Source of the DNA: an uncultured Oscillospiraceae bacterium | Lineage (GTDB): Bacteria > Bacillota > Clostridia > Oscillospirales > Ruminococcaceae | Direction of reading: 5' to 3' | Assembly (NCBI GenBank): GCA_949299455.1 | Contig: CASGAN010000005.1 | Coordinates: forward strand, 96,599 to 160,598 | DNA length: 64,000 nucleotides | In this document: one piece after another, positions 1-64,000 of the stretch | How the letters are laid out: the number at the start of each line of letters is the position of its first letter | How positions within the stretch are numbered: position 1 is the stretch's first letter | Made by a program: the position numbers and the translations under genes | Notes under the pieces: generated by a model | Told to the model about the DNA's origin: nothing | Databases searched by the model: none | What the model saw: only the letters and a program-made list of their open reading frames with translations

Positions 1-65
1 GCTGTTTGATTGATTGTTTTGATCCAGTCACGATCTTGAATCGTTATGGTTTCAAAGGTTAACAT
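1..65 (-). CDS. N-terminus of a DUF2156-like protein, cut by the window edge
   Basis: Only the first 21 codons are visible. They read MLTFETITIQDRDWIKTINQ and begin at an ATG that overlaps the end of tmk by 7 nt, which suggests translational coupling in a thyX-tmk-X operon. The opening resembles the start of DUF2156 (phosphatidylglycerol lysyltransferase-like) proteins, which often begin MLxFxxIxLxDxxx. That similarity is weak evidence from a short stretch; the reading frame and overlap are what is actually seen. Confidence 0.4.
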   Translation of the reverse strand, partial: MLTFETITIQDRDWIKTINQT

Positions 66-730
66 GAAAGATCTCCGATTATTTTCTCTAAAAGTTCCGC
101 GGTGATTTCTTCCTGACGACGAGGCGCATCCGCCTGTGCGCACGGAATTACCGTCCAGTCCTCCTTTTGCGCGGCATATGCGGCCGTTTGCTCGCATTGA
201 CGCAGATAGGCTGTATTTTTCTCGTGAATATCTTTTTTGCTCATGTCGCCGCCGTAACGCGATTCAATGAGCCGGTCTGCAACATCGCGCGGCATGTCCA
301 AAAATAAAATTCGGTCAGGACGCGGCAAGCCCAGTTTTTCATATTCAAAGTCAGAAAGCCACGAAAGATAGCTGTCCCATTCTGTGTTCGGCAGTTTGCA
401 CATCTGGTGAATCGCATTCGAGCTCACATACCGTGTGGCAATCACCACACCGCCCGCTTCGTAAAACGAACGCCACACCGTCATATAACTTGCATACCGG
501 TCTACTGCATAGAAACTCGATGCCGCATATGCATTCACATCATTTGCATTTTCCGAAAATTCACCGCTTAAATACATTTTAACCAAAGCAGAGGATGGTT
601 TTTCATAATCGGGAAACGAAATCAGCATATTTTTGATTCCTTTTTCCGTGAGCGCGTCGGCAACACGTTTTGCCTGAGTCGATTTTCCCGAACCGTCCAG
701 TCCGTCAATGACAATCAGCTTTCCGCTCAT
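59..730 (-). CDS. tmk: Thymidylate kinase
   Basis: Phosphorylates dTMP to dTDP with ATP in the cytoplasm, the step after thymidylate synthase. The P-loop GLDGSGKST lies at residues 10-18, the DRY motif of the dTMP site follows in the first half, and the 223-aa length is close to the family norm (about 205-225). The start codon overlaps the stop of the upstream thyX by ATGA, so synthesis and phosphorylation of dTMP are coupled. The central region (residues 90-150) is more like the eukaryotic/poxviral-type branch than classical Bacillus Tmk, but the assignment is secure. Confidence 0.93.
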   Translation of the reverse strand: MSGKLIVIDGLDGSGKSTQAKRVADALTEKGIKNMLISFPDYEKPSSALVKMYLSGEFSENANDVNAYAASSFYAVDRYASYMTVWRSFYEAGGVVIATRYVSSNAIHQMCKLPNTEWDSYLSWLSDFEYEKLGLPRPDRILFLDMPRDVADRLIESRYGGDMSKKDIHEKNTAYLRQCEQTAAYAAQKEDWTVIPCAQADAPRRQEEITAELLEKIIGDLSC

Positions 731-1515
731 TTGCTGTTCTCCCCCTGTGCCGCTTCGTGAAGTTCTTTATAAAATGCACGCATTTCTTTGGCATGTCCGC
801 AGGTCATACCGCCTTCGGTGCATGCACCTGCATAACAAGCAGGACCCGCTGTTTTAAACAGCGTCGGCGCCACTTCACAGACAAGCCGCAGCATTTCGTC
901 GGCAAGCGCTTTAATCTCCCACTGCGCACGGTTGCAGCAGCGGTGCTTAAAGAAATTATACAGGCTGCGTGCATTCATTGTGACAATCATCTGGGTATCA
1001 CATGCATTCGGCAGCACAAACCGAGCATCTTCAATCGCTTTTTTCTCCGCCTTTTTTGCAGCTTCTTTTTCGCTCAACCCTTCGTCCAAGAATGTTTTGG
1101 TATGTGTTTCCTTTAAGATGCGGGTGAGTTCGTTATATGCCGCAAGATCTGCCTGCATCGTCTGCTCATATACACGCATTGCCGCTTCGTTTTTCGCAAT
1201 CTCCGGCGGCACAATGTACGAAAAGCCGTCTTTGTTTACATATCGCTGGCTCTGCACGCTGAACGACGCAATCCGGTGACGGGTAATCTGTGCAAGCAGT
1301 GCACGCGACACACCCTCAATGCCAAACGTAAAGCTTACATGCTCAATCGGACTTTCGTGCCCAAACGAAGCGAGCATCTCCACAAACGAAGCTGCTTTTT
1401 CATCTGTCAATCCGTCATACACTTCGCCAACCGTCGTATTTGCATAGCAAAGTTTTGCTGCGCAAGCAATCGTTTTTTCGGGATTTGGGGTGTGAGAAAT
1501 CAATGTCACTTTCAT
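727..1515 (-). CDS. thyX: FAD-dependent thymidylate synthase
   Basis: Methylates dUMP to dTMP using methylene-THF and FAD/NADPH. The signature RHRX7S is intact: R79-H80-R81 and S89 within RHRIASFSVQSQRY. The 262-aa length is typical. Clostridia commonly use ThyX instead of ThyA. An AGGAGG site lies 9 nt before the ATG. It heads the thyX-tmk operon and is separated from the gene upstream by a clear terminator at 1544-1582. Confidence 0.96.
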   Translation of the reverse strand: MKVTLISHTPNPEKTIACAAKLCYANTTVGEVYDGLTDEKAASFVEMLASFGHESPIEHVSFTFGIEGVSRALLAQITRHRIASFSVQSQRYVNKDGFSYIVPPEIAKNEAAMRVYEQTMQADLAAYNELTRILKETHTKTFLDEGLSEKEAAKKAEKKAIEDARFVLPNACDTQMIVTMNARSLYNFFKHRCCNRAQWEIKALADEMLRLVCEVAPTLFKTAGPACYAGACTEGGMTCGHAKEMRAFYKELHEAAQGENSK

Positions 1516-1543
1516 ATGGGTTGTCCTCCTGTTTTTCTAAAAA

Positions 1544-1582
1544 ACGGCAGCGCGGAGCATAAACTCCGGCGCCGCTTTTTTA
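1544..1582 (-). terminator. Rho-independent terminator of the Cys-rich gene
   Basis: GC-rich hairpin with CGGAG/CTCCG at its centre and a TTTTTT tract on the minus strand, between the Cys-rich protein gene and thyX. Confidence 0.75.
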
Positions 1583-1601
1583 TTCTCCTTTTTGCCGCAG
1601 A

Positions 1602-2399
1602 TCAGTCACAGTCCACGTCTTCCAGCTTCGGCGGGAAAAATTCGTTGACCGGGAATTTGATTTTCTTAAACAGCTCGCACGGATCATCTGCGGATGTCAC
1701 GCACTCTTTATCCGGCAGGCAGAAGTCATACACCGGCACCATCATCTGCACATTGCGCTCAAGCTGCACAATCGAAAACAGACCGATGCTGATGCAGACC
1801 ACTTTTGCAGGACGGACTTTGTCAAACTCATCGTCAAACAGCTTCGATACCACATCCGGACAAGTGAACATGACTTCCTTTTGGCAATCCGAAACGTCGC
1901 AAAGACGGCAGGAAAGGCAAATCGGATCAACAACCGACAAATTCGCCGTCGGGAGATTCTCGTCACAGCAGCAGTGCTTGTCGTTATTAACCGTCAAACG
2001 ATTTGAGGTAAACTGATTGACACTTCCTTCGCTGCCATAAAGAATCACTTTCTTTTGGAATACGCTGATGCCCTCAGCTTTGACCGGTTTGGTCATCGGC
2101 GAAACGATCGCTTCTAAGCGCACCAAAAAGTAAAACGTCATGTCAACAGAGTAAAAGCCTTTGTTGAATGGAACCGGTTCAACGTCCATAAGTACGGTAT
2201 ATACCTGCACATTTTTACATTTCACCGCTGTGGCATTGTCAATAATCGACTGATTGAGCGGCGTAAAATAGACCCGGAGATCTTCTAAGCAGTCCTTGTC
2301 GGAACAGCTGTCATAAATTCGGCCGGCATTGATGCAGACGGCTTCTTTGAATCCGTTTGAACAGCCGGACTGCTGTCCTGCAAATTTTTGATCAGCCAT
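1602..2399 (-). CDS. Conserved Cys-rich hypothetical protein (possible spore-associated)
   Basis: I do not recognise a named family. The protein is 265 aa from the ATG with a well-spaced AGGAGG (MADQKF; a longer reading frame adds nine codons but lacks a ribosome site). It has about twenty cysteines, many in clusters: AVCINAGRIYDSCSDKDC near residue 25, a KHCCCDE run, and ICLSCRLCDVSDC in the second half. No signal peptide or membrane segment is visible. Proteins with this type of EAVCI...YDSCSDKDCLEDL opening occur in spore-forming Clostridia, and I suspect a spore coat or crust role, but that is inference. It is a single-gene unit with its own promoter (2528-2556) and terminator. Confidence 0.7.
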   Translation of the reverse strand: MADQKFAGQQSGCSNGFKEAVCINAGRIYDSCSDKDCLEDLRVYFTPLNQSIIDNATAVKCKNVQVYTVLMDVEPVPFNKGFYSVDMTFYFLVRLEAIVSPMTKPVKAEGISVFQKKVILYGSEGSVNQFTSNRLTVNNDKHCCCDENLPTANLSVVDPICLSCRLCDVSDCQKEVMFTCPDVVSKLFDDEFDKVRPAKVVCISIGLFSIVQLERNVQMMVPVYDFCLPDKECVTSADDPCELFKKIKFPVNEFFPPKLEDVDCD

Positions 2400-2527
2400 A
2401 AAAATCCTCCTTTTCAAATCGAACATACCGCACGCGAAAACATCTTTGTTCGTTCACACGCGCTTACTCTATTGTATGAAAAAAAGGAAAAAGCGTTCCT
2501 GTTTTTTGGCCGATCAAGCTTCCTAAA

Positions 2528-2556
2528 AGTATACCACATTTTCAGGCGCGAAACAA
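2528..2556 (-). promoter_or_regulatory. Promoter of the Cys-rich gene
   Basis: On the minus strand a TTGTTT -35 box and a TATACT -10 box are separated by 17 bp, about 130 bp upstream of the start codon. It looks like a vegetative sigma-A type promoter. Confidence 0.6.
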
Positions 2557-2572
2557 TCCTGCTGAGATACAA

Positions 2573-2597
2573 AAAAACCGTCCTGAAAAGGACGGTT
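2573..2597 (-). terminator. Rho-independent terminator of the yabR end of the operon
   Basis: AAACCGTCC/GGACGGTTT hairpin followed by a T-run on the minus strand, just after the stop of the S1-domain gene. Confidence 0.85.
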
Positions 2598-2604
2598 TGA
2601 TCGC

Positions 2605-3105
2605 TTAATCGTAATCGTTATAATTTTTGCGCGGGCGGCGTCTGCGCTCCGGCTGTTTCATATCCGAAAACTTCTCGTCTGTTGAGGACATAAATTTTGC
2701 CAGCATATCCTCGAACGAAGCAGGGCCTTTCGGCTGCTGGGGAGATGGGCGCTGCTCATTGGAAAAACGCCGGTTTCCATTATTCTGACGGGAATTGCCC
2801 GAACGATTAAAGTTTCCTGACGGTCTTGAACCACCATTAAAACGATGCTCGCGGTTTTGATTTTGCGGCTGCGGAAGTGCCTGTTTAATCGAAAGGCTGA
2901 TTTTGCCGTCATCGCTGACGTTGAGCACTTTCACTGTGACTTTTTGCTGTTCTTTCAGATGCTCCGAAATATCGCTTACATAAGTCCTTGCAACCTCAGA
3001 AATGTGAACCATTCCAACTGCACCGTCTTCGAGCTCCACAAATGCACCGAATTTTGTGATTCCTGTGACCTTACCCTCAACAATTGTACCTACTTCGTGC
3101 GGCAT
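2605..3105 (-). CDS. yabR: S1-domain RNA-binding protein (YabR-like)
   Basis: A single S1 OB-fold domain fills residues 5-75 (GTIVEGKVTGITKFGAFVEL, then VHISEVA and KISLSIKQA). A basic, Asn/Arg/Gln-rich tail follows to residue 166, probably disordered and able to bind RNA. YabR/general stress protein 13 family members associate with ribosomes or RNA; the exact role is unsettled. The position directly after divIC matches the Bacillus subtilis order divIC-yabR, which supports the name. An AGGAGG lies about 14 nt upstream of the ATG, rather far. It is the last gene of the block and is followed by a terminator. Confidence 0.85.
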   Translation of the reverse strand: MPHEVGTIVEGKVTGITKFGAFVELEDGAVGMVHISEVARTYVSDISEHLKEQQKVTVKVLNVSDDGKISLSIKQALPQPQNQNREHRFNGGSRPSGNFNRSGNSRQNNGNRRFSNEQRPSPQQPKGPASFEDMLAKFMSSTDEKFSDMKQPERRRRPRKNYNDYD

Positions 3106-3129
3106 ATTAACCCAATTATCCTCCTGTGA

Positions 3130-3423
3130 CTATTCTTTCCGGTTCGGATCTACAAAGACCTCTTCATCCGGATACGCCATTCCAAGCTTCTCGCGCGCGA
3201 TTTTCGCGATATATTCGGTATTCTCTCCGGAATTCAAAACGTCAATAATTTCCGATTTGATCAGTTTTTGCTCAGCAAGCTGTGTCTTTGCATCCGCGAG
3301 CTGTTTTTCCTTGTTTGCAATATCAATTTGAATCAACGTAAACGATACAGCAACATAACATGTAAATGCAAGAAACGCAACTTTAAAAATGAAGCTTTTT
3401 TTGTTCTTCTTTCCTTTTGCCAC
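3130..3423 (-). CDS. divIC: Septum formation initiator, FtsB/DivIC family
   Basis: Small bitopic membrane protein of the divisome. From the GTG start (MAKGKKNKKS) it has a basic cytoplasmic tail, one membrane segment at residues 13-33 (FKVAFLAFTCYVAVSFTLI), and a coiled-coil stretch (IANKEKQLADAKTQLAEQKL), then the family ending with AREKLGMAYPDEEVFV. The 97-aa length fits. A longer frame running up to 3516 has no ribosome site and lacks family character. Its place between yabQ and yabR supports DivIC, although FtsL/FtsB cannot be separated from sequence alone. Confidence 0.85.
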   Translation of the reverse strand: MAKGKKNKKSFIFKVAFLAFTCYVAVSFTLIQIDIANKEKQLADAKTQLAEQKLIKSEIIDVLNSGENTEYIAKIAREKLGMAYPDEEVFVDPNRKE

Positions 3424-3463
3424 GCTTCTCACATCCTTCCCTGAGCAAATTTGTACTGTTTTA

Positions 3464-3916
3464 TTATACATCATTTTGTTTTTGTTTTGCAAGACCATGA
3501 AAGCGGTTTTTCGCAAAAAAAATCAGTTTTTTTGTCAAAAAATGAATTTTACGCGCCCAAAAACAGATAAACCGCCAAAACGGCCGGACAATCCAGCCAA
3601 TCAGGCGCAGTATCATACGCAAAAGCCATTCTGCCCACCGCAAAACAAAGCGGCTGATCGTCAGCTCATACACAAAAAAGCCTGCCGCTTCTCCAAAGAG
3701 AAAGATCCACCGAAAAACACCGTTTGTCTTTGTCACAAGACCGTAAAACGAAATGCAAAACAGCACCAACGCAAACATAAGATCTTCAGCGATCACAGCC
3801 GCTTTCGGATGACGAATCATTCGCCTGCCAAGCCGGAACAGATCAAACACCACACCAAGCATTCCGCCTGCAGCACAGTACCATAAAAACACAGTTCCCA
3901 TGCCCATACGCATCAT
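3464..3916 (-). CDS. yabQ: Spore cortex biosynthesis protein YabQ
   Basis: Membrane protein needed for spore cortex assembly in B. subtilis. Three hydrophobic segments are visible in the first 90 residues, including VFLWYCAAGGMLGVVFDLFR, which carries the family D-x-x-R region, followed by a basic, aromatic C-terminal tail. I place the start at the ATG that overlaps the yabP stop codon (TGATG), giving 150 aa; a TTG seven codons earlier is possible. There is no good ribosome site of its own, so translation is probably coupled to yabP. Confidence 0.85.
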   Translation of the reverse strand: MMRMGMGTVFLWYCAAGGMLGVVFDLFRLGRRMIRHPKAAVIAEDLMFALVLFCISFYGLVTKTNGVFRWIFLFGEAAGFFVYELTISRFVLRWAEWLLRMILRLIGWIVRPFWRFICFWARKIHFLTKKLIFFAKNRFHGLAKQKQNDV

Positions 3917-4200
3917 CACCGGAAAATGCGCGCCCAAATGGACATGCGCTGTTTTCGTTTTTCCTCATCACGATATATGATCGCTTCCACCATACCGTCA
4001 ATCGACAGATTTCCGGTTTCCACATCCAGCACACCGATATGCAGACGGCTTCCCCGCACATCCATACACCCCTGCACTGTATGCAGCAGCACATGCGATT
4101 CGTCAAAGCTTTCAATATCATTGACACCCGAAACAGAAAGCTTTTTTCTGTTTTCAAGCACCACATGATGCGGCGCCTGTCTTGTCATTTCTCCCTGCAC
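3916..4200 (-). CDS. yabP: Sporulation protein YabP
   Basis: A 94-aa YabP/YqfC-family protein. The family core is clear: HHVVLENRKKLSVSGVNDIE followed by an internal beta-rich repeat and GLDV-like LHIGVLDVETGNLSIDG. YabP is localised to the forespore membrane and is required for spore formation with YabQ, probably in cortex or coat assembly. The start is a GTG preceded by AGGAGG with a 7-nt spacer. It is the middle of rqcP-yabP-yabQ. Confidence 0.9.
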   Translation of the reverse strand: MQGEMTRQAPHHVVLENRKKLSVSGVNDIESFDESHVLLHTVQGCMDVRGSRLHIGVLDVETGNLSIDGMVEAIIYRDEEKRKQRMSIWARIFR

Positions 4201-4266
4201 GCAATGACCTCCTCATCAACTCTTTATCAGATGGGACTATTCATTCCTATGCGCGCAGATCGTCTG

Positions 4267-4512
4267 TTATTCTTCGATTACAACAAAGTTTTGTGCAGCA
4301 CTTTCTTTGTTTGCGTGCTCGTTCAGTGCAGTCACCTGCACTTTTGTGCTCCGTGTGCCAAGCACAATCTCGATCACATCGCCGATTTTCACCTGGTACG
4401 ATGCTTTTGCTACCACGCCGTTTACTGTAATTTTTCCAGCATCACACGCTTCGTTTGCAATCGTTCTGCGTTTGATGAGCCGGGTGACTTTTAAATATTT
4501 ATCAAGCCGCAT
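4267..4512 (-). CDS. rqcP: S4-domain ribosome quality control protein RqcP (YabO)
   Basis: An 81-aa protein that is almost entirely an S4 RNA-binding domain: MRLDKYLKVTRLIKRRTIAN, then AGKITVNGVVAKASYQVKIGD. RqcP binds stalled 50S subunits with RqcH and promotes C-terminal alanine tailing. I chose the ATG preceded by GGAGG at 8 nt, which drops ten non-conserved residues of the longer frame. It sits between hup and yabP, as yabO does in Firmicutes. Confidence 0.88.
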   Translation of the reverse strand: MRLDKYLKVTRLIKRRTIANEACDAGKITVNGVVAKASYQVKIGDVIEIVLGTRSTKVQVTALNEHANKESAAQNFVVIEE

Positions 4513-4539
4513 GGCTTTTCCTCCAATCTTTTTTAAAAA

Positions 4540-4575
4540 CAAAATAGATCGCCCGGAAAAACGGACGATCTATCA
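4540..4575 (-). terminator. Rho-independent terminator after hup
   Basis: ATAGATCG...CGATCTAT hairpin followed by TTTGTTTTT on the minus strand. It may act as an attenuating terminator that raises hup mRNA above the downstream sporulation genes. Confidence 0.8.
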
Positions 4576-4592
4576 GCTTTGTTTGCAAACAA

Positions 4593-4865
4593 TTATTTCA
4601 CAAAATCTTTCAGGTGTTTGCCAGCTTTGAATGCCGGAACTTTGCAAGCAGCGATGGTGATCTCTGCGCCGGTAGCCGGGTTCAAACCTTTTCTCTCAGC
4701 ACGCTCGCGAACTTCGAACGTACCAAAACCTACGAGCTGTACTTTGCCGTCGTTTTTCATGCCTTCTGCAATTGCATCAAGCGTTGCGTTTACAGCTTTC
4801 TCTGCATCTTTTTTGGAAAGCTCAGCTTTCTCTGCAACAGCAGCAATCAGTTCGACTTTGGTCAT
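4593..4865 (-). CDS. hup: HU-family DNA-binding protein
   Basis: A 90-aa histone-like protein: [20 protein letters not shown] at the N-terminus, [21 protein letters not shown] spanning the DNA-contacting beta arm, and a [11 protein letters not shown] end. It is a homodimer that bends DNA and compacts the nucleoid. GGAGG lies at good spacing from the ATG. Placement of hup between mazG and rqcP is common in Clostridia. Confidence 0.96.
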
Positions 4866-4936
4866 GGTTGTACCTCCTATAAATTTAACATGCTAAAAAA
4901 ATTTATTATTCAGAAGGGAAATCCCTTTGAATGACA

Positions 4937-5728
4937 TTACAGTTGCTTGGCTTTTTTCCAAAGCGTCAGCAGTGTTTCGATGGAAGCCGTTTTCAAATCA
5001 ACCTGCTCCGCTGCGGCAAGCGCTTCCACATGCTTAAACCGGGCAATAAATTTATTGCACGAACCGGTCAATGTCTCCTCGGCATCCTCACCGCAGAGCC
5101 GCGCGACATTTACTGCGGCAAACAGCACATCACCCAGTTCTTCTTTGATATTATCCGCATCCTGCGCATCCATTGCAGCAGAAAGCTCGATGACTTCGCT
5201 TTTTAAATCATCAAATGCCATCGTAACATCCGGATAATCAAAACCTGCCTTTTTCGCGCGTCCCTGCACTTTTTGCGCACGCATGAGCGCCGGCAGCTGT
5301 TTTGGTACCGCATCCAGCGTTTCGGAAGCCGTCGTTTGTCCTTTGGTTTCCTGTTTGATCCGTGTCCACTGGTCAAGCACATCAGATACATCACTGACCT
5401 GTGCATCCCCGAATACATGCGGATGACGGATAATCAGCTTTTTGCAGATCTCATCGACAACATCATCAAACGAAAACGTGCCGGCTTCTTCCTCCATCTG
5501 TGTATGGAATACAATCTGAAGCAATACATCGCCGAGCTCTTCGCGCAGCATTGCCGGATCGTTTTGATCGATTGCTTCGATGGCTTCATATGTTTCTTCA
5601 ATGAAATCCTTGCGGATGGATGCATGTGTCTGCTCTCTGTCCCAAGGGCAGCCGCTTTCACTGCGGAGCACACGCATAATCTCGCGCAAATCCTCTATGC
5701 CATATGATTGTTTTTGCTTAAACGTCAT
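4937..5728 (-). CDS. mazG: Nucleoside triphosphate pyrophosphohydrolase MazG
   Basis: A 263-aa protein with two tandem MazG domains. The first has the GCPWDREQTHASIRKDFIEE signature and the EELGDVLLQI metal-binding EExxD motif; the second repeats it as KEELGDVLFAAVN. It hydrolyses (d)NTPs to monophosphates and pyrophosphate, a house-cleaning role. The larger YabN form carries an N-terminal methylase domain, which is absent here. It lies between spoVB and hup, as expected for the cluster. Confidence 0.93.
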   Translation of the reverse strand: MTFKQKQSYGIEDLREIMRVLRSESGCPWDREQTHASIRKDFIEETYEAIEAIDQNDPAMLREELGDVLLQIVFHTQMEEEAGTFSFDDVVDEICKKLIIRHPHVFGDAQVSDVSDVLDQWTRIKQETKGQTTASETLDAVPKQLPALMRAQKVQGRAKKAGFDYPDVTMAFDDLKSEVIELSAAMDAQDADNIKEELGDVLFAAVNVARLCGEDAEETLTGSCNKFIARFKHVEALAAAEQVDLKTASIETLLTLWKKAKQL

Positions 5729-5785
5729 GATCTGTTCCTGCTTTCCGGACGCCTTTGACTATTTTACAGTATAACCAAAGAGAAT

Positions 5786-7468
5786 TCAAGTATTTTTCGA
5801 TTTTTCTGCGCGTTTTCGCCCGAAGAAAACTGTCGGCAGCCGAAACACGCGCAAAAAAAGCAGCGACAAGCCATACACTCCCGCGCCACACGCAATACTG
5901 ACGAAAGTAATTATACTATTCTGCGATGCATTTGTCAAAGCTTTCTCAGCAAAAAATGCGCAAATCCCGCACAAAAAGCCGCATATCATCGGCTTTTTTG
6001 CTTCACGCAGGAATGCATATGATCCGCCGGTCACACGACAAACACACAAAAGCCCATACCAAACCATCAAAAAATTGCAAGCCAATGTTCCGACAGCGGC
6101 TCCCATAATATGTACATGCGGCAGCCGCACAAGCCACAGATTGCACACAAGCTTTAACACTGCACCGACAGCGATCACCGGCAAAAGAGCCTGCTGCTTT
6201 CCGACTGCCTGCATCACTGTTTGTGATGCAACAAAAAATGCCATGCACAGCGATGAAACCGCCAAAACAGGCAGCACAGGTGCACATGCTTCGACCATTC
6301 CCGGAAGTGATGGATAAAGAAGTGTTAACAGCGGTTTTGCCAGAAAGCAGAGTCCAAATACGGCCGGCATCGAAACAAGCGATGTCATAAAAAAGAGATT
6401 TCGGATGGCGCGATTTTTCTCCTCCCGATTGCCGCCGGAAAATGCACGCGTGATACACGAAAGTGCACTCTTTGAAAACACAGCGGTGAATGCGGGAATC
6501 AGGTGAAACAGGGTCATACAGCTCATCAGCGCGCCGTACAAAAAGGTGTGCAGCTCCTCCGACGGCGCAAGATATGCGCCGAATTTCTCAGCAAGCATGT
6601 TTCCCGGCATTTGCTCGGCAATCATCAGCTGCATTTGAATCGTCAGTGTATCGATCATCGCACAAAGCTGCATCAGTCCTGCTGCGACAGCAACCGGTGC
6701 CGCTGTTTTTAACAGGATTGTGCAAACATTTCGTGTTTTGATCGGTTTGTTTCCTCTTGGGACCATTCGTTTTTTTCGGTGTAAAAACAGATAAATGCAT
6801 CCGCCCGCTGTCGAAAGCGACACGCCTGCCATTGCCGCCGCAGAGGCAAACGGCAGCATATTCTGTTCGAGCGCTTCCCATGTTTTCCACACCGTCCCGA
6901 ACACCGGTTCACCTGCCAAAAAGGCGGTTTTTGCATACTGCATCACCAAGAACGCACCCGTCAGTCCGCACAGCACCTTCACTGCCGCTTCAATCACCTG
7001 CGTGACAGCCGTCGGTTTCATGTCGGAGAGTCCTTCATAATAACCACGGAATGCCGCCATCACACAGCAAAACAAAATCGCAGGCGCTACGGCAAGAATC
7101 GAATAAAACGTGTCAGGACTGCCCATCAGGCCGGCAAGGAGGTTTGCACAGAGAACGGCCAGCACACTGCCGGAAATACCGATGATACAAAACAAAATCA
7201 TCGATGCACGAAACACCGGAGAAAGCCGGTATCCCCTTGCGGCACAATCCGCTGTGACGCGTGCAGTTGCTGTGCAAAGGCCGCTGACTGCCAGCGCATA
7301 CACCGCTGTATAGATGGTGTACGCGGAGGTGAAATACCCCATGCCTGTTTCATGGAGAATGCCGGCAAGCGGAATTTTAAACACCGCACCAAGAATTTTG
7401 ACAAGCACCACCGAAATCCCGAGCAATGCCGAACCGTATAGAAAAGAGCTGCTGCGTATCGTTCGCAA
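5786..7468 (-). CDS. spoVB: Polysaccharide/lipid flippase of the SpoVB family
   Basis: A 560-aa MOP-superfamily membrane protein with about 14 hydrophobic segments (first one SSSFLYGSALLGISVVLVKI). SpoVB-type proteins are thought to move lipid-linked peptidoglycan precursors, and in Bacillus SpoVB is needed for spore cortex synthesis. The link to spoVB rather than murJ rests on the neighbouring mazG, yabP and yabQ. The start is a TTG preceded by GGAGG. A terminator separates it from the riboflavin transporter upstream. Confidence 0.85.
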   Translation of the reverse strand: MRTIRSSSFLYGSALLGISVVLVKILGAVFKIPLAGILHETGMGYFTSAYTIYTAVYALAVSGLCTATARVTADCAARGYRLSPVFRASMILFCIIGISGSVLAVLCANLLAGLMGSPDTFYSILAVAPAILFCCVMAAFRGYYEGLSDMKPTAVTQVIEAAVKVLCGLTGAFLVMQYAKTAFLAGEPVFGTVWKTWEALEQNMLPFASAAAMAGVSLSTAGGCIYLFLHRKKRMVPRGNKPIKTRNVCTILLKTAAPVAVAAGLMQLCAMIDTLTIQMQLMIAEQMPGNMLAEKFGAYLAPSEELHTFLYGALMSCMTLFHLIPAFTAVFSKSALSCITRAFSGGNREEKNRAIRNLFFMTSLVSMPAVFGLCFLAKPLLTLLYPSLPGMVEACAPVLPVLAVSSLCMAFFVASQTVMQAVGKQQALLPVIAVGAVLKLVCNLWLVRLPHVHIMGAAVGTLACNFLMVWYGLLCVCRVTGGSYAFLREAKKPMICGFLCGICAFFAEKALTNASQNSIITFVSIACGAGVYGLSLLFLRVFRLPTVFFGRKRAEKSKNT

Positions 7469-7485
7469 AACGCCACCTCCGCAAT

Positions 7486-7516
7486 AAAAAATGAGATACT
7501 ATATACATAGTATCTC
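7486..7516 (-). terminator. Terminator after the riboflavin transporter gene
   Basis: A near-perfect palindrome GAGATACTAT/ATAGTATCTC followed by ATTTTTT on the minus strand, just before spoVB. Confidence 0.8.
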
Positions 7517-7550
7517 ACGCGCGGTATTATCCCTGTTTCTTTGTAAAAAA

Positions 7551-8177
7551 TTATCGATGCAGAATCGGCGACAGCCGTTTGTAGAGCAGCAGTACAAGTA
7601 CCGATGACACCACACCTTTTAAGAGATTAAACGGCACTGTTGCAAACAGCACGAGCGTTGCCACATTGGTAATGGCAGGGTTCACTGCTGTTCCCATGCC
7701 AACAAGTGTGTCAAGCGGCATTCCCGCCAGCGCAGAATATGCCGGAAGCAGTACAAACAGATTCATCAGTGCACCCACGATCGTAATGCTCACCGTACCG
7801 ACGCTCATTCCCACGATTGCGGTTTTGAGCGTTTTGCGGTGCCGGTAAATGAGTGCCGCCGGCACAATATACGAGCATCCAATCACGAAATTCGCGAGTT
7901 CACCGACGCCTGCGGTGATTGTGCCGTTAATGAGCAGGTTTAAAAGCACCTTAATAAGTTCAATGAAAATGCCGGGCACCACACCCATTGCAAGCGCGCC
8001 GATCATGACGACGACTTCGCTCAAATCCACCTTATAAAACCCGGGTGCGAACGGAAGCGGAATCTCGAACAGCATAACGATCACCGAAATCGCACTGAGA
8101 ACCGCCACTTTTGTGATCGTTTTGAGTGCCATTTTTCCTGTTTGTGTGTTTGCGATTGTACCTTGCTGATGTCCCAT
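7551..8177 (-). CDS. ribU: Riboflavin ECF transporter S component
   Basis: A 208-aa integral membrane protein with about six hydrophobic segments; the core VAVLSAISVIVMLFEIPLPF and FYKVDLSEVVVMIGALAMG is typical of RibU. It is the substrate-binding subunit that works with a shared EcfAA'T energising module, which is not in this window. The FMN riboswitch directly upstream makes riboflavin the likely substrate. The start is set at the second ATG (MGHQQG), since the first ATG overlaps the AGGAGG. Confidence 0.92.
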   Translation of the reverse strand: MGHQQGTIANTQTGKMALKTITKVAVLSAISVIVMLFEIPLPFAPGFYKVDLSEVVVMIGALAMGVVPGIFIELIKVLLNLLINGTITAGVGELANFVIGCSYIVPAALIYRHRKTLKTAIVGMSVGTVSITIVGALMNLFVLLPAYSALAGMPLDTLVGMGTAVNPAITNVATLVLFATVPFNLLKGVVSSVLVLLLYKRLSPILHR

Positions 8178-8241
8178 TTTGAACATCCTCCTTCAAAATA
8201 AAAATATTTAGAGAGATCTGTTCTTTGGGAGAATCGTGCAG

Positions 8242-8275
8242 AAAAAACGCCCGCAGAAATACTGCGGGCGTTTTT
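8242..8275 (-). terminator. Expression-platform terminator of the FMN riboswitch
   Basis: CGCCCGCAG/CTGCGGGCG hairpin followed by TTTTTT on the minus strand, between the aptamer and ribU. When FMN is bound it should form and stop transcription. Confidence 0.9.
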
Positions 8276-8293
8276 ATGCAAATTGTTCTGCAT

Positions 8294-8416
8294 ATTTCTT
8301 TCATCCGGACTGTAACCGTTGGTACTGGATTCACACCAGTTCTGCGCAGATGCGCTCGCGGACTTACGGAAGAATTTCCGATCACCACCAGTGGAGACTT
8401 TCACTCCGCCCTGAAA
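8294..8416 (-). promoter_or_regulatory. FMN riboswitch (RFN element)
   Basis: The minus strand carries all the conserved blocks in order: TTTCAGGGCGGAGTGAAAG, CCACTGGTGGTGAT, AAGTCCGCGAGCG, GAACTGGTGTGAATCCAGTACC and ACGGTTACAGTCCGGATGAAAG. It is followed by an intrinsic terminator and ribU. It lowers ribU expression when FMN is abundant. Confidence 0.97.
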
Positions 8417-8450
8417 CAGATTTTTCTACAAAATCAGAATGTGAATTTGA

Positions 8451-8891
8451 TTAGTGCTCACAACCGCAGCCACAGCCGCAATCTTCGTCATCTTCACAGC
8501 CGCAGTCGCAGCCGTCAAAATCAAATTCCAGTTTTTCGCCGCAGTTCGGGCAGTTGGTGTTGCCTTCGAGCAGCATGTCCTCGTCGAGATAGATTTCGTC
8601 GCCGCAGTTCGGACAGGTCACTTCATAAAGATCACCGTCGCAGCAATCTTCATCGTCATCCTCGTCTTCGTCGCCGTAAAAATCCTCTTCCAAGGAACCC
8701 AGATCTTCATCAATGATATCGAGCAGTTCTGCCTGCTCATCTGCAGCTTCTTCGATCTCAGCGATTTCTGCTGCCATATCATCGAGAACGTCAACAATCG
8801 CCAGCAGCAATTTGCCTTCGCTTGTCGATTTGTCGATATTCAGGCCTTCTGCAAGACCTTTCAGATAAGAAACGCTTTCGCCCATGCTCAT
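8451..8891 (-). CDS. CD1247-type N-terminal domain protein with zinc ribbon and Cys/Asp tail
   Basis: A 146-aa protein. Residues 1-60 (MSMGESVSYLKGLAEGLNID...) form a helical domain found in many Clostridia as the CD1247 N-terminal domain. A very acidic linker follows, then a zinc ribbon with two CPNCG knuckles (CPNCGDEIYL and CPNCGEKLEF), then a tail dominated by Cys, Asp, Glu and Gly. The metal-binding potential is clear from the cysteines; the function is unknown. The fourth residue of the longest frame is the better start, 8 nt from AAGGA. It lies directly downstream of efp. Confidence 0.8.
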   Translation of the reverse strand: MSMGESVSYLKGLAEGLNIDKSTSEGKLLLAIVDVLDDMAAEIAEIEEAADEQAELLDIIDEDLGSLEEDFYGDEDEDDDEDCCDGDLYEVTCPNCGDEIYLDEDMLLEGNTNCPNCGEKLEFDFDGCDCGCEDDEDCGCGCGCEH

Positions 8892-8936
8892 GTTATTCAT
8901 CCTTTCCTGTTTTGATGATGTCCAAAAAGAAACGAC

Positions 8937-9494
8937 TTATGCGCGCTCCATGTATTCGCCGGTTCTGGTGTCAATGCGGATCATTTCACCCTCATTGATG
9001 AACAGCGGAACGCGGATTTCTGCACCGGTTTCCAGAGTAGCCGGTTTGGTTGCGTTTGTTGCGGTGTCGCCTTTGACACCCGGCTCTGTGTGTGCAACTT
9101 CGAGCTCAACAAAGGTCGGCGGCTCAACACCGAATACGTTGCCTTTGTAGGACAGGATTTTGCACTCCATGTTTTCTTTTACAAATTTGAAGTTATCGCC
9201 CAGTTTGTGGGAATCGATCGGCTCCTGCTCATATGTTTCATTGTCCATGAAGTAGTACAGGTCGCCATCCTGATACAGATACTGCATCTCACGACGCTCA
9301 ATGTATGCAGTCGGGAATTTATCGGTCGGGTTAAAGGTTTTGTCGGTTACCGCGCCGCTGATGACGTTGCGGATTTTTGTGCGGACAAAAGCCGCGCCTT
9401 TTCCCGGTTTTACGTGCTGAAACTCGATGATCTGATAGACGTCGCCGTCCATATCAAAAGTCATGCCGTTTCTGAAATCTCCTGCTGTTACCAT
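8937..9494 (-). CDS. efp: Elongation factor P
   Basis: A 185-aa three-domain EF-P: the N-terminal KOW-like domain contains the PGKG loop ([16 protein letters not shown]) that reaches the peptidyl transferase centre, and the C-terminal OB domain ends in [13 protein letters not shown]. It relieves ribosome stalling at polyproline. The pepP-efp order is widespread in Firmicutes. It has its own promoter at 9541-9569 as well as possible read-through from pepP. Confidence 0.97.
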
Positions 9495-9540
9495 AAATGT
9501 ACCTCCAAGTTACATGACAAATCAGTTTGTTCTATTCAAT

Positions 9541-9569
9541 AGTTTACCGTATCCTGCATAAAATTTCAA
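9541..9569 (-). promoter_or_regulatory. Promoter of efp
   Basis: Minus-strand TTGAAA and TAAACT boxes with a 17-bp spacer, about 45 bp upstream of the efp start. Confidence 0.7.
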
Positions 9570-9594
9570 TAGGAAAAATCAAAATTTTGCGTTC

Positions 9595-10665
9595 TTACAG
9601 GATAATGAGTTCTTTTTTGCTGTGGGTGAGTCCCTCTGCGCCGGTTTCGGTGATTAAGATCATATCCTCAATGCGCACGCCGAATTCGCCTGGCAGATAA
9701 ATGCCCGGTTCAACCGTCATGATGACGCCCGGCTTGATGATCTCTGTGCAAGCAGGCGAAAAACGCGGCTCTTCATGGATGAACAGACCGAGCGAATGGC
9801 CGAGTCCGTGACCGAATTTGCCTGCATAGCCGTTTTGGTCAATGTGATCGCGCGCGATTTTGTCAATCTCCGCATACGTTTTGCCCGGTGCTGCTGCCTC
9901 TGCCGCCATCAAATGCGCGGTAAGCACGGTATCATAGACATGACGCTGTTTATCGGTCACGAAACCGACTGCAACAGTACGGGTCATATCACTGCAATAA
10001 CCGTCATAGGAAGCGCCGAAATCCATTGTGATAAAGTCGCCGGCTTCCACTTTTTTGTCGGTAGGCACACCGTGCGGCATCGAGCTGTTGACACCCGAAA
10101 CAGCAATCGTTTCAAATGCCAGTCCCGAAGCGCCCTGCTTTCTCATGTGATATTCCATCTCGAGTGCGATGTCGCGTTCGCTCACACCCGGTTTGATGTA
10201 CGAAAGGATATGCGAAAACGTGTCGTCGGTGATCGCCTGTGCGCGTTTGATTGCCTCGACTTCCTGCGGGGATTTAAACGAACGCAGCAGATTCACTTCA
10301 TTGCTCAGCCGGTCGTCGGCAAGCAGTGTAAGCGACGGCATTTTCTCCGCATAACGATGGTAATCCGAAAGCGTCATTGTCTCGGTTTCCACAGCGATAC
10401 GGCTCGCCTTTTCCTCTGCGAAAAACGCTGCTGCCTGCTCGCACAGATTTCCCTGCAGCAATACCGGAAAATCGGTGATGACTTTCTGTGCTTTTTCAAT
10501 ATAGCGCGAGTCAATGATGAACTGTGCATGTTCACGGGTGAACAACAATGTACCTGCCGAAGACTTCATTCCCGTCAGATACCGGCGGTTTAAGTCGGAA
10601 GTGATCATTGCACCGTCCACATCATCGGGCAGACGGCTCATCAGTTTTTTTAATGCTTCTGTCAT
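9595..10665 (-). CDS. Xaa-Pro aminopeptidase, M24B family
   Basis: A 356-aa YqhT-type peptidase that removes N-terminal residues preceding proline. A creatinase-like N-terminal domain precedes the pita-bread fold with the dinuclear metal ligands: MDFGASYDGYCSDMTRT (two Asp), GHGLGHSLGLFIHEEP (His and Glu) and VRIEDMILIT (Glu). The start is the ATG that overlaps the yqeG stop as ATGA, ten codons inside the longest frame. It sits between yqeG and efp. Confidence 0.93.
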   Translation of the reverse strand: MTEALKKLMSRLPDDVDGAMITSDLNRRYLTGMKSSAGTLLFTREHAQFIIDSRYIEKAQKVITDFPVLLQGNLCEQAAAFFAEEKASRIAVETETMTLSDYHRYAEKMPSLTLLADDRLSNEVNLLRSFKSPQEVEAIKRAQAITDDTFSHILSYIKPGVSERDIALEMEYHMRKQGASGLAFETIAVSGVNSSMPHGVPTDKKVEAGDFITMDFGASYDGYCSDMTRTVAVGFVTDKQRHVYDTVLTAHLMAAEAAAPGKTYAEIDKIARDHIDQNGYAGKFGHGLGHSLGLFIHEEPRFSPACTEIIKPGVIMTVEPGIYLPGEFGVRIEDMILITETGAEGLTHSKKELIIL

Positions 10666-11201
10666 TTTTGCTTCATCTCCCATTTGGATTGACACGGTTT
10701 TAAGGGTGCGCGTTTTCTGTAATACGCACGGATGTGAATCGTTTCAAGCGTACGCCGCACTTTAAACGTCACGCCGGTTTCCTCAAGCATCGGACAAACG
10801 AGCACCGTGAACATGCCTTTTAAATTGCCGCCCACAATGTCGGTATAAATCTGGTCGCCGACGACACCGATCTCCTGCACAGGCAGACCGAGCGCTTTCT
10901 GCGCTTTGGAAAAACCGATTGTCAGCGGTTTATAGCCGGGTGCAACAAAATCAAGTCCGAGATTTTTTGCGAACGGTGCGACACGTTCCGGATAATTGTT
11001 CGACACAATGATAAGCCGGATATCGCTTTCTTTCATTGCAGAAATCCACGCCTGCACATCTGCACGCAGCATCTGGCTGTTGTGGAGTGTTAAAGTGTTA
11101 TCCACATCAAGGATCAGTCCTTTTAAGCCGTTTGCGCGTAAGAATGCCTGATCAATGCGCGTGACATCTTTTAAAATGACGTTCGGTTGAAAAACAGACA
11201 T
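10662..11201 (-). CDS. yqeG: YqeG family HAD IIIA-type phosphatase
   Basis: A 179-aa HAD-superfamily protein. Motif I is LILDVDNTLTL (nucleophile Asp and the +2 Asp), motif II is the VSNN block, and motif III/IV is VVGDQIYTDIVGGN. The family is related to phosphatidylglycerophosphate phosphatases, but the substrate here is not known. It overlaps the peptidase start by four bases. An rpsU terminator lies immediately upstream. Confidence 0.87.
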   Translation of the reverse strand: MSVFQPNVILKDVTRIDQAFLRANGLKGLILDVDNTLTLHNSQMLRADVQAWISAMKESDIRLIIVSNNYPERVAPFAKNLGLDFVAPGYKPLTIGFSKAQKALGLPVQEIGVVGDQIYTDIVGGNLKGMFTVLVCPMLEETGVTFKVRRTLETIHIRAYYRKRAPLKPCQSKWEMKQK

Positions 11202-11222
11202 AACATCCTCCCCCGAATAAAC

Positions 11223-11250
11223 GAAAAAGCGAGCCTACGCCCGCTTTTCC
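11223..11250 (-). terminator. Rho-independent terminator of rpsU
   Basis: AAAAGCGGGC/GCTCGCTTTT hairpin with one G-U pair and a GTAG loop, ending in a T-run on the minus strand. Confidence 0.85.
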
Positions 11251-11264
11251 TTTCTTACAAACAC

Positions 11265-11441
11265 TTATCTATATTTGCGTTTCCGTGCAGCCTCAGACTT
11301 CTTTTTCCGTCTTACAGAAGGCTTTTCATAGTGTTCTCTTTTGCGAACCTCAGCCAACACACCGGACTTAGCACAAGATCTTTTAAATCTTCTGAGCGCG
11401 CTGTCGAGAGACTCATTTTCTTTTACACGAACTTCTGACAC
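11265..11441 (-). CDS. rpsU: 30S ribosomal protein S21
   Basis: A 58-codon gene read directly from the minus strand: it begins with a GTG ([20 protein letters not shown]) preceded by GGAGGG and ends [15 protein letters not shown]. The length and the basic C-terminus are exactly those of S21, which contacts the anti-Shine-Dalgarno region of 16S rRNA. It is a monocistronic unit with a strong promoter and terminator. Confidence 0.97.
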
Positions 11442-11499
11442 TTTATTCCCTCCCTTTGCCGCATAGGCAGAGGTTTACAATCTATATTGCAACGAATTT

Positions 11500-11529
11500 A
11501 TTATATCAAATTCGCACTACGATTGTCAA
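11500..11529 (-). promoter_or_regulatory. Promoter of rpsU
   Basis: Minus-strand TTGACA and TATAAT consensus boxes, 18-bp spacer, in the gap between leuS and rpsU. Confidence 0.85.
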
Positions 11530-11558
11530 GCTTTTTCCAAAAAGTACGAAGATGAATT

Positions 11559-13964
11559 TTATCGAACGACAAAATTGACGAGTTTTCCCGGAACAACGAT
11601 CTCTTTGACGATCTGTTTGCCCTCCATCGCCTGCTGCATTTTCTCGTTTTCTTTTGCGAGTGCAGCCATCTCCTCTTTGGAAGCGTTTGCATCAATCTCT
11701 ACTTTTGCTTTGATCTTGCCGTTGACCTGGAGCACGATCTCCACGGTTGCCGCTTTGCATTTTGCCTCGTCATAGGAAGGCCATGCCTGCTCGTTGAGCA
11801 TGCCTTCAAAGCCCTGAAGCTCATACAGCTCTTCGGTGATGTGCGGTGCAAACGGATTCAAGAGGATGAGCAAGGTGCGGTAATCCGCTTTTGTGAGACT
11901 GCCGGCATCCTGAATATCGTTTAACAGCGCCATCATTGCGGCGATTGCCGTGTTGAATTTGAGGTTTTCGATATCCTCGCTGACTTTTTTGATCGTCTTG
12001 TGAATCGAAGATTCAAGCTTCTGCGAATAGGTGTCGCCCTCGCAGACGATATCCTGCAAGTTCCAGACACGATCAAGGAAGCGTTTGCACCCGCGCAGAC
12101 TGGTGTCTTTCCACGGTGCAGCTTTTTCAAAGTCACCGATGAACATTTCGTAAAGACGCATCGTATCTGCGCCGTATTCGTTGACAACGTCATCCGGATT
12201 GACGACATTGCCGCGGGATTTACTCATTTTCTCGCCATTTTCACCGAGAATCATGCCGTGGCTTGTACGTTTTGCATACGGTTCTTTGCAGCTGACGACA
12301 CCGATATCATACAGGAATTTATGCCAGAACCGGGAGTAGAGCAGGTGCAGCGTGGTATGCTCCATACCGCCGTTGTACCAGTCAACCGGCAGCCAGTAAT
12401 CGAGCGCTTCTTTTGCAGCCAGTGCCGACACATTGTTCGGGTCACAGTAACGCAGGAAGTACCACGACGAGCCAGCCCACTGCGGCATCGTATCGGTTTC
12501 GCGTTTTGCCGGACCGCCGCAGCACGGACAGGTGGTATTCACAAAGCTGTCGAGCTTCGAAAGCGGCGACTGACCGTCGTCGGTCGGCTCAAACGACTCA
12601 AGCTCCGGCAGCATCAGCGGCAGTTCTTCTTCCGGAACCGGAACGAATCCGCATTTTTCACAGTGCACAATCGGGATCGGCTCGCCCCAGTAACGCTGAC
12701 GAGAGAAGACCCAGTCACGGAGCTTAAAGTTCACTTTCGGATGACCGATACCGTTTTCTTCGAGCCAAGTGATGATTTTTTTCTTCGCTTCCTCGACGCT
12801 CAAACCGTCAAGCATACCGGAATTGACCATCACGCCGGTTGCACAGTCGGTGAACGCCTCTTTTTCGATATCGCCGCCTGCAACGACTTCGATAATCGGC
12901 AGATTGAATGCCTTTGCAAAGTCATAGTCACGGGTATCGTGCGCCGGAACTGCCATGATGGCACCAGTGCCGTAGCTCATCAGAACATAGTCTGAAATAA
13001 AGATCGGAATTTCTTTTTCGTTGACCGGGTTGATCGCACGGATGCCCTGAATCTCAACGCCGGTTTTGTCTTTTGCGATCTCACTGCGTTCAAAGTCGGA
13101 TTTTTTCGCTGCTGCTTCCTGATATGCGGAGATTTCGTCCATATTTTTGATAAGATCTGCTTTTTCGCGGATCATCGGGTGCTCCGGCGAAATAACCATA
13201 TAGGTCGCACCGAACAGCGTATCCGGACGGGTGGTATAAACGGTCAGCGTATCGCCCGCGGTCGTTTTGAAGTTGACTTCCGCACCGGTCGAACGGCCGA
13301 TCCAGTTTTTCTGCGAAACTTTGACGCGATCAATATAATCAACATCCTCAAGATCATCGATCAAACGCTGTGCATACTCGGTGATTTTTAACATCCACTG
13401 GCTTTTGACCTTGTGCACGACTTCACCGCCGCAGCGTTCGCAGACGCCGTTGACAACTTCCTCGTTTGCCAAAACGACTTTACAAGAGGTACACCAGTTG
13501 ACGTTCATTTCGCTTTTGTATGCCAGACCGTGTTTGAACAGCTGCAAAAAGATCCACTGGGTCCATTTGTAATATGCCGGGTCGGTGGTGTTCACCTCAC
13601 GGCTCCAGTCAAACGACAGACCGAGCGACTGAATCTGCTCTTTAAAATGCGCCACGTTTTTCGCGGTAACGATCTCCGGATGGATGTGATTTTTCATCGC
13701 ATAGTTCTCGGTCGGCAGGCCGAATGCATCCCAGCCCATCGGATACAGCACGTTATAGCCCTCTAAACGGCGTTTTCTCGACACGATATCCAGTGCTGTG
13801 TACGGACGCGGATGTCCAACGTGCAGTCCCTGTCCCGACGGATACGGAAATTCCACCAGCGCATAATATTTCGGCTTTGAGTAGTCGTTTTCTGCGCGGA
13901 ATGTCTGTTTTTCTTCCCAGATTTTCTGCCATTTTGATTCAATGGCTTTAAAATCATATTTCAT
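11559..13964 (-). CDS. leuS: Leucyl-tRNA synthetase
   Basis: An 801-aa class I synthetase. The HIGH-type motif is HVGH at residues 48-51 in [19 protein letters not shown], and [10 protein letters not shown] is present in the C-terminal half. A CP1 editing domain and zinc-type CxxC pairs (CEKCG, CPCCGG) lie between. Length is normal for Firmicutes. There is no T-box in front of it; it is 28 bp after rsfS and probably transcribed as the last gene of the long upstream operon. Confidence 0.98.
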
Positions 13965-13992
13965 ATGACCCCATACTCCTTACTGCTGTTTG

Positions 13993-14355
13993 TTATTCTT
14001 CGATTCCCAGAATCTCTTTCACGTCAAGCCGTGTGCCGTCCGACCACAGTTTTTCCAAATTATAATAGCTGCGGGACGGTTCGTGGAAGATATGAACAAT
14101 GACATCGATGTAATCGAGAATAATCCAGTTTGCTGTCTGATACCCTTCCACACTCTTGGGCAGACGGCCTTCTTGTTTTAACTGATACTCCACCTCGTCG
14201 GCAAGCGCACGGACATGTGTGGTGTTGTCCGCCGATGCGATGACAAAATAGTCGCCGAGGATGGTGACGTCATGCACCCGGATTGCTTCAATCTGATCGG
14301 CTTTTTTATTGTCGAGGATTTCGATAATCCGTTTGGTCAGTGCTAAAGAATCCAT
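13993..14355 (-). CDS. rsfS: Ribosomal silencing factor RsfS
   Basis: A 120-aa Iojap/DUF143 protein. The conserved blocks are present: DVTILGDYFVIASADNTTHV and WIILDYIDVIVHIFHEPSR. It binds L14 on the large subunit and blocks subunit joining in starvation or stationary phase. GGAGG precedes the ATG. The order nadD-yqeK-rsfS is conserved in Firmicutes. Confidence 0.95.
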   Translation of the reverse strand: MDSLALTKRIIEILDNKKADQIEAIRVHDVTILGDYFVIASADNTTHVRALADEVEYQLKQEGRLPKSVEGYQTANWIILDYIDVIVHIFHEPSRSYYNLEKLWSDGTRLDVKEILGIEE

Positions 14356-14370
14356 TGATGTTCCTCCGTT

Positions 14371-14949
14371 TTATTTGTTTGATGCCGAAAGCTGTTCGCA
14401 CAATTCATTATAGCAGTCAATCGAATCGAGCGCAATCGGCAGCGATTGTTTCACCAGTTTTTTGATCGTGAAGCGCTGCGCTTCAAGCAATACGCCGTCA
14501 AGATCTGAAAACGCGCGTTCACGCAGTTTTTCTGCTTCCTTGTAGGTCCGGTCATAGGACACGACATCGGCAACATACACGATTTTTTCGAGCAGGCTCA
14601 TGCCGCGGCGGCCGGTTGTATGATACCGGATTGCGTTGAGCACGTCCTCGTCTGTCACCGAAAACCATTTAGGCACCGTAAAAAACGCGGTGATGCCGTG
14701 ATAGACGTTCGGGTTTGCCAGCAAAGAAGTATCATTGATTATACCAGATTCTTTGAGGATTGTAAACTGCACATCGACAGGAATTTCCTTGGCAATATCG
14801 TGCAGAAGGCCTGCCGCCTTTGCCGCGGTCACATCCGCGCCGTATACTTCGGCCAGTTCGCCGGACAGCCGTGCAACTGCAAGCGTATGTTCATACCGCT
14901 TTTTTGAAAGCGCTTTTTGTGCCGCCTGTTCAAACTTTAAAAGATCCAT
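14371..14949 (-). CDS. yqeK: HD-domain hydrolase YqeK
   Basis: A 192-aa HD-superfamily protein with the metal-binding pattern H...HD...: RYEHTLAVARLSGELAEVYG, then AAGLLHDIAKEIP and a VYHGITA block. YqeK proteins hydrolyse diadenosine tetraphosphate symmetrically to ADP. It sits between nadD and rsfS, with GGAGG upstream. Confidence 0.9.
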   Translation of the reverse strand: MDLLKFEQAAQKALSKKRYEHTLAVARLSGELAEVYGADVTAAKAAGLLHDIAKEIPVDVQFTILKESGIINDTSLLANPNVYHGITAFFTVPKWFSVTDEDVLNAIRYHTTGRRGMSLLEKIVYVADVVSYDRTYKEAEKLRERAFSDLDGVLLEAQRFTIKKLVKQSLPIALDSIDCYNELCEQLSASNK

Positions 14950-14963
14950 CTTCGCCGCCTCCT

Positions 14964-15563
14964 TTATTCATAGAGATGATGTTCCTTGATATACGAGAGC
15001 ACCGCCGGCGGAACATGCGGCGACGTACCGGTTTCTTTGAGGTTTTTTCGCACCTCGGTGGATGAAACGGGTATTTCCTCGACCGGCAGAATCAGAATCC
15101 GTTTTGCATAGCGCAGAAGCGGTTCGCGGTCACTGCAAAGCGCAGTATATTCATCCTTTTCCCGTGCGCCGGCGACGAGTGTTGCCAATGTGAGGATTTC
15201 CTCGAAGCAATACCACTTGTCAAACGACGAAAGCATATCCGAACCGACGAGCAGAAACAGCTGCGCGTCCGGAAACTGTGTATGAATTTCCCGCAGGGTA
15301 TCGACTGTGTAGCTTTTTCCCTGCCGCTTCTGTTCGATATCACTCACCACAACAGCTTTTTCCTCTTTGAATGCAAGCGAGAGCATCGCCATGCGGTCTT
15401 TTCCGGAAGCTAACTCCTTTGCCTGCTTGTGCGGCGGCACATTTGCGGGAATCACAATCATCCGATCGAGTGAAAGCGCATCGATACACTGACGGCACAA
15501 GCTCACATGCCCGTCATGCACGGGATTGAATGTCCCGCCGTAAATGCCGATTTTCTCGCTCAT
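14964..15563 (-). CDS. nadD: Nicotinate-nucleotide adenylyltransferase
   Basis: A 199-aa nucleotidyltransferase joining NaMN and ATP to NaAD. The (H/T)xGH motif is IYGGTFNPVHDGHVSLC, and the C-terminal ISSTxxR motif reads VSSTEVRKNL. The start overlaps the yhbY stop as ATGA. Normal length. Confidence 0.96.
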   Translation of the reverse strand: MSEKIGIYGGTFNPVHDGHVSLCRQCIDALSLDRMIVIPANVPPHKQAKELASGKDRMAMLSLAFKEEKAVVVSDIEQKRQGKSYTVDTLREIHTQFPDAQLFLLVGSDMLSSFDKWYCFEEILTLATLVAGAREKDEYTALCSDREPLLRYAKRILILPVEEIPVSSTEVRKNLKETGTSPHVPPAVLSYIKEHHLYE

Positions 15564-15853
15564 GCGTCCAAGTCATAAATCGGTTCTTTGTTGTTGCGCT
15601 TGTACAGCACAAATTTTGAACCAATCACCTGCACGATGTCGCACTCCGCTGCCTCAGCAAGTTCTTGTGCGGCCTCTCTTGCTGTGAGCAGGCTGTTTTC
15701 GAGCACCTTGCCCTTGACAAGTTCACGCGATGGAAACGCGTCGTTTAACTGTTTTAACACGGTCGGCGTAATTCCGTTTTTGCCGATAATCAAAATCACT
15801 TCGATCGAATTGGCATATTTGCGAAGCGTTGCACGCTGTTTTGTCGTAATCAT
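15560..15853 (-). CDS. yhbY: CRM-domain RNA-binding protein YhbY
   Basis: A 97-aa protein made of one CRM domain: IGKNGITPTVLKQLNDAF contains the conserved GxxG loop, followed by VKGKVLENSL. YhbY associates with pre-50S particles. It overlaps rdgB upstream and nadD downstream by four bases each, so the three are translated as a coupled set. Confidence 0.92.
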   Translation of the reverse strand: MITTKQRATLRKYANSIEVILIIGKNGITPTVLKQLNDAFPSRELVKGKVLENSLLTAREAAQELAEAAECDIVQVIGSKFVLYKRNNKEPIYDLDA

Positions 15854-16446
15854 TCGGTTTCTCCTTTTCTCTGTTTTAAGAATGCATCCATTTTTTTAAG
15901 CGCCATGCCGCGGTGGCTGATGGCGTCTTTTTCCTCCGGGGTACATTCTGCCATGCTTTTTTCTCCGACCATGAAGATCGGATCATATCCAAATCCGTTC
16001 TCGCCGCGCGGGCCGGTTCCGATTTTGCCCTCGCATGTGCCATGGAACGAATAGACTTCATCTTTTGAAAGAATGAGTGAAATCGCACATTCAAACCGCG
16101 CAGTACGCTGTTCGTCCGGCACGTCTTGAAGCTCTGCGAGCACCTTTTCATAACGGCCGATGTCGTCAAGACCCGGGCCGCCGTATCGCGCGGAAAACAC
16201 GCCCGGCGCACCGCCCAGTGCATCGACCGAAAGGCCTGAATCATCCGCCACAGTCGGCAGTCCGCTCAAATCAAACACGGCTTTTGCCTTGATATGTGCG
16301 TTTCCTGCAAAGGTGTCGGCGTTTTCCTCCGCCTCGCACACGATGCCTGCATCGCGAAGCGACAGTACGGTATAGCCGTGCGGCTCTAAAATGCGTGTAA
16401 ACTCCTTGACCTTATGGGCGTTGTTTGTTGCAACGATCAGTTTCAT
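15850..16446 (-). CDS. rdgB: XTP/dITP diphosphatase (RdgB/HAM1)
   Basis: A 198-aa house-cleaning pyrophosphatase that removes ITP, dITP and XTP. The signature regions are [11 protein letters not shown] near the N-terminus, [22 protein letters not shown] in the middle, and [10 protein letters not shown] plus [10 protein letters not shown] near the end. Normal length; next to ftsY upstream with a 17-bp gap. Confidence 0.96.
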
Positions 16447-16463
16447 CTGTCTGCACCTCCTGC

Positions 16464-17369
16464 TCAGTCAAACAGTGCGTTCACAAAATCCTGTGCGACA
16501 AACGGCTGTAAGTCGTCGATCTTTTCGCCCACGCCGACGAATTTCACCGGAAGTCCCAGTTCGTCTTTGATTGCAATCACGATGCCGCCTTTCGCCGTAC
16601 CGTCGAGTTTTGTCAGCACGATACCGGTGATGCCTGCGGTTTCTTTGAATTCGCGTGCCTGATTGACACCGTTTTGACCGGTCGTCGCATCAATGACAAG
16701 CAGAATTTCGCGGTCGCAGTCGCCTGCCTCGCGGTCGATGACACGCGAAATTTTCGCAAGTTCATCCATCAGGTTTTTCTTGTTGTGGAGCCGTCCCGCT
16801 GTGTCGCAGATGATGAGATCTGCGCCGCGTGCCTGTCCGGCTTTGATCGTATCATATACAACGGCCGCTGGATCGGCACCCTCTGCATGACGAATCATAT
16901 CAACACCTGCACGCTCCGCCCAAATGCCGAGCTGATCGGCAGCTGCCGCACGGAATGTATCCGCCGCACCGAGAATGACCTTTTTTCCCTGTGCCTTATA
17001 ATTTGCCGCCAGCTTTCCGATTGTGGTCGTCTTGCCCACGCCGTTGACACCGATCATCAAAATAACTGACGGTTTGGTGTTGATATGCATTTCGTCCGAA
17101 CCGGACATCATCTCGGAAATGATCTCTTTAAGCATGTCTTTGATCACAGCCGGATCGGTTGCACCCGTCTTTTTGATACGGCTGCGCAGTTCATCGCAGA
17201 TTTTCACCGATGTCTGCACACCGATATCACACAGAATCAGCGTTTCCTCAAGTTCTTCAAAGAAGTCCTCGTCAATTTTTGTAAACGAATGAATCACCGT
17301 TTCCACCCGGCGAATCATCGAATCCTTCGTCTTTTTGAGTCCGTTTTTAATTTTATCAAAAAATCCCAT
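16464..17369 (-). CDS. ftsY: Signal recognition particle receptor FtsY
   Basis: A 301-aa SRP GTPase. G1 is GVNGVGKT at residues 107-114, G3 is [16 protein letters not shown], and G4 is [10 protein letters not shown]. The acidic A domain of E. coli FtsY is absent; the basic, amphipathic N-terminus ([16 protein letters not shown]) probably contacts the membrane. It follows smc, the usual Firmicutes pairing. Confidence 0.97.
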
Positions 17370-17382
17370 TTCGCGTCCTCCT

Positions 17383-20300
17383 TTATTCCGCCGAAAGCAG
17401 ATTGTTTGTACTCGGTTCGGAAAGCGTCAGTGTCAAAAGCTTCGACACGCCGTCTTCCTGCATCGTAACACCATACAGCACATCAGCCGCCTCCATCGTA
17501 CCGCGGCGGTGCGTAATCATAATAAACTGCGTCTGTTCGGAAAGCGTTTTCAAATACGCCGCATATTTATCGACGTTCACGTCATCAAGCGCCGCCTCGA
17601 TCTCGTCGAGGATACAAAACGGCGCCGGATGTACCCGCAGAATCGCAAAGTAAATCGCAATCGCCACAAACGCCTGCTCACCGCCGGAGAGAAGCGTTAA
17701 ATTTTTGATCACCTTTCCGGGCGGCTCGACATGAATCTCGATGCCTGTTTCCAGCACGTCGGATGGATCGGTCATCGTGAGCTCTGCGCGGCCGCCACCG
17801 AACAGATCGACAAAAATCTGTTTGAAGTGGCGGTTGATCTGCGCGAAATTCTCCGAAAACACCGTTTTCATCTGCTGAGTGAGTTCATCGATGAGCTTTA
17901 ACAGTTCCCGTTTTGACTGCTCCGCATCCGAGATCTGATGTGTTAAGAAGGTATATCGTTCGTTGACCTCACGGTATTCCTCGATGGCGTCCACATTGAC
18001 ACTGCCGAGTGCACGGATTTTATTCCGCACGGCTGAAAGCATCATGTTTGCTTTTGTCAGATCCTCAACCGGCTTTGCAAGCTTTATAGCCTCCGCACGG
18101 GTGAGTTCATATTCGCTCCAGAGCTTTTCGACAAGCTCGTCAAACGTCTTTTGAATCTGCGCTTTCCGCTCCTCGAGCCGTACCGATTCGCTCATATACT
18201 GCTCGCGAATCTGCTGAAGCTTTCGTTCTTCCTCACGCAGTGATGTTGTTTTTCCCTCAGCCTCCTGCCGTTTGACCGAAAGCACCGCGATTTCCTTGTC
18301 TACTTCGGCAAACCGCGTTTGAAGCGTTTTACAAAATGCTTGTTTTTCTTCGATTTTTACGCGGATTTCTTCGTTATCTGCAAGAAGCTGTTCACACAGT
18401 GCGTAAAGCCGCTCTTTCTGATCAGCTCCCATTTCTGCGGTTCGCTTGATCATCTCAATCTCCTGGCAGAGAAGCGCGTATTCTTTCATCGCTTCGCTGT
18501 ATGCGTCACGAATCCGTCCGGTATCCTGTTCAGTCTGCTGTTCTGCGCCCTCTGTTTTCACGATTTCTTCGTGAAGCGAAGCGAGCACCTGCTCAATCTC
18601 CGCAATCTGTGCGTCTGCCGCTTCCTCGCGGTGTGTGAGCATCGCGATCGTCTCTTCAAACGATTTCGCTCGTTCAGCACGAACCTGCTCGTCGTCACGC
18701 TCATGCGAAATCTGTTCGCGTGCCTGCGCAATCAACGAAGAAAGTCGCGCTTTCTCGCTCTGCGCACGGATATTGTCCTCCTGCATCGTGCGGCTTTGCG
18801 CCTCGGAAGCCGAAATTTCCGCCGAGAGTTTTCTCACTTCCTGCTCAATCGATGCAAACGATTCTGAAAGCGACTGCTTTTTCTCGGAAAGTGTGCGTGC
18901 AACGGTGCGGAGTTCTAAAATCTCGTTTTTCCGGCTCAAAAGACCGGTGCTTTTATTTTTGGAACCGCCTGTCATCGAACCGCCGGCGTTGACCACCTGA
19001 CCATCGAGTGTGACAATGCGGAATTTATACTGATTGGCCTTTGCGATCGAAACCGCATCGTCCAAATCCTCCGCCACAACGACACGGCCGAGCAGGGAAT
19101 CCATCACACCCTGATACACCGGTGCAAACGACACAAGATTGCATGCAAGACCAACAAAGCCGTCAAACCGCTCGAGCCCGCGGCAGTCTAATCGATTGCC
19201 TTTGACAGCGGACAACGGCAAAAATGTTGCACGGCCGAGTTTTTCTTCCTTGAGCAGACGAATCGCCGCTTTTGCATTCTCTTCGTTTTCGGTAATAATA
19301 TGCTGCAGCGAACCGGACAGCGCCGTTTCAATTGCTGTTGCATATTGATCCTTTACCGTAATGCAGTTGGACACTGTGCCGTGAATACCCGAAAGCACAC
19401 CGCGCTGTCCGCGTTTTAATACCTCTTTGACACTAAATGCATAGCCATCGAGGCTTTGTTCCATCGCCGTGAGCAGCTTTTCTTTCTGGGAAGCTTCTGT
19501 GAGCTGTTTGTCGATCGCACGGATTTCCTCACTAAGCGCATCCCGTTTTTGCTCCCTGCGCTCTTTTTTGAGTGAAAGACCAGCACGAGCATTTTTCTCG
19601 CGCTCCATCTGTTCTGTCACCGATGCAATCAGCGCATCTGCCTGAAGAATCGACTGCTCATAAGAAGCAAGCTGTTCTTTCTGATGTGCAATCATCTGTG
19701 CCCGACGCTCTGCATCGGCATTTAGCTGTGCAAGCGACTCGCTTGCCGCCTGTTTGGCAAGCTGTGCCGATGATTTGTCGATGGTCATTTTATGCAGTTT
19801 TTCCCGTTCAGCCTGCTCTCTCTTGGCAAGCTCTGCACGCTGTGCAAAAATCAGCGCGCGCTTTTCCTCGCTGTCCGTTTGTTCTTTTAACAGCAATTCC
19901 GCTTTTTCTTTCATTTTCTGCGCTTCGGTTTGTTTTTCTTCCACACGATGCGCAGCATCTAAAACAGTCTGCTCCGTCTGCAAAATATCAAGTTCGGTGC
20001 GTTTTCTCTGTTCATCGTTGTGACGGATATCGTTTTCGAGCACCGCACATTCCGATTCCGCCGCAGAAACCTCCGCCTGCATCTTCGTTTTTTGCTGCCG
20101 GAGCGTATCCGCTTCCACCATACAGCGCTGCATCTCTTCAAACACTGATGCAGACTGTGCTTCATTTTGCTTTAGAAGATCATCCGTTTCGGCAAGACGC
20201 TGACTGCTCACCAAAAGCTTGTCGCTTTGATCCTTCAGCGCACGGTTTGACGATTCGATCGTATCGGTCCAGATGGAAACTTCGAGTTCCTTTTTCTCGG

Positions 20301-20958
20301 CGGCAAGCGTCAAAAACGCTTTTGCCTTCTCCGACTGGGAACGAAGCGGTGCCAAACGGCTTTCAAGTTCTGTCAGGATGTCACGCAGCCGCGCCAAATT
20401 CTCCTCAGCACGCACAAGATTGCGCTGTGCCTCCGTTTTGCGGTAACGGAATTTCGCAATTCCAGCCGCCTCTTCAAAGATCTCGCGCCGCTGTGTGCTC
20501 TTTGCCTGCACAATCTCTGCGATTTTGCCCTGTCCAACCAGCGAATAGCCGTCTTTTCCCAAACCGGTATCGAGAAAACTCTCCTGCAAATCACGAAGCC
20601 GCACCGGTTTGCGGTTGATCATATATTCACTCTCGCCCGACCGGTCATACCGGCGGGTGATTGTCACTTCATCTTCCTCAATATGGAGTGTGCGGTCTTT
20701 GTTGTCAATCGTCAAAGACACCTCGGCAAATCCCTGCGCTCTGCGCGTTTTCGTACCGGTGAAGATGACGTCCTCCATCTTATCGCCGCGGAGTGTTTTG
20801 GTCGACTGCTCACCGAGCACCCAACGCACCGCGTCGCTGATATTACTTTTACCACTGCCGTTCGGACCGACAACGGCGGTAAGTCCGTTTCCGAATGTCA
20901 CCTTTGTCTTGTCAGGGAACGACTTAAACCCCTGAATTTCCAGACTTTTTAGCCGCAA
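17383..20958 (-). CDS. smc: Chromosome segregation protein SMC
   Basis: A 1191-aa condensin ATPase. Walker A is GPNGSGKS at residues 31-38; long coiled coils flank a hinge (GYAFSVKEVLKRGQRGVLSG to about residue 660); the C-terminal head carries the LSGGEQAFVAIAIYF signature and Walker B FCILDEIEAALD. The start is a TTG (MRLKSLEIQGFKSF) with AAAGGAG at 8 nt; the longer frame adds 16 unrelated residues. It overlaps the radical SAM gene by 35 nt. ScpA/ScpB partners are not in the window. Confidence 0.97.
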   Translation of the reverse strand: MRLKSLEIQGFKSFPDKTKVTFGNGLTAVVGPNGSGKSNISDAVRWVLGEQSTKTLRGDKMEDVIFTGTKTRRAQGFAEVSLTIDNKDRTLHIEEDEVTITRRYDRSGESEYMINRKPVRLRDLQESFLDTGLGKDGYSLVGQGKIAEIVQAKSTQRREIFEEAAGIAKFRYRKTEAQRNLVRAEENLARLRDILTELESRLAPLRSQSEKAKAFLTLAAEKKELEVSIWTDTIESSNRALKDQSDKLLVSSQRLAETDDLLKQNEAQSASVFEEMQRCMVEADTLRQQKTKMQAEVSAAESECAVLENDIRHNDEQRKRTELDILQTEQTVLDAAHRVEEKQTEAQKMKEKAELLLKEQTDSEEKRALIFAQRAELAKREQAEREKLHKMTIDKSSAQLAKQAASESLAQLNADAERRAQMIAHQKEQLASYEQSILQADALIASVTEQMEREKNARAGLSLKKERREQKRDALSEEIRAIDKQLTEASQKEKLLTAMEQSLDGYAFSVKEVLKRGQRGVLSGIHGTVSNCITVKDQYATAIETALSGSLQHIITENEENAKAAIRLLKEEKLGRATFLPLSAVKGNRLDCRGLERFDGFVGLACNLVSFAPVYQGVMDSLLGRVVVAEDLDDAVSIAKANQYKFRIVTLDGQVVNAGGSMTGGSKNKSTGLLSRKNEILELRTVARTLSEKKQSLSESFASIEQEVRKLSAEISASEAQSRTMQEDNIRAQSEKARLSSLIAQAREQISHERDDEQVRAERAKSFEETIAMLTHREEAADAQIAEIEQVLASLHEEIVKTEGAEQQTEQDTGRIRDAYSEAMKEYALLCQEIEMIKRTAEMGADQKERLYALCEQLLADNEEIRVKIEEKQAFCKTLQTRFAEVDKEIAVLSVKRQEAEGKTTSLREEERKLQQIREQYMSESVRLEERKAQIQKTFDELVEKLWSEYELTRAEAIKLAKPVEDLTKANMMLSAVRNKIRALGSVNVDAIEEYREVNERYTFLTHQISDAEQSKRELLKLIDELTQQMKTVFSENFAQINRHFKQIFVDLFGGGRAELTMTDPSDVLETGIEIHVEPPGKVIKNLTLLSGGEQAFVAIAIYFAILRVHPAPFCILDEIEAALDDVNVDKYAAYLKTLSEQTQFIMITHRRGTMEAADVLYGVTMQEDGVSKLLTLTLSEPSTNNLLSAE

Positions 20959-21961
20959 ATTTCTCACTCCTTTCCACAAGTACACGATCCGCCGAAATCC
21001 GTTCATCCGGCTTTATTTTGAGGAAAAATCCTCTTGTTTCAAATTCTTTTTTATTACACTGCTTATGTCCCACCGCTTTTGACACACACGACGGATGCAC
21101 AAACACTGTATAGTGTCCGTTCGGCTGTCCGCACAACGCCTCTTCTATCCGCCGCCGGTACAGCACCGATTCACACAGCTCACGAAACGCCGGGTGGTAG
21201 AGTCCACCTATTTGCGTCTTAATCAATGACGCGGAATCCTGAAGTCCAAGACGAATGACGGGTATACCGTGCGCATCAAAAAGCTCAAGCAAATCTGCAC
21301 ACACTTCTACGCCTGTCCGAAGCGTCATCGGCACATACGCGCCCACTTCATACAGCGACGCAAGCATCGTTCCTTTGACGATCACTGTCGGATAAATCCG
21401 CACAAAATCCGGCGAAAGCGCACACAGTTCCTTTGCGGTAACCATTGCATCCTCAGGACGGGTGTCACCGTAAAGCCCGACCATCATCTGAAGCCCGAGC
21501 GAAAATCCCGCCGCCTTGATGCGTTTTGACGCCTGTCGTACATCTTCCGCTGTGTGGCCGCGTCCGTTTTTTAAAAGCACCTCATCCCGCATCGACTGCG
21601 CACCGAGTTCGATTGTTTTCACGCCATATTCTTTGAGCAGTGAAAGCATCGGCATCTCGACTGCATCGGGACGGGTAGACACCCGAATGCCCGCGCAATC
21701 TCCGTGTTCAACAAACGGAAATGCTGCCGTCAGATACGCACGCACCCGCTCCTCGCCGATCGCTGTAAAGCTGCCGCCGAAAAACGCCACTTCCATATCA
21801 GAAGTGAGCAAGCCCTGCTCTTTCGCCCGCGCCAATGTATCTGCCACTTCCTGCGGTGTGACTGCCACTTCCTGTCCGGAAATGGCGTGCTGCTCGCAGA
21901 AGCTGCACTGATGCGGACAGCCGTAATGCGGGATAAAAAACGGAAACGTCTTATGTTTCAT
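20924..21961 (-). CDS. Radical SAM protein of the Elp3-like/YhcC type
   Basis: A 345-aa radical SAM enzyme. The iron-sulfur cluster cysteines are C15, C19 and C22 in HYGCPHQCSFCEQH (CX3CX2C), and the SAM-binding GGSFTAI and ISTRPD-like VSTRPD blocks follow. Elp3-like genes of this kind sit between rnc and smc in many Clostridia. No GNAT domain is present, so it is not a full Elp3; the substrate is unknown, with tRNA modification the usual guess. Confidence 0.85.
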   Translation of the reverse strand: MKHKTFPFFIPHYGCPHQCSFCEQHAISGQEVAVTPQEVADTLARAKEQGLLTSDMEVAFFGGSFTAIGEERVRAYLTAAFPFVEHGDCAGIRVSTRPDAVEMPMLSLLKEYGVKTIELGAQSMRDEVLLKNGRGHTAEDVRQASKRIKAAGFSLGLQMMVGLYGDTRPEDAMVTAKELCALSPDFVRIYPTVIVKGTMLASLYEVGAYVPMTLRTGVEVCADLLELFDAHGIPVIRLGLQDSASLIKTQIGGLYHPAFRELCESVLYRRRIEEALCGQPNGHYTVFVHPSCVSKAVGHKQCNKKEFETRGFFLKIKPDERISADRVLVERSEKFAAKKSGNSGV

Positions 21962-22640
21962 AGCCCATGAGCGAAAGCGCCTCTTTTGCCGCGAGCTGCT
22001 CGGCCTGCTTTTTGCTGCGGCCTGTACCGGTGCCGATCACGTTCGAGTTTAGATGTACTTCGACTGTGAACGCCTTATTGTGATCAGGACCCGACTCGCC
22101 GACGAGCACATATTCGATTTTTTCCTCGCGGTTTTTCTGGATGATCTCCTGAAGCGCAGTTTTATAGTCGCTCGTCATACTGATGCGGTGAATATCCATG
22201 TGCTTTGGCATAAAGCGGAGCACAAACCGCTTCGCCGGCTCATAGCCGCCGTCTAGATAAATCGCCGCCAAAACGGCCTCAAACGCATCGGAAACTACAG
22301 ACGGCCGCGTGCGACCGCCAGTGTTCTCCTCACCTTTTCCGAGCAGGATAAAATCGCCAAGTCCGATTTCGTTTGCAAACTGAAACAAACTCTTTTCGCA
22401 CACAAGCGATGCACGAAGCTTTGTCAAATCTCCTTCCGGCTGATGTCGATAGTGCGAAAACAGATACTCCGCAACGATCAACGACAGCACGGAATCGCCC
22501 AAAAATTCGAGCCGTTCGTTATCCTTTAAGTTGCGCCGACCCTCATGTGAATAAGAGGAATGGGTAAGCGCCTCATTTAAGAGAATCGGATTTTCAAACG
22601 AATATCCGATTGCCTCTTCAATTTTTTTAAACTGTTCCAT
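21951..22640 (-). CDS. rnc: Ribonuclease III
   Basis: A 229-aa double-strand-specific endonuclease for rRNA processing. The catalytic signature NERLEFLGDSVLS is at residues 41-53, and a C-terminal double-stranded RNA-binding domain ends with GRSKKQAEQLAAKEALSLM. It overlaps both neighbours (plsX upstream by 14 nt, the radical SAM gene by 11 nt). Confidence 0.97.
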   Translation of the reverse strand: MEQFKKIEEAIGYSFENPILLNEALTHSSYSHEGRRNLKDNERLEFLGDSVLSLIVAEYLFSHYRHQPEGDLTKLRASLVCEKSLFQFANEIGLGDFILLGKGEENTGGRTRPSVVSDAFEAVLAAIYLDGGYEPAKRFVLRFMPKHMDIHRISMTSDYKTALQEIIQKNREEKIEYVLVGESGPDHNKAFTVEVHLNSNVIGTGTGRSKKQAEQLAAKEALSLMGYET

Positions 22641-23658
22641 CGTTTTGTCTTTCCTTGTTTTGCTGTCTTAACTGTTCCATCGAGGACGTGATCTCGCCGA
22701 TGACATCCATCTTCACGAAATCACGCGCCTGACGGATTGCATTTTTAAATGCCACACCGTTTGAACTGCCGTGTGCTTTGATAACCGGCTTTGAAATGCC
22801 CAAAAGCGGTGCGCCGCCGTATTCGGTGTAGTCCATCTTTTTCTTAAAGCTTTTGACTTTTTTGAGTACCAAAAGACCGGCGAGTGTTCCCATAAACGAA
22901 CTTTTGAAAATATCTTTGAGTGCGTTGCCGATCATTTTGCCAAGGCCTTCGGTGAGCTTTAAAATCACGTTTCCGGTAAAACCGTCGGTGATGACCACGT
23001 CTGCATCGCCTCGCGGAATATAGCGCGGTTCAATATTACCGGTGAAGTGGAACAGGTCGCTGTCCTTCATCATGGCATGCACACCAAGTTCGAGCGCACG
23101 GCCTTTTGTTTCCTCGGCGCCGATATTGACAACTGCCACGCGCGGAGATGCGATTTTCATGATCTTCTCCATATACACAGAACCCATCACGCCGAACTGC
23201 ACGAGCATTTCCGGACGGCATTCAACGTTTGCGCCTGCGTCCATAAGCATGTAGCATCCGCTTTCCGACGGGATAATCGGTGCGAGTGTCGCACGGCGTA
23301 CGCCTTTGATTCGGCGCAGCATGAGCGATGCACCGACAACCATTGCGCCGGTACTTCCCGCGCAGACAACGGCGTCGCCTTTGCCCTCGTTTAACAGTTC
23401 AAACGCTTTTGCCATCGAAGAATCTTTATATTCGGTCATAATATCCTGCGGATGTGCATCCACCGGAATGACGCTCGGCGCATGGACGATCTCGATGCCG
23501 TCAAGCGAAATATTGTTTTCTTTTGCGCAGTCTAAAAGCTTCTGTTTGTCGCCGGTCATGATGATGGAAACGCCATATTCGTCCACCGCCATCCGGCTTC
23601 CTTCCAAAACGGCTTTCGGCGCATGATCGCCGCCGAATCCGTCGATAATGATTCTCAT
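22627..23658 (-). CDS. plsX: Phosphate acyltransferase PlsX
   Basis: A 343-aa soluble enzyme converting acyl-ACP to acyl-phosphate for PlsY, the first step of phospholipid synthesis. It begins MRIIIDGFGGDHAPKAVLEG, the family start, and carries CAGSTGAMVVGASLMLRRI and DGFTGNVILKLTEG. Many Firmicutes place fabD/fabG/acpP between plsX and rnc; here rnc follows directly with an overlap. Confidence 0.97.
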   Translation of the reverse strand: MRIIIDGFGGDHAPKAVLEGSRMAVDEYGVSIIMTGDKQKLLDCAKENNISLDGIEIVHAPSVIPVDAHPQDIMTEYKDSSMAKAFELLNEGKGDAVVCAGSTGAMVVGASLMLRRIKGVRRATLAPIIPSESGCYMLMDAGANVECRPEMLVQFGVMGSVYMEKIMKIASPRVAVVNIGAEETKGRALELGVHAMMKDSDLFHFTGNIEPRYIPRGDADVVITDGFTGNVILKLTEGLGKMIGNALKDIFKSSFMGTLAGLLVLKKVKSFKKKMDYTEYGGAPLLGISKPVIKAHGSSNGVAFKNAIRQARDFVKMDVIGEITSSMEQLRQQNKERQNDGTV

Positions 23659-24974
23659 TATTCTTCCCCCTCTTGTCTTAATACCCGGTCAAGCGACGCG
23701 AGCGCACGCTCCGCCAGCTGCCGGTACCGTTCTTTTTTGTCGCGCACCGGTGTATTAAGCGGCGGCAGAATGCCCATATTCGCACCCATCGGCTGAAAAT
23801 CGGTGACGGTTTCGTCCGAAATATATCGGCTCAGCGCACCGCACATCGTATCTGCCGGAAGTGCAAGCGCCGGTTTTCCCTGCAAATAGCGGAACATATT
23901 TTTTGCCGCAACAATACCGCTCATCGCCGACTCCATATAGCCCTCAACACCGGTCATCTGCCCTGCAAAATAAAGTCCCGGCCGTTCTTTGAAAGAGAAC
24001 GACGCATGAAGCAAACGCGGTGAATCCAAAAACGTATTGCGATGCATCACGCCATAGCGCGCAAACTCCGCATGTTCAAGGCCTGGAATCATCGAAAACA
24101 CGCGCTTTTGCTCGCCGAATTTCAGATTCGTCTGGAATCCGACCAGATTATAAAGCGTGCCGTCTGCATTTTCTTTACGAAGCTGCACGACTGCCCACGG
24201 ACGGTGTCCTGTGCGCGGATCACGCAGTCCCACTGGCTTTAACGGACCGAACCGGATCGTATCGGCGCCGCGTTTTGCCATCACTTCCACCGGCATGCAG
24301 CCCTCATACACTTTAAGTCCGTCCGCACGGTCAAAGCTGTGCATGGGCGCCGATTCTGCCGAAATAAGCGCTTCATAAAACCGCTCATATTCCTCTTTGT
24401 TCATCGGACAGTTTAAATAATCGTCGTCGCCACGGTCATACCGGGATGCCGCAAACGCAACAGACCGGTCAATGCTTTCCGCTGTGACGATCGGTGCCGC
24501 CGCATCGTAGAAACTTAATCGCTGTTTGTGCACAAGCTCGCCAATGGCATCTGCCAGTGCATCCGACGTGAGCGGGCCGCTTGCAATGATGCAGTTTCCG
24601 TCCGGAATTTCGGTGACTTCTTTAGAAATGACCGTAATATTCGGATGTGTTTTGATTTTCTCTGTGATATAGTCAGAAAACAGTGTGCGGTCGACTGCCA
24701 GTGCACCGCCTGCCGCAACACTGCATTGTGCAGCGCTTTCGAGCGTCAGCGATCCCATGTGCCGCATTTCTTCTTTTAAAAGGCCTGCGGCGCTTTCCAC
24801 CCGTGCGGCTTTTAAGGAATTGGAGCAGACAAGCTCGGCAAATCCGCTGTAATGGTGCGCAGGCGAATATTTCTCTGGCTTCATCTCATAAAGCGAAACC
24901 GAAACGCCGTGCTGTGCAAGCCAATAGGCCGCTTCACAGCCTGCAAGGCCTGCGCCGATCACTGTAACATTCAT
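23658..24974 (-). CDS. trmFO: Folate/FAD-dependent tRNA (uracil-54-C5)-methyltransferase TrmFO
   Basis: A 438-aa flavoprotein making m5U54 in tRNA with methylene-THF. The N-terminal Rossmann motif is VIGAGLAGCEAAYWLAQHGV; the family blocks FAELVCSNSLKA, CPMNKEEYERFY and FAGQMTGVEGYMESAMSGI are intact. It follows topA with a 4-base overlap, a conserved Firmicutes arrangement. Confidence 0.97.
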   Translation of the reverse strand: MNVTVIGAGLAGCEAAYWLAQHGVSVSLYEMKPEKYSPAHHYSGFAELVCSNSLKAARVESAAGLLKEEMRHMGSLTLESAAQCSVAAGGALAVDRTLFSDYITEKIKTHPNITVISKEVTEIPDGNCIIASGPLTSDALADAIGELVHKQRLSFYDAAAPIVTAESIDRSVAFAASRYDRGDDDYLNCPMNKEEYERFYEALISAESAPMHSFDRADGLKVYEGCMPVEVMAKRGADTIRFGPLKPVGLRDPRTGHRPWAVVQLRKENADGTLYNLVGFQTNLKFGEQKRVFSMIPGLEHAEFARYGVMHRNTFLDSPRLLHASFSFKERPGLYFAGQMTGVEGYMESAMSGIVAAKNMFRYLQGKPALALPADTMCGALSRYISDETVTDFQPMGANMGILPPLNTPVRDKKERYRQLAERALASLDRVLRQEGEE

Positions 24975-27058
24975 TCGTCTTTCAATCCTCTTTCATAGCT
25001 GCACGATTCGTTTGAACAATAGATTTTGCCGTTGCGGCCGCTCTTTTTGAGCAGTGTTTTGCCGCACTGCGGACAGTGCTCTGCAATCGGCGGGTCCCAG
25101 GACAAGAACGAGCATTCCGGATTCTTTTCGCATCCATAGAATTTCTTGCCCTTTTTCGATTTCTTCTCGAGAATTTTAGAACCGCAAAGCGGACATTCGC
25201 CCGGCATTTCGCTGACGATGCGTTTTGTGTTTTTGCATTCCGGATAGCCCGGGCAAGCGAGGAATTTGCCAAACCGTCCGCTTTTGATGACCATGTTGCG
25301 TCCGCAGAGTTCGCAGACGACATCGGTTTCCTCGTCAGGAATGCGGTACGATTTGCCCTCGGTTTCTGCCTCTGCTTTTGCGAGCGTTTCCTCAAAACCG
25401 TCATAGAAGCTGTGCAAAACAGCTGTCCAGGACTTGTCGCCATCCTCGATCTCGTCGAGATCTTTCTCCATATTCGCTGTAAAATCAGCGTCAACGATTT
25501 TTTCAAAATGCTCTTTCATGAGCTTCGTCGTCACTTCACCGAGTTCCGTCGGTTTTAACTGCTTGCCCTCGCGCTCGACATAGTTTCTGCCGAGAATCGT
25601 CGTAATTGTCGCCGCATAGGTACTCGGACGGCCGATGCCGTTTTCCTCAAGTTCCTTAATGAGCGATGCCTCTGTGTAACGAGGCGGCGGCTGTGTGAAA
25701 TGCTGACTGCCTTTAACATCCTGCGGATCGAGATAATCTTTCTCGGCAAGCGGCGGCAATACACCGCCCTCTTCTTTTTCTTCATCGCGGCTCTCCGTGT
25801 ATAGCACGGTAAAGCCGTCGAATTTCACCGTAAAGCCGGATGCTTTGAACGTATAGCCTGCCGCGTCGATCTGTGCCGCCACGGTATCGAGCAGTGCGCT
25901 CGCCATCTGGCTTGCGATAAACCGCTCCCAGATGAGTTTATACAGTTTATACTGATCGGATGTGAGGCTCGCTTTGACCTTGTCCGGCGAAAGCTCCGGC
26001 AAGGACGGACGGATTGCCTCGTGTGCATCCTGCGCGTTGTTTTTCGATTTATAGACACGCGGCGTCTGCGGAATATACGCTTTTCCGTATGTCTGCTCGA
26101 TATAATCGGCTGCTGCCGCTTTTGCTTCGTCGGAAATCCGGAGCGAGTCGGTTCTCATATAGGTAATCAAACCGATTGCGCCAAGTCCTTCCACATCGAC
26201 GCCCTCATAAAGCTCCTGCGCCGCTTTCATTGTACGGCGTGCCTGGAAACCGAGTTTGCGTGATGCCTCCTGCTGCATGGTAGAAGTCGTAAACGGCGGC
26301 GCCGGCGATTTCTGACGCACCCGGTTTGTCACAGACATAACCTGATAATCCGCATGCGCAACAGAAGCCAAAATGGCGTCCGTTTCCTCTTTTGTATGCA
26401 GATCCATCTTTTTGCCGTCTTTGCCGTAAAATTTTGCAACAAACGGCTTGTCAGACGACGGCGCTTTCAGCATTGCCTCAATCGACCAGTATTCCTGCGG
26501 CACAAAATTGCGGATTTCTTCCTCGCGGTCAACAATCATGCGCACCGTCACTGACTGCACACGTCCGGCAGACAAGCCGCTTTTAACTTTTTTCCAGAGA
26601 AACGGACTCAGTTTATAACCGACTAATCGGTCAAGAATCCGGCGCGCCTGCTGGGAATTAACAAGCGCTTCGTTTACTTTCCGCGGCGAAGCCATACCGC
26701 TTTTGACACCGCTTTTTGTGATCTCATTAAACGTCACACGGTTTTTCTCGTTTAAATCAACACCCAAAAGCTGTGCCAAATGCCAGGAAATTGCCTCGCC
26801 TTCACGGTCCGGGTCGGTTGCAAGATAAATTTTGTCTTTATCCTTTGCCGCCGCTTTCAGCTTTTTGATGGTTTCAGATTGTTTTCGAATGTTAATATAT
26901 TTTGGCGCAAAATCATTTTCGGTGTCCACACCAAGACGCGATTTTGGAAGATCGCGTACATGTCCCATGGATGCAACGACTTCGTAATTTCGGCCCAGAT
27001 ATTTTTTAATTGTTTTCGCCTTTGCCGGCGATTCCACAATGACCAGTTTCTTTGCCAT
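24971..27058 (-). CDS. topA: DNA topoisomerase I
   Basis: A 695-aa type IA topoisomerase that relaxes negative supercoils. The Toprim domain begins LVIVESPAKAKTIKKYLG, with the DPDREGEAISWHL acidic triad; the active-site tyrosine lies in GLITYMRTDSLR near residue 300. Three zinc-binding modules close the protein (CELCG...C..C, CPLCG..., CPQCG...CSNESC). Preceded by dprA, as in Bacillus. Confidence 0.98.
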   Translation of the reverse strand: MAKKLVIVESPAKAKTIKKYLGRNYEVVASMGHVRDLPKSRLGVDTENDFAPKYINIRKQSETIKKLKAAAKDKDKIYLATDPDREGEAISWHLAQLLGVDLNEKNRVTFNEITKSGVKSGMASPRKVNEALVNSQQARRILDRLVGYKLSPFLWKKVKSGLSAGRVQSVTVRMIVDREEEIRNFVPQEYWSIEAMLKAPSSDKPFVAKFYGKDGKKMDLHTKEETDAILASVAHADYQVMSVTNRVRQKSPAPPFTTSTMQQEASRKLGFQARRTMKAAQELYEGVDVEGLGAIGLITYMRTDSLRISDEAKAAAADYIEQTYGKAYIPQTPRVYKSKNNAQDAHEAIRPSLPELSPDKVKASLTSDQYKLYKLIWERFIASQMASALLDTVAAQIDAAGYTFKASGFTVKFDGFTVLYTESRDEEKEEGGVLPPLAEKDYLDPQDVKGSQHFTQPPPRYTEASLIKELEENGIGRPSTYAATITTILGRNYVEREGKQLKPTELGEVTTKLMKEHFEKIVDADFTANMEKDLDEIEDGDKSWTAVLHSFYDGFEETLAKAEAETEGKSYRIPDEETDVVCELCGRNMVIKSGRFGKFLACPGYPECKNTKRIVSEMPGECPLCGSKILEKKSKKGKKFYGCEKNPECSFLSWDPPIAEHCPQCGKTLLKKSGRNGKIYCSNESCSYERGLKDE

Positions 27059-27083
27059 ACTGCCTCCACACCATTTTTTACAC

Positions 27084-28331
27084 TTATTTTACCTCTTCGC
27101 CGCCGACATATCGTCCGCCGACCGGAGAGGAGATCGCTCCCGACAATTCAAGATCCGTGAGCACTGAATACAGTGTTCCCACATCCATCTGGCAGAGAAC
27201 CGCCAGCTCATCAATCGTTTTTGGGTGCGTATCTAAATGATTATACACCATTTTGTGGATTTCATCAAATGTTGTTTCTACTGTTTCTTGCTTTTTTTCG
27301 GATTTTAAATGGGTTTTCTCTTGAAAAACCGTTTCATTTTCATCCCGTTTGTTCCATTTTGAACCGGGACTGTGCTTTGAAAGGCCCTTCATCGAAACGA
27401 TTCCTGCATATCCGTAATCACCTTTTAATTCGGACAAATCAAGCTTCTCTGAAAAGGCTGCATACAATGGAAGTGCAATGTCCTCCGCGGCAAACACGGG
27501 AACAGCGCCGTCTCTTAAGTAGCGGATCACACCGTTATAGTTTGGATCAAACAGATCACACGGCGGTACACAGTAAAGTTCTTTTCCCTGTTCGAGTGCA
27601 TGTTCCGCCGTCAAAAGCGTTCCGCTGCGAACCGGTGCCTGCACAATCAGCACTCCAACCGCAAGTCCTGCCATCAGCCGGTTGCGGACAGGAAACGTTT
27701 GCCTTGTTACGTTCACACCGGGCGGATACTCGGAAATGAGTGCGCCGCCGCTGTTTAAAATCGCACGCTTAAGCTTCCCGTTTTCTGCCGGATAGTTCAC
27801 ATTCAACCCGCATGCAAGCACAGCGATCGTTTTTCCGCCTGCTTCAATGGCAGCACGATGTGCCTGTGCATCAATACCGACTGCGCATCCGCTCACAATC
27901 GTGCATCCCGCCTTGGCGAGATCGGCAGAAAGCTGTCTTGCCACCGCAAGCGAATATTCACTTGCGCTCCGTGTACCGATCACAGTGACAACCGGTTCTT
28001 CATCGATTCCCGAGAAAGCGCCGAGCACATAAAGCACGGTAGGCGGCGCAAACAGATTGCGAAGCCGCTCCGGATAATCGGGATCATTTTGCGTCAGCAC
28101 ACGAATTTTATGATGTGCGCAATCGTTTAAAATCCGATCCGCACGTTCAAGAGACGTGCGTTTAACGATCTTTGCTTCCTTTTCGGTTAAAATGCCACAC
28201 GAAGCAAGGTCCTGTTCTTCTGCCTCATAAACAGCTTTCGCCGAACCATACTGCGCAAGCAGTCTCCCGGGAAGCGGACTCCCGTACGGAAAGCACTGCG
28301 AAAGCCAGACATCATAACGCTTGTCCTCCAT
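27084..28331 (-). CDS. dprA: DNA-processing protein DprA
   Basis: A 415-aa protein that binds incoming single-stranded DNA and loads RecA during transformation. A SAM-like N-terminal region is followed by the Rossmann-fold core (VIGTRSASEYSLAVARQLS, IVSGCAVGIDAQAHRAAIEA, AVLACGLNVNYPAEN) and a winged-helix C-terminus (KTIDELAVLCQMDVGTLYSV). The start is the second ATG, 9 nt from AAGGGG. In non-competent species it is retained, and its presence does not prove competence. Confidence 0.95.
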   Translation of the reverse strand: MEDKRYDVWLSQCFPYGSPLPGRLLAQYGSAKAVYEAEEQDLASCGILTEKEAKIVKRTSLERADRILNDCAHHKIRVLTQNDPDYPERLRNLFAPPTVLYVLGAFSGIDEEPVVTVIGTRSASEYSLAVARQLSADLAKAGCTIVSGCAVGIDAQAHRAAIEAGGKTIAVLACGLNVNYPAENGKLKRAILNSGGALISEYPPGVNVTRQTFPVRNRLMAGLAVGVLIVQAPVRSGTLLTAEHALEQGKELYCVPPCDLFDPNYNGVIRYLRDGAVPVFAAEDIALPLYAAFSEKLDLSELKGDYGYAGIVSMKGLSKHSPGSKWNKRDENETVFQEKTHLKSEKKQETVETTFDEIHKMVYNHLDTHPKTIDELAVLCQMDVGTLYSVLTDLELSGAISSPVGGRYVGGEEVK

Positions 28332-28346
28332 GTGAAACATCCCCTT

Positions 28347-29135
28347 TCAGCGATTCATCTCCCACATTAGAATACACGCAGCCATCGAAGCATTTAACGA
28401 CTCCGTGTTTCCTTTCATCGGAATTGTAATCCGATGATCTGCCGCCTGTGAGATCGATTGCGGCAACCCATTGCCTTCATTGCCAATGAGCAGAAGGCTG
28501 TCCTGCGCAAAGGAAAACGTACCGATTTTCTGTGCGTCCGCATCCACAACCGACGCATACACAGCCCCACCGTTCGACTGAAACGCTTCAATCGCCGTCA
28601 TCGCATCCGGCACGGTCTGCACCGTCATGCGAAACAGTGATCCCATCGTGCTGCGAATGACCTTCGGGTTATAGACATCGCACGTTCTGCTCGTCACAAG
28701 CACGCGGTCAATACCGACAGCCTCGGCTGTCCGGATAATCGTGCCCACGTTGCCTGCATCCTGCAAATCGACGAGCAGGATACTCTTTCCTTTGTGTTCT
28801 ATTGTAGCGCAGGACAAATCGTTGTCAAGCTTCTTTGCAATCGCATAGACGCCCTGCGGTGTCTGCACCTGCGAAAGCTTTGATTCCAAACTCCCCTCAA
28901 TCAAAAACACCTGTGCGCTCGCGTTTATGATCTCCTCCCGGTGCACAAGCCGTTCAAGACACGGCGCGGTGATAAACAGCGTATCAATCAAAATCCCGCT
29001 GCGTACCGCTTCATACACAAGCTTCGTTCCCTCAATAGCAAATTCACCCGCGTCCGTCCGCGCGGATTTGGAAGTGCACAGTTTCGCATAGCGCTTAATC
29101 TGCCGGTTGTCTTTTGATGAGATTTGTTCAAACAA
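28347..29135 (-). CDS. SpoU/TrmH-family RNA 2'-O-methyltransferase
   Basis: A 262-aa SPOUT methyltransferase. An N-terminal substrate-binding domain (SKDNRQIKRYAKLCTSKSA) precedes the knotted fold with motif 1 DLQDAGNVGTIIRTAEAVG, motif 2 LLIGNEGNGL and motif 3 IPMKGNTESLNASMAACIL. It likely methylates rRNA or tRNA ribose (YsgA-like). The start is a TTG after GGCGG at 8 nt. It heads the long operon. Confidence 0.92.
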   Translation of the reverse strand: MFEQISSKDNRQIKRYAKLCTSKSARTDAGEFAIEGTKLVYEAVRSGILIDTLFITAPCLERLVHREEIINASAQVFLIEGSLESKLSQVQTPQGVYAIAKKLDNDLSCATIEHKGKSILLVDLQDAGNVGTIIRTAEAVGIDRVLVTSRTCDVYNPKVIRSTMGSLFRMTVQTVPDAMTAIEAFQSNGGAVYASVVDADAQKIGTFSFAQDSLLLIGNEGNGLPQSISQAADHRITIPMKGNTESLNASMAACILMWEMNR

Positions 29136-29165
29136 CGTTTGTTCCGCCTTTCTTTTTCCACATAC

Positions 29166-29202
29166 GAAAAACGCCCGAGTCGTTTTGACCGGGCGATTTT
29201 TT
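29166..29202 (-). terminator. Terminator of infC-rpmI-rplT
   Basis: CGCCCG/CGGGCG hairpin with a 12-nt loop followed by TTTTT on the minus strand, 8 nt after rplT. Confidence 0.85.
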
Positions 29203-29209
29203 CAAAAAA

Positions 29210-29563
29210 TTACAGGTGTGCTTTTGCCTGCTCGCACAGAGCGGTGAAAGCAGCAGCGTCATGAATAGCGATCTCAGAGAGCATTTTGCGGTTTAAAGTC
29301 ACGCCAGCTTTTTTGAGGCCGTTCATGAAGGTGGAGTAGTTCATGCCGTTTGCTTTGCAAGCAGCAGAGATGCGGGTGATCCACAGTCTTCTGAAGTCAC
29401 GTTTTTTCAGTCTGCGGCCGATGTACGCATACTGACCGGATTTCATCACTGCCTCTTTTGCAGTTTTAAACAGCTTGCTTTTGCCGCCCCAGTAACCTTT
29501 TGCAAGTTTGAGCGTTTTATTTCTTCTCTTACGAGTAGCCATTGCTCCTTTAATACGAGCCAT
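29210..29563 (-). CDS. rplT: 50S ribosomal protein L20
   Basis: A 117-aa basic protein starting [20 protein letters not shown] and containing [20 protein letters not shown], the L20 core. It assembles early on 23S rRNA and, in many Firmicutes, represses its own operon by binding the infC leader. Confidence 0.98.
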
Positions 29564-29599
29564 AATTCAGTACCTCCGTTTATTCTTCCTATGTGTTGA

Positions 29600-29797
29600 T
29601 TATTTGTACGGGATCAGCTTTTTGATAGCTGCAACGTTTGTTTTATCTGCATACGCACCCATACGAAGCGCTCTTTTGCGTTTGGTTGTTTTTTTGTTGA
29701 GGATGTGGGATTTGTTAGCGTGCGCGCGTTTTACTTTGCCGTTTTTGGTCAGTTTAAAGCGTTTTTTCGCACCGGTATGTGTTTTTACTTTAGGCAT
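29600..29797 (-). CDS. rpmI: 50S ribosomal protein L35
   Basis: A 65-aa basic protein ([20 protein letters not shown], then [16 protein letters not shown]) with the full L35 pattern. It is the middle gene of infC-rpmI-rplT with a good ribosome site. Confidence 0.98.
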
Positions 29798-29821
29798 GGT
29801 AAAAAGCCTCCTTGATTTTAA

Positions 29822-30343
29822 TTACTTTGCAGCTTTTGGCGCAATGAACACAGCCAGGCTGCGTCCTTCCATTTTCGGCGGTTTATCGACCGATCCGACC
29901 TCAGCACAAGCTTCAATGAATCGCTCGAGCAATGTTTTGCCCATTTCCGGGTGTGCAAGCTCTCTGCCGCGGAAGCGTACAGAAACTTTCACTTTGTCGC
30001 CGCTCTTTAAAAATTTCTTTGCCTGATTCGCTTTTGTGTCAAAATCGTGCACATCGATGTTTAAAGACATGCGTACTTCTTTGACATCAACGGTTTTCTG
30101 GTTCTTTCTCGCTTCTTTTTCGCGTTTTGCCTGCTCATAACGGTATTTACCGTAGTCCATGATGCGGCACACCGGCGGAGTCGCCTGCGGCGCGATTTTC
30201 ACAAGATCCAGATTTTGTTCTGCAGCGATCTTCATTGCCTCACGCGGAGACATGATGCCAAGCTGGCTGCCGTCGCTGCCGACGACGCGGATCTCCTTGT
30301 CACGAATCTCTTCATTCATGAGCAATTCATTCGTTTTGCTAAT
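29822..30343 (-). CDS. infC: Translation initiation factor IF-3, probable non-AUG start
   Basis: Two-domain IF-3: NEEIRDKEIRVVGSDGSQLG opens the N-domain, MDYGKYRYEQAKREKEARKN forms the linker helix, and GDKVKVSVRFRGRELAHPEMG lies in the C-domain. There is no in-frame ATG near the ribosome site. GGAGG is followed by a TTG at only 3 nt and an ATT at 9 nt (ATT-AGC-AAA-ACG). I take the ATT as start (173 aa), since infC uses an AUU start in E. coli and Bacillus for autoregulation; the TTG would add two residues. Confidence 0.95.
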   Translation of the reverse strand: MSKTNELLMNEEIRDKEIRVVGSDGSQLGIMSPREAMKIAAEQNLDLVKIAPQATPPVCRIMDYGKYRYEQAKREKEARKNQKTVDVKEVRMSLNIDVHDFDTKANQAKKFLKSGDKVKVSVRFRGRELAHPEMGKTLLERFIEACAEVGSVDKPPKMEGRSLAVFIAPKAAK

Positions 30344-30503
30344 GACCAAGCACCTCCAAAAAATGAAAGAAAATAAACAAGCGCAGACGAACTCGCCTGC
30401 GCTTTTTCAACACAAAGAAACACGGAATGATTCCGCTTTTTCCGTATTGACCCGTGCAATCCATTATCCACAGGTGAGAACATGGCGGTTCTGCTTTGTT
30501 TTC
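30344..30503 (-). promoter_or_regulatory. infC leader, probable L20 leader with attenuator hairpin
   Basis: About 160 nt separate the promoter from infC. The minus strand holds a strong hairpin AAGCGCAGGCGA/CGTCTGCGCTT (30379-30405) with a modest T-rich tail (GTTTATTTTC), preceded by a CGGAATCATTCCG stem. Position and operon match the L20-binding leaders of low-GC Gram-positives; the specific L20 pseudo-operator has not been traced base by base. Confidence 0.6.
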
Positions 30504-30509
30504 CTAAAG

Positions 30510-30538
30510 ATTATAGCATGGGGTTTCTTTTGTGTCAA
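30510..30538 (-). promoter_or_regulatory. Promoter of infC-rpmI-rplT
   Basis: Perfect minus-strand TTGACA and TATAAT boxes with a 17-bp spacer, 165-195 bp upstream of infC. Confidence 0.9.
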
Positions 30539-30557
30539 GTGTTTTTTTGATAAAATC

Positions 30558-32990
30558 TTATTCTGCGTGATAAAGCGCTCTCATCCGATCGACATAGTGG
30601 GAAACAACCCGCCAGTCCGCGCAGTTTTCTTCATCTAAATGACGCAGACGGAACTTGTGCATCGACATCGAAAGCAGTTCTGTTTCACTCATTGTAACCG
30701 GCAGCTTCTTATCTGCAATCAGCAGCAAATATTCCTTCTTACCGGTATAATCGCCGCACTGGCTTTCAACAATCACGGAAAATCCGCCGGTCAAAGCGTC
30801 CGGCAGCTGTACCTTGATCTGTCCGCAGCAGGTGGAAACATCCTCTTTTGCCTCGCCGCAGAAACGCTCCGTGCAAAGCACACGGCCGTCTTCGGTTTTT
30901 ACCGTACAGGTAATCGTATACGGTGCGTCTGCGCCGTCATTGATGATATGCACGCCGGCCGTGAACGATTCGCCCGCCGTAAAGAACAGCTTTTCATACG
31001 AAAGGCTCACAAGGACGCGGTCGTATGCTTCGCGCAGGAAGTAATACGCAAGCTTTTTGCCGCCGTAATATTCAAGCACGTTCGAGCACTGCACATTCGG
31101 CCACGGCTCGTTGAACTGCCACGTCATTTCGCCGACATTTTTCCACTGGCGGCGGCGGTTTGATTCGAGTGAATAACGAAGACTCTCCGCCTGCACGAAC
31201 TGATTGACCTTGATGTATTCTTCAAGCGGAATTTCACGAAGCTCGCCGAACATCACCCGCTCACGGAACGCATAATTGTCCCAGCCGCCGCTGTGATGCG
31301 ACCATGCAGCATTTTCAAACGCGGTGCACAGATGCTGATCTTCCGGCTTAAAAATCCGCTCGATCTGCGCAAGCGAACTGATGCCGCCGCATCCAAACTC
31401 GCCGTGGACAATGCTGTCGGAATTGTCATAGTAACGATAGTGATCGTACGGACCCATATATCCCCACGGACCGTGTACGTCGTGGTTATTGCCGGTATCG
31501 CCGACTTTCAACAGCGCATTCGGGCCGGATGCCGACGACGGAAGCATCTGCACATCGGGGCAGAGTGTTTCGAGCACGCCTTTTAACATCGCGAGCGTCG
31601 GGTCCTCGAACGTCGCAGGATGGCCCTCGTGATCTTCGGTGTCCATGTAATGCCAGTCGGTCAGCTCGTTGCCGCCGTCAAAGAACGTCAGGCACACATG
31701 ATTGCGCCGCTGTTTTGCGGTATGTACTGCCGCCTTGTGTAAAAGAGCGAGAAATTCCGGATTGCGCGACGGCACATCGTCACAGCCGGAACTCGACATC
31801 GTAAATTCCTGCAAAATCATCAAGCCGTATTCGTCGCAGATGCGGTAATACGTTTCACTTTCCAAATGGCCGCCGCCCCAGATGCGCAGATAGTTGATGT
31901 TCGCTTCTTTTGCGGCAAGAAGCCGTTCCCGGATTTTCTCTTCGTCCACACAGTGCATGCAGTCAAGCGGCACCATGTTCGTTCCTTTTAAATAGATGCG
32001 TTTGCCGTTTACGACCACCAGATAACGCAGTGCGTCTTCTCTGCCGTCTGCATGTTCATAGGAAAGTATACGGAATCCCACACCGTGCGAAACGGTATCT
32101 TCCACACCCGATTCACTCGACATGGTCATCGTCATATCATGGAGCACCTGTTCACCGTATCCGTTCGGCCACCACAAAAGCGGTTCATTTTCGCCGAGCG
32201 AGAGCGTAAGCGACATTGTATGGATGCCTTTTGTAAGCGGCGCAGATACCTGCTCCTGCACTGGTACTTCACCGTTTTTCGTCTTCACCGAAAGCGATAC
32301 GGAAAGCGTCGCCGTATGGTCGCAAAATGCTTCGACCTCTGCTTCACACAAAAGCTTCCATCCCTCATTTGTCAAAACAGGACGGGCAAAGTGCGAGAGA
32401 ATCCGCGCATTGTCATAGGACGTGAGCGTCACCGGTTCATACAATCCAAGATCAATCAGTCGTACGGCAAAATCCCATTTGTAATTAAACCGCGCTTTCA
32501 AATAGCGTGTTTTCGACGTATAACCGGGCTGTGCATCGGCAAGCGGCGCATGCTCGAGCACACAGACCAAAACGTTTTCCTCGTCCGGTTTGACCACCTT
32601 TGAAATTTCCGCTTCAAACGGAATGTACATGCCCTCGTGATGTCCAAGCGCAACACCGTTTACATAAATCTGCGCCGAGTAATCAATTCCGCCAAAATGA
32701 AGCACGAGCGGGCGTGTCGTCTGTTCCTTTGTCACACGAAACGTCGTGCGATAAATCCACCAGCGGCCCGCCACCCATTCACACGACAAGCTGTTTTTGT
32801 CAAAATACGGGTCGTCAATCAGTCCGGCACGCATCAAATCCCGGTAAATACTGCCCGGAACCTCTGCGTCAAACCACGGTGTTAAATTCGGAAGGAGTAC
32901 ACCCTCCTGCATATGTTTTGAAAAATCCGCCTGATACGGCAACGTGCCAACAGCCTTCCAAGGCGAAAGCGGAATTGCTTGCATCATCAT
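30558..32990 (-). CDS. Glycoside hydrolase family 2 protein, beta-mannosidase-like
   Basis: An 810-aa intracellular GH2 enzyme (no signal peptide). The N-terminal sugar-binding domain runs to about residue 190 (AGRWWIYRTTFRV, LHFGGIDYSAQIYVNG), an Ig-like domain follows, and the TIM barrel begins near residue 315 (YLKGTNMVPLDC). The likely acid/base is E442 in FFDGGNELTD and the nucleophile E531 in VHGEFGCGG, the beta-mannosidase pattern. Probably cleaves mannose from imported mannan or N-glycan fragments. It is a single-gene unit with its own promoter; the ATG triplet at the start leaves the exact start open by two codons. Confidence 0.88.
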   Translation of the reverse strand: MMMQAIPLSPWKAVGTLPYQADFSKHMQEGVLLPNLTPWFDAEVPGSIYRDLMRAGLIDDPYFDKNSLSCEWVAGRWWIYRTTFRVTKEQTTRPLVLHFGGIDYSAQIYVNGVALGHHEGMYIPFEAEISKVVKPDEENVLVCVLEHAPLADAQPGYTSKTRYLKARFNYKWDFAVRLIDLGLYEPVTLTSYDNARILSHFARPVLTNEGWKLLCEAEVEAFCDHTATLSVSLSVKTKNGEVPVQEQVSAPLTKGIHTMSLTLSLGENEPLLWWPNGYGEQVLHDMTMTMSSESGVEDTVSHGVGFRILSYEHADGREDALRYLVVVNGKRIYLKGTNMVPLDCMHCVDEEKIRERLLAAKEANINYLRIWGGGHLESETYYRICDEYGLMILQEFTMSSSGCDDVPSRNPEFLALLHKAAVHTAKQRRNHVCLTFFDGGNELTDWHYMDTEDHEGHPATFEDPTLAMLKGVLETLCPDVQMLPSSASGPNALLKVGDTGNNHDVHGPWGYMGPYDHYRYYDNSDSIVHGEFGCGGISSLAQIERIFKPEDQHLCTAFENAAWSHHSGGWDNYAFRERVMFGELREIPLEEYIKVNQFVQAESLRYSLESNRRRQWKNVGEMTWQFNEPWPNVQCSNVLEYYGGKKLAYYFLREAYDRVLVSLSYEKLFFTAGESFTAGVHIINDGADAPYTITCTVKTEDGRVLCTERFCGEAKEDVSTCCGQIKVQLPDALTGGFSVIVESQCGDYTGKKEYLLLIADKKLPVTMSETELLSMSMHKFRLRHLDEENCADWRVVSHYVDRMRALYHAE

Positions 32991-33053
32991 TTCCCTCTCT
33001 CTTTAAATAAGTATAATAAAAACTGTTTCTCTTTTTATATAAGGAACAGCCAC

Positions 33054-33082
33054 ATTATAGCGAAATCAATTCTCGGTGTACA
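33054..33082 (-). promoter_or_regulatory. Promoter of the GH2 gene
   Basis: Minus-strand TGTACA and TATAAT boxes with a 17-bp spacer, about 65 bp upstream of the start. Confidence 0.65.
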
Positions 33083-33134
33083 GTCTGCAAACTGCTGAAA
33101 TTACGTTTTGATTTTTAGATATAATCACTAAAAA

Positions 33135-34109
33135 TCATTTCATCGGCCGCACAGATACTTCCCCTGAATTGACGGTTTTTATCGTTCCGTCTGCCGTTTG
33201 CACAACAAGATGTCCGTCGTCGTCGATCTCAATTGCCTTTGCTTCGTACGTCTGCATCGGAGAGATGACACGGATCGGCTGTCCGATCAAAAACGAGCGC
33301 GCACGATATTCCGGCAAGAATGTGCGTGCGGAGAGATTTTCGCAAAAATCCTCTAATTCATTGACAATCGCCGCAATCAGCTGGCTTCGGTCAATCGGCT
33401 CGCTCGTATACTGATCGAGCGACGTGATAATCGATGCAAGCTCCGGCGGATATTCCTGTGCGGTCACATTGACACCAATGCCGACCACAACATAATCGAG
33501 TGTCTGATGCTCAAAGTTCATCGACGCTTCCGTCAAGATGCCGCAGACCTTTTTGCCCGCAATATACACATCATTGACCCATTTGATCTGTGCTTCAATG
33601 CCGTAAAGTGACTGGATCGCCCGGCAAACCGCAACGGCCGCCGCAGAGGTCACAAGCGTTGTGACCTCTGCCGGGAACGGAAGTCTCCGCATCACCGAAA
33701 AATAAACGCCGTTTTCTTTCGGGGAATAAAACTGCCGCCCCATTCGTCCGCGGCCTGCTGTCTGATGTTCTGCCGCCACCAAAACGCCATCGGGCGCGCC
33801 TGCATTTGCAAGCTGTTTTGCCACAGTGTTGGTCGAATCCACTTCCTTATATACATGAATCTCTTTGATCCGGCTGTTTGGCTTCAAAAACGGAACAATG
33901 CTCTCTTTTGAAAGAATGTCCGAGCGGTTTGCGAGTCGATATCCTTTTTTCGATGCCGCATCAATCGGATATCCCTCGCTCCGCAGGGTTTCTACTGCTT
34001 TCCAGACAGACGCACGCGATACACCGAGCGATGCGGCAATCACGGCGCCGGAGATATCATTTCCTTTGTGCTCTTCGAGAAACGACAGCACCCGCTCTTT
34101 CGTTGCCAT
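33135..34109 (-). CDS. birA: Bifunctional biotin ligase/biotin operon repressor BirA
   Basis: A 324-aa protein. Residues 1-60 form a winged helix-turn-helix (IAASLGVSRASVWKAVETLR), so this is the regulatory type. The ligase domain has the GRGRMGR biotin/ATP loop at 119-125 and KWVNDVYIAGKKVCGIL, and a C-terminal SH3-like domain ends the protein. It biotinylates carboxylases and represses biotin genes. The start has AGGAGG; its first 53 nt lie inside the end of the flavin reductase gene. Confidence 0.96.
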   Translation of the reverse strand: MATKERVLSFLEEHKGNDISGAVIAASLGVSRASVWKAVETLRSEGYPIDAASKKGYRLANRSDILSKESIVPFLKPNSRIKEIHVYKEVDSTNTVAKQLANAGAPDGVLVAAEHQTAGRGRMGRQFYSPKENGVYFSVMRRLPFPAEVTTLVTSAAAVAVCRAIQSLYGIEAQIKWVNDVYIAGKKVCGILTEASMNFEHQTLDYVVVGIGVNVTAQEYPPELASIITSLDQYTSEPIDRSQLIAAIVNELEDFCENLSARTFLPEYRARSFLIGQPIRVISPMQTYEAKAIEIDDDGHLVVQTADGTIKTVNSGEVSVRPMK

Positions 34110-34686
34110 CCGTACGTCCTCCTTTTTTCTTTTTCTTCACAGCAAATCCAAACGAGCCGATCCGCTTGCCGAGTGTATAATAATCACCGTGTGCATATGC
34201 CGCAAGCATTGCACGTTCAAGATGGAGCTTTCCTGCTTCATCCATCAGCGATTCCTCCACCTGCACCGATACGACCTCCGCCAAAAACATCTCGTGCGAA
34301 CCAAGCGGAATCCGCTGTTTTATTTTGCAGGCAATCTGCACAGGACTTTGTCCGATTCCCGGACACGACACCCCCTGACACGGCTCCTTTGTGAGCGAAA
34401 AGTGCGCAAATTTATCAACCTTTGCACCGGAACGCGCACCGCAGAAATCAGCCGCACGCACAAGCTTTGTCGTCGTCAGATTGATCACAAATTCTCCTGT
34501 TTCGCACAAAATCGGATAGGAATACCGTTCGGGACGCACAGAAATATATGTCATCGGCGGAATCGTGTTGATGATTCCCGTCCATGCAATCGTAATGATA
34601 TTGGATCGTTCCATTGTTCCGCACGACACAAGCGCCGGCGGAAGCGGCGCATGAATCGCCGCAGGATTCCAGACAATTTTCGACAT
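34057..34686 (-). CDS. Flavin reductase-like protein, FMN-binding split barrel
   Basis: A 209-aa protein of the flavoredoxin/flavin reductase domain family: an N-terminal VSCGTMERSNIITIAWTGI block, ISVRPERYSYPILCETGEFVINL, and GSHEMFLAEVVSV near residue 130. It probably binds FMN and acts in flavin or NAD(P)H-linked redox chemistry; the partner is unknown. The last 17 codons are Lys/Arg-rich and overlap birA, so they are likely a non-conserved extension. AGGAGG precedes the ATG. Confidence 0.85.
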   Translation of the reverse strand: MSKIVWNPAAIHAPLPPALVSCGTMERSNIITIAWTGIINTIPPMTYISVRPERYSYPILCETGEFVINLTTTKLVRAADFCGARSGAKVDKFAHFSLTKEPCQGVSCPGIGQSPVQIACKIKQRIPLGSHEMFLAEVVSVQVEESLMDEAGKLHLERAMLAAYAHGDYYTLGKRIGSFGFAVKKKKKGGRTDGNERAGAVVSRRAQRK

Positions 34687-34821
34687 TTACGATCCTCCTT
34701 TTTTGCTTTTATTGTATCATCTCTTTTCTGTGTCTGCAACCGATTCGCTCAAAACAAAAGAGTCGGGTGAAAGTATATCAATTTTTTGAAGGAAACAATC
34801 TCCAAATTCTTACTTTTGGTC

Positions 34822-34850
34822 TTTTCAAACAGAAAAAATCATGCTATAAT
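34822..34850 (+). promoter_or_regulatory. Promoter of the XRE-cupin gene
   Basis: TTTTCA -35, 17-bp spacer and an extended -10 TGCTATAAT, about 100 bp before the start codon. Confidence 0.75.
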
Positions 34851-34955
34851 GAAAAAACAATTTATACGTCTTTTCGCTAAAACAACACGCTGTGTGTGTT
34901 TTGTTTTGCAAAATATGACGAAATCCCCTTATTCTCTGGAACGGAGGTCCTTTTT

Positions 34956-35522
34956 ATGGATACAAGAATTGCTGAAATTGCTCAACGCATCAAAGGTCTG
35001 CGCGAGATTCTTGAAATCTCTGCTGAAGAAATGGCAGAAGCGACAGACACCACAGTTGAAGAATACACCGCGTGTGAATCCGGAAGCAATGATTTTTCGT
35101 TTACTTTCCTGCACAAATGCGCAGAAAAATTCGGCGTTGATATCGTTGAACTGTTAACCGGCGAAAATCCGCATTTGTCGTTTTTCACGGTGACAAAAAA
35201 AGGCCACGGCGTCACACTGAACCGGCGCAGCGGCTTCCACTATCAGCACATGGCACACAACTTAAAAAATAAACTGTGCGAACCGTTTTTGGTTACAGCC
35301 ATTTATTCTGAAGAAGAGCAGAATAAACCGATCGCACTCTCCACACACGAAGGCCAGGAATTTGACTACGTGTTAAAGGGCACACTGAAAGTGCGTGTGG
35401 AAGATCACATTGTCGAACTGCATGAAGGCGACAGCATCATGTATGATTCCAGTCACAGCCACGGCATGATTGCTGTCGATGGTGCTGACTGTCTGTTTAT
35501 TGCTGTGGTAATCAAACGATAA
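34956..35522 (+). CDS. XRE-family transcriptional regulator with cupin sensor domain
   Basis: A 188-aa two-domain protein. Residues 4-62 form a lambda-repressor-like HTH (RIKGLREILEISAEEMAEAT...). Residues 110-188 are a cupin barrel with HEGQEFDYVLKGTLKVRVED and LHEGDSIMYDSSHSHGM, containing the usual metal-binding His and Glu. Such regulators respond to a small ligand and often control transport or amine metabolism. The start (MDTRIAEIAQ) has GGAGG at good distance. It may control the membrane genes just downstream. Confidence 0.9.
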   Translation: MDTRIAEIAQRIKGLREILEISAEEMAEATDTTVEEYTACESGSNDFSFTFLHKCAEKFGVDIVELLTGENPHLSFFTVTKKGHGVTLNRRSGFHYQHMAHNLKNKLCEPFLVTAIYSEEEQNKPIALSTHEGQEFDYVLKGTLKVRVEDHIVELHEGDSIMYDSSHSHGMIAVDGADCLFIAVVIKR

Positions 35523-35536
35523 AACGAGGGATTTTG

Positions 35537-36691
35537 ATGCGAACCGAAATCACACGAAACAGCGTGATTCTTTCTGTTTTTCAAAGACTTCGCGCAACAA
35601 ACAAAACAGGAATTGCCGTTGTTCTCTGCGCTGCTTCTTGTTATTTTCATTATATTGTCACTGCGGTTGTGCTGTTTGCCGGATTGATTTTTCTTCTGTG
35701 CAACAAACAGCTTTTCCGTGATACGTTTTTGCACAAATGGATGATTCCGTTTCTCCCGCTGGCAGTTATGCTGGTCGTTGTTCCTCATTATCACCGCAAC
35801 TTCAAAGGCGCGGTTGCAGGTGTTGGAATCATTTTGATGGTTATGCTCTTTTTGCTGTGCTGCAAACGGATGACCATTTCTCTGTTTGATCTGACAATGG
35901 ATGTTTGTTGTCTTGCAAGCTATGCCGCATTTATATACGCACTTTCCGAAAAGCTGATTTTAGGCTGGTGGATGCGCTCGTATGCCGGCATGTATAATCC
36001 GAACTATTACGGAACCGTGTTGGAATTTACCGTTTTAATTTGCTTATACCGTATCATCCGAAACCATCATCGGCGGTTATTTTATTACATGACACTGCTG
36101 GCATGCAGTCTTGCACTGTTTTGGTGTGACAGCCAGTCTGCATGGGTCACCATCGCAGTGTCTGTGTTTGCTCTGCTGGTGCTGTGCAAAAAGAAACGTG
36201 CAATTCTGCTGGCACTGAGCGCTTGTGCCGTACTGGTCATCATCTCACTCTCCATTCCGTCGATTATGTACCGCATTATGGAACTTCCTTACCGCTATGA
36301 TCTGCGGTCCTATATCTGGAGCGGAACATGCCGGGCAATTCAGTCGTATCCTCTGTTTGGATTCGGCACGATGGCATATTCGGTCTTGTGGGAACCGCTC
36401 AGCATGTACCCTGCAACCCATGCACACAACTTATATCTTGATGTGTTTTTATGTTACGGCGTTGTCGGTGTTGCATTCTGGATGTTCTATGTTGTACGCT
36501 ACATCAAAAAACTCGTACAAAATATCCGCACACGATACTGCTACCCGTGTGCGCTCTCTGCTGCAGCGCTTGTCGCTGTGCTGGTACACGGATTGACTGA
36601 CCATACCGTGCTTTGGATTCAGACCGGATTTTTGTTTGGTCTTTTACTGTGCGGTACGTTTGTCAAACGCGTATATCAGGGAGAGAAATAA
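35537..36691 (+). CDS. O-antigen ligase/polymerase-like membrane protein
   Basis: A 384-aa protein with about ten hydrophobic segments. The family landmarks are NPNYYGTVLEF in the middle, a large outside loop, and HAHNLYLDVFLCYGVVGVAFW, the HNxxLx...GxxG motif of the Wzy/WaaL family. It probably polymerises or ligates a surface polysaccharide or teichoic-type chain, but no glycosyltransferases are adjacent. It starts 14 bp after the XRE-cupin gene with a GAGGG site. Confidence 0.8.
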   Translation: MRTEITRNSVILSVFQRLRATNKTGIAVVLCAASCYFHYIVTAVVLFAGLIFLLCNKQLFRDTFLHKWMIPFLPLAVMLVVVPHYHRNFKGAVAGVGIILMVMLFLLCCKRMTISLFDLTMDVCCLASYAAFIYALSEKLILGWWMRSYAGMYNPNYYGTVLEFTVLICLYRIIRNHHRRLFYYMTLLACSLALFWCDSQSAWVTIAVSVFALLVLCKKKRAILLALSACAVLVIISLSIPSIMYRIMELPYRYDLRSYIWSGTCRAIQSYPLFGFGTMAYSVLWEPLSMYPATHAHNLYLDVFLCYGVVGVAFWMFYVVRYIKKLVQNIRTRYCYPCALSAAALVAVLVHGLTDHTVLWIQTGFLFGLLLCGTFVKRVYQGEK

Positions 36692-36717
36692 TAAACGATC
36701 ATGAAACGAGGTTATTT

Positions 36718-37263
36718 ATGAAGCTTTTATGGGATCTGTTTTTTACGTTTTTCCGTATTGGCGGATTGACGTTCGGCGGCGGCTATGCCATGCTGCCGAT
36801 GCTTCAAAAGGAAATTGTTGAAAATCGAAAATGGGCAACAGAAGAAGAGCTTCTTGACTATTATGCCGTGGGTCAATGCACCCCCGGCATCATTGCTGTC
36901 AATACGGCAACGTTTGTCGGTCAAAAAATCAAAGGCTTCTGGGGCGCTGTATTTGCAACAGCAGGTGTTGTGTTTCCGTCACTCGTCATCATTTCCGTCA
37001 TTGCAGGCTTTATCCAGAATTTTTCACATCTTGCATGGGTGCAGCATGCATTTGCCGGCATCCGCGTAGCCGTTGCGGTACTTGTCGTCAATGCTGTATT
37101 AAAACTGTGGAAATCCGGCATTAAGGATCTTTTGGGCATTCTCATTTTCATCGTCACTTTTGTGGTTTCTGCTGTGTTCTCACTTTCTCCTGTATTTGTG
37201 GTCATTGCAGCAATTCTTGTCGGCATTCTTGCAGGCCGGCTTAAAGGGAGGGCAAAGAAATGA
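36718..37263 (+). CDS. Chromate transporter family protein, first subunit
   Basis: A 181-aa single-domain ChrA protein with about six membrane segments, opening LLWDLFFTFFRIGGLTFGGG and continuing YAVGQCTPGIIAVNTATFVG. ChrA-domain pairs encoded side by side form a functional exporter; chromate is the named substrate but in gut-type Clostridia the natural anion is unknown. GAGG precedes the ATG; it overlaps the next gene by four bases. Confidence 0.9.
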   Translation: MKLLWDLFFTFFRIGGLTFGGGYAMLPMLQKEIVENRKWATEEELLDYYAVGQCTPGIIAVNTATFVGQKIKGFWGAVFATAGVVFPSLVIISVIAGFIQNFSHLAWVQHAFAGIRVAVAVLVVNAVLKLWKSGIKDLLGILIFIVTFVVSAVFSLSPVFVVIAAILVGILAGRLKGRAKK

Positions 37264-37850
37264 CATTTGTGATTATGTTCCTTGAATTTTTCAAAACCGG
37301 TCTGTTTGCAATCGGCGGCGGACTTGCAACGCTTCCGTTTCTCTATGATATGGCGGCAAAATATACGTGGTTCAACGAGGCGATTCTTTCGGATATGATT
37401 GCAATTTCCGAATCAACGCCCGGCCCGATCGGCATCAACATGGCAACGTATGTCGGATACCATGTCGGCTCACAGATGTTCGGCATCCCGGGCGGTATTA
37501 TCGGTGCAGTGCTGACAACGACTGCACTGGTGCTCCCCTCTTTGATTGTCATTTTGATTATCGCAAAATTTTTAGAGCGGTTTAAAACCAACGTATTTGT
37601 CAAAGATGCATTTTATGGTCTCCGTCCGGCAGTCACGGCTTTGATTGCCTATGCAGGCTATCAAGTGGTTGCGGACAGCTTGTTCCGCTTTGGTACGTTT
37701 TTTCAAACGATGCAGATCGGCGATCTGTTTGTGTGGAAGGCGATTGTATTGTTTGCGGCATTGATGGTTCTTTCACATGTATTCAAAAAAATCCATCCGG
37801 CCGCATGGATCGGAATCGCCGCTGTTGTTGGAATTTTACTGAAATTTTAA
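37260..37850 (+). CDS. Chromate transporter family protein, second subunit
   Basis: A 196-aa single-domain ChrA protein. FLEFFKTGLFAIGGGLATLP and AISESTPGPIGINMATYVGY match the paired-subunit family. The ATGA overlap with the first subunit fits obligate partners with inverted topology. Confidence 0.9.
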   Translation: MTFVIMFLEFFKTGLFAIGGGLATLPFLYDMAAKYTWFNEAILSDMIAISESTPGPIGINMATYVGYHVGSQMFGIPGGIIGAVLTTTALVLPSLIVILIIAKFLERFKTNVFVKDAFYGLRPAVTALIAYAGYQVVADSLFRFGTFFQTMQIGDLFVWKAIVLFAALMVLSHVFKKIHPAAWIGIAAVVGILLKF

Positions 37851-37932
37851 CAAGAAACAAATCGCGTAACTTTTTTGATCCGGCAAAATTCACAAACTTT
37901 TTTAAAACGCACAAAAAACCCGCTTAAAACGC

Positions 37933-37961
37933 TTTACAAACGGATTTTCGGTGGATATAAT
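37933..37961 (+). promoter_or_regulatory. Promoter of a candidate small RNA
   Basis: TTTACA and TATAAT boxes with a 17-bp spacer, a near-consensus sigma-A promoter that is not followed by a convincing protein gene before a terminator. Confidence 0.75.
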
Positions 37962-37966
37962 AAAGG

Positions 37967-38086
37967 AGAACTTGATAAGAGTTCACTCATTGTCTTCTTC
38001 TTTTTCTTTACTATGCGTTTTTGAAAAGCGCATAATCCCCTTATCTATTGCGATGACAAAAACCTCCGGAACTCCGGAGGTTTTTG
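37967..38086 (+). ncRNA. Candidate small RNA with own promoter and terminator
   Basis: The transcript expected from the promoter at 37933-37961 is about 120 nt. It holds a GAACT/AGTTC hairpin, a pyrimidine-only stretch (38001-38013 and around), a TATGCG...CGCATA hairpin, a single-stranded AATCCCCTTAT, and ends in a strong terminator AAAAACCTCCGGA/TCCGGAGGTTTTT (38058-38085). The C-rich patch could pair with Shine-Dalgarno sequences, as in RsaE/RoxS-type RNAs, but this is not one I can identify. A 63-codon frame crosses the region and runs through the terminator, so it is not a believable protein. Confidence 0.5.
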
Positions 38087-38100
38087 CTGTTTTTATACAC

Positions 38101-38129
38101 TTGACATCTGCATTGATTTCGTGTATGAT
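38101..38129 (+). promoter_or_regulatory. Promoter of the leu operon
   Basis: Consensus TTGACA -35, 17-bp spacer and TATGAT -10, directly before the T-box leader. Confidence 0.9.
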
Positions 38130-38135
38130 ATTTAA

Positions 38136-38436
38136 AAATTAAAAAGTATGAAATGCATTGAAAGGGACATTGGGTTTAGGCGTCCATGGCGCAGAGAACA
38201 GCCGGTTGGTGCGAGGCTGTGCAAACGTTTGAACACACTCCCCCTTGAGCAGTCCGGCTGAACAACAGTAAGCCTGACCGGTTTCTCCCCGTTATGACGA
38301 GAATGTATTCGCAGTTTTGCCGATACAGATGAGTGGATATAATTATTTATATCAATAAAGAGTGGTACCACGGATGGATTTACAGCCTTTCGTCTCTTGC
38401 TGAAACAGCTTCAGCGGGACGAAAGGCTTTTTTTAT
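38136..38436 (+). promoter_or_regulatory. T-box riboswitch upstream of leuACDB
   Basis: Stem I has the ACAGCC/GGCTGT distal arm with a GGTTGGTGCGA loop; the stem II/III region AACAGTAAGCCTGACCGG follows; the T-box itself is AGAGTGGTACCACGG at 38359-38373, with UGGU to pair with an ACCA tRNA end. A terminator AGCCTTTCGTC/GACGAAAGGCT plus T7 closes it (38384-38436). Uncharged tRNA would favour the antiterminator. At the usual specifier place, after GAA, the codon reads CAC (38234-38236) instead of a Leu codon; see findings. Confidence 0.95.
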
Positions 38437-38466
38437 TTATGTAAAAAGAAAGGCGGACGATATTTG

Positions 38467-40131
38467 ATGATGGATTATACAAAATACAAACGCGGCTATT
38501 ATATGCCGCCCGAAGTCTGCAACGACTGGGTGACAAAAGAATATGTCGATCATGCACCGATTTGGTGCAGTGTGGATTTGCGTGACGGCAACCAGTCGCT
38601 TGTCATCCCGATGAGTCTTGACGAAAAGCTCGCCTATTTTAAGCTCTTGACCGACATTGGCTTTAAAGAAATTGAAGTGGGATTCCCCGCCGCATCTGAA
38701 ACAGAATACGCATTCCTGCGTGCACTGATTGATCGGAATTTAATCCCTGATGATGTGACGGTTCAAGTGCTTACACAGGCGCGTGAACACATCATCCGAA
38801 AAACATTTGACGCGCTCCACGGATGCAAGCGCGCGATCGTCCATTTATATAACTCGACCTCCTCTGCACAGCGCGAGCAGGTGTTTAAAAAATCGAAAGA
38901 GGAGATTTTACAGATCGCAGTCGACGGTGCAAAACTCTTAAAAACACTTGCCGAACAAACAGATGGAAATTTCCAGTTTGAATATTCACCCGAAAGCTTC
39001 ACCGGAACAGAGCCGGAATATGCGTTGGAAGTCTGCAACGCTGTTTTGGATGTGTTCAAACCGTCAGAAAATAACAAGGTCATCATCAATCTCCCGGTGA
39101 CCGTCGAGCTTTCTCTGCCGCATGTGTATGCAAGTCAGGTGGAATATCTGTGCAAGCATTTAAAATACAGAGAAAATATCATCGTTTCGCTCCATCCGCA
39201 CAATGACCGCGGATGCGGCGTTGCAGACAGCGAGCTCGGCTTGCTTGCCGGTGCAGACCGCATTGAAGGCACGCTGTTTGGCAACGGCGAACGTACCGGA
39301 AATGTCGATTTGATTACGCTGGCGATGAACTTATACGCGCACGGCGTCGATCCGAAACTCGACTTCTCCGATCTCCCTGCCATCTCGCATATGTACGAGC
39401 AGGTCACACGCATGCACGTCGGCGATCGTCAGCCATATACCGGAAAACTCGTGTTTGCAGCGTTCTCCGGTTCGCATCAGGATGCGATTGCAAAAGGCAT
39501 GAAATACCGCGAAGAGCATGACTGTCCGTTCTGGGATGTACCGTATCTTCCGATCGATCCAAAAGATGTCGGCCGCGAATACGAATCCGATGTCATCCGC
39601 ATCAATAGTCAGAGCGGAAAAGGCGGTATCGGCTATCTGCTGGAACAGCATTACGGATACAATCTGCCGAAAAAAATGCGCGAACATTTCGGCTATACAA
39701 TCAAATCCATTTCTGATCATCGGCACAAAGAGCTTTTGCCGGGTGAAATCTATGAGATTTTCCTGCAAACATACGTCAACAACAGCAGCCCGCTCAATCT
39801 TCACGATTATCACTTTGTCCGCAGCGGCGATCAGTTCAAGGTCGTACTCACCATGGAATTCAGCGGAAAAATCCAAGATGTCACCGCAACAGGAAACGGT
39901 CGTTTGGATGCAGTGAGCAACGCCCTGCGCAAACTGACCGGCTGTAATTACACACTCACAACATACGAGGAACATGCGCTCGAGCAAGGTTCGTCCTCAC
40001 GCGCTGTGTCCTATGTCGGCATTGATCCGGGCAACGGCACAACCGTATGGGGTGCAGGCGTACATGAGGACATCATCGCCTCGTCCATCATCAGCTTAAT
40101 CAGCGCCGTCAACCGTACATTGAATGAATGA
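38467..40131 (+). CDS. leuA: 2-isopropylmalate synthase
   Basis: A 554-aa enzyme condensing 2-ketoisovalerate with acetyl-CoA, the first leucine-specific step. The catalytic barrel starts at [13 protein letters not shown] and carries the metal-binding [11 protein letters not shown] and [11 protein letters not shown] motifs. The C-terminal regulatory domain for leucine feedback is present (about residues 430-554). It belongs to the long LeuA type 2 form. Two adjacent ATG codons leave the start uncertain by one residue. Confidence 0.97.
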
Positions 40132-40145
40132 AAGGATGTTTTACT

Positions 40146-41411
40146 ATGGGAATGACAATGTCACAAAAAATTCTTGCTGCACATGCCGGTCTCGATTTTG
40201 TTGCACCGGGACAGCTCATCATGGCAAAGCTCGACATGGTGCTCGGCAATGATATCACCTCACCGGTTGCAATCAACGAATTCAATGCATACGGATTTGA
40301 CCGCGTGTTTTCAAAAGATAAAATTTCGCTCGTACTCGATCACTTTGTACCAAACAAAGACATCAAAGCCGCTGCCCAGTCAAAACAAACACGCGAATTC
40401 GCAAAACAGTATGGCATCACCCATTTTTACGATGCAGGCAGAATGGGCATCGAACATGCACTGCTGCCGGAGCAGGGTATCGTTAAAGCCGGTGATTTGA
40501 TTGTGGGCGCCGATTCTCACACCTGCACATACGGTGCGCTCGGTGCGTTTTCCACCGGTGTCGGTTCCACCGATATGGCTGCGGCAATGGCAACCGGCGA
40601 GCTGTGGTTTAAAGTGCCGTCCGCGATCAAATTCAATTTAACCGGCACACTTCGCCCATATGTCAGCGGAAAAGACGTCATTTTGCACATTATCGGAAAA
40701 ATCGGTGTAGACGGTGCACTGTATCAGTCGATGGAGTTCACCGGTGACGGTGTTGCATCCCTGTCGATGGATGACCGGCTCTGCATCTCGAATATGGCGA
40801 TCGAAGCAGGTGCAAAAAACGGCATTTTCCCGGTAGACGATATCACACGCGCTTACATGGACGGTCGTGTCAAAGAACCGTATACCGTGTTTAAGGCCGA
40901 TGAAGACGCTGTCTATGAAGCAGAATATACGATTGATTTAAGTGAAATCGACCACACTGTCGCATTTCCGCACCTGCCAGAGAACGCTCGCACGAAAAGC
41001 GAATGGGGTACCCTTCCGATTGACCAGGTGGTTATCGGTTCGTGCACAAACGGACGGTTTTCCGACCTTGCAGCTGCAGCCGAAATTTTAAAAGGCAAAA
41101 AAATTGCCGATCATATCCGCTGTATCGTCATTCCTGCAACACAGCAGATTTACAAAGACGCAATGAAAGCCGGATTTTTGGAAATTTTCGTTGACGCCGG
41201 CTGTGTAGTCTCCACGCCGACATGCGGACCGTGCTTAGGCGGCTATATGGGCATTTTAGCAGAGGGCGAACGCTGTGTCGCAACCACAAACCGAAATTTC
41301 GTCGGCAGAATGGGTCATCCGAAAAGCGAAGTCTATTTGGCTTCTCCGCAGGTCGCGGCAGCATCCGCCATTGCAGGACGGCTGTCAGCGCCGGAAGAAG
41401 TGATGAACTGA
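40146..41411 (+). CDS. leuC: 3-isopropylmalate dehydratase large subunit
   Basis: A 421-aa aconitase-family subunit holding the 4Fe-4S cluster: [13 protein letters not shown] supplies one cysteine and [11 protein letters not shown] the other two. With LeuD it isomerises 2- to 3-isopropylmalate. The chosen ATG ([10 protein letters not shown]) has AAAGGA at 9 nt, six codons inside the longest frame. Confidence 0.97.
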
Positions 41412-41434
41412 AATGATCAGGGAGGTTATCTGAA

Positions 41435-41920
41435 ATGAAAGCAAACGGTATTGCGCATACATACGGCGACAATGTGGACACGGATGTCATCATTCCCGCC
41501 CGCTATCTGAATACACAGGACAAAAAAGAACTTGCTTCCCACTGCATGGAAGACATCGACACATCGTTTTCTAAAAAGGTACATCCGGGTGACCTGATTG
41601 TCGGCGGATATAACTTCGGATGCGGTTCCTCGCGTGAACATGCGCCGATCGCCATTCAGGCAAGCGGCATTTCGTGCGTCATTGCCAAAACATTTGCGCG
41701 CATTTTCTATCGAAACGCCATCAATATCGGTCTGCCGATTTTAGAGTGCGCCGAAGCCAGTGAGCGCATCGAAGAAGGCGATCAGATTCTCATTGATTTT
41801 GACACAGGTGTCATCACAAACGTTTCCAAAAACGAAACATACACTGCACAGCCGTTTCCTCCGTTTATTCAAAATATCATTCGCGCAAACGGCTACTTAA
41901 ACGCAATTCAGAAGAAATGA
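41435..41920 (+). CDS. leuD: 3-isopropylmalate dehydratase small subunit
   Basis: A 161-aa swivel domain partner of LeuC, with [15 protein letters not shown] and the [18 protein letters not shown] substrate-recognition loop. The short archaeal/Clostridial length agrees with the separate LeuC of 421 aa. GGGAGG precedes it. Confidence 0.97.
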
Positions 41921-41929
41921 GGCGACACC

Positions 41930-43003
41930 ATGGAAAAACATATTGCAGTCATCAAAGGAGACGGCATCGGCCCTAAAATCATCGACCAAGCACAAAAGGT
42001 CTTAACACGCATCGCAGAACAATATGGCCACACATTTACCTTTGAGGAAGTGCTTGCAGGCGGATGTGCCATCGACGCGTGCGGCACCTGCCTGCCTGAC
42101 GAAACACTCGAGACCTGTTTAAACAGCGACAGTGTGCTGCTTGGTGCAGTGGGCGGGCCAAAATGGGATCACCTTCCGGGCAGTGAACGCCCTGAAAAAG
42201 CACTGCTTGGGCTGCGCAAAGCGCTCGGATTGTATGCAAATATCCGGCCGGCGGTCTTGTTCCCGCAGCTTGCCGACGCAAGTCCGCTCAAGCCGTCTAT
42301 CACAGCCAATGGCATCGACTTTGTTGTTGTACGCGAGCTGACCGGCGGCGTCTATTTCGGCGCACATCAGACAACCAGTGAAAACGGCGAAGCTGTCGCC
42401 TCAGATCTGATGATTTACAGTGAGCATGAAATCGAGCGGATTGCACATGTCGCTTTTCAAACGGCGAGAAAACGCCGCCGCCATGTCACATCAGTCGACA
42501 AAGCAAATGTATTAGACACCTCGCGGCTTTGGCGAAAAGTCGTCGAACGCGTTGCCAAACAATATCCGGACGTCACACTTTCACACATGTATGTGGACAA
42601 TGCCGCAATGCAGATTTGCAAAAATCCCGCGCAATTCGACGTGATTTTGACTGAAAATATGTTCGGCGACATTCTTTCCGACGAAGCAAGCATGATCACA
42701 GGCACCATCGGCACCATCGGTTCCTCCTCGCTTGGCAGCGGAACACGCGGCATGTATGAGCCGATCCACGGTTCTGCACCGGATATTGCCGGACAAGACA
42801 AAGCAAACCCCATCGGCACGATTTTGTCTGCTGCGATGATGCTTCGGTTCTCGTTTGATATGTCAACTGAAGCAGATGCAATCGAACGTGCTGTTTCGAC
42901 TGTATTGGACGAAGGATTCCGCACCGGAGATATGATGGATGCACACACAGTCTTAATTTCCTGCAGTGAAATGGGCGACCGGATTGCCGCAGCCATTCAA
43001 TAA
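41930..43003 (+). CDS. leuB: 3-isopropylmalate dehydrogenase
   Basis: A 357-aa NAD-dependent beta-decarboxylating dehydrogenase. IKGDGIGPKI opens the protein, VRELTGGVYFG is the substrate region, and ENMFGDILSDEASMITG plus EPIHGSAPDIAGQDKANP are the metal and NAD motifs. Last gene of the operon, 9 bp after leuD. Confidence 0.97.
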   Translation: MEKHIAVIKGDGIGPKIIDQAQKVLTRIAEQYGHTFTFEEVLAGGCAIDACGTCLPDETLETCLNSDSVLLGAVGGPKWDHLPGSERPEKALLGLRKALGLYANIRPAVLFPQLADASPLKPSITANGIDFVVVRELTGGVYFGAHQTTSENGEAVASDLMIYSEHEIERIAHVAFQTARKRRRHVTSVDKANVLDTSRLWRKVVERVAKQYPDVTLSHMYVDNAAMQICKNPAQFDVILTENMFGDILSDEASMITGTIGTIGSSSLGSGTRGMYEPIHGSAPDIAGQDKANPIGTILSAAMMLRFSFDMSTEADAIERAVSTVLDEGFRTGDMMDAHTVLISCSEMGDRIAAAIQ

Positions 43004-43007
43004 ATAA

Positions 43008-43043
43008 AAAAAACATGGAACACGATATCGTGTTCCATGTTTT

Positions 43044-43045
<2 letters not shown>
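43008..43045. terminator. Bidirectional terminator between leuB and the collagen-like gene
   Basis: Perfect palindrome AAAAAACATGGAACACG-ATAT-CGTGTTCCATGTTTTTT serving the converging leu operon and the collagen-like gene. Confidence 0.92.
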
Positions 43046-43781
<736 letters not shown>

Positions 43782-43910
43782 CCCGTTTCATCCCCTTTTT
43801 TGTTCTATCATTATCTTACGCAATCTGATTCGCTTATGTTCCGTTATTTCATTCACAAAAACAAAAAATCGGCAGAGCACTCGTTTGCCCTGTCGATTTT
43901 TTCATGCAAA

Positions 43911-44123
43911 TTATTTTTTTCCTTTTGCCGAAAGCTTTCGTTTGTTTCCCTTTTCATCCACCAAATATGTGTTTTCGAGCTGACTGCGCAAATCGCGCCG
44001 AAATGCTTCAATATATTCTGCACGCAGCTGTGCGCGTTCTTCTGTTTCCTCAGGTGTCAGCCCTTCGGGAGATTTTGCTTTTCTTGCGAGAAAGTTAATC
44101 CGATCAATTTTTTCTTGTTCCAT
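43911..44123 (-). CDS. DUF896 family protein (YnzC-like)
   Basis: A 70-aa protein: MEQEKIDRINFLARKAKSPE, GLTPEETEERAQLRAEYIEA and FRRDLRSQLENTY are the DUF896 (UPF0291) pattern, a helical hairpin. Function unknown; the family is Firmicutes-wide. The chosen ATG has AAAGGAAAGG upstream; the longer frame adds 55 residues without family character and crosses the promoter. Confidence 0.9.
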   Translation of the reverse strand: MEQEKIDRINFLARKAKSPEGLTPEETEERAQLRAEYIEAFRRDLRSQLENTYLVDEKGNKRKLSAKGKK

Positions 44124-44156
44124 AAAAAACGCCTTTCCTTTGGTGATCCTGTGTTG

Positions 44157-44185
44157 AGTATACCATGAATCGTCTGTTTTTTCAA
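44157..44185 (-). promoter_or_regulatory. Promoter of the DUF896 gene
   Basis: Minus-strand TTGAAA and TATACT boxes with a 17-bp spacer, 34 bp upstream of the start. Confidence 0.8.
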
Positions 44186-44360
44186 TTCTTCCGCGCTGTT
44201 TTTTCTGTTTTGTAAATTTGAGCGTCGTTCTTCTCAAAATCGCCCAAAAAGACAGTACTTCTTGTTTTTTCCCGTGCGCAATTCGCACGTTTTCTTATTC
44301 TGTTTTTGATATACTCAAACCACCGGGTTCCCGGACAACAGCTCATCAGGAGGAATAAAA

Positions 44361-46652
44361 ATGAATGCGAATCTGCTCCGGCTTACCCCGGAAAAAACAA
44401 AAGCCAACATCTTATTGCACGCACTTCTTTCAGGAATGCTGCCGTTTTTACTCGGTGCGGCAACCTTGCTCAACACGCTTTCTCCGTTTTCGATCGCGTT
44501 TGCAGCTGCTGTACCTGTCAAAATGATATTCCCCGCAGCTATCGGCGCTGTCAGCGGTATATTCGTGTTTCAAACAGATCATACCATATTTCATATTGTA
44601 GCCGTCGTGCTGTTTACAATCATACGGTTCGTATTGGAACGTGTCCTCTCCAATCGTTTTTCTGTACTTGCAAAATGCCTATGCTGCTTTGGCATCAGCG
44701 GACTATGCTTGTTTTTTTATGCATTGGCAGCAAATCTTACACCGTTTTCGATTTCCGTTTTGCTGATTGAACTCATTTTATCAACAAGCTGCATTCCATT
44801 GTTTTCCGCAGCATTGCAGGGCATTACGCACACACAGCAGCGTCAGCCTCTGCACGATACCGAAAAAATCGGCATTTGTTTGCTGCTCGTGACATTGATT
44901 TGTTCCTGTGCGGCGATTGTGCTCTTTGGAATGAACCTCGGTATGATGCTCTGTGCCGTTGTCGTCCTGACGATGTCTGCAAGAAGCGGTGTCGCCGGCG
45001 GAAGTATTGCTGGTATTTTATGCGGCGCAGCACTGTGTTTATGCCATTCCTCTTTTGCTGATTTTGCTGTATTTTTGGCGATTGCTGCGTTTTTGTGCGG
45101 AATGTTTCAGCATGCCGGAAAGTTTGTACAGCTGCTCGCCTTTTTGGCATGCAGCGTTTTCTCGTTGTTTTTGATGGGTGCTTCTTCCACCATCACCTTC
45201 TGGGTTCTTTCGCTGTTTATCGGGTGTGCGGTCTATCTGCTGATTCCGCAGCGCTTGCTGCCGCAGGCATACACAACCCATTTTTATACCGACACAGGCG
45301 ACTCCGTTTTTCGCGTGCGAATGAAATTTCTTTCCAATGCACTGGGCGCGATGGAAGATGAATTTTTGGAAATCTCCGAAAAATTCGACCAAATTGACGC
45401 AAACAACATCACCACGGTCTATGAAAGTGCTTCCAACGAAGTCTGCAAATCGTGTCCGCACTGCTTGTCCTGCTGGGATGCACGATTCAGCGAAATGCTG
45501 GACGCCTTTCATCCTCTGACACAAACGCTTCGGCAGACAGGATGTGTCACACCGCAAACGCTCCCCCGCTATCTCACCGAATGCTGCAGACAGCCGGACA
45601 AGCTGTGTACAGCAATCAACGCGCGATATCGCACATTTCGTTTTAAAGAAGGAAAATCCCGCTCACTCAAGGAAACAAGACAGCTGATGACAGACGGTCT
45701 TGAGGCAATTCGCTCGCTGCTCACACAAATGGAGCAGGGGATCTCCTCCATGGTATATGTCGACAAAGAAAAAAGCGAAACACTCAGAGCGGCTTTGTTT
45801 GAACAATCGCTTGAACCGCAAACTGTCTGCGTATTTGAAAATACCTCCGAGCGGCTGTGTGCCGAAGTCTATTTTGAACATCTTCCCGATTGTACGCCCG
45901 ACACCCTTGCAGTCATTGCCAGCGAAGCGCTCGATCTCTCGTTTGATCGCCCGCAGATCTGTACCGCCGGACATTTACACCGTTTGTTATTTTTGGAGGA
46001 AGCGCCATTCTCGATTTCGTTCGAAGTACGGCAAATCGCATGCGGAGAAAGCCGAATCTGCGGTGACAGTGTTGCTTCCTTTACCGACGATGCCGGAAAT
46101 TACTGCTTTTTGTTGAGCGACGGTATGGGAAACGGACAGCGCGCTGCCATCGACAGCTTAATGACCTGCTCGCTTTTGAAAAAACTGCTGCGTGCAGGCT
46201 TTGGAACCTCCGCATCTCTGCGGCTCTTAAACGGTGCGCTTCGCACAAAATCATCCGATGAATCGCTTGCAACCGTCGATCTTCTAACCATCAATCCCGT
46301 AAGCGGTCAAGCACAGTTTTTCAAAGCCGGCGCCGCACTCTCACTGCTTTATCGTGCAAAAAAGATGAAAGAAATCAAAGGAACTGCGCTTCCACTCGGC
46401 ATTTTGCAGGATACAGAAATCTCCCCCCATACAGAACAGCTTGCACCGGACGACATTTTGATTCTTGTAAGCGACGGTGTCACCGATACCTTTCCTGTTG
46501 ACGCCATTTGTCCTCTCTTAAACCGATATGCATCAGAGGGTGCTGCGGAAATTGCGTTTGCACTTTGCAGCGCCATCAGTACAGCACTCAAAACGCCATG
46601 CGATGACATCACGATTCTCGTTGTAAAAATCGAAAAAAACAATGCTGCATAA
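44361..46652 (+). CDS. spoIIE: Stage II sporulation protein E, PP2C-type phosphatase
   Basis: A 763-aa membrane phosphatase that dephosphorylates SpoIIAA and so activates sigma-F in the forespore; it also marks the polar septum. About ten hydrophobic segments occupy residues 15-310, a regulatory region with Cys pairs (CKSCPHCLSCW) follows, and the PP2C/SpoIIE domain begins near residue 560 with FLLSDGMGNGQRA and ends with ILVSDGVTD. AGGAGG precedes the ATG. Unlike in Bacillus, it is about 40 kb from yabR and on the other strand. A TATACT box lies 45-50 bp upstream. Confidence 0.96.
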   Translation: MNANLLRLTPEKTKANILLHALLSGMLPFLLGAATLLNTLSPFSIAFAAAVPVKMIFPAAIGAVSGIFVFQTDHTIFHIVAVVLFTIIRFVLERVLSNRFSVLAKCLCCFGISGLCLFFYALAANLTPFSISVLLIELILSTSCIPLFSAALQGITHTQQRQPLHDTEKIGICLLLVTLICSCAAIVLFGMNLGMMLCAVVVLTMSARSGVAGGSIAGILCGAALCLCHSSFADFAVFLAIAAFLCGMFQHAGKFVQLLAFLACSVFSLFLMGASSTITFWVLSLFIGCAVYLLIPQRLLPQAYTTHFYTDTGDSVFRVRMKFLSNALGAMEDEFLEISEKFDQIDANNITTVYESASNEVCKSCPHCLSCWDARFSEMLDAFHPLTQTLRQTGCVTPQTLPRYLTECCRQPDKLCTAINARYRTFRFKEGKSRSLKETRQLMTDGLEAIRSLLTQMEQGISSMVYVDKEKSETLRAALFEQSLEPQTVCVFENTSERLCAEVYFEHLPDCTPDTLAVIASEALDLSFDRPQICTAGHLHRLLFLEEAPFSISFEVRQIACGESRICGDSVASFTDDAGNYCFLLSDGMGNGQRAAIDSLMTCSLLKKLLRAGFGTSASLRLLNGALRTKSSDESLATVDLLTINPVSGQAQFFKAGAALSLLYRAKKMKEIKGTALPLGILQDTEISPHTEQLAPDDILILVSDGVTDTFPVDAICPLLNRYASEGAAEIAFALCSAISTALKTPCDDITILVVKIEKNNAA

Positions 46653-46653
46653 C

Positions 46654-46686
46654 AAAAATCCCTGCTTTTTAAAAGCGGGGATTTTT
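46654..46686 (+). terminator. Rho-independent terminator of spoIIE
   Basis: AAAATCCCTGCTTTT/AAAAGCGGGGATTTT hairpin, ending in T5. Confidence 0.88.
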
Positions 46687-46719
46687 GTCGAAGCGTACAT
46701 AAAAAATATGAATAAATCA

Positions 46720-46748
46720 TTGCAAAATGAAAAACGCTGTGTTATGAT
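46720..46748 (+). promoter_or_regulatory. Promoter of the purine permease gene
   Basis: TTGCAA and TATGAT boxes, 17-bp spacer. The 75-nt leader contains an imperfect hairpin ACCGACCC...GGATCGGTTTT (46762-46793) but lacks the conserved purine riboswitch sequence. A TTTGTCGAA match to the Spo0A box lies 28 bp upstream of the -35. Confidence 0.75.
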
Positions 46749-46828
46749 ACGTTTGTATGGACCGACCCTATGTTTATGGATCGGTTTTCGCTGTTTTATT
46801 TGTACTATTTTTATAAGGAGTGGAAACC

Positions 46829-48199
46829 TTGGAGAAGTTTTTCAAACTGAATGAACATGGTACCAATACCAAAACCGAAATTACGGCCGGTATTACCACG
46901 TTCCTCGCAATGGCCTATATTCTGGCCGTCAACCCGACCATGCTCGGTGACGCAGGCATGAACGCACAGGGCGTGTTCCTTGCAACCGCACTCTCTGCTG
47001 CACTGGCAACACTCATCATGGGTCTGTTTGCAAACTACCCGATCGCGCTCGCTTCCGGCATGGGCTTGAACGCATATTTTGCGTACACCATCTGCCTCGG
47101 CGAATTAAAAGACATGCCGAATGCATGGCAGGTTGCGCTGACCGCAATTTTGGTGGAAGGCATCATCTTCATCCTGTTGTCGCTGTTCAAATTCCGTGAA
47201 TCACTCGTCAACAAAATTCCGGCAAACTTAAAATACGGCATTACCGCAGGTATCGGTCTGTTCATTACATTCATCGGCCTGCAGAATGCTGATATCGTCA
47301 AAGCAGAAGCAAGCACGCTCGTCACACTCGGCGATATCGGCACTGCACCGGTTGCGCTTGCACTCATCGGTATCATTCTGATTGCCATCATGATGCACTT
47401 TAAAGTCAAAGGCGCTATCCTTTGGGGCATTCTTGCAACATGGGTCTTGGGCATCTTTGCACAGCTGGGCGGCTGGTATGTCGTCAATCCGGATGCCGGC
47501 ATGTACTCCCTCATCCCGCAGATCAAAGGCATCGGCGATTTCCTGCCGAACTTTGGCGCACTGGGTGAAACCGCATTCAAATTCGACTTCAACTTCATGG
47601 TCAACCACGTACTGCAGTTCGCTGTCATCGTGTTTGCATTCCTGTTCGTTGACCTGTTTGATACTGTCGGCACTTTGATCGGTGTTGCAAGCAAAGGCAA
47701 CCTGCTCGACAAAGACGGCACTCTGCCGCGCGCAGGCCGTGCGCTCCTTTCTGACGCAATCGGTACAGTTGCAGGTGCTTGCCTTGGTACTTCTACCGTT
47801 ACAAGCTACGTTGAAAGCTCTGCAGGTGTTGCAGAAGGCGGCCGCACCGGTCTGACTGCTGTCACCACCGCAGTATTCTTCCTGCTGGCAATCTTCTTCT
47901 GGCCGATCTTCAGCGTTATCCCGGGCTTTGCAACTGCACCGGCACTGATCGTTGTCGGCCTGTTCATGCTTTCGAACGTTCTGAAAATGAAATTTGAAGG
48001 CGATATGGCAGACGTCATCGGCGGCTTCCTGGCAGTCATCATGATGCCGTTCTCCTACTCCATTGCAAACGGCATTATGTTTGGTATGCTCGCTTGGGTT
48101 ATTGTCAAACTGTGCACCGGTAAATGGAGAGACATTCATCCGATCATGTATATCGTCTTTGCATTGTTTGCACTGCGTATCGTCACGATCGTCATCTGA
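46829..48199 (+). CDS. NCS2-family purine permease (AzgA/PbuG type)
   Basis: A 456-aa transporter with about 12-14 membrane segments: TKTEITAGITTFLAMAYILA, GLNAYFAYTICLGEL and DLFDTVGTLIGVASKGN are signatures of the hypoxanthine/guanine/adenine branch. It probably imports purine bases by proton symport. The start is a TTG with AAGGAG at 8 nt; the GTG nine bases earlier touches the ribosome site. The phosphoribosyltransferase next door would trap the imported base. Confidence 0.92.
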   Translation: MEKFFKLNEHGTNTKTEITAGITTFLAMAYILAVNPTMLGDAGMNAQGVFLATALSAALATLIMGLFANYPIALASGMGLNAYFAYTICLGELKDMPNAWQVALTAILVEGIIFILLSLFKFRESLVNKIPANLKYGITAGIGLFITFIGLQNADIVKAEASTLVTLGDIGTAPVALALIGIILIAIMMHFKVKGAILWGILATWVLGIFAQLGGWYVVNPDAGMYSLIPQIKGIGDFLPNFGALGETAFKFDFNFMVNHVLQFAVIVFAFLFVDLFDTVGTLIGVASKGNLLDKDGTLPRAGRALLSDAIGTVAGACLGTSTVTSYVESSAGVAEGGRTGLTAVTTAVFFLLAIFFWPIFSVIPGFATAPALIVVGLFMLSNVLKMKFEGDMADVIGGFLAVIMMPFSYSIANGIMFGMLAWVIVKLCTGKWRDIHPIMYIVFALFALRIVTIVI

Positions 48200-48234
48200 T
48201 TGCTTTTGTGCATAAAAAAACAGCGAACCTAAAT

Positions 48235-48272
48235 AAAGAGAACCGGTTGGAGATTCCATTCGGTTCTCTTTT
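48235..48272 (+). terminator. Terminator after the purine permease gene
   Basis: AAAGAGAACCG...CGGTTCTCTTTT hairpin followed by a T-rich run. Confidence 0.82.
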
Positions 48273-48332
48273 CTTTTTTGCTTTCATGTGCTATACTGAT
48301 ACTATCAACTTCCAAGAAAGAAGGGCTTTTTC

Positions 48333-48896
48333 ATGGAGCAATTTTATGAAATGCAGGTTGCAGGATTAACCCGCAGACTGCCGCTTTGCAAAGTCAGCGA
48401 CGAGCTGTATATCGGTGCATTTGTTATTTTCGGCGATGTGGAACTGACGGTTAATTCCGCACGCGATTTATTAAAAATCGCACCGGAGCATGACATCATG
48501 ATTACCGCAGAATCAAAAGGCATTCCGCTGGTGCATGAAATGGCACGTCAGTCAGGTGAAAACACCTATCTGATCGCCCGCAAAGCACCGAAACTGTATA
48601 TGAAAGAGGTCGTTTCCACCGAAGTCACCTCGATTACCACCGCCAAAAAGCAGATGCTCTATATCGACAGCGAGGACACCGCAAAAATGAAAGGCAAACG
48701 CGTACTCATCATCGACGACGTTATCAGTACCGGCGAAAGCCTCCGCGCTGTCGAAAAGCTGGTCAAACAGTCGGGCGGCATTGTTGCAGGCAGAATGGCA
48801 ATTTTGGCAGAAGGCGACGCAAAATACCGCGACGATATTCAGTATCTTGAATATCTGCCGCTGTTTAACCCGGACGGCACCAAAAAAGAACATTAA
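48333..48896 (+). CDS. Purine phosphoribosyltransferase (adenine PRTase-like)
   Basis: A 187-aa type I PRTase. The PRPP-binding loop is VLIIDDVISTGES at about residues 124-136, and ESKGIPLVHEMA forms the pyrophosphate loop. It resembles Apt, though members of this branch may use other bases; adenine is inferred. An extended -10 box (TGCTATACT) lies 36-44 bp upstream. Together with the permease it forms a purine-salvage pair in separate transcripts. Confidence 0.85.
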   Translation: MEQFYEMQVAGLTRRLPLCKVSDELYIGAFVIFGDVELTVNSARDLLKIAPEHDIMITAESKGIPLVHEMARQSGENTYLIARKAPKLYMKEVVSTEVTSITTAKKQMLYIDSEDTAKMKGKRVLIIDDVISTGESLRAVEKLVKQSGGIVAGRMAILAEGDAKYRDDIQYLEYLPLFNPDGTKKEH

Positions 48897-48932
48897 AAAA
48901 TATCGTACAGGCAAAACCTGTACGATATTTTT
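48895..48932. terminator. Bidirectional terminator between PRTase and DUF2325 genes
   Basis: AAAAAATATCGTACAGG/CCTGTACGATATTTTTT with a 4-nt loop. Confidence 0.92.
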
Positions 48933-48934
48933 TA

Positions 48935-49237
48935 TTATTTTTGCATGCAAGGCGGCGTTTTTACATATTCCGAAAGCACATTCGAAAGTGCAGCCGCACT
49001 GCTTGTATGCACACGCGCAACACAAATATTATTCCGCTTCGCTTCCTGCGCCGCGGTATTCACCATTTTGTGCGACACTGTATTGGTGAACAAAATCATC
49101 AAATCCGGGCATCCAAGCTTTTTGCGCAGCGGTCCGTTCTCTTTTGCAAATACCTTTGCTTTACATCCATACCGTTTGCAAATGTTCTGATATTGGCACA
49201 CCATTCGTTCATTTCCGCCGATAATAACAACGCTCAT
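48935..49237 (-). CDS. DUF2325 domain-containing protein
   Basis: A 100-aa protein that is entirely the DUF2325 domain: MSVVIIGGNERMVCQYQNIC, then ILFTNTVSHKMVNTAAQEAK. The fold is Rossmann-like and the role unknown. The ATG is set by GGAGG at 6 nt. The promoter overlaps a TTAGTTAG element and the leader holds a second inverted repeat, which suggests control by a dedicated repressor, perhaps a metalloregulator. Confidence 0.88.
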   Translation of the reverse strand: MSVVIIGGNERMVCQYQNICKRYGCKAKVFAKENGPLRKKLGCPDLMILFTNTVSHKMVNTAAQEAKRNNICVARVHTSSAAALSNVLSEYVKTPPCMQK

Positions 49238-49252
49238 TGTTTCCTCCTTTGA

Positions 49253-49268
49253 GTTAGTTTTAGCTAAC
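49253..49268 (-). promoter_or_regulatory. Inverted-repeat operator in the DUF2325 leader
   Basis: GTTAG-TTTTAG-CTAAC, an inverted repeat just ahead of the ribosome site. It resembles half sites of DtxR/IdeR-type boxes (TTAGGTTAG-CTAACCTAA), with a related CTAACTAAAA copy at 49319-49330 touching the -10 box. Confidence 0.5.
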
Positions 49269-49329
49269 TTTGTTTTCAAAAAATAGTTGCGGCACCGTCC
49301 GCACGCTCGGTTTGTTTCGACTAACTAAA

Positions 49330-49358
49330 AGTATACAAGATCACTCTTCATTTGTCAA
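49330..49358 (-). promoter_or_regulatory. Promoter of the DUF2325 gene
   Basis: Minus-strand TTGACA and TATACT boxes, 17-bp spacer; the -10 runs directly into TTTTAGTTAG. Confidence 0.85.
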
Positions 49359-49532
49359 GCATCTTTCAAAAATTGATAATCGATTGTTTCAATCACCGCA
49401 CAAACAGGGCAAAATAATCATATGTGGAAAATATTTTCTCATTCTATGACGATTTTGTTAGGAAAAAGCCATGTTCTTGTCATTTTCCTCTGCTATACTG
49501 AAATAAAATCAAATGAAAGGAAGATTCCCCCG

Positions 49533-50234
49533 ATGAAAAAATGGCTGATGCGCATACTGTTTTTGATTCTTTTCCTCAGCTGTTGTATTGTTCTGTTTTT
49601 CTTTGGGAAGGGATATATGATGTACCGAAAAGCAGTTGATGATATCAGTATCGCACAAAAGGTGGACGAAATCCGCGCGAAAGAATCCTATACAACGCTT
49701 GACGAGCTTCCTGGTATTTATTTGGATGCAGTCATTTCCGTTGAAGATCGTCGATTCTACAGCCACAGTGGCTTTGACTGGATTGCCACCGGGCGCGCAG
49801 TCATCAATGATATCCGCACACTCTCCTTTGCAGAAGGCGGCAGCACGATCACACAGCAGCTCGCAAAAAACATGTATTTCACACAGGAAAAACGAATCGA
49901 ACGGAAAATTGCAGAACTGTTTGTCGCGTTTGACTTGGAGCGAAATTATTCAAAAGAAGAAATCCTTGAACTGTATGTAAACTCGATCTATTTCGGGAAC
50001 GGATATGATTCGATCCGCGAAGCCTCCGAAGGATATTTTCAAAAATCACCGTCCGAGATGACAGACTTTGAAAGCACATTGCTTGCAGGCATTCCCAATG
50101 CTCCTTCCGCCTATGCACTCACCAAAAATCCGGAGCTTGCAAGACAGCGGCAGCGGCAAGTACTCAAAAAAATGGTCGAGCACGGTGTGCTGACGGAAGC
50201 CGAAGCCGACAAAATTGAATCCTCCTCCCCCTGA
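49533..50234 (+). CDS. Monofunctional peptidoglycan glycosyltransferase (GT51)
   Basis: A 233-aa protein with an N-terminal membrane anchor (residues 7-25) and an extracellular GT51 domain. The catalytic glutamate is E71 in ISVEDRRFYSHSGFDW, and GGSTITQQLAKN follows at 102-113. It lacks a transpeptidase domain, so it polymerises glycan from lipid II only (MtgA-like). The ATG with AAAGGAAG upstream is preferred; a longer frame starts inside the promoter. An extended -10 box (TGCTATACT) is 35-42 bp upstream. Confidence 0.92.
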   Translation: MKKWLMRILFLILFLSCCIVLFFFGKGYMMYRKAVDDISIAQKVDEIRAKESYTTLDELPGIYLDAVISVEDRRFYSHSGFDWIATGRAVINDIRTLSFAEGGSTITQQLAKNMYFTQEKRIERKIAELFVAFDLERNYSKEEILELYVNSIYFGNGYDSIREASEGYFQKSPSEMTDFESTLLAGIPNAPSAYALTKNPELARQRQRQVLKKMVEHGVLTEAEADKIESSSP

Positions 50235-50237
50235 TAC

Positions 50238-50275
50238 AAAAAGAAATCGCACGAGATTATTCCCGTGCGATTTCT
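50238..50275. terminator. Bidirectional terminator between GT51 and cca genes
   Basis: AAAGAAATCGCACG...CGTGCGATTTCTTT hairpin; its right arm overlaps the last codons of the CCA-adding enzyme. Confidence 0.85.
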
Positions 50276-51468
50276 TTGTTCACATATCGTATAAGCGCTT
50301 CTTTCGTGTTCTCCACACGCTCTTCCATCACAGCATTCAGCAGCTCTGAAAGCGACGCGCCAATCTGCCTGCCGGACAATCCGCATATTGTTCGAAGCGT
50401 GTTTCCGTCTATGGCAAGCTGTGTGCGGCACACGCAGTCACCCGCCGCTTCCGACAATGTAACAAGCGCCTTTGCCTGCTGCGCCTGTTGTTCGCCCTCT
50501 TTTCCGTTTGCTGACGAATATGCACACAAAACTGCCAGCATTTGTTCGGTATACACTCCGCAAACAGACCGAAACTTCCGCGCTGCAATTCGTGTATCCG
50601 GAAGTGTCAAATCTGCATGATCGCACAAAAACGAAACTGTTTCACAGAGCAAGCGCGGCAATCGAAGAGCACGCAGAACCGTTTCCATTTCCTCACCGGA
50701 TTGATCCGCACCAATTCCCAGAATCGCCAATCGAACCGACACATCCGCTGCCGCGTGGGAAAGTGCGTCAATCGCCTTTGCAGAGAACGGAAGCGGAAAA
50801 AATCGTTCGATCACAGCCCAGTAGTCCGAGAGAACCGCACCGGCATTTACGCCGCAGAGAAGCCGCTGAAATTCACTGCCGATCCGTTCGGGTGCCACCA
50901 GAGAAAGCCGCCGCTTTTGCCGGTGGATTGCCTGCGCGGTACTTTGCTCAATCGAAAAGGAAAGTGTTGCCGCAAATCGGAGCGCCCGCACAATCCGCAG
51001 CCCGTCCTCAAAAAAGCGATCCTCCGGATTTCCCACACACCGAATCACACCGGCGCGCAAGTCTGCTTGCCCGCCAAACGGATCAATCAGCCGCACCCCG
51101 TCAAACGCCATCGCATTCACCGTAAAATCACGGCGTGCCAAATCCTTATTGATATCGGTTGTAAAGGTCACGCCGTCCGGATGACGACCGTCCTGATACA
51201 CACCGTCAATTCGAAACGTCGTAATCTCGACGGAAACATCATCGAGCACTGCGGTGACCGTGCCATGCGCTGTACCCGTTTCATATACCGCACAAATTGG
51301 CGAAAGAACGGCTTTCACCTGCTCCCATGACGCAGAGGTTGCCAAATCCCAGTCATGCGGCTGCTTGCAAAGCAGACTGTCCCGCACACAGCCTCCCACA
51401 GCAACCGTATCAAATCCGGCTGTTTGCAGTGCGCACACAAGCCGTTTAACCGGAACAATCCAATCCAC
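50257..51468 (-). CDS. cca: CCA-adding tRNA nucleotidyltransferase
   Basis: A 403-aa class II enzyme that builds or repairs the 3' CCA of tRNAs. The nucleotidyltransferase signature VAVGGCVRDSLL and the DWDLATSA metal-binding Asp pair are near the N-terminus; RRDFTVNAMAFDG and the EDGLRIVRALRFAATL block follow. The four tRNAs in this window already encode CCA, so repair is the likely main use. The GTG with GGAGG at 8 nt is the best start; the longest frame begins nine codons earlier without a ribosome site. Confidence 0.93.
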   Translation of the reverse strand: MDWIVPVKRLVCALQTAGFDTVAVGGCVRDSLLCKQPHDWDLATSASWEQVKAVLSPICAVYETGTAHGTVTAVLDDVSVEITTFRIDGVYQDGRHPDGVTFTTDINKDLARRDFTVNAMAFDGVRLIDPFGGQADLRAGVIRCVGNPEDRFFEDGLRIVRALRFAATLSFSIEQSTAQAIHRQKRRLSLVAPERIGSEFQRLLCGVNAGAVLSDYWAVIERFFPLPFSAKAIDALSHAAADVSVRLAILGIGADQSGEEMETVLRALRLPRLLCETVSFLCDHADLTLPDTRIAARKFRSVCGVYTEQMLAVLCAYSSANGKEGEQQAQQAKALVTLSEAAGDCVCRTQLAIDGNTLRTICGLSGRQIGASLSELLNAVMEERVENTKEALIRYVNKEIARE

Positions 51469-51484
51469 TCGCATCTCCTCCGTC

Positions 51485-52762
51485 TTATTTTGCATGAATA
51501 TTGATAAACTCCGGTTTGTATTTTGAATACATGATTTTCTGCTTACTGTAAAGGCCGTAGTAGCCGGAGAGCTGATAGCTCACAGCAATCGCAACGAGAA
51601 AATAGCACAAATTTCCGACACCAAACAGTTCCGCTGCCATCAGGAGCGCAGAGAGCGGACAGTTTGTAACACCGCAGAACACAGCAGCCAGTCCGATTGC
51701 CGCTGCAAATCCGGGCGGCAGTCCCAAAAGTCCGCCCATCACACAGCCGAATGTCGCACCGACAAAAAAACTCGGTACAATTTCGCCGCCTTTATAGCCA
51801 AATCCAAGCGTTACCGCTGTGAGCAATAATTTAATCAAAAACGCTTCCGGACGAGCAGCGCCCGAAATCGCCTGTGCCACCACATCCATTCCGGCACCCG
51901 AATACATCTGTGTTCCAAGCAGCATCGTTGCCGCAATGACAATCACGCCGCCCGCCACAATCCGCACATACCGGTTTTGGATTTTTTGTCCGAGAAAAGA
52001 TGCCAAATGCATGGTGCGGCAAAACAAAATGCTCACAAGCGCACACAGTATTCCAAGCACCAGGACACGAAGCACAGTTAAAATATCAATGCCGCCGATC
52101 ACCTCTAACGGGAATGACTCCGCATGAATGCCAAGCAGAGACGCCGTCACTGCGGCAGATACCGACGAAATCACACACGGTACAAGCGCCGCATAATACA
52201 TGACGCCGACGCTGATGACCTCAATACAGAACACCGCTGCGGCAACAGGCGTACCGAACAGCGCTGCAAAACAAGCACTCATGCCGCACATCGTCAGAAT
52301 CCGGCGGTCATCTTCTTTCATACGAAGCCATCTGCCAAACTGTGCAGAAAGACTGCCGCCCAGCTGGAGCGCTGCACCCTCACGTCCTGCCGATCCGCCG
52401 AACATGTGTGTAAGCACCGTAGAAAAGAAAATAGAAATCGCCATGGACACAGGAATTTCCGCTTCTTTCCGCAAAGAAGCCAGTACCAAATTGGTTCCCT
52501 GACGATCATCCGCATTGAACCGATACAGCAGTGCAATCACAAGTCCGGCAACAGGCAAAAGCCAAATCATCCATGGATGCTGTGCGCGCAGTCCGGTCGT
52601 ATACTGCATTGCATACGAAAAGCCTGCACCAACCGCACCTATCACACATCCGGTTGCACAGGCGATCACTGCCCAATACAGAAATCGAAGAAAAATCTTG
52701 CCGCCGGCTTTGAATGTATGTGCTTGTTCACGAAAAGCACGTACTGCCCGCTCTTTTATCAT
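51485..52762 (-). CDS. ClC-family chloride channel/antiporter
   Basis: A 425-aa membrane protein with about 12 segments. The selectivity motif GREGA is at 126-130 (gating-type E128), and GGEIVPSFFVGATFG provides the second conserved loop. The glutamate suggests proton-coupled exchange, though fluoride or other anions cannot be excluded. No CBS domains are present. It has its own promoter and overlaps nothing; the cca gene begins 17 bp downstream. Confidence 0.92.
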   Translation of the reverse strand: MIKERAVRAFREQAHTFKAGGKIFLRFLYWAVIACATGCVIGAVGAGFSYAMQYTTGLRAQHPWMIWLLPVAGLVIALLYRFNADDRQGTNLVLASLRKEAEIPVSMAISIFFSTVLTHMFGGSAGREGAALQLGGSLSAQFGRWLRMKEDDRRILTMCGMSACFAALFGTPVAAAVFCIEVISVGVMYYAALVPCVISSVSAAVTASLLGIHAESFPLEVIGGIDILTVLRVLVLGILCALVSILFCRTMHLASFLGQKIQNRYVRIVAGGVIVIAATMLLGTQMYSGAGMDVVAQAISGAARPEAFLIKLLLTAVTLGFGYKGGEIVPSFFVGATFGCVMGGLLGLPPGFAAAIGLAAVFCGVTNCPLSALLMAAELFGVGNLCYFLVAIAVSYQLSGYYGLYSKQKIMYSKYKPEFINIHAK

Positions 52763-52797
52763 GTAAAACCGCCCCGCTTTTTACTTTTTCTCTTTTT

Positions 52798-52826
52798 ATT
52801 ATACCGTTATTTGCCGGATTCGGCAA
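52798..52826 (-). promoter_or_regulatory. Promoter of the ClC gene
   Basis: Minus-strand TTGCCG and TATAAT boxes with a 17-bp spacer, 36 bp upstream of the start. Confidence 0.7.
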
Positions 52827-52865
52827 GCGTAATCCCCTTTGTTCGCCCTGCCGGATAAAAAACTG

Positions 52866-52894
52866 TTGCATCTTTTTAAAAACAGGCGCATAAT
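52866..52894 (+). promoter_or_regulatory. Promoter of the MATE gene
   Basis: TTGCAT and CATAAT boxes with a 17-bp spacer, about 50 bp upstream of the start. It diverges from the ClC promoter. Confidence 0.65.
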
Positions 52895-52942
52895 AAAATA
52901 ATATGCAGAGTTTTGTTTTATTGTTTTAAAAGGAGCGAAAAA

Positions 52943-54268
52943 ATGTTTACAAAAAAAGACATTGCGCGGCTGATGATTCCGCTCGTCATTGAGCAGGTGC
53001 TTGCAGTCGCAATCGGCATGGCCGATACCATGATGGTTTCAAGCTGTGGTGAAGCCGCCGTTTCCGGCGTTTCTCTCGTTGATTCCATCAATATTCTACT
53101 GATCAATATTTTTTCCGCATTGGCAACCGGCGGTGCGATCATCTGTTCGCAGTTTATCGGGCGGGACGACAAGGAAAACACAAACAAGGCGGCAAAACAG
53201 CTCATTGCCTCTGTGTTTCTCGTTTCCTCGATCATCATGGTGTTCTGCCTGTTTTTAAATCAATCGATTCTATCTATTGTATTCCCGAATACAGACAAAA
53301 GCGTCATGGACAACTGCGTGACCTACTTCTTCTGGTCTGCCATCTCCTATCCGTTTTTAGGGTTATATAACGCCGGCGCGGCACTGTTCCGCTCCATGGG
53401 CAACTCAAAGATTACGATGATTGTTTCCGTTGCGATGAACCTGCTCAATATCGCAGGAAACGCCATCTTGATTTTCGGCTTCAATATGGGCGTTGCCGGT
53501 GCGGCAATCGCAACGCTCATTTCCCGTATTTTTGGCGCAATCGTGATGCTTTGGCTTTTGCGGTTCCGCAGTCACGGTATCACAATCGACTCGCTCACGC
53601 ACTGGCGTCTTGACTTTAAACTCATTCGCCACATCCTTGCAATCGGCATTCCAAACGGTCTCGAAAACGGTATGTTCCAGATCGGAAAAATTCTCGTACA
53701 GGGCTTTGTTGCATCCTACGGCACCGTTGCCATTGCGGCAAACGCAGTTGCGAACAGCATTGCGTCCGTGGCGGTCATTCCGGGTGCAGCAGTCGGCCTC
53801 GGCATGATTACGATTGTCGGTCAATGCGTCGGTGCACAGAAATTCAAAGAAGCAAAACAGTATATCTTCAAACTGACCGGCCTGGCATATGCGATGATGA
53901 TTGTTGTCAATCTTCTGATCGTACTGCTGTTAAACCCGCTGATTTCGCTGTTCAGCCTTTCGAGTGAAACCGCTTCGATTACATATGAACTTCTGCTGTT
54001 CCACAGCATCATGAGCAGTATTCTGTGGCCAACCGCATTCACGCTGCCAAACGGCCTGCGCGCCGCAAACGACGTCCGTTTCACGATGTTTGTTTCCGTG
54101 CTGAGCATGTGGCTGTGCCGCATTGGTTTAAGCTATGTGCTTGGCACAATGCTTGGCATGCAGGTGTTCGGTATCTGGGTTGCAATGACGATCGACTGGG
54201 TATTCCGTATTATCTTCTTTGTGATCCGCATCTGCGGCAACCGATGGAAGAAAAAAGCCATTCAATAA
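52943..54268 (+). CDS. MATE-family efflux transporter
   Basis: A 441-aa protein with 12 membrane segments in two homologous halves (ARLMIPLVIEQVLAVAIGMADTM at the start, and LAIGIPNGLENGMFQIGKIL opening the second half). It is a cation-coupled drug or metabolite exporter; the substrate cannot be told. The ATG with AAAAGGAG upstream trims ten residues from the longest frame. Confidence 0.93.
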   Translation: MFTKKDIARLMIPLVIEQVLAVAIGMADTMMVSSCGEAAVSGVSLVDSINILLINIFSALATGGAIICSQFIGRDDKENTNKAAKQLIASVFLVSSIIMVFCLFLNQSILSIVFPNTDKSVMDNCVTYFFWSAISYPFLGLYNAGAALFRSMGNSKITMIVSVAMNLLNIAGNAILIFGFNMGVAGAAIATLISRIFGAIVMLWLLRFRSHGITIDSLTHWRLDFKLIRHILAIGIPNGLENGMFQIGKILVQGFVASYGTVAIAANAVANSIASVAVIPGAAVGLGMITIVGQCVGAQKFKEAKQYIFKLTGLAYAMMIVVNLLIVLLLNPLISLFSLSSETASITYELLLFHSIMSSILWPTAFTLPNGLRAANDVRFTMFVSVLSMWLCRIGLSYVLGTMLGMQVFGIWVAMTIDWVFRIIFFVIRICGNRWKKKAIQ

Positions 54269-54272
54269 AACA

Positions 54273-54307
54273 GTAAAGACGGCACACAATGTGCCGTCTT
54301 TTTTTGT
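54273..54307 (+). terminator. Terminator of the MATE gene
   Basis: AAAGACGGCACA/TGTGCCGTCTTT hairpin followed by T7. Confidence 0.92.
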
Positions 54308-54391
54308 TATATGATTTCTCTTGAAAATGAGACACTGTCGATGCTTTCTATAAACAATTCGCTCTTCTGATTCTCACAAGTCTCTTGTTAC

Positions 54392-54428
54392 AAAAAAACA
54401 CACTGAACAATTTGTTCAGTGTGTTTTT
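54392..54428 (-). terminator. Terminator of the tRNA operon
   Basis: AAAACACACTGAACAA/TTGTTCAGTGTGTTTT hairpin and a T-run on the minus strand, 3 nt after tRNA-Gly. Confidence 0.92.
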
Positions 54429-54430
54429 AA

Positions 54431-54506
54431 TGGAGCGGATGACGAGGCTCGAACTCGCTACCTCCACCTTGGCAAGGTGGCGCTCTACCAGATGAGCTAC
54501 ATCCGC
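54431..54506 (-). tRNA. tRNA-Gly (GCC)
   Basis: A full cloverleaf: acceptor GCGGATG/CATCCGC, anticodon loop CTTGCCA with GCC, T-arm GAGTTCGAGCCTC, encoded CCA. Last of four in one transcript. Confidence 0.97.
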
Positions 54507-54542
54507 ATATTCAGTGCTGTCACCTTGTGACAGACCACTAAA

Positions 54543-54618
<76 letters not shown>

Positions 54619-54621
54619 AAA

Positions 54622-54698
54622 TGGCGACCCGCATCGGGCTCGAACCGACGACCTCTAGCGTGACAGGCTAGCGCTCTAACCAACTGAGCTAGCGGGCC
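54622..54698 (-). tRNA. tRNA-Asp (GTC)
   Basis: Acceptor GGCCCGC/GCGGGTC with one G-U pair, anticodon loop CTGTCAC with GTC, discriminator G as expected for Asp, encoded CCA. Confidence 0.97.
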
Positions 54699-54701
54699 AA
54701 G

Positions 54702-54777
54702 TGGTGGGAACAACAGGGCTCGAACCTGTGACCCTCTGCTTGTAAGGCAGATGCTCTCCCAGCTGAGCTATGCTCCC
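54702..54777 (-). tRNA. tRNA-Val (TAC)
   Basis: Acceptor GGGAGCA paired with TGTTCCC, anticodon loop CTTACAA with TAC, T-arm AGGTTCGAGCCCT, encoded CCA. First gene of the tRNA transcript. Confidence 0.97.
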
Positions 54778-54821
54778 ACTTGATTGCTGGTTTGTTGCTG
54801 TATCTCTCAGCGACGTTTGTT

Positions 54822-54850
54822 ATTATACCCTATAGAGATCGAAAAGTCAA
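54822..54850 (-). promoter_or_regulatory. Promoter of the tRNA operon
   Basis: Minus-strand TTGACT and TATAAT boxes, 17-bp spacer, about 45 bp before tRNA-Val; AT-rich sequence upstream could act as an UP element. Confidence 0.9.
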
Positions 54851-54968
54851 CCCCTTTTTTGCATTTTTTTTGACTTTTTTTATTTTTTTCGAGAAAGCCC
54901 GTCATATCGGGCTTTGAGAGGCATTTTTCGAATGAATTTTCGTTCGCTCGGATGATTTTTTATAAAAT

Positions 54969-55010
54969 AAAAAATCAGCAGAAAACACATTTCTGCATTT
55001 TCTGCTGATT
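54969..55010 (-). terminator. Terminator of carA-carB/dapF
   Basis: AATCAGCAGAAAA/TTTTCTGCTGATT hairpin then TTTTTATTTT on the minus strand, 27 nt after the fusion gene. Between it and the tRNA promoter lies an AAAGCCCG/CGGGCTTT hairpin without a T-run (54894-54915) and otherwise only AT-rich sequence. Confidence 0.88.
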
Positions 55011-55036
55011 CGATTTGTTTTAATCAAAGATCTTTT

Positions 55037-58000
55037 TTATAACGAAACTTCTACCTCACCGGTAAAGACGGTTTTGGCTTCACCAGTCATGAACACTGCG
55101 TCATCAGTGTAACGGATGACCAGTTCACCGCCGGACAGTTTCACGGTAATGTCTGCGTTTTTCTCGCAGAAGCCATTGAGCACTGCTGCAACAGCCGATG
55201 CACAAGCGCCTGTACCGCAAGCAAGTGTTTCGCCGCTTCCGCGTTCCCAAACACGCATTTTGATTGTTTTCTTGTCAATCACCTGAACAAATTCTGTGTT
55301 CACACCCTGCGGGAACAGTGTGTTCTTTTCAAACACGCGGCCAATACCTGCAAGATCCAGGCTGTCTACATCATCACAGAACACAACACAGTGCGGGTTG
55401 CCCATCGACACACAAGTGATATACTGGCGTGTTCCGCCGATCATCACCGGTTCGTTGATGATTGCTTTTCCGGACAGCATCACCGGCACACGCTCAGGCT
55501 CCAGCTCTGCTTTGCCCATATTCACACAAACACTGTCAACTTTTCCGTCCACAACGTTGAGCGAAAGGTCTTTGACACCGCTTAATGTCTCAACTGCAAT
55601 GCGGTCAGAATTGACAATGCGGTTGTCATACAGGTATTTGCCTACGCAGCGAATACCGTTGCCGCACATTTTGCCCTCGCTGCCGTCTGTGTTGAAGATA
55701 CGCATTTTTGCAGCTGCCACATCCGAACGGCAGATGAGGATGACACCGTCGCCGCCAACGCCATAATGACGATCTGCAAGTGTGAGTGTGAGTTTTTCCG
55801 GATTGTCGATTTCTTCGTCCATGCAGTTGATGTAGATATAGTCGTTTCCGCATCCCTGCATTTTGGTAAACGAAATCTGTTTGACCGATTTTTCCGCAAC
55901 GCCGCGGCGTGTATTCATGTGGTTGATGTCTACAAGCTCCGTATTGTTCTGGGTAAATCCACTCTTAAGGCTCTCTGCAAGTGCGCTTGCAGTATCGAGC
56001 GAGGTCAGACACGGAACACCCAGCTCCACAGCTCTGCGGCGCAGTTTTACGCTGTCTCTTGCCGGCAGACGGCCTTTTGCGGAGGTCGAGATGATATAGC
56101 TGATACGACCGCTCTCCAGAAGTGTTTTTGTATTCTCGGAAGATTCGTGAATCTTCTTGACTGCATTGACGATCAGTCCTGCGTCACGCAGTACTGCTGC
56201 AGTGCCCTCGGTTGCATACAGTGCAAAGCCAAGATCCGCATAGCGGCGTGCCACATCGGCAATCTCACCTTTATCAGAATCTTTGACGGTCACGAGTACG
56301 CCGCCCTCACACTGCATCTTATAGCCTGCTGCAACAAGGCCTTTATACAGTGCTTCGTCGAGCGAACGGCCGATACCCAATACCTCACCGGTCGATTTCA
56401 TCTCCGGACCGAGCTGTACGTCAACGTCAGCCAGTTTTTCAAACGAGAACACCGGTACTTTTACGCAGATGTACGGCGGAACCGGATACAGACCTGTACC
56501 GTAGCCCATGCTGTCAAGCGACTCACCAAGCATTGCACGAACAGCCAGATCGACCATCGGCACGCCGGTTACTTTACTGATATACGGGATCGTACGGGAC
56601 GAACGCGGGTTCACCTCGATGACGTAGATTTCACCCTCATGCATAACGTACTGAATGTTGACAAGACCTTTTGTATTCAGTGCAAGCGACAGCATTTTTG
56701 TGTATTCAAGCAGACGGTTCTGCTGTGCGCTTGTCAGGTTCCATGCCGGATATACAGCGATCGAGTCACCCGAGTGGACGCCTGCACGCTCGATATGCTC
56801 CATAACGCCCGGAATCAAGACGTCTTTTCCGTCGCAGATTGCGTCAACCTCAAGCTCAATACCCATCATGTATTTGTCGATGAGCACCGGGTTTTCGATG
56901 TTGTGCGACAGAATAATTTTCATATATTCTCTGATGTCCGCTTCGCTGAACGCGATGATCATGTTCTGACCACCGAGGACGTACGAAGGACGCATCAGCA
57001 CCGGATAACCGAGTTTTTCTGCTGCTTCAAGTGCTTCTTCCATCGTCATAACCGAGCAGCCACGCGGACGTTTGATGTTGAGTTCTTCAAGCAGTGCGTC
57101 AAAACGCTCGCGGTCCTCTGCCAAGTCGATCGAATCGCCCGATGTGCCGAGAATGCGGACACCTGCTGCTTCCAGATGTTTGGTCAGTTTGATCGCAGTC
57201 TGACCGCCGAATGCAACGACAGCGCCGTACGGTTTCTCCACGTTAATGACGTGCATGACATCTTCCGGTGTCAGCGGCTCAAAGTACAGACGATCTGCTG
57301 TGTTGAAGTCGGTGGAAACGGTCTCCGGGTTGTTGTTAATGATAACAACGTCAAAACCTGCTTTTTTCAGTGCCCACACACAGTGAACCGACGCATAGTC
57401 GAACTCAATGCCCTGGCCGATACGGATCGGACCGGAACCGAATACGATAACCGTTTTGCGGTCCGAATTCTTTGCACGGATAAACGCGCCTGCCTCGTCT
57501 TCCTCGTCGAAGGTTGCATAGAAGTACGGTGTCTGTGCATCAAACTCTGCACCGCAGGTATCAACCATTTTGTAGGAAGCATGCAGTGTGATCGGCGGTT
57601 CCTGTCCGCTCATGCGGCGGATGGTGCTATCCAGATAGCCGTTGTGTTTTGCTGTACGGTAGAGTTCTTCCGTGAGCGGCTCAGATGCAAGACGGCGCTC
57701 GAGTTTTACGAGATTTTCAAGTTTATGCAAAAACCACAGGTCGATTTTGGTGACCTCGTGGATGCGCTCACACGAAATGCCGCGTTTGAGTGCTTCAAAC
57801 AGCACAAACAGACGCTCGTCGTCGCAGTTATAGAGTTTACCGTCGATTTCCTCATCGGTGCACTCTGCCAGTTTCGGCATGTTGAGTGTATCGAGCGAAA
57901 GCTCTGCACCGCGGACCGCTTTCATGATGCCCTCTTCGAAGTTCTGGCCGATTGCCATGACCTCGCCGGTTGCTTTCATCTGGGTGCCGAGGGTACGTTT

Positions 58001-59104
58001 TGCGTAAACGAATTTATCAAACGGCCATTTCGGCAGTTTTACAACGAAATAGTCAATCGTCGGCTCAAAGCAAGCGTATGTTTTGCCGGTGACAGCGTTC
58101 TCGATCTCATCGAGTGTAAAGCCGACTGCGATTTTCGATGCAACTTTTGCGATCGGGTAACCGGTTGCTTTCGATGCCAGTGCGGAAGAACGCGATACAC
58201 GCGGGTTAACCTCGATCACGGCATACTCAAAGCTGTTCGGATTGAGTGCGAACTGGCAGTTACAGCCGCCCTCGATACCGAGTGCTGTAATGATGTTCAG
58301 TGCTGCCGAACGGAGCATCTGATATTCTTTATCGGAAAGTGTGACTGCCGGTGCAACGACGATACTGTCGCCGGTATGAACGCCGACCGGGTCAAAGTTC
58401 TCCATGGAGCAGACGGTGATGACGTTGCCTGCGGAGTCGCGGATGACCTCAAATTCGATCTCTTTCCAACCGGAAACACAACGCTCAACGAGTACCTGTG
58501 TGATCGGGGAAAGACGCAAGCCTACCGAAGCGATCTCGTGCAGTTCTTCCTCGTTGTTTGCGATACCGCCGCCGGAACCGCCCAGTGTAAATGCTGGGCG
58601 AACGATCAGCGGATAGCCGACACGCTCTGCAAAGCTCATTGCGGTTTCTACGTCGTTTGCAATGACAGACGGGATAACCGGCTCGCCGATTTCTTCCATC
58701 GTCTCTTTAAAGATCAAGCGGTCCTCTGCTTTGTCGATTGTTTCCGGTTTTGCACCGAGCAGACGAACGTTGTGCGCATCCAAAAAGCCCTCTTTTGCAA
58801 GCTGCATCGAAAGCGTAAGGCCAGTCTGTCCACCCAGTGTGGAAAGCAGGCTGTCCGGTTTTTCTTTTTCAATAATACGTTTTACCGTATCGATGGTCAG
58901 CGGCTCAATGTAGATTTCGTCTGCCATTGCACCGTCTGTCATGATGGTCGCCGGGTTCGAGTTGATCAGAACAACCTCAAGACCCTCTTCTTTGAGCGCG
59001 CGGCAGGCCTGTGTGCCCGCATAGTCAAACTCAACAGCCTGACCGATGACAATCGGACCGGAACCGATCACCAATACTTTTTTAATATCTTTATTCAGCG
59101 GCAT
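55037..59104 (-). CDS. carB-dapF: Fusion of carbamoyl phosphate synthase large subunit (CarB) and diaminopimelate epimerase (DapF)
   Basis: One 1355-codon frame. Residues 1-1048 are a full CarB: two ATP-grasp halves opening [20 protein letters not shown] and [20 protein letters not shown], and an MGS-like allosteric domain at 936-1048. A linker of about 27 residues (1049-1075) leads into a complete DapF at 1076-1355, starting [17 protein letters not shown]; both catalytic cysteines are present, C1147 (MCGNGIRC) and C1296 (ACGTGACA). No internal ribosome site precedes the linker methionine or the later ATG. CarB makes carbamoyl phosphate for pyrimidines and arginine; DapF makes meso-DAP for lysine and peptidoglycan. 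GGGAGG precedes the start, 20 bp after carA. Confidence 0.96.
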
Positions 59105-59124
59105 ACAAAAAATCCTCCCTTTTC

Positions 59125-60207
59125 TCAGCGGTTTTGATCCATCATTGCAGTGAAGCGGTCAAACAAGAACATCGTATCACGCGGACCGCCGCATGCCTCC
59201 GGATGGAACTGTACGGAGAATACCGGCATATTCAAATAGGTAATTCCTTCGTTTGTGTGGTCGTTTGCGTTGATAAAGCAAGCTTTTGCATAATCCGGAA
59301 TGCTGGAAGTTTCCACAGCGTAACCGTGGTTCTGGCTTGTGATATACACTTTACCGCTCTCCATATCGCGTACCGGCTGGTTGCCGCCGCGATGACCGTA
59401 CTGCAATTTTGTTGTTTTTGCACCCTGGGAAAGTGCTAAAAGCTGATGACCTAAGCAGATACCGAACATCGGCACACGATATTCGCACAGCTTTTTGAGC
59501 TCAGCAATGACGCCGGTGTTTTCTGCCGGATCGCCAGGGCCGTTCGACAGCATAACACCGTCCGGCTTATAGCTCATAATCTCCTCTGCAGTGGTGGAAG
59601 CCGGCACACGAATCACTGTGCAGCCTTTTTTCTGCAGTTTTTTGATGATGTTTTTCTTTGCACCAAAGTCCCACAGCACTACTTTATACTTCTCGTTTTC
59701 TGCCGGAAGCACTTCGACTTCTTTGCAGGTCATCTTTTTGACTGCATCGGTTACGCGATAAGCGGCAAGCTCTGCTTTCACTTCAGTTAGATCTTCCGGA
59801 AGCTCGGAAGTAATCCGCGCGTTCATATTTCCACAGTCACGGATGATCTTTGTCAATGCGCGTGTATCAATTCCGTACATTCCCACGATATTCGAGGCTT
59901 TTAAAAAGGCGTCAAGATCTCCCTCGCAACGGAAATTGGAAGGATCATGACACCATTCTCTTACAATATAAGCACTCAATTTCGGTCCATCGCTCTCAAA
60001 ATCCGATGCCATTACCCCGTAATTGCCGATCATCGGAAATGTCTGAATAACGATCTGACCATAATAGCTCGGATCGGTCAATGTTTCAACATATCCGGTC
60101 ATGGAAGTGGTGAAAACGACTTCGCCTGTTACATCGCCCGATGCACCAAACGATTTTCCGCGAAAAACGGTGCCGTTTTCCAGAATCAAATAGATAGATT
60201 TCTCCAT
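59125..60207 (-). CDS. carA: Carbamoyl phosphate synthase small subunit
   Basis: A 360-aa glutamine amidotransferase subunit that feeds ammonia to CarB. The N-terminal half is the CarA-specific domain ([20 protein letters not shown]); the class I amidotransferase triad is C251 ([11 protein letters not shown]), H335 and E337 ([12 protein letters not shown]). The ATG is set by AGGAGG at 7 nt; the longest frame adds 18 residues from the leader. First gene of the operon with carB-dapF. Confidence 0.97.
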
Positions 60208-60284
60208 GCTGTTTCCTCCTGTATTTTGGTAAAAATAAAACGAATGAAGCGGATTCCTCATAAAAATTTATCCGGACTCCAAAA

Positions 60285-60394
60285 CAACCGAAGCGGCTTT
60301 TTTCAATCGGCACCCCGCATGAAACATCTTTCATGCGGTTGTCGGGAGACTTCTCTCCGAAAAAACGCTCCGCTTCGGTTGGCGTTTGCCGATT
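60285..60394 (-). promoter_or_regulatory. Structured carA leader, candidate riboswitch or attenuator
   Basis: On the minus strand, 60394-60305 can form a compact four-way junction: P1 AATCGGCA/TGCCGATT (60387-60394 with 60305-60312), P2 AACGC...GCGTT (60364-60386), P3 TCGGAGA-GAAG-TCTCCCGA (60342-60360), P4 CCGCATGAAA-GATG-TTTCATGCGG (60315-60338), with junction linkers 0, TTT, CAA and GG. Immediately downstream, CCGCTTCGGTTG (60285-60296) is exactly complementary to 12 nt of P2 (60370-60381), so an alternative fold exists. P2 is followed by TTTTTT and could itself be a terminator. I cannot assign it to a known class. Confidence 0.6.
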
Positions 60395-60477
60395 TGTTCC
60401 GTATGACGGATATCGACGTTATGAGTGTATTCACACACGACCTCTGAGATTAAACAACCGTTTAAACCCTTTTATCT

Positions 60478-60506
60478 ATTATACAGCGTGAAACACAATT
60501 TTTCAC
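60478..60506 (-). promoter_or_regulatory. Promoter of the carA operon
   Basis: Minus-strand GTGAAA and TATAAT boxes with a 17-bp spacer; start point near 60471, giving a leader of about 265 nt before carA. Confidence 0.8.
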
Positions 60507-60594
60507 TATTTTTCTCATTGGCATTTTCACGATTTTTGCGCGAAAATAAAGCATTTTTCTGTCACGATAGTGCATCCTGTCATTTGAGAGCGAA

Positions 60595-62733
60595 TCATGC
60601 CTTTTTAAACCGCGAAAACATCTTACTGACCCATCCATTTTTTACAGATTCATTCGGTTTTGCGTTTGCTTCCGCCTCCTGCATGAATGCATCCTGACAC
60701 GAAAGCGGTGCTTCACCGTTTGAAACCTGAAGATACGTACCGTCACGCATCAAGCGGCGTGCTTTTACGTTATCATGCAGCATGGTCATTAAAAAGTCAA
60801 TCAGCCGCTGTTTTATCTGTGCAGACTTCACCGGGCATGCAATTTCAACACGGCGTGTCATATTCCGTGTCATAAAATCCGCTGAAGAAATGTAGACTTC
60901 ACTTTCGCCGTTTGCCATAAAGCAGTACACGCGCGAGTGTTCCAAAAAGCGTCCAACGACGCTTGTCACAGTGATGTTTTCAGTTTTCCCCGGAATCTGC
61001 GGCAAAATACAGCAAATACCGCGTACAATCAGCTGGATTTTGACACCCGCATCGGAAGCTGCCTGCAGCCTGTCAATCAACACACGATCCGTAACAGAGT
61101 TTGTCTTGATGATCATGTGCGCATCCTGACCGGATTGTGCCAGATGTGTCATTTCATCAATTTTCTCAATAATACGCGACTGCATCTCATTCGGCGCAAC
61201 CATCAGTTCCCGATATGTTCCCTCTAAATTGGACAGTGCCATATTTTTAAAGAACTCGCTTGCATCCTGACCGATCGCCGGATCGGATGTCATCAGACAA
61301 AAGTCTGTATAGAGCTTTGCCGTTTTTTCATTATAGTTGCCTGTACCGATTTGCGTTAAATACTGCACCTTGCCCTTTTCCTGACGGGTAATCAAGCAGA
61401 TTTTCGAATGTACCTTGTAATCCTCCATGCCGTAAATCACTTGGCACCCTGCATCTTCAAGCGTTTCGGACCAGTTGATGTTGTTCTGTTCATCAAACCG
61501 CGCACGCAGTTCCAAAAGCGCTACCACATCTTTTCCGTTTTCCGACGCTTTGGTGAGCGCTTCCACCAGTCTTGACGACGACGCCAACCGGTAGATGGTA
61601 ATTTTGATCGACACAACCGCCGGATCAACTGCTGCTTCTTCCACCAGCTTCAAAAACGGCTCCATACTCTCATATGGATACGACAAAAACAGATCGCGTT
61701 TCATCACCTGACGGGTAATGCTTTCATTCGGATTGACCATTGCGGACGGCATCGGCTTAAACGGACGATACGACATCGACTTTCTTGCCGCCGGTGTCAT
61801 CCGCTCGGAAAGACCATAGACATAGGAAAGATCGAGCGGCGTTTTGCTTTTAAACACCTGCTCTTTTTTGAGCGATAACTGATGCATGAAAAATTCACGC
61901 AGTTCTGCCGAACCTTCTCCGCCGAACAGTTCGAGCCGCACACACGCAAGACGTGCGCGTTTTTTAATCACACGCTTCATATGGTGGCGGTAATCGTCAT
62001 CCACTTCAAAGTTCTCGTCATCCGGGTTGATGTCGGCATTTCTTGTCACACAAATGACTGCTTTATCCGAAACGGTATACATGGAAAAGACGTCCTCCGT
62101 ATATGAAAGCAGAACTTGTTCAAGCAGAATATAGCGAACGGATGCACCCGGCAAAAAAATCACACGCGGCAATGCATCGGGCACAGGAATCAATCCAAAT
62201 TGCTCTTTTTCTTTTCCCTTCCCATGAAATCGCACAGCGACATAACGCGCTTTATTGATCAAATGCGGAAACGGATGACTCGGATCAACAATCTGCGGCG
62301 AAAGCACTGGACGGATGGTATTTCGATAATAGTTTTCAATGTACCGCTGTTCCGATTCGATCAAATCGCGCGGCTGTACACGTGTGATATCATGAAGGCG
62401 CAGCTGCTCTTCAATTTCTTCCATCACTTTATCCCGCCGTTTGTAAAGCGGTGCCACTGCATCATAGATTGCACGGAGCTGCTCTTCCGGTGTCATCCCG
62501 GTTTTGTTGTCAATATGGACTTGTTTTAAAAGCGACAGGTCAAACAAGCTGCCCACACGAATCATAAAAAACTCGTCCAGATTGCTTGTAAAAATAGCGG
62601 CAAATTTTAAGCGTTCAAACAGCGGAACCGTTGCATCCGCCGCTTCGGCAAGCACGCGCTCATTAAACCGCAGCCACGAAAGTTCGCGGTTTTGGGTGTA
62701 GCTTGTGTCCAAGTTAAATGGTTTTGTTGACAT
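60595..62733 (-). CDS. ppk: Polyphosphate kinase 1
   Basis: A 712-aa PPK1 that builds polyphosphate from ATP. The N-domain begins YTQNRELSWLRFNERVLAEA, and the catalytic histidine region is DYKVHSKICLITRQEKGK, followed by QIGTGNYNEKTAKLYTDFCLM. Two phospholipase D-like C domains complete it. It starts 12 bp after ppx, so kinase and phosphatase are made from one message. Confidence 0.97.
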   Translation of the reverse strand: MSTKPFNLDTSYTQNRELSWLRFNERVLAEAADATVPLFERLKFAAIFTSNLDEFFMIRVGSLFDLSLLKQVHIDNKTGMTPEEQLRAIYDAVAPLYKRRDKVMEEIEEQLRLHDITRVQPRDLIESEQRYIENYYRNTIRPVLSPQIVDPSHPFPHLINKARYVAVRFHGKGKEKEQFGLIPVPDALPRVIFLPGASVRYILLEQVLLSYTEDVFSMYTVSDKAVICVTRNADINPDDENFEVDDDYRHHMKRVIKKRARLACVRLELFGGEGSAELREFFMHQLSLKKEQVFKSKTPLDLSYVYGLSERMTPAARKSMSYRPFKPMPSAMVNPNESITRQVMKRDLFLSYPYESMEPFLKLVEEAAVDPAVVSIKITIYRLASSSRLVEALTKASENGKDVVALLELRARFDEQNNINWSETLEDAGCQVIYGMEDYKVHSKICLITRQEKGKVQYLTQIGTGNYNEKTAKLYTDFCLMTSDPAIGQDASEFFKNMALSNLEGTYRELMVAPNEMQSRIIEKIDEMTHLAQSGQDAHMIIKTNSVTDRVLIDRLQAASDAGVKIQLIVRGICCILPQIPGKTENITVTSVVGRFLEHSRVYCFMANGESEVYISSADFMTRNMTRRVEIACPVKSAQIKQRLIDFLMTMLHDNVKARRLMRDGTYLQVSNGEAPLSCQDAFMQEAEANAKPNESVKNGWVSKMFSRFKKA

Positions 62734-62745
62734 AATGATACCCCT

Positions 62746-63663
62746 TTATATTGATCCGTTTTTTTGACGAATCGGTTCTCCCAATACATGATGATATAAA
62801 TATCCCTCACGTACACCATAACTTGAGCGATAAATCTTTTTCGCGTTTGTTTCTGTCACAATGGTTTGGAGTGCAATCAACCCTGGAATCAATGTGTGAA
62901 TCCGATCAGGTGCTGTTTTCAAAAGTGTGCGGATGATATCTTTTCCCGGTTTTTTTAACCGGCTTGTCATTTCAGCAAGTGTCTGTGCGGTCATTTCCTC
63001 CGGATCACCAAACCAGCGATCATGCAGTTTGAATGCCGCGCGAATGGTTCCGCCGACACCGCAAATTCCCGAAACTTCTTTTTCTGTTTTTACTTTTTTG
63101 AGTTCCTTTTGTACCATGCGCCGAATATTTGCCTGTTCCTCTGCATCCGGCAAAATATTCGATACATTTTTTGTATAAAGAGAGAGCGAACCAAACGGCA
63201 AGCTCAGCGCACTTGACACGACACGATTTTCAAAAGACGTAAGCTCTGTACTGCCGCCGCCAATATCAACAAGCAGTCCGCTGTCCATGCCGACCGAATG
63301 CACTGCACCCACAAAGTCAAGCAGCGCCTCTTCCTCACCTGACAGCACCTGCACCGCATAACCGGTGCGCCGTGCAATCTGACGCAGCACAGCTTCTGTA
63401 TTGGAGACATTGCGCAGTGATGCAGTTGCAAACACATGAATGCCTTCCAATTTGATTGCAGTCAGCGATTCCTGAAACTTTTTGAGCACAAAAACACAGC
63501 GATTGATTCCCTCTTCCGTTAAGGCGCCATCTGTCACATATCCTGCAAGTCCGGCCATCTCTTTTTTTGAAAACAGTGCGCGAATGTCATTTCCGCTTTT
63601 CGGGCAAGCATATACGGAAAGCCGCATTGTATTCGAACCAATATCGATAACTGCGTGATTCAA
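62746..63663 (-). CDS. ppx: Exopolyphosphatase/pppGpp phosphatase (Ppx/GppA)
   Basis: A 305-aa, two-domain ASKHA-fold phosphatase. Phosphate loop 1 is IDIGSNTMRLSVYA and loop 2 is LLVDIGGGSTELTSF. The short form lacks the C-terminal HD-like domains of the 500-aa E. coli Ppx, as is common in Clostridia. Whether polyphosphate or pppGpp is the main substrate is not told by sequence; pairing with ppk favours polyphosphate. Confidence 0.93.
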   Translation of the reverse strand: MNHAVIDIGSNTMRLSVYACPKSGNDIRALFSKKEMAGLAGYVTDGALTEEGINRCVFVLKKFQESLTAIKLEGIHVFATASLRNVSNTEAVLRQIARRTGYAVQVLSGEEEALLDFVGAVHSVGMDSGLLVDIGGGSTELTSFENRVVSSALSLPFGSLSLYTKNVSNILPDAEEQANIRRMVQKELKKVKTEKEVSGICGVGGTIRAAFKLHDRWFGDPEEMTAQTLAEMTSRLKKPGKDIIRTLLKTAPDRIHTLIPGLIALQTIVTETNAKKIYRSSYGVREGYLYHHVLGEPIRQKNGSI

Positions 63664-63692
63664 AACAAATCCCTCCGAAAGTCATTTTTCTC

Positions 63693-63721
63693 ATTATACC
63701 ATATTTTGTGCGTTTACGCAC
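63693..63721 (-). promoter_or_regulatory. Promoter of ppx-ppk with palindrome over the -35
   Basis: A TATAAT -10 lies 30 bp from the start of ppx, but the -35 position holds GTGCGT, half of the palindrome GTGCGT-AA-ACGCAC (63708-63721). The poor -35 and the palindrome suggest an activator or repressor site. Confidence 0.6.
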
Positions 63722-63775
63722 CTAAAATAGATGAATTTTACATAGATTTAATAATGAAGAGGAAAAATGTGCAAA

Positions 63776-63830
63776 ACAGTTAAGAAACTTTCTTAATTCT
63801 GTTGACTTTTCTGATTTCCCGTGATAAACT
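63776..63830 (+). promoter_or_regulatory. Promoter with palindromic operator, facing the window end
   Basis: TTGACT and TAAACT boxes with a 17-bp spacer (63802-63830). Directly upstream is TTAAGAAA-C-TTTCTTAA (63780-63796) with outer ACAG/CTGT arms. An AGAGAGAAG ribosome-like site and an ATG follow at 63889, but that frame ends after five codons. Confidence 0.6.
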
Positions 63831-63905
63831 GCTACTTGGTTATTTGAATGAACATCCAATTCTTTGTAAATAACAAAAGAGAGAAGAGAATGATTTTGAG
63901 GGAAT

Positions 63906-64000
63906 AAAAATCCCCCGGCAAAGCCGGGGGTATTTCATATGCGGGCAAAGCCCTATATTATTAGCGGCACGTGTCACGTCACGTTGGTACGGTCTGACAT
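63906..64000. other. Double GGCAAAGCC hairpin region, possible mobile element end
   Basis: ATCCCCCGGC-AAA-GCCGGGGGTAT is followed by GCGGGC-AAA-GCCC and then a CACGTGTCACGTCACGT stretch up to the window edge. Paired imperfect hairpins with a shared GGC-AAA-GCC core are reminiscent of IS200/IS605-type ends, but no transposase is visible, and the first hairpin could simply be a terminator. Confidence 0.35.

Follow-up and report, generated by a model that had tools for sequence, protein, structure and literature searches.

Carbamoyl phosphate synthase, a textbook example of an allosteric enzyme, serves the synthesis of pyrimidines and arginine. In CAD and mammalian CPS1 it is fused to other enzymes, and the glutaminase domain retained in CPS1 is catalytically dead. 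Diaminopimelate epimerase (DapF) acts on LL-diaminopimelate (LL-DAP), which is made by DapL, and meso-DAP serves both lysine and cell-wall synthesis in bacteria.

According to the excerpt of PMC4227774, the C73&217A variant of E. coli DapF still bound and stimulated RppH. For the DapF of Chlamydia trachomatis, glutamate racemase activity is reported (PMC5885031). DapF is also discussed in PMC9026213, the excerpt of which makes no mention of a fusion to CarB, the large subunit of carbamoyl phosphate synthase. The original prediction had named no description of a CarB-DapF fusion, and none was found by title or start of abstract among the matches listed in a literature search of partial coverage (most subscription journals and preprints lay outside it).

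The fused gene and its surroundings

The window, a stretch of 64,000 nucleotides, contains on its minus strand (55037-59104) one open frame of 1355 amino acids, consisting of a complete CarB, a short linker and a complete DapF. The CarB part (residues 1-1046; 55967..59104, minus strand) was identified with TIGR01369, NF003671 and Pfam domains. TIGR01369 gave a full-length match to residues 4-1045 with 1437 bits (curated cut-off 1027), and NF003671 gave 1484 bits (cut-off 599). PF02786 and PF25596 were each found twice, PF02787 and PF02142 once. The protein thus has two ATP-grasp halves, an oligomerisation domain and an MGS-like allosteric domain (residues 947-1034; 56003..56266, minus strand; PF02142, 63.7 bits).

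The linker (residues 1047-1077; 55874..55966, minus strand) was delimited by alignments of fused proteins and carries the conserved motif TELVDINxM and a genus-specific insert of 7 residues. The insert was absent from 27 of the 30 fused relatives aligned first; the three carriers belong to the genus of the window. Depending on the choice of domain boundaries, linker length was 27-31 residues, in agreement with the predicted value of about 27.

The DapF part (residues 1078-1355; 55040..55873, minus strand) is followed by the stop codon at 55037-55039. TIGR00652 matched residues 1077-1351 with 291.8 bits (curated cut-off 114.65). Alignment to solved DapFs placed the two catalytic cysteines, both intact, at Cys1147 (Cys1; 55664..55666, minus strand) and Cys1296 (Cys2; 55217..55219, minus strand). 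With complete CarB domains and both DapF cysteines present, the two halves look competent in the window genome, as had been proposed.

The small subunit gene carA (59125..60261, minus strand; TIGR01368, 454 bits) ends 20 nt short of the fused gene, and its translation may really begin at the ATG at 60207. Upstream sequence of 600 nt or more was available for 172 fused loci, and in 156 of them carA was the gene directly upstream. A terminator-like hairpin of 18 pairs with a T-rich tail (54972..55011, minus strand) was placed just 3' of the fused gene by a consensus scan only, which found 11 such sites in the whole stretch and 6.6 in shuffled sequences. The supposed control of DAP supply by a carA leader was not borne out: between 54500 and 61000, only three tRNA matches reached the Rfam cut-off, three further matches were weak (up to E 1), and no known RNA leader was found near carA or the fused gene.

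Recurrence and origin of the fusion

A search for the junction in related genomes, as recommended in the original prediction, showed the fusion to be more widespread than first guessed. The same junction was present in 58 of 391 sampled genomes of the class, from 28 families, and the fusion recurred at family, order and class level. In the genus of the window four of eight genomes had it as an open frame (1367-1373 codons), and the three fusions besides that of the window were 80-98% identical. Carriers also include Ruminococcus albus KH2T6 (L088) and Ruminococcus sp. FC2018 (L081). A megablast search with 501 bases around the junction returned no plasmid copies. Fused frames were extracted by a profile-based method, yielding 223 rows, of which 215 were distinct by their last 250 residues and 210 contained both cysteine positions. 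Five were left out: contig ends truncate L155 and L302, while L209, L214 and L222 have no DapF.

It is scarcely credible that the frame is an assembly error, or that two proteins arise from it by internal initiation or cleavage. Assembly error was ruled out by the recurrence of the junction in genus, family, order and class (the 58 genomes from 28 families), and about 200 fused loci share the same frame, including those of the single-contig genomes G620 and G809. Nothing in support of two proteins was found; sequence says nothing about cleavage, and in 159 of the 210 fused genes both junction methionines are indeed encoded by ATG. A Shine-Dalgarno-like site, however, occurred at the junction in 0/210 genes, compared to 3% at random internal places, and a separate DapF from an internal start was rejected. 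The 1355-residue frame, two domain models far above their cut-offs and the recurrence in relatives establish the fusion as genuine.

In a CarB tree rooted on an unfused CarB, the 202 fused CarBs fell inside a clade of 206 rows (support 0.999). The sister branch of this clade consists of two CarBs that are unfused but share the tail, and in one of them dapF lies about 50 bp behind carB. All trees were calculated with FastTree only; the fused node itself had a support of only 0.71, and under midpoint rooting the two sister CarBs grouped with unfused CarBs. The topology suggests that carB and dapF, as neighbouring genes, were probably joined a single time.

Catalytic cysteines and the supply of LL-DAP

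The window genome is 99.76% complete, and the only CarB and the only DapF found in it are both encoded in the fused frame; the proposed search for a second, stand-alone dapF gave no hit. DapL is encoded as well (1.9e-145). Because a strong match to DAP dehydrogenase (Ddh) is also present, DapF need not be the only route to meso-DAP in this genome.

Stand-alone DapFs with solved structures (2otn, 9mro, 1gqz) share with the window DapF the sequence, both catalytic cysteines and the pocket. The fused version differs in its attachment to CarB and in the frequent loss of Cys1, which was missing in 95 of 210 distinct fused DapFs and in 0 of 41 stand-alone DapFs, the latter being largely best-scoring matches, a choice that favours intact ones. 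Both cysteines were present in 112 of the 210 fused proteins. Equal dosage of two active enzymes, as proposed originally, is incomplete as an account of the fusion, because it does not explain the 95 domains that lack Cys1 and have been kept whole. Fused members without both cysteines should not be called epimerases.

Cys1 state was counted on a CarB tree of 203 of the 210 proteins. Parsimony, which is independent of the root, gave 20 changes; the 22-32 loss groups are rough, as the chosen outgroup did not form one group. Cys1 has been replaced by A, G, S, F or T (L247 and L192 are examples of natural Cys1-less proteins), and the Phe found in six fused proteins may fill the pocket. In the Cys1-less class Cys2 was kept in 93%, and the motif ERGSGET had changed to ERGNGET in 65 of 95 members, compared to 3 of the 115 others. 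Such a concerted change in the active site, together with the retained Cys2, would suit a new enzyme that catalyses another reaction with the remaining cysteine. Other members of the DapF fold do catalyse other reactions, and several such folds were among the fold matches. Five different replacements, however, fit loss better than one new chemistry, and a new activity is regarded as quite improbable; the gene-neighbour search covered carA and dapL only, and clues to a new substrate may have escaped it.

The state of the cysteine pair followed the presence of DapL. Sixty-five genomes had no stand-alone DapF: the pair was intact in all 34 with DapL and broken in 26 of the 31 without it. Where enough downstream sequence was available, dapL immediately followed the fused gene in 29 of 98 loci with intact cysteines, compared to 0 of 59 with a broken pair. 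In independent-pairs tests, which correct for kinship, the table of 65 genomes gave 4.3 pairs in the same and 0 in the opposite direction (median p 0.125, not significant), and a table of 174 genomes gave 3.5 versus 0.3, also in the right direction (median p 0.25, not significant). Both tables are non-random, as order-level Cys-less genomes without a second DapF were picked for the Ddh test. In an earlier table of 125 genomes, without these additions, an alternative was present in 46 and absent in 6 genomes with a broken pair; for intact pairs the numbers were 43 and 30.

Second-DapF counts came from a protein search for 40 other genomes and from Pfam halves for five; such a match may itself be another fused copy, as in G043 and G1006. 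Ddh was counted only if strong (E under 1e-60), and eight genomes with weak matches were scored as lacking it. A broken pair without a second DapF, strong Ddh or DapH was found in six genomes: G962 (99% complete), G1013 (not rated), and G566, G425, G985 and G719 (65-91%). DapH was found in 0/25 of the Cys-less, DapL-less genomes. The absence of both DapL and DapH suggests that such genomes lack LL-DAP, the succinyl route and PLP-type DapF2 lying outside the search. Where LL-DAP is made, the window genome with its DapL included, the fused DapF is probably a working epimerase.

Retention of the Cys1-less domain and comparison with known systems

All 95 Cys1-less DapF parts were full length (268-294 residues) and ended at a stop codon. 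Most pocket residues were conserved at 95-100% in this class (N1138 100%, N1149 96%, N1236 97%, N1269 97%, E1287 98%, R1288 95%, G1297 100%, T1298 98%); residues near the active site that drifted were N1087 (80%), D1119 (80%) and D1111 (64%). dN/dS was compared for 41 intact, 20 Cys1-less and 4 mixed pairs, and pairs with saturated dS (10, 6 and 1, respectively) were excluded from the medians. Median dN/dS of DapF was 0.040 in intact and 0.076 in Cys1-less pairs, indicating purifying selection in both, somewhat weaker in the latter; three of the four mixed pairs gave 0.07-0.24 and the fourth was saturated. The ratio of DapF to CarB dN was 1.61 in intact and 1.72 in Cys1-less pairs. An AlphaFold model of one Cys1-less member predicted the DapF fold with high confidence, and its best fold match was DapF.

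A plain bifunctional fusion, kept for dosage or translation only, would make the Cys-less domains relics on their way out. Loss of Cys1 in step with loss of the need for an epimerase is expected under such relaxed selection, as are the somewhat higher dN/dS of Cys1-less pairs, the still higher values of mixed pairs and the drift of some residues near the active site. Relics should, however, decay or become truncated, and the uniform full length, the confidently predicted fold of one member, the largely conserved pocket and the median dN/dS of 0.076 of the Cys1-less domains argue against this explanation, which is considered improbable. Loss of the domain was seen in one fused lineage (L214), in a search not designed to catch all such losses.

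Within carbamoyl phosphate synthase the fused DapF very probably plays a further, non-catalytic part, because lineages which seemingly do not need the epimerase lose the catalytic cysteine and keep the domain, most of the ligand pocket and the linker. The overall reading, drawn from sequence comparison, carries good though not full confidence: CarB-DapF would combine in one polypeptide the large subunit of the synthase and the only epimerase found in the window genome. In all genomes that make LL-DAP and lack a stand-alone DapF, the DapF half would turn the LL-DAP supplied by DapL into meso-DAP; it would in addition have a structural or regulatory role within the synthase, perhaps the sensing of DAP.

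A purely structural version of the second role holds that the DapF domain, a dimer when it stands alone, determines how the synthase oligomerises or how stable it is, without any ligand. It fits the conserved short linker, in which E1056 is kept in 99-100% and the position of R1064 is Arg in 93-96% of fused proteins, and the dimeric state of E. coli DapF given in the excerpt of PMC4227774. The AlphaFold model of residues 545-1355 of the window protein is also compatible (pTM 0.83), but the linker is poorly resolved in it. A scaffold needs no DAP-binding residues, yet most of these are near-invariant; they may also serve the fold. On balance this version is possible, if unlikely.

Only tentatively, and with doubt, can the domain be proposed as a DAP-sensing regulator. 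DAP bound in the pocket, which adjoins the allosteric domain, would then tune carbamoyl phosphate output. In lineages that rely on Ddh for meso-DAP, sensing would be all that is left to the domain, and such pseudo-epimerases would have arisen independently many times. If so, the supply of UMP and UDP-MurNAc would be tuned to that of the other cell-wall precursor.

The fusion, found in 28 families of one class, physically ties nucleotide supply to cell-wall supply. Repeated loss of the cysteine with retention of the domain is a natural experiment: relatives carry the fused domain with and without the catalytic pair, so that a non-catalytic role is directly testable. Pathway reconstructions that count Cys1-less members as epimerases may be wrong, because these members still far exceed the cut-off of the DapF model (266-277 bits for G462, G429 and G454, cut-off 114.65).

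Residues 1-1053 of the window protein matched the CarB of E. coli (solved entry 1bxr and others) with 1069 bits. The 1bxr chain of 1073 residues ends after the allosteric domain, whereas the window protein continues into the DapF domain. The fusion partners in CAD and CPS1 are enzymes of the same pathway or the synthase's own glutaminase; in CarB-DapF an enzyme of lysine and cell-wall synthesis is attached, and it is located at the C-terminus. The DapF of Chlamydia trachomatis likewise has a second function, but a catalytic one, and the window protein reached only 118.5 bits with NF038284, the model for bifunctional DapF/glutamate racemase (cut-off 350). In RppH-DapF of E. coli, as far as the excerpt of PMC4227774 describes it, DapF likewise acts on a partner protein without need of its catalytic cysteines; that system differs in that the two proteins are separate, the partner is another enzyme, and the natural DapF is active.

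The fused gene and its genomic setting

The original prediction of a single CarB-DapF frame was confirmed: the gene occupies 55037-59104 on the minus strand and encodes 1355 residues. Curated models identified a complete CarB (residues 4-1045), with its full set of domains, followed by a complete DapF (residues 1077-1351). The 3' end of carA lies 20 nt upstream. A terminator-like hairpin (54972-55011) directly follows the fused gene, and four tRNA genes (Gly, Phe, Asp, Val; 54431-54777, minus strand) are located downstream of the hairpin. An AlphaFold model of residues 545-1355 reached a pLDDT of 87.1 and a pTM of 0.83, with a poorly resolved linker.

The genome (2.22 Mb, 99.76% complete) was searched for a second, stand-alone dapF, but the only DapF match was inside the fused frame, as was the only CarB match. 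DapL (LL-DAP aminotransferase) is encoded, and Ddh (meso-DAP dehydrogenase) gave a strong match; DapH was not found in the search of this genome.

Distribution and origin of the fusion

When the junction was searched in relatives, as proposed with the original prediction, the fusion was found to recur in the genus, family, order and class. It is present in 4 of 8 genomes of the window genus. Genome G003 of this genus has a stand-alone DapF, and in G002, G006 and G007 DapF was unmatched by protein and Pfam searches. DapL and DapH were also not found in these three genomes, and Ddh was matched only weakly, in a frame of about 300 codons. A DapF match lying in a frame of roughly 1300 codons or longer was obtained in at least 42 of 396 genomes of the family and at least 83 of 245 of the order; for sequences not retrieved, frame length serves as a proxy for fusion. 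In the class, nearly end-to-end matches (from position 1-2 to 72-74) to a 74-position junction profile occur in 58 of 391 genomes; these represent 28 families and include three genomes of the window genus. The weaker matches listed are partial, the widest starting at position 14 or 15 and crossing stop codons. Carriers among the best 80 of 271 relatives include many uncultured Clostridia as well as Ruminococcus albus KH2T6 and Ruminococcus sp. FC2018. Locus L145, from a metagenome bin named Chitinispirillia, also holds a fused gene, which reflects transfer or misbinning of the contig. The linker contains the conserved motif TELVDINxM, followed mostly by Arg; Glu occupies position 1056 in 99-100% of sequences and Arg position 1064 in 93-96%, the window protein having Asn at 1064.

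In a FastTree phylogeny of 232 CarBs rooted on unfused CarB, all 202 fused CarBs fell inside a 206-member clade (support 0.999). This clade also holds L155, truncated where its contig ends, and L214, whose frame stops behind the tail; L214 is nested among fused CarBs and represents a secondary loss of DapF. The unfused CarBs of L209 and L222 share the tail and are sister to the rest of the clade. As support for the node uniting the fused proteins is only 0.71, and midpoint rooting joins L209 and L222 to the other unfused CarBs, an early split in their lineage is possible. In L209, a separate dapF starts about 50 bp behind carB and is followed by a gene resembling pyrG; this arrangement may represent the pre-fusion state. 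L068 and L072, from another CarB lineage lacking the fusion tail, have a separate dapF frame directly behind carB; the carB-dapF neighbourhood thus occurs outside the fused clade too.

Of 172 fused loci with 600 nt or more of upstream sequence, 156 have carA immediately ahead of the fused gene. Four proteins of one genus (L223 in G523, L231 in G497, L236 in G441, L238 in G473) carry about 165-175 extra residues ahead of CarB-DapF, which resemble the CarA N-terminal domain with no glutaminase domain; such a triple fusion may be ammonia-dependent. Repetitive insertions in CarB were observed in L205 (G614; 220 residues, after residue 506) and in L109 and L278 (86 residues, Ala/Gly-rich, after residue 474). 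In L201, L137 and L252, the fused gene is followed on its own strand, after about 200 bp to 2 kb, by a stand-alone dapF; these three copies cluster together in the DapF tree and perhaps stem from duplication of the fused domain.

Catalytic cysteines and routes to meso-DAP

According to PMC12039745, DapF employs a pair of cysteines, of which one acts as base and the other as acid; they correspond to Cys1147 (Cys1) and Cys1296 (Cys2) of the window protein. Among 210 distinct fused DapFs, the first position is occupied by Cys (115), Ala (55), Gly (20), Ser (13), Phe (6) or Thr (1); the second is Cys in 201, and the pair is complete in 112. Both were present in all 41 distinct stand-alone DapFs, a set drawn largely from best-scoring matches. 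Parsimony on the CarB tree gave 20 changes of Cys1 state, and 22 to 32 loss groups were counted, depending on the handling of weak nodes. The loss is accompanied by a change from ERGSGET to ERGNGET (65/95 Cys1-less vs 3/115 intact fused DapFs).

An alternative meso-DAP route (second DapF or strong Ddh) was found in 92 of 98 genomes with a broken pair and in 46 of 76 with an intact pair (174 genomes of known state; Fisher p 9e-8, uncorrected for kinship or selection). DapL is the sharper predictor. In 65 genomes without stand-alone DapF, the pair was intact in 34/34 with DapL and broken in 26/31 without it (Fisher p 2e-13, again uncorrected for kinship or selection). Ddh is present in 25 of these 26 broken genomes, and G962 has none of the routes tested. 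Among the five intact genomes without DapL, G488 and G1027 have DapH instead, G417 has Ddh, G056 is only 75% complete, and G1045 is the leftover exception. In the 25 Cys1-less, Ddh-only genomes, DapH was not found and DapL did not exceed the cut-off, with one partial match (G429). DapL is encoded in 7 of 11 Cys1-less genomes having a second DapF but no Ddh; in six of these seven (G936, G848, G930, G808, G1011, G1012), no more than 2 kb separates dapL from the stand-alone dapF. Among loci with 1000 nt or more of downstream sequence, dapL follows the fused gene, starting within 400 nt, in 29/98 intact vs 0/59 broken loci. Kinship-corrected pair tests pointed in the same direction for DapL (4.3 same, 0 opposite) and the alternative route (3.5 vs 0.3), each with too few pairs for significance.

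Six genomes with a broken pair (G566, G425, G985, G719, G962, G1013) run counter to this pattern, having no second DapF, strong Ddh or DapH; four are 65-91% complete, G962 is 99% complete and G1013 was not rated. Searches of G962 for second DapF, Ddh, DapL and DapH found none, and its fused DapF (L293) is degenerate around Cys2 and other motifs. Because the catalytic pair is kept where LL-DAP is made and stand-alone DapF is missing, the fused domain is very likely the working epimerase in such genomes, including that of the window.

Retention of the domain without catalysis

Where the epimerase seems unneeded, the cysteine is often lost and the domain is still under constraint. All 95 Cys1-less DapF parts comprise 268-294 residues and end at the stop codon. 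In a solved DapF, the DAP carboxylate is held by Gly76, Asn77, Gly225 and Thr226 (PMC12039745). These four (Gly1148, Asn1149, Gly1297 and Thr1298 of the window protein) are kept in 96-100% of the Cys1-less class; Asn1087, equivalent to Asn13 of the solved DapF, is Asn in 80% and Asp in 17%, and Asp1119 declines from 100% to 80%. Median dN/dS was 0.076 in Cys1-less vs 0.040 in intact pairs, and 0.07-0.24 in three mixed pairs; the ratio of protein-change rates, DapF to CarB, was 1.72 in Cys1-less and 1.61 in intact pairs. The AlphaFold model of the Cys1-less L247 tail had a mean pLDDT of 89.6, mostly above 90 in the DapF part, and its closest structural matches were DapFs. Since the domain stays constrained after loss of the cysteine, it is probably retained for something besides epimerisation.

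No published description of the CarB-DapF fusion was found in the part of the literature covered; within that scope, the widespread fusion of two known enzymes, in which the catalytic pair was lost repeatedly but the domain kept, appears to be new. UDP-MurNAc, which derives from UMP, and meso-DAP converge in peptidoglycan precursors; on the boldest reading, the fused DapF is therefore a candidate DAP sensor acting on carbamoyl phosphate synthase. The likelihood of a structural role is similar. There is a precedent for DapF influencing a partner enzyme non-catalytically: in Escherichia coli, DapF with both cysteines replaced still bound and stimulated RppH (PMC4227774).
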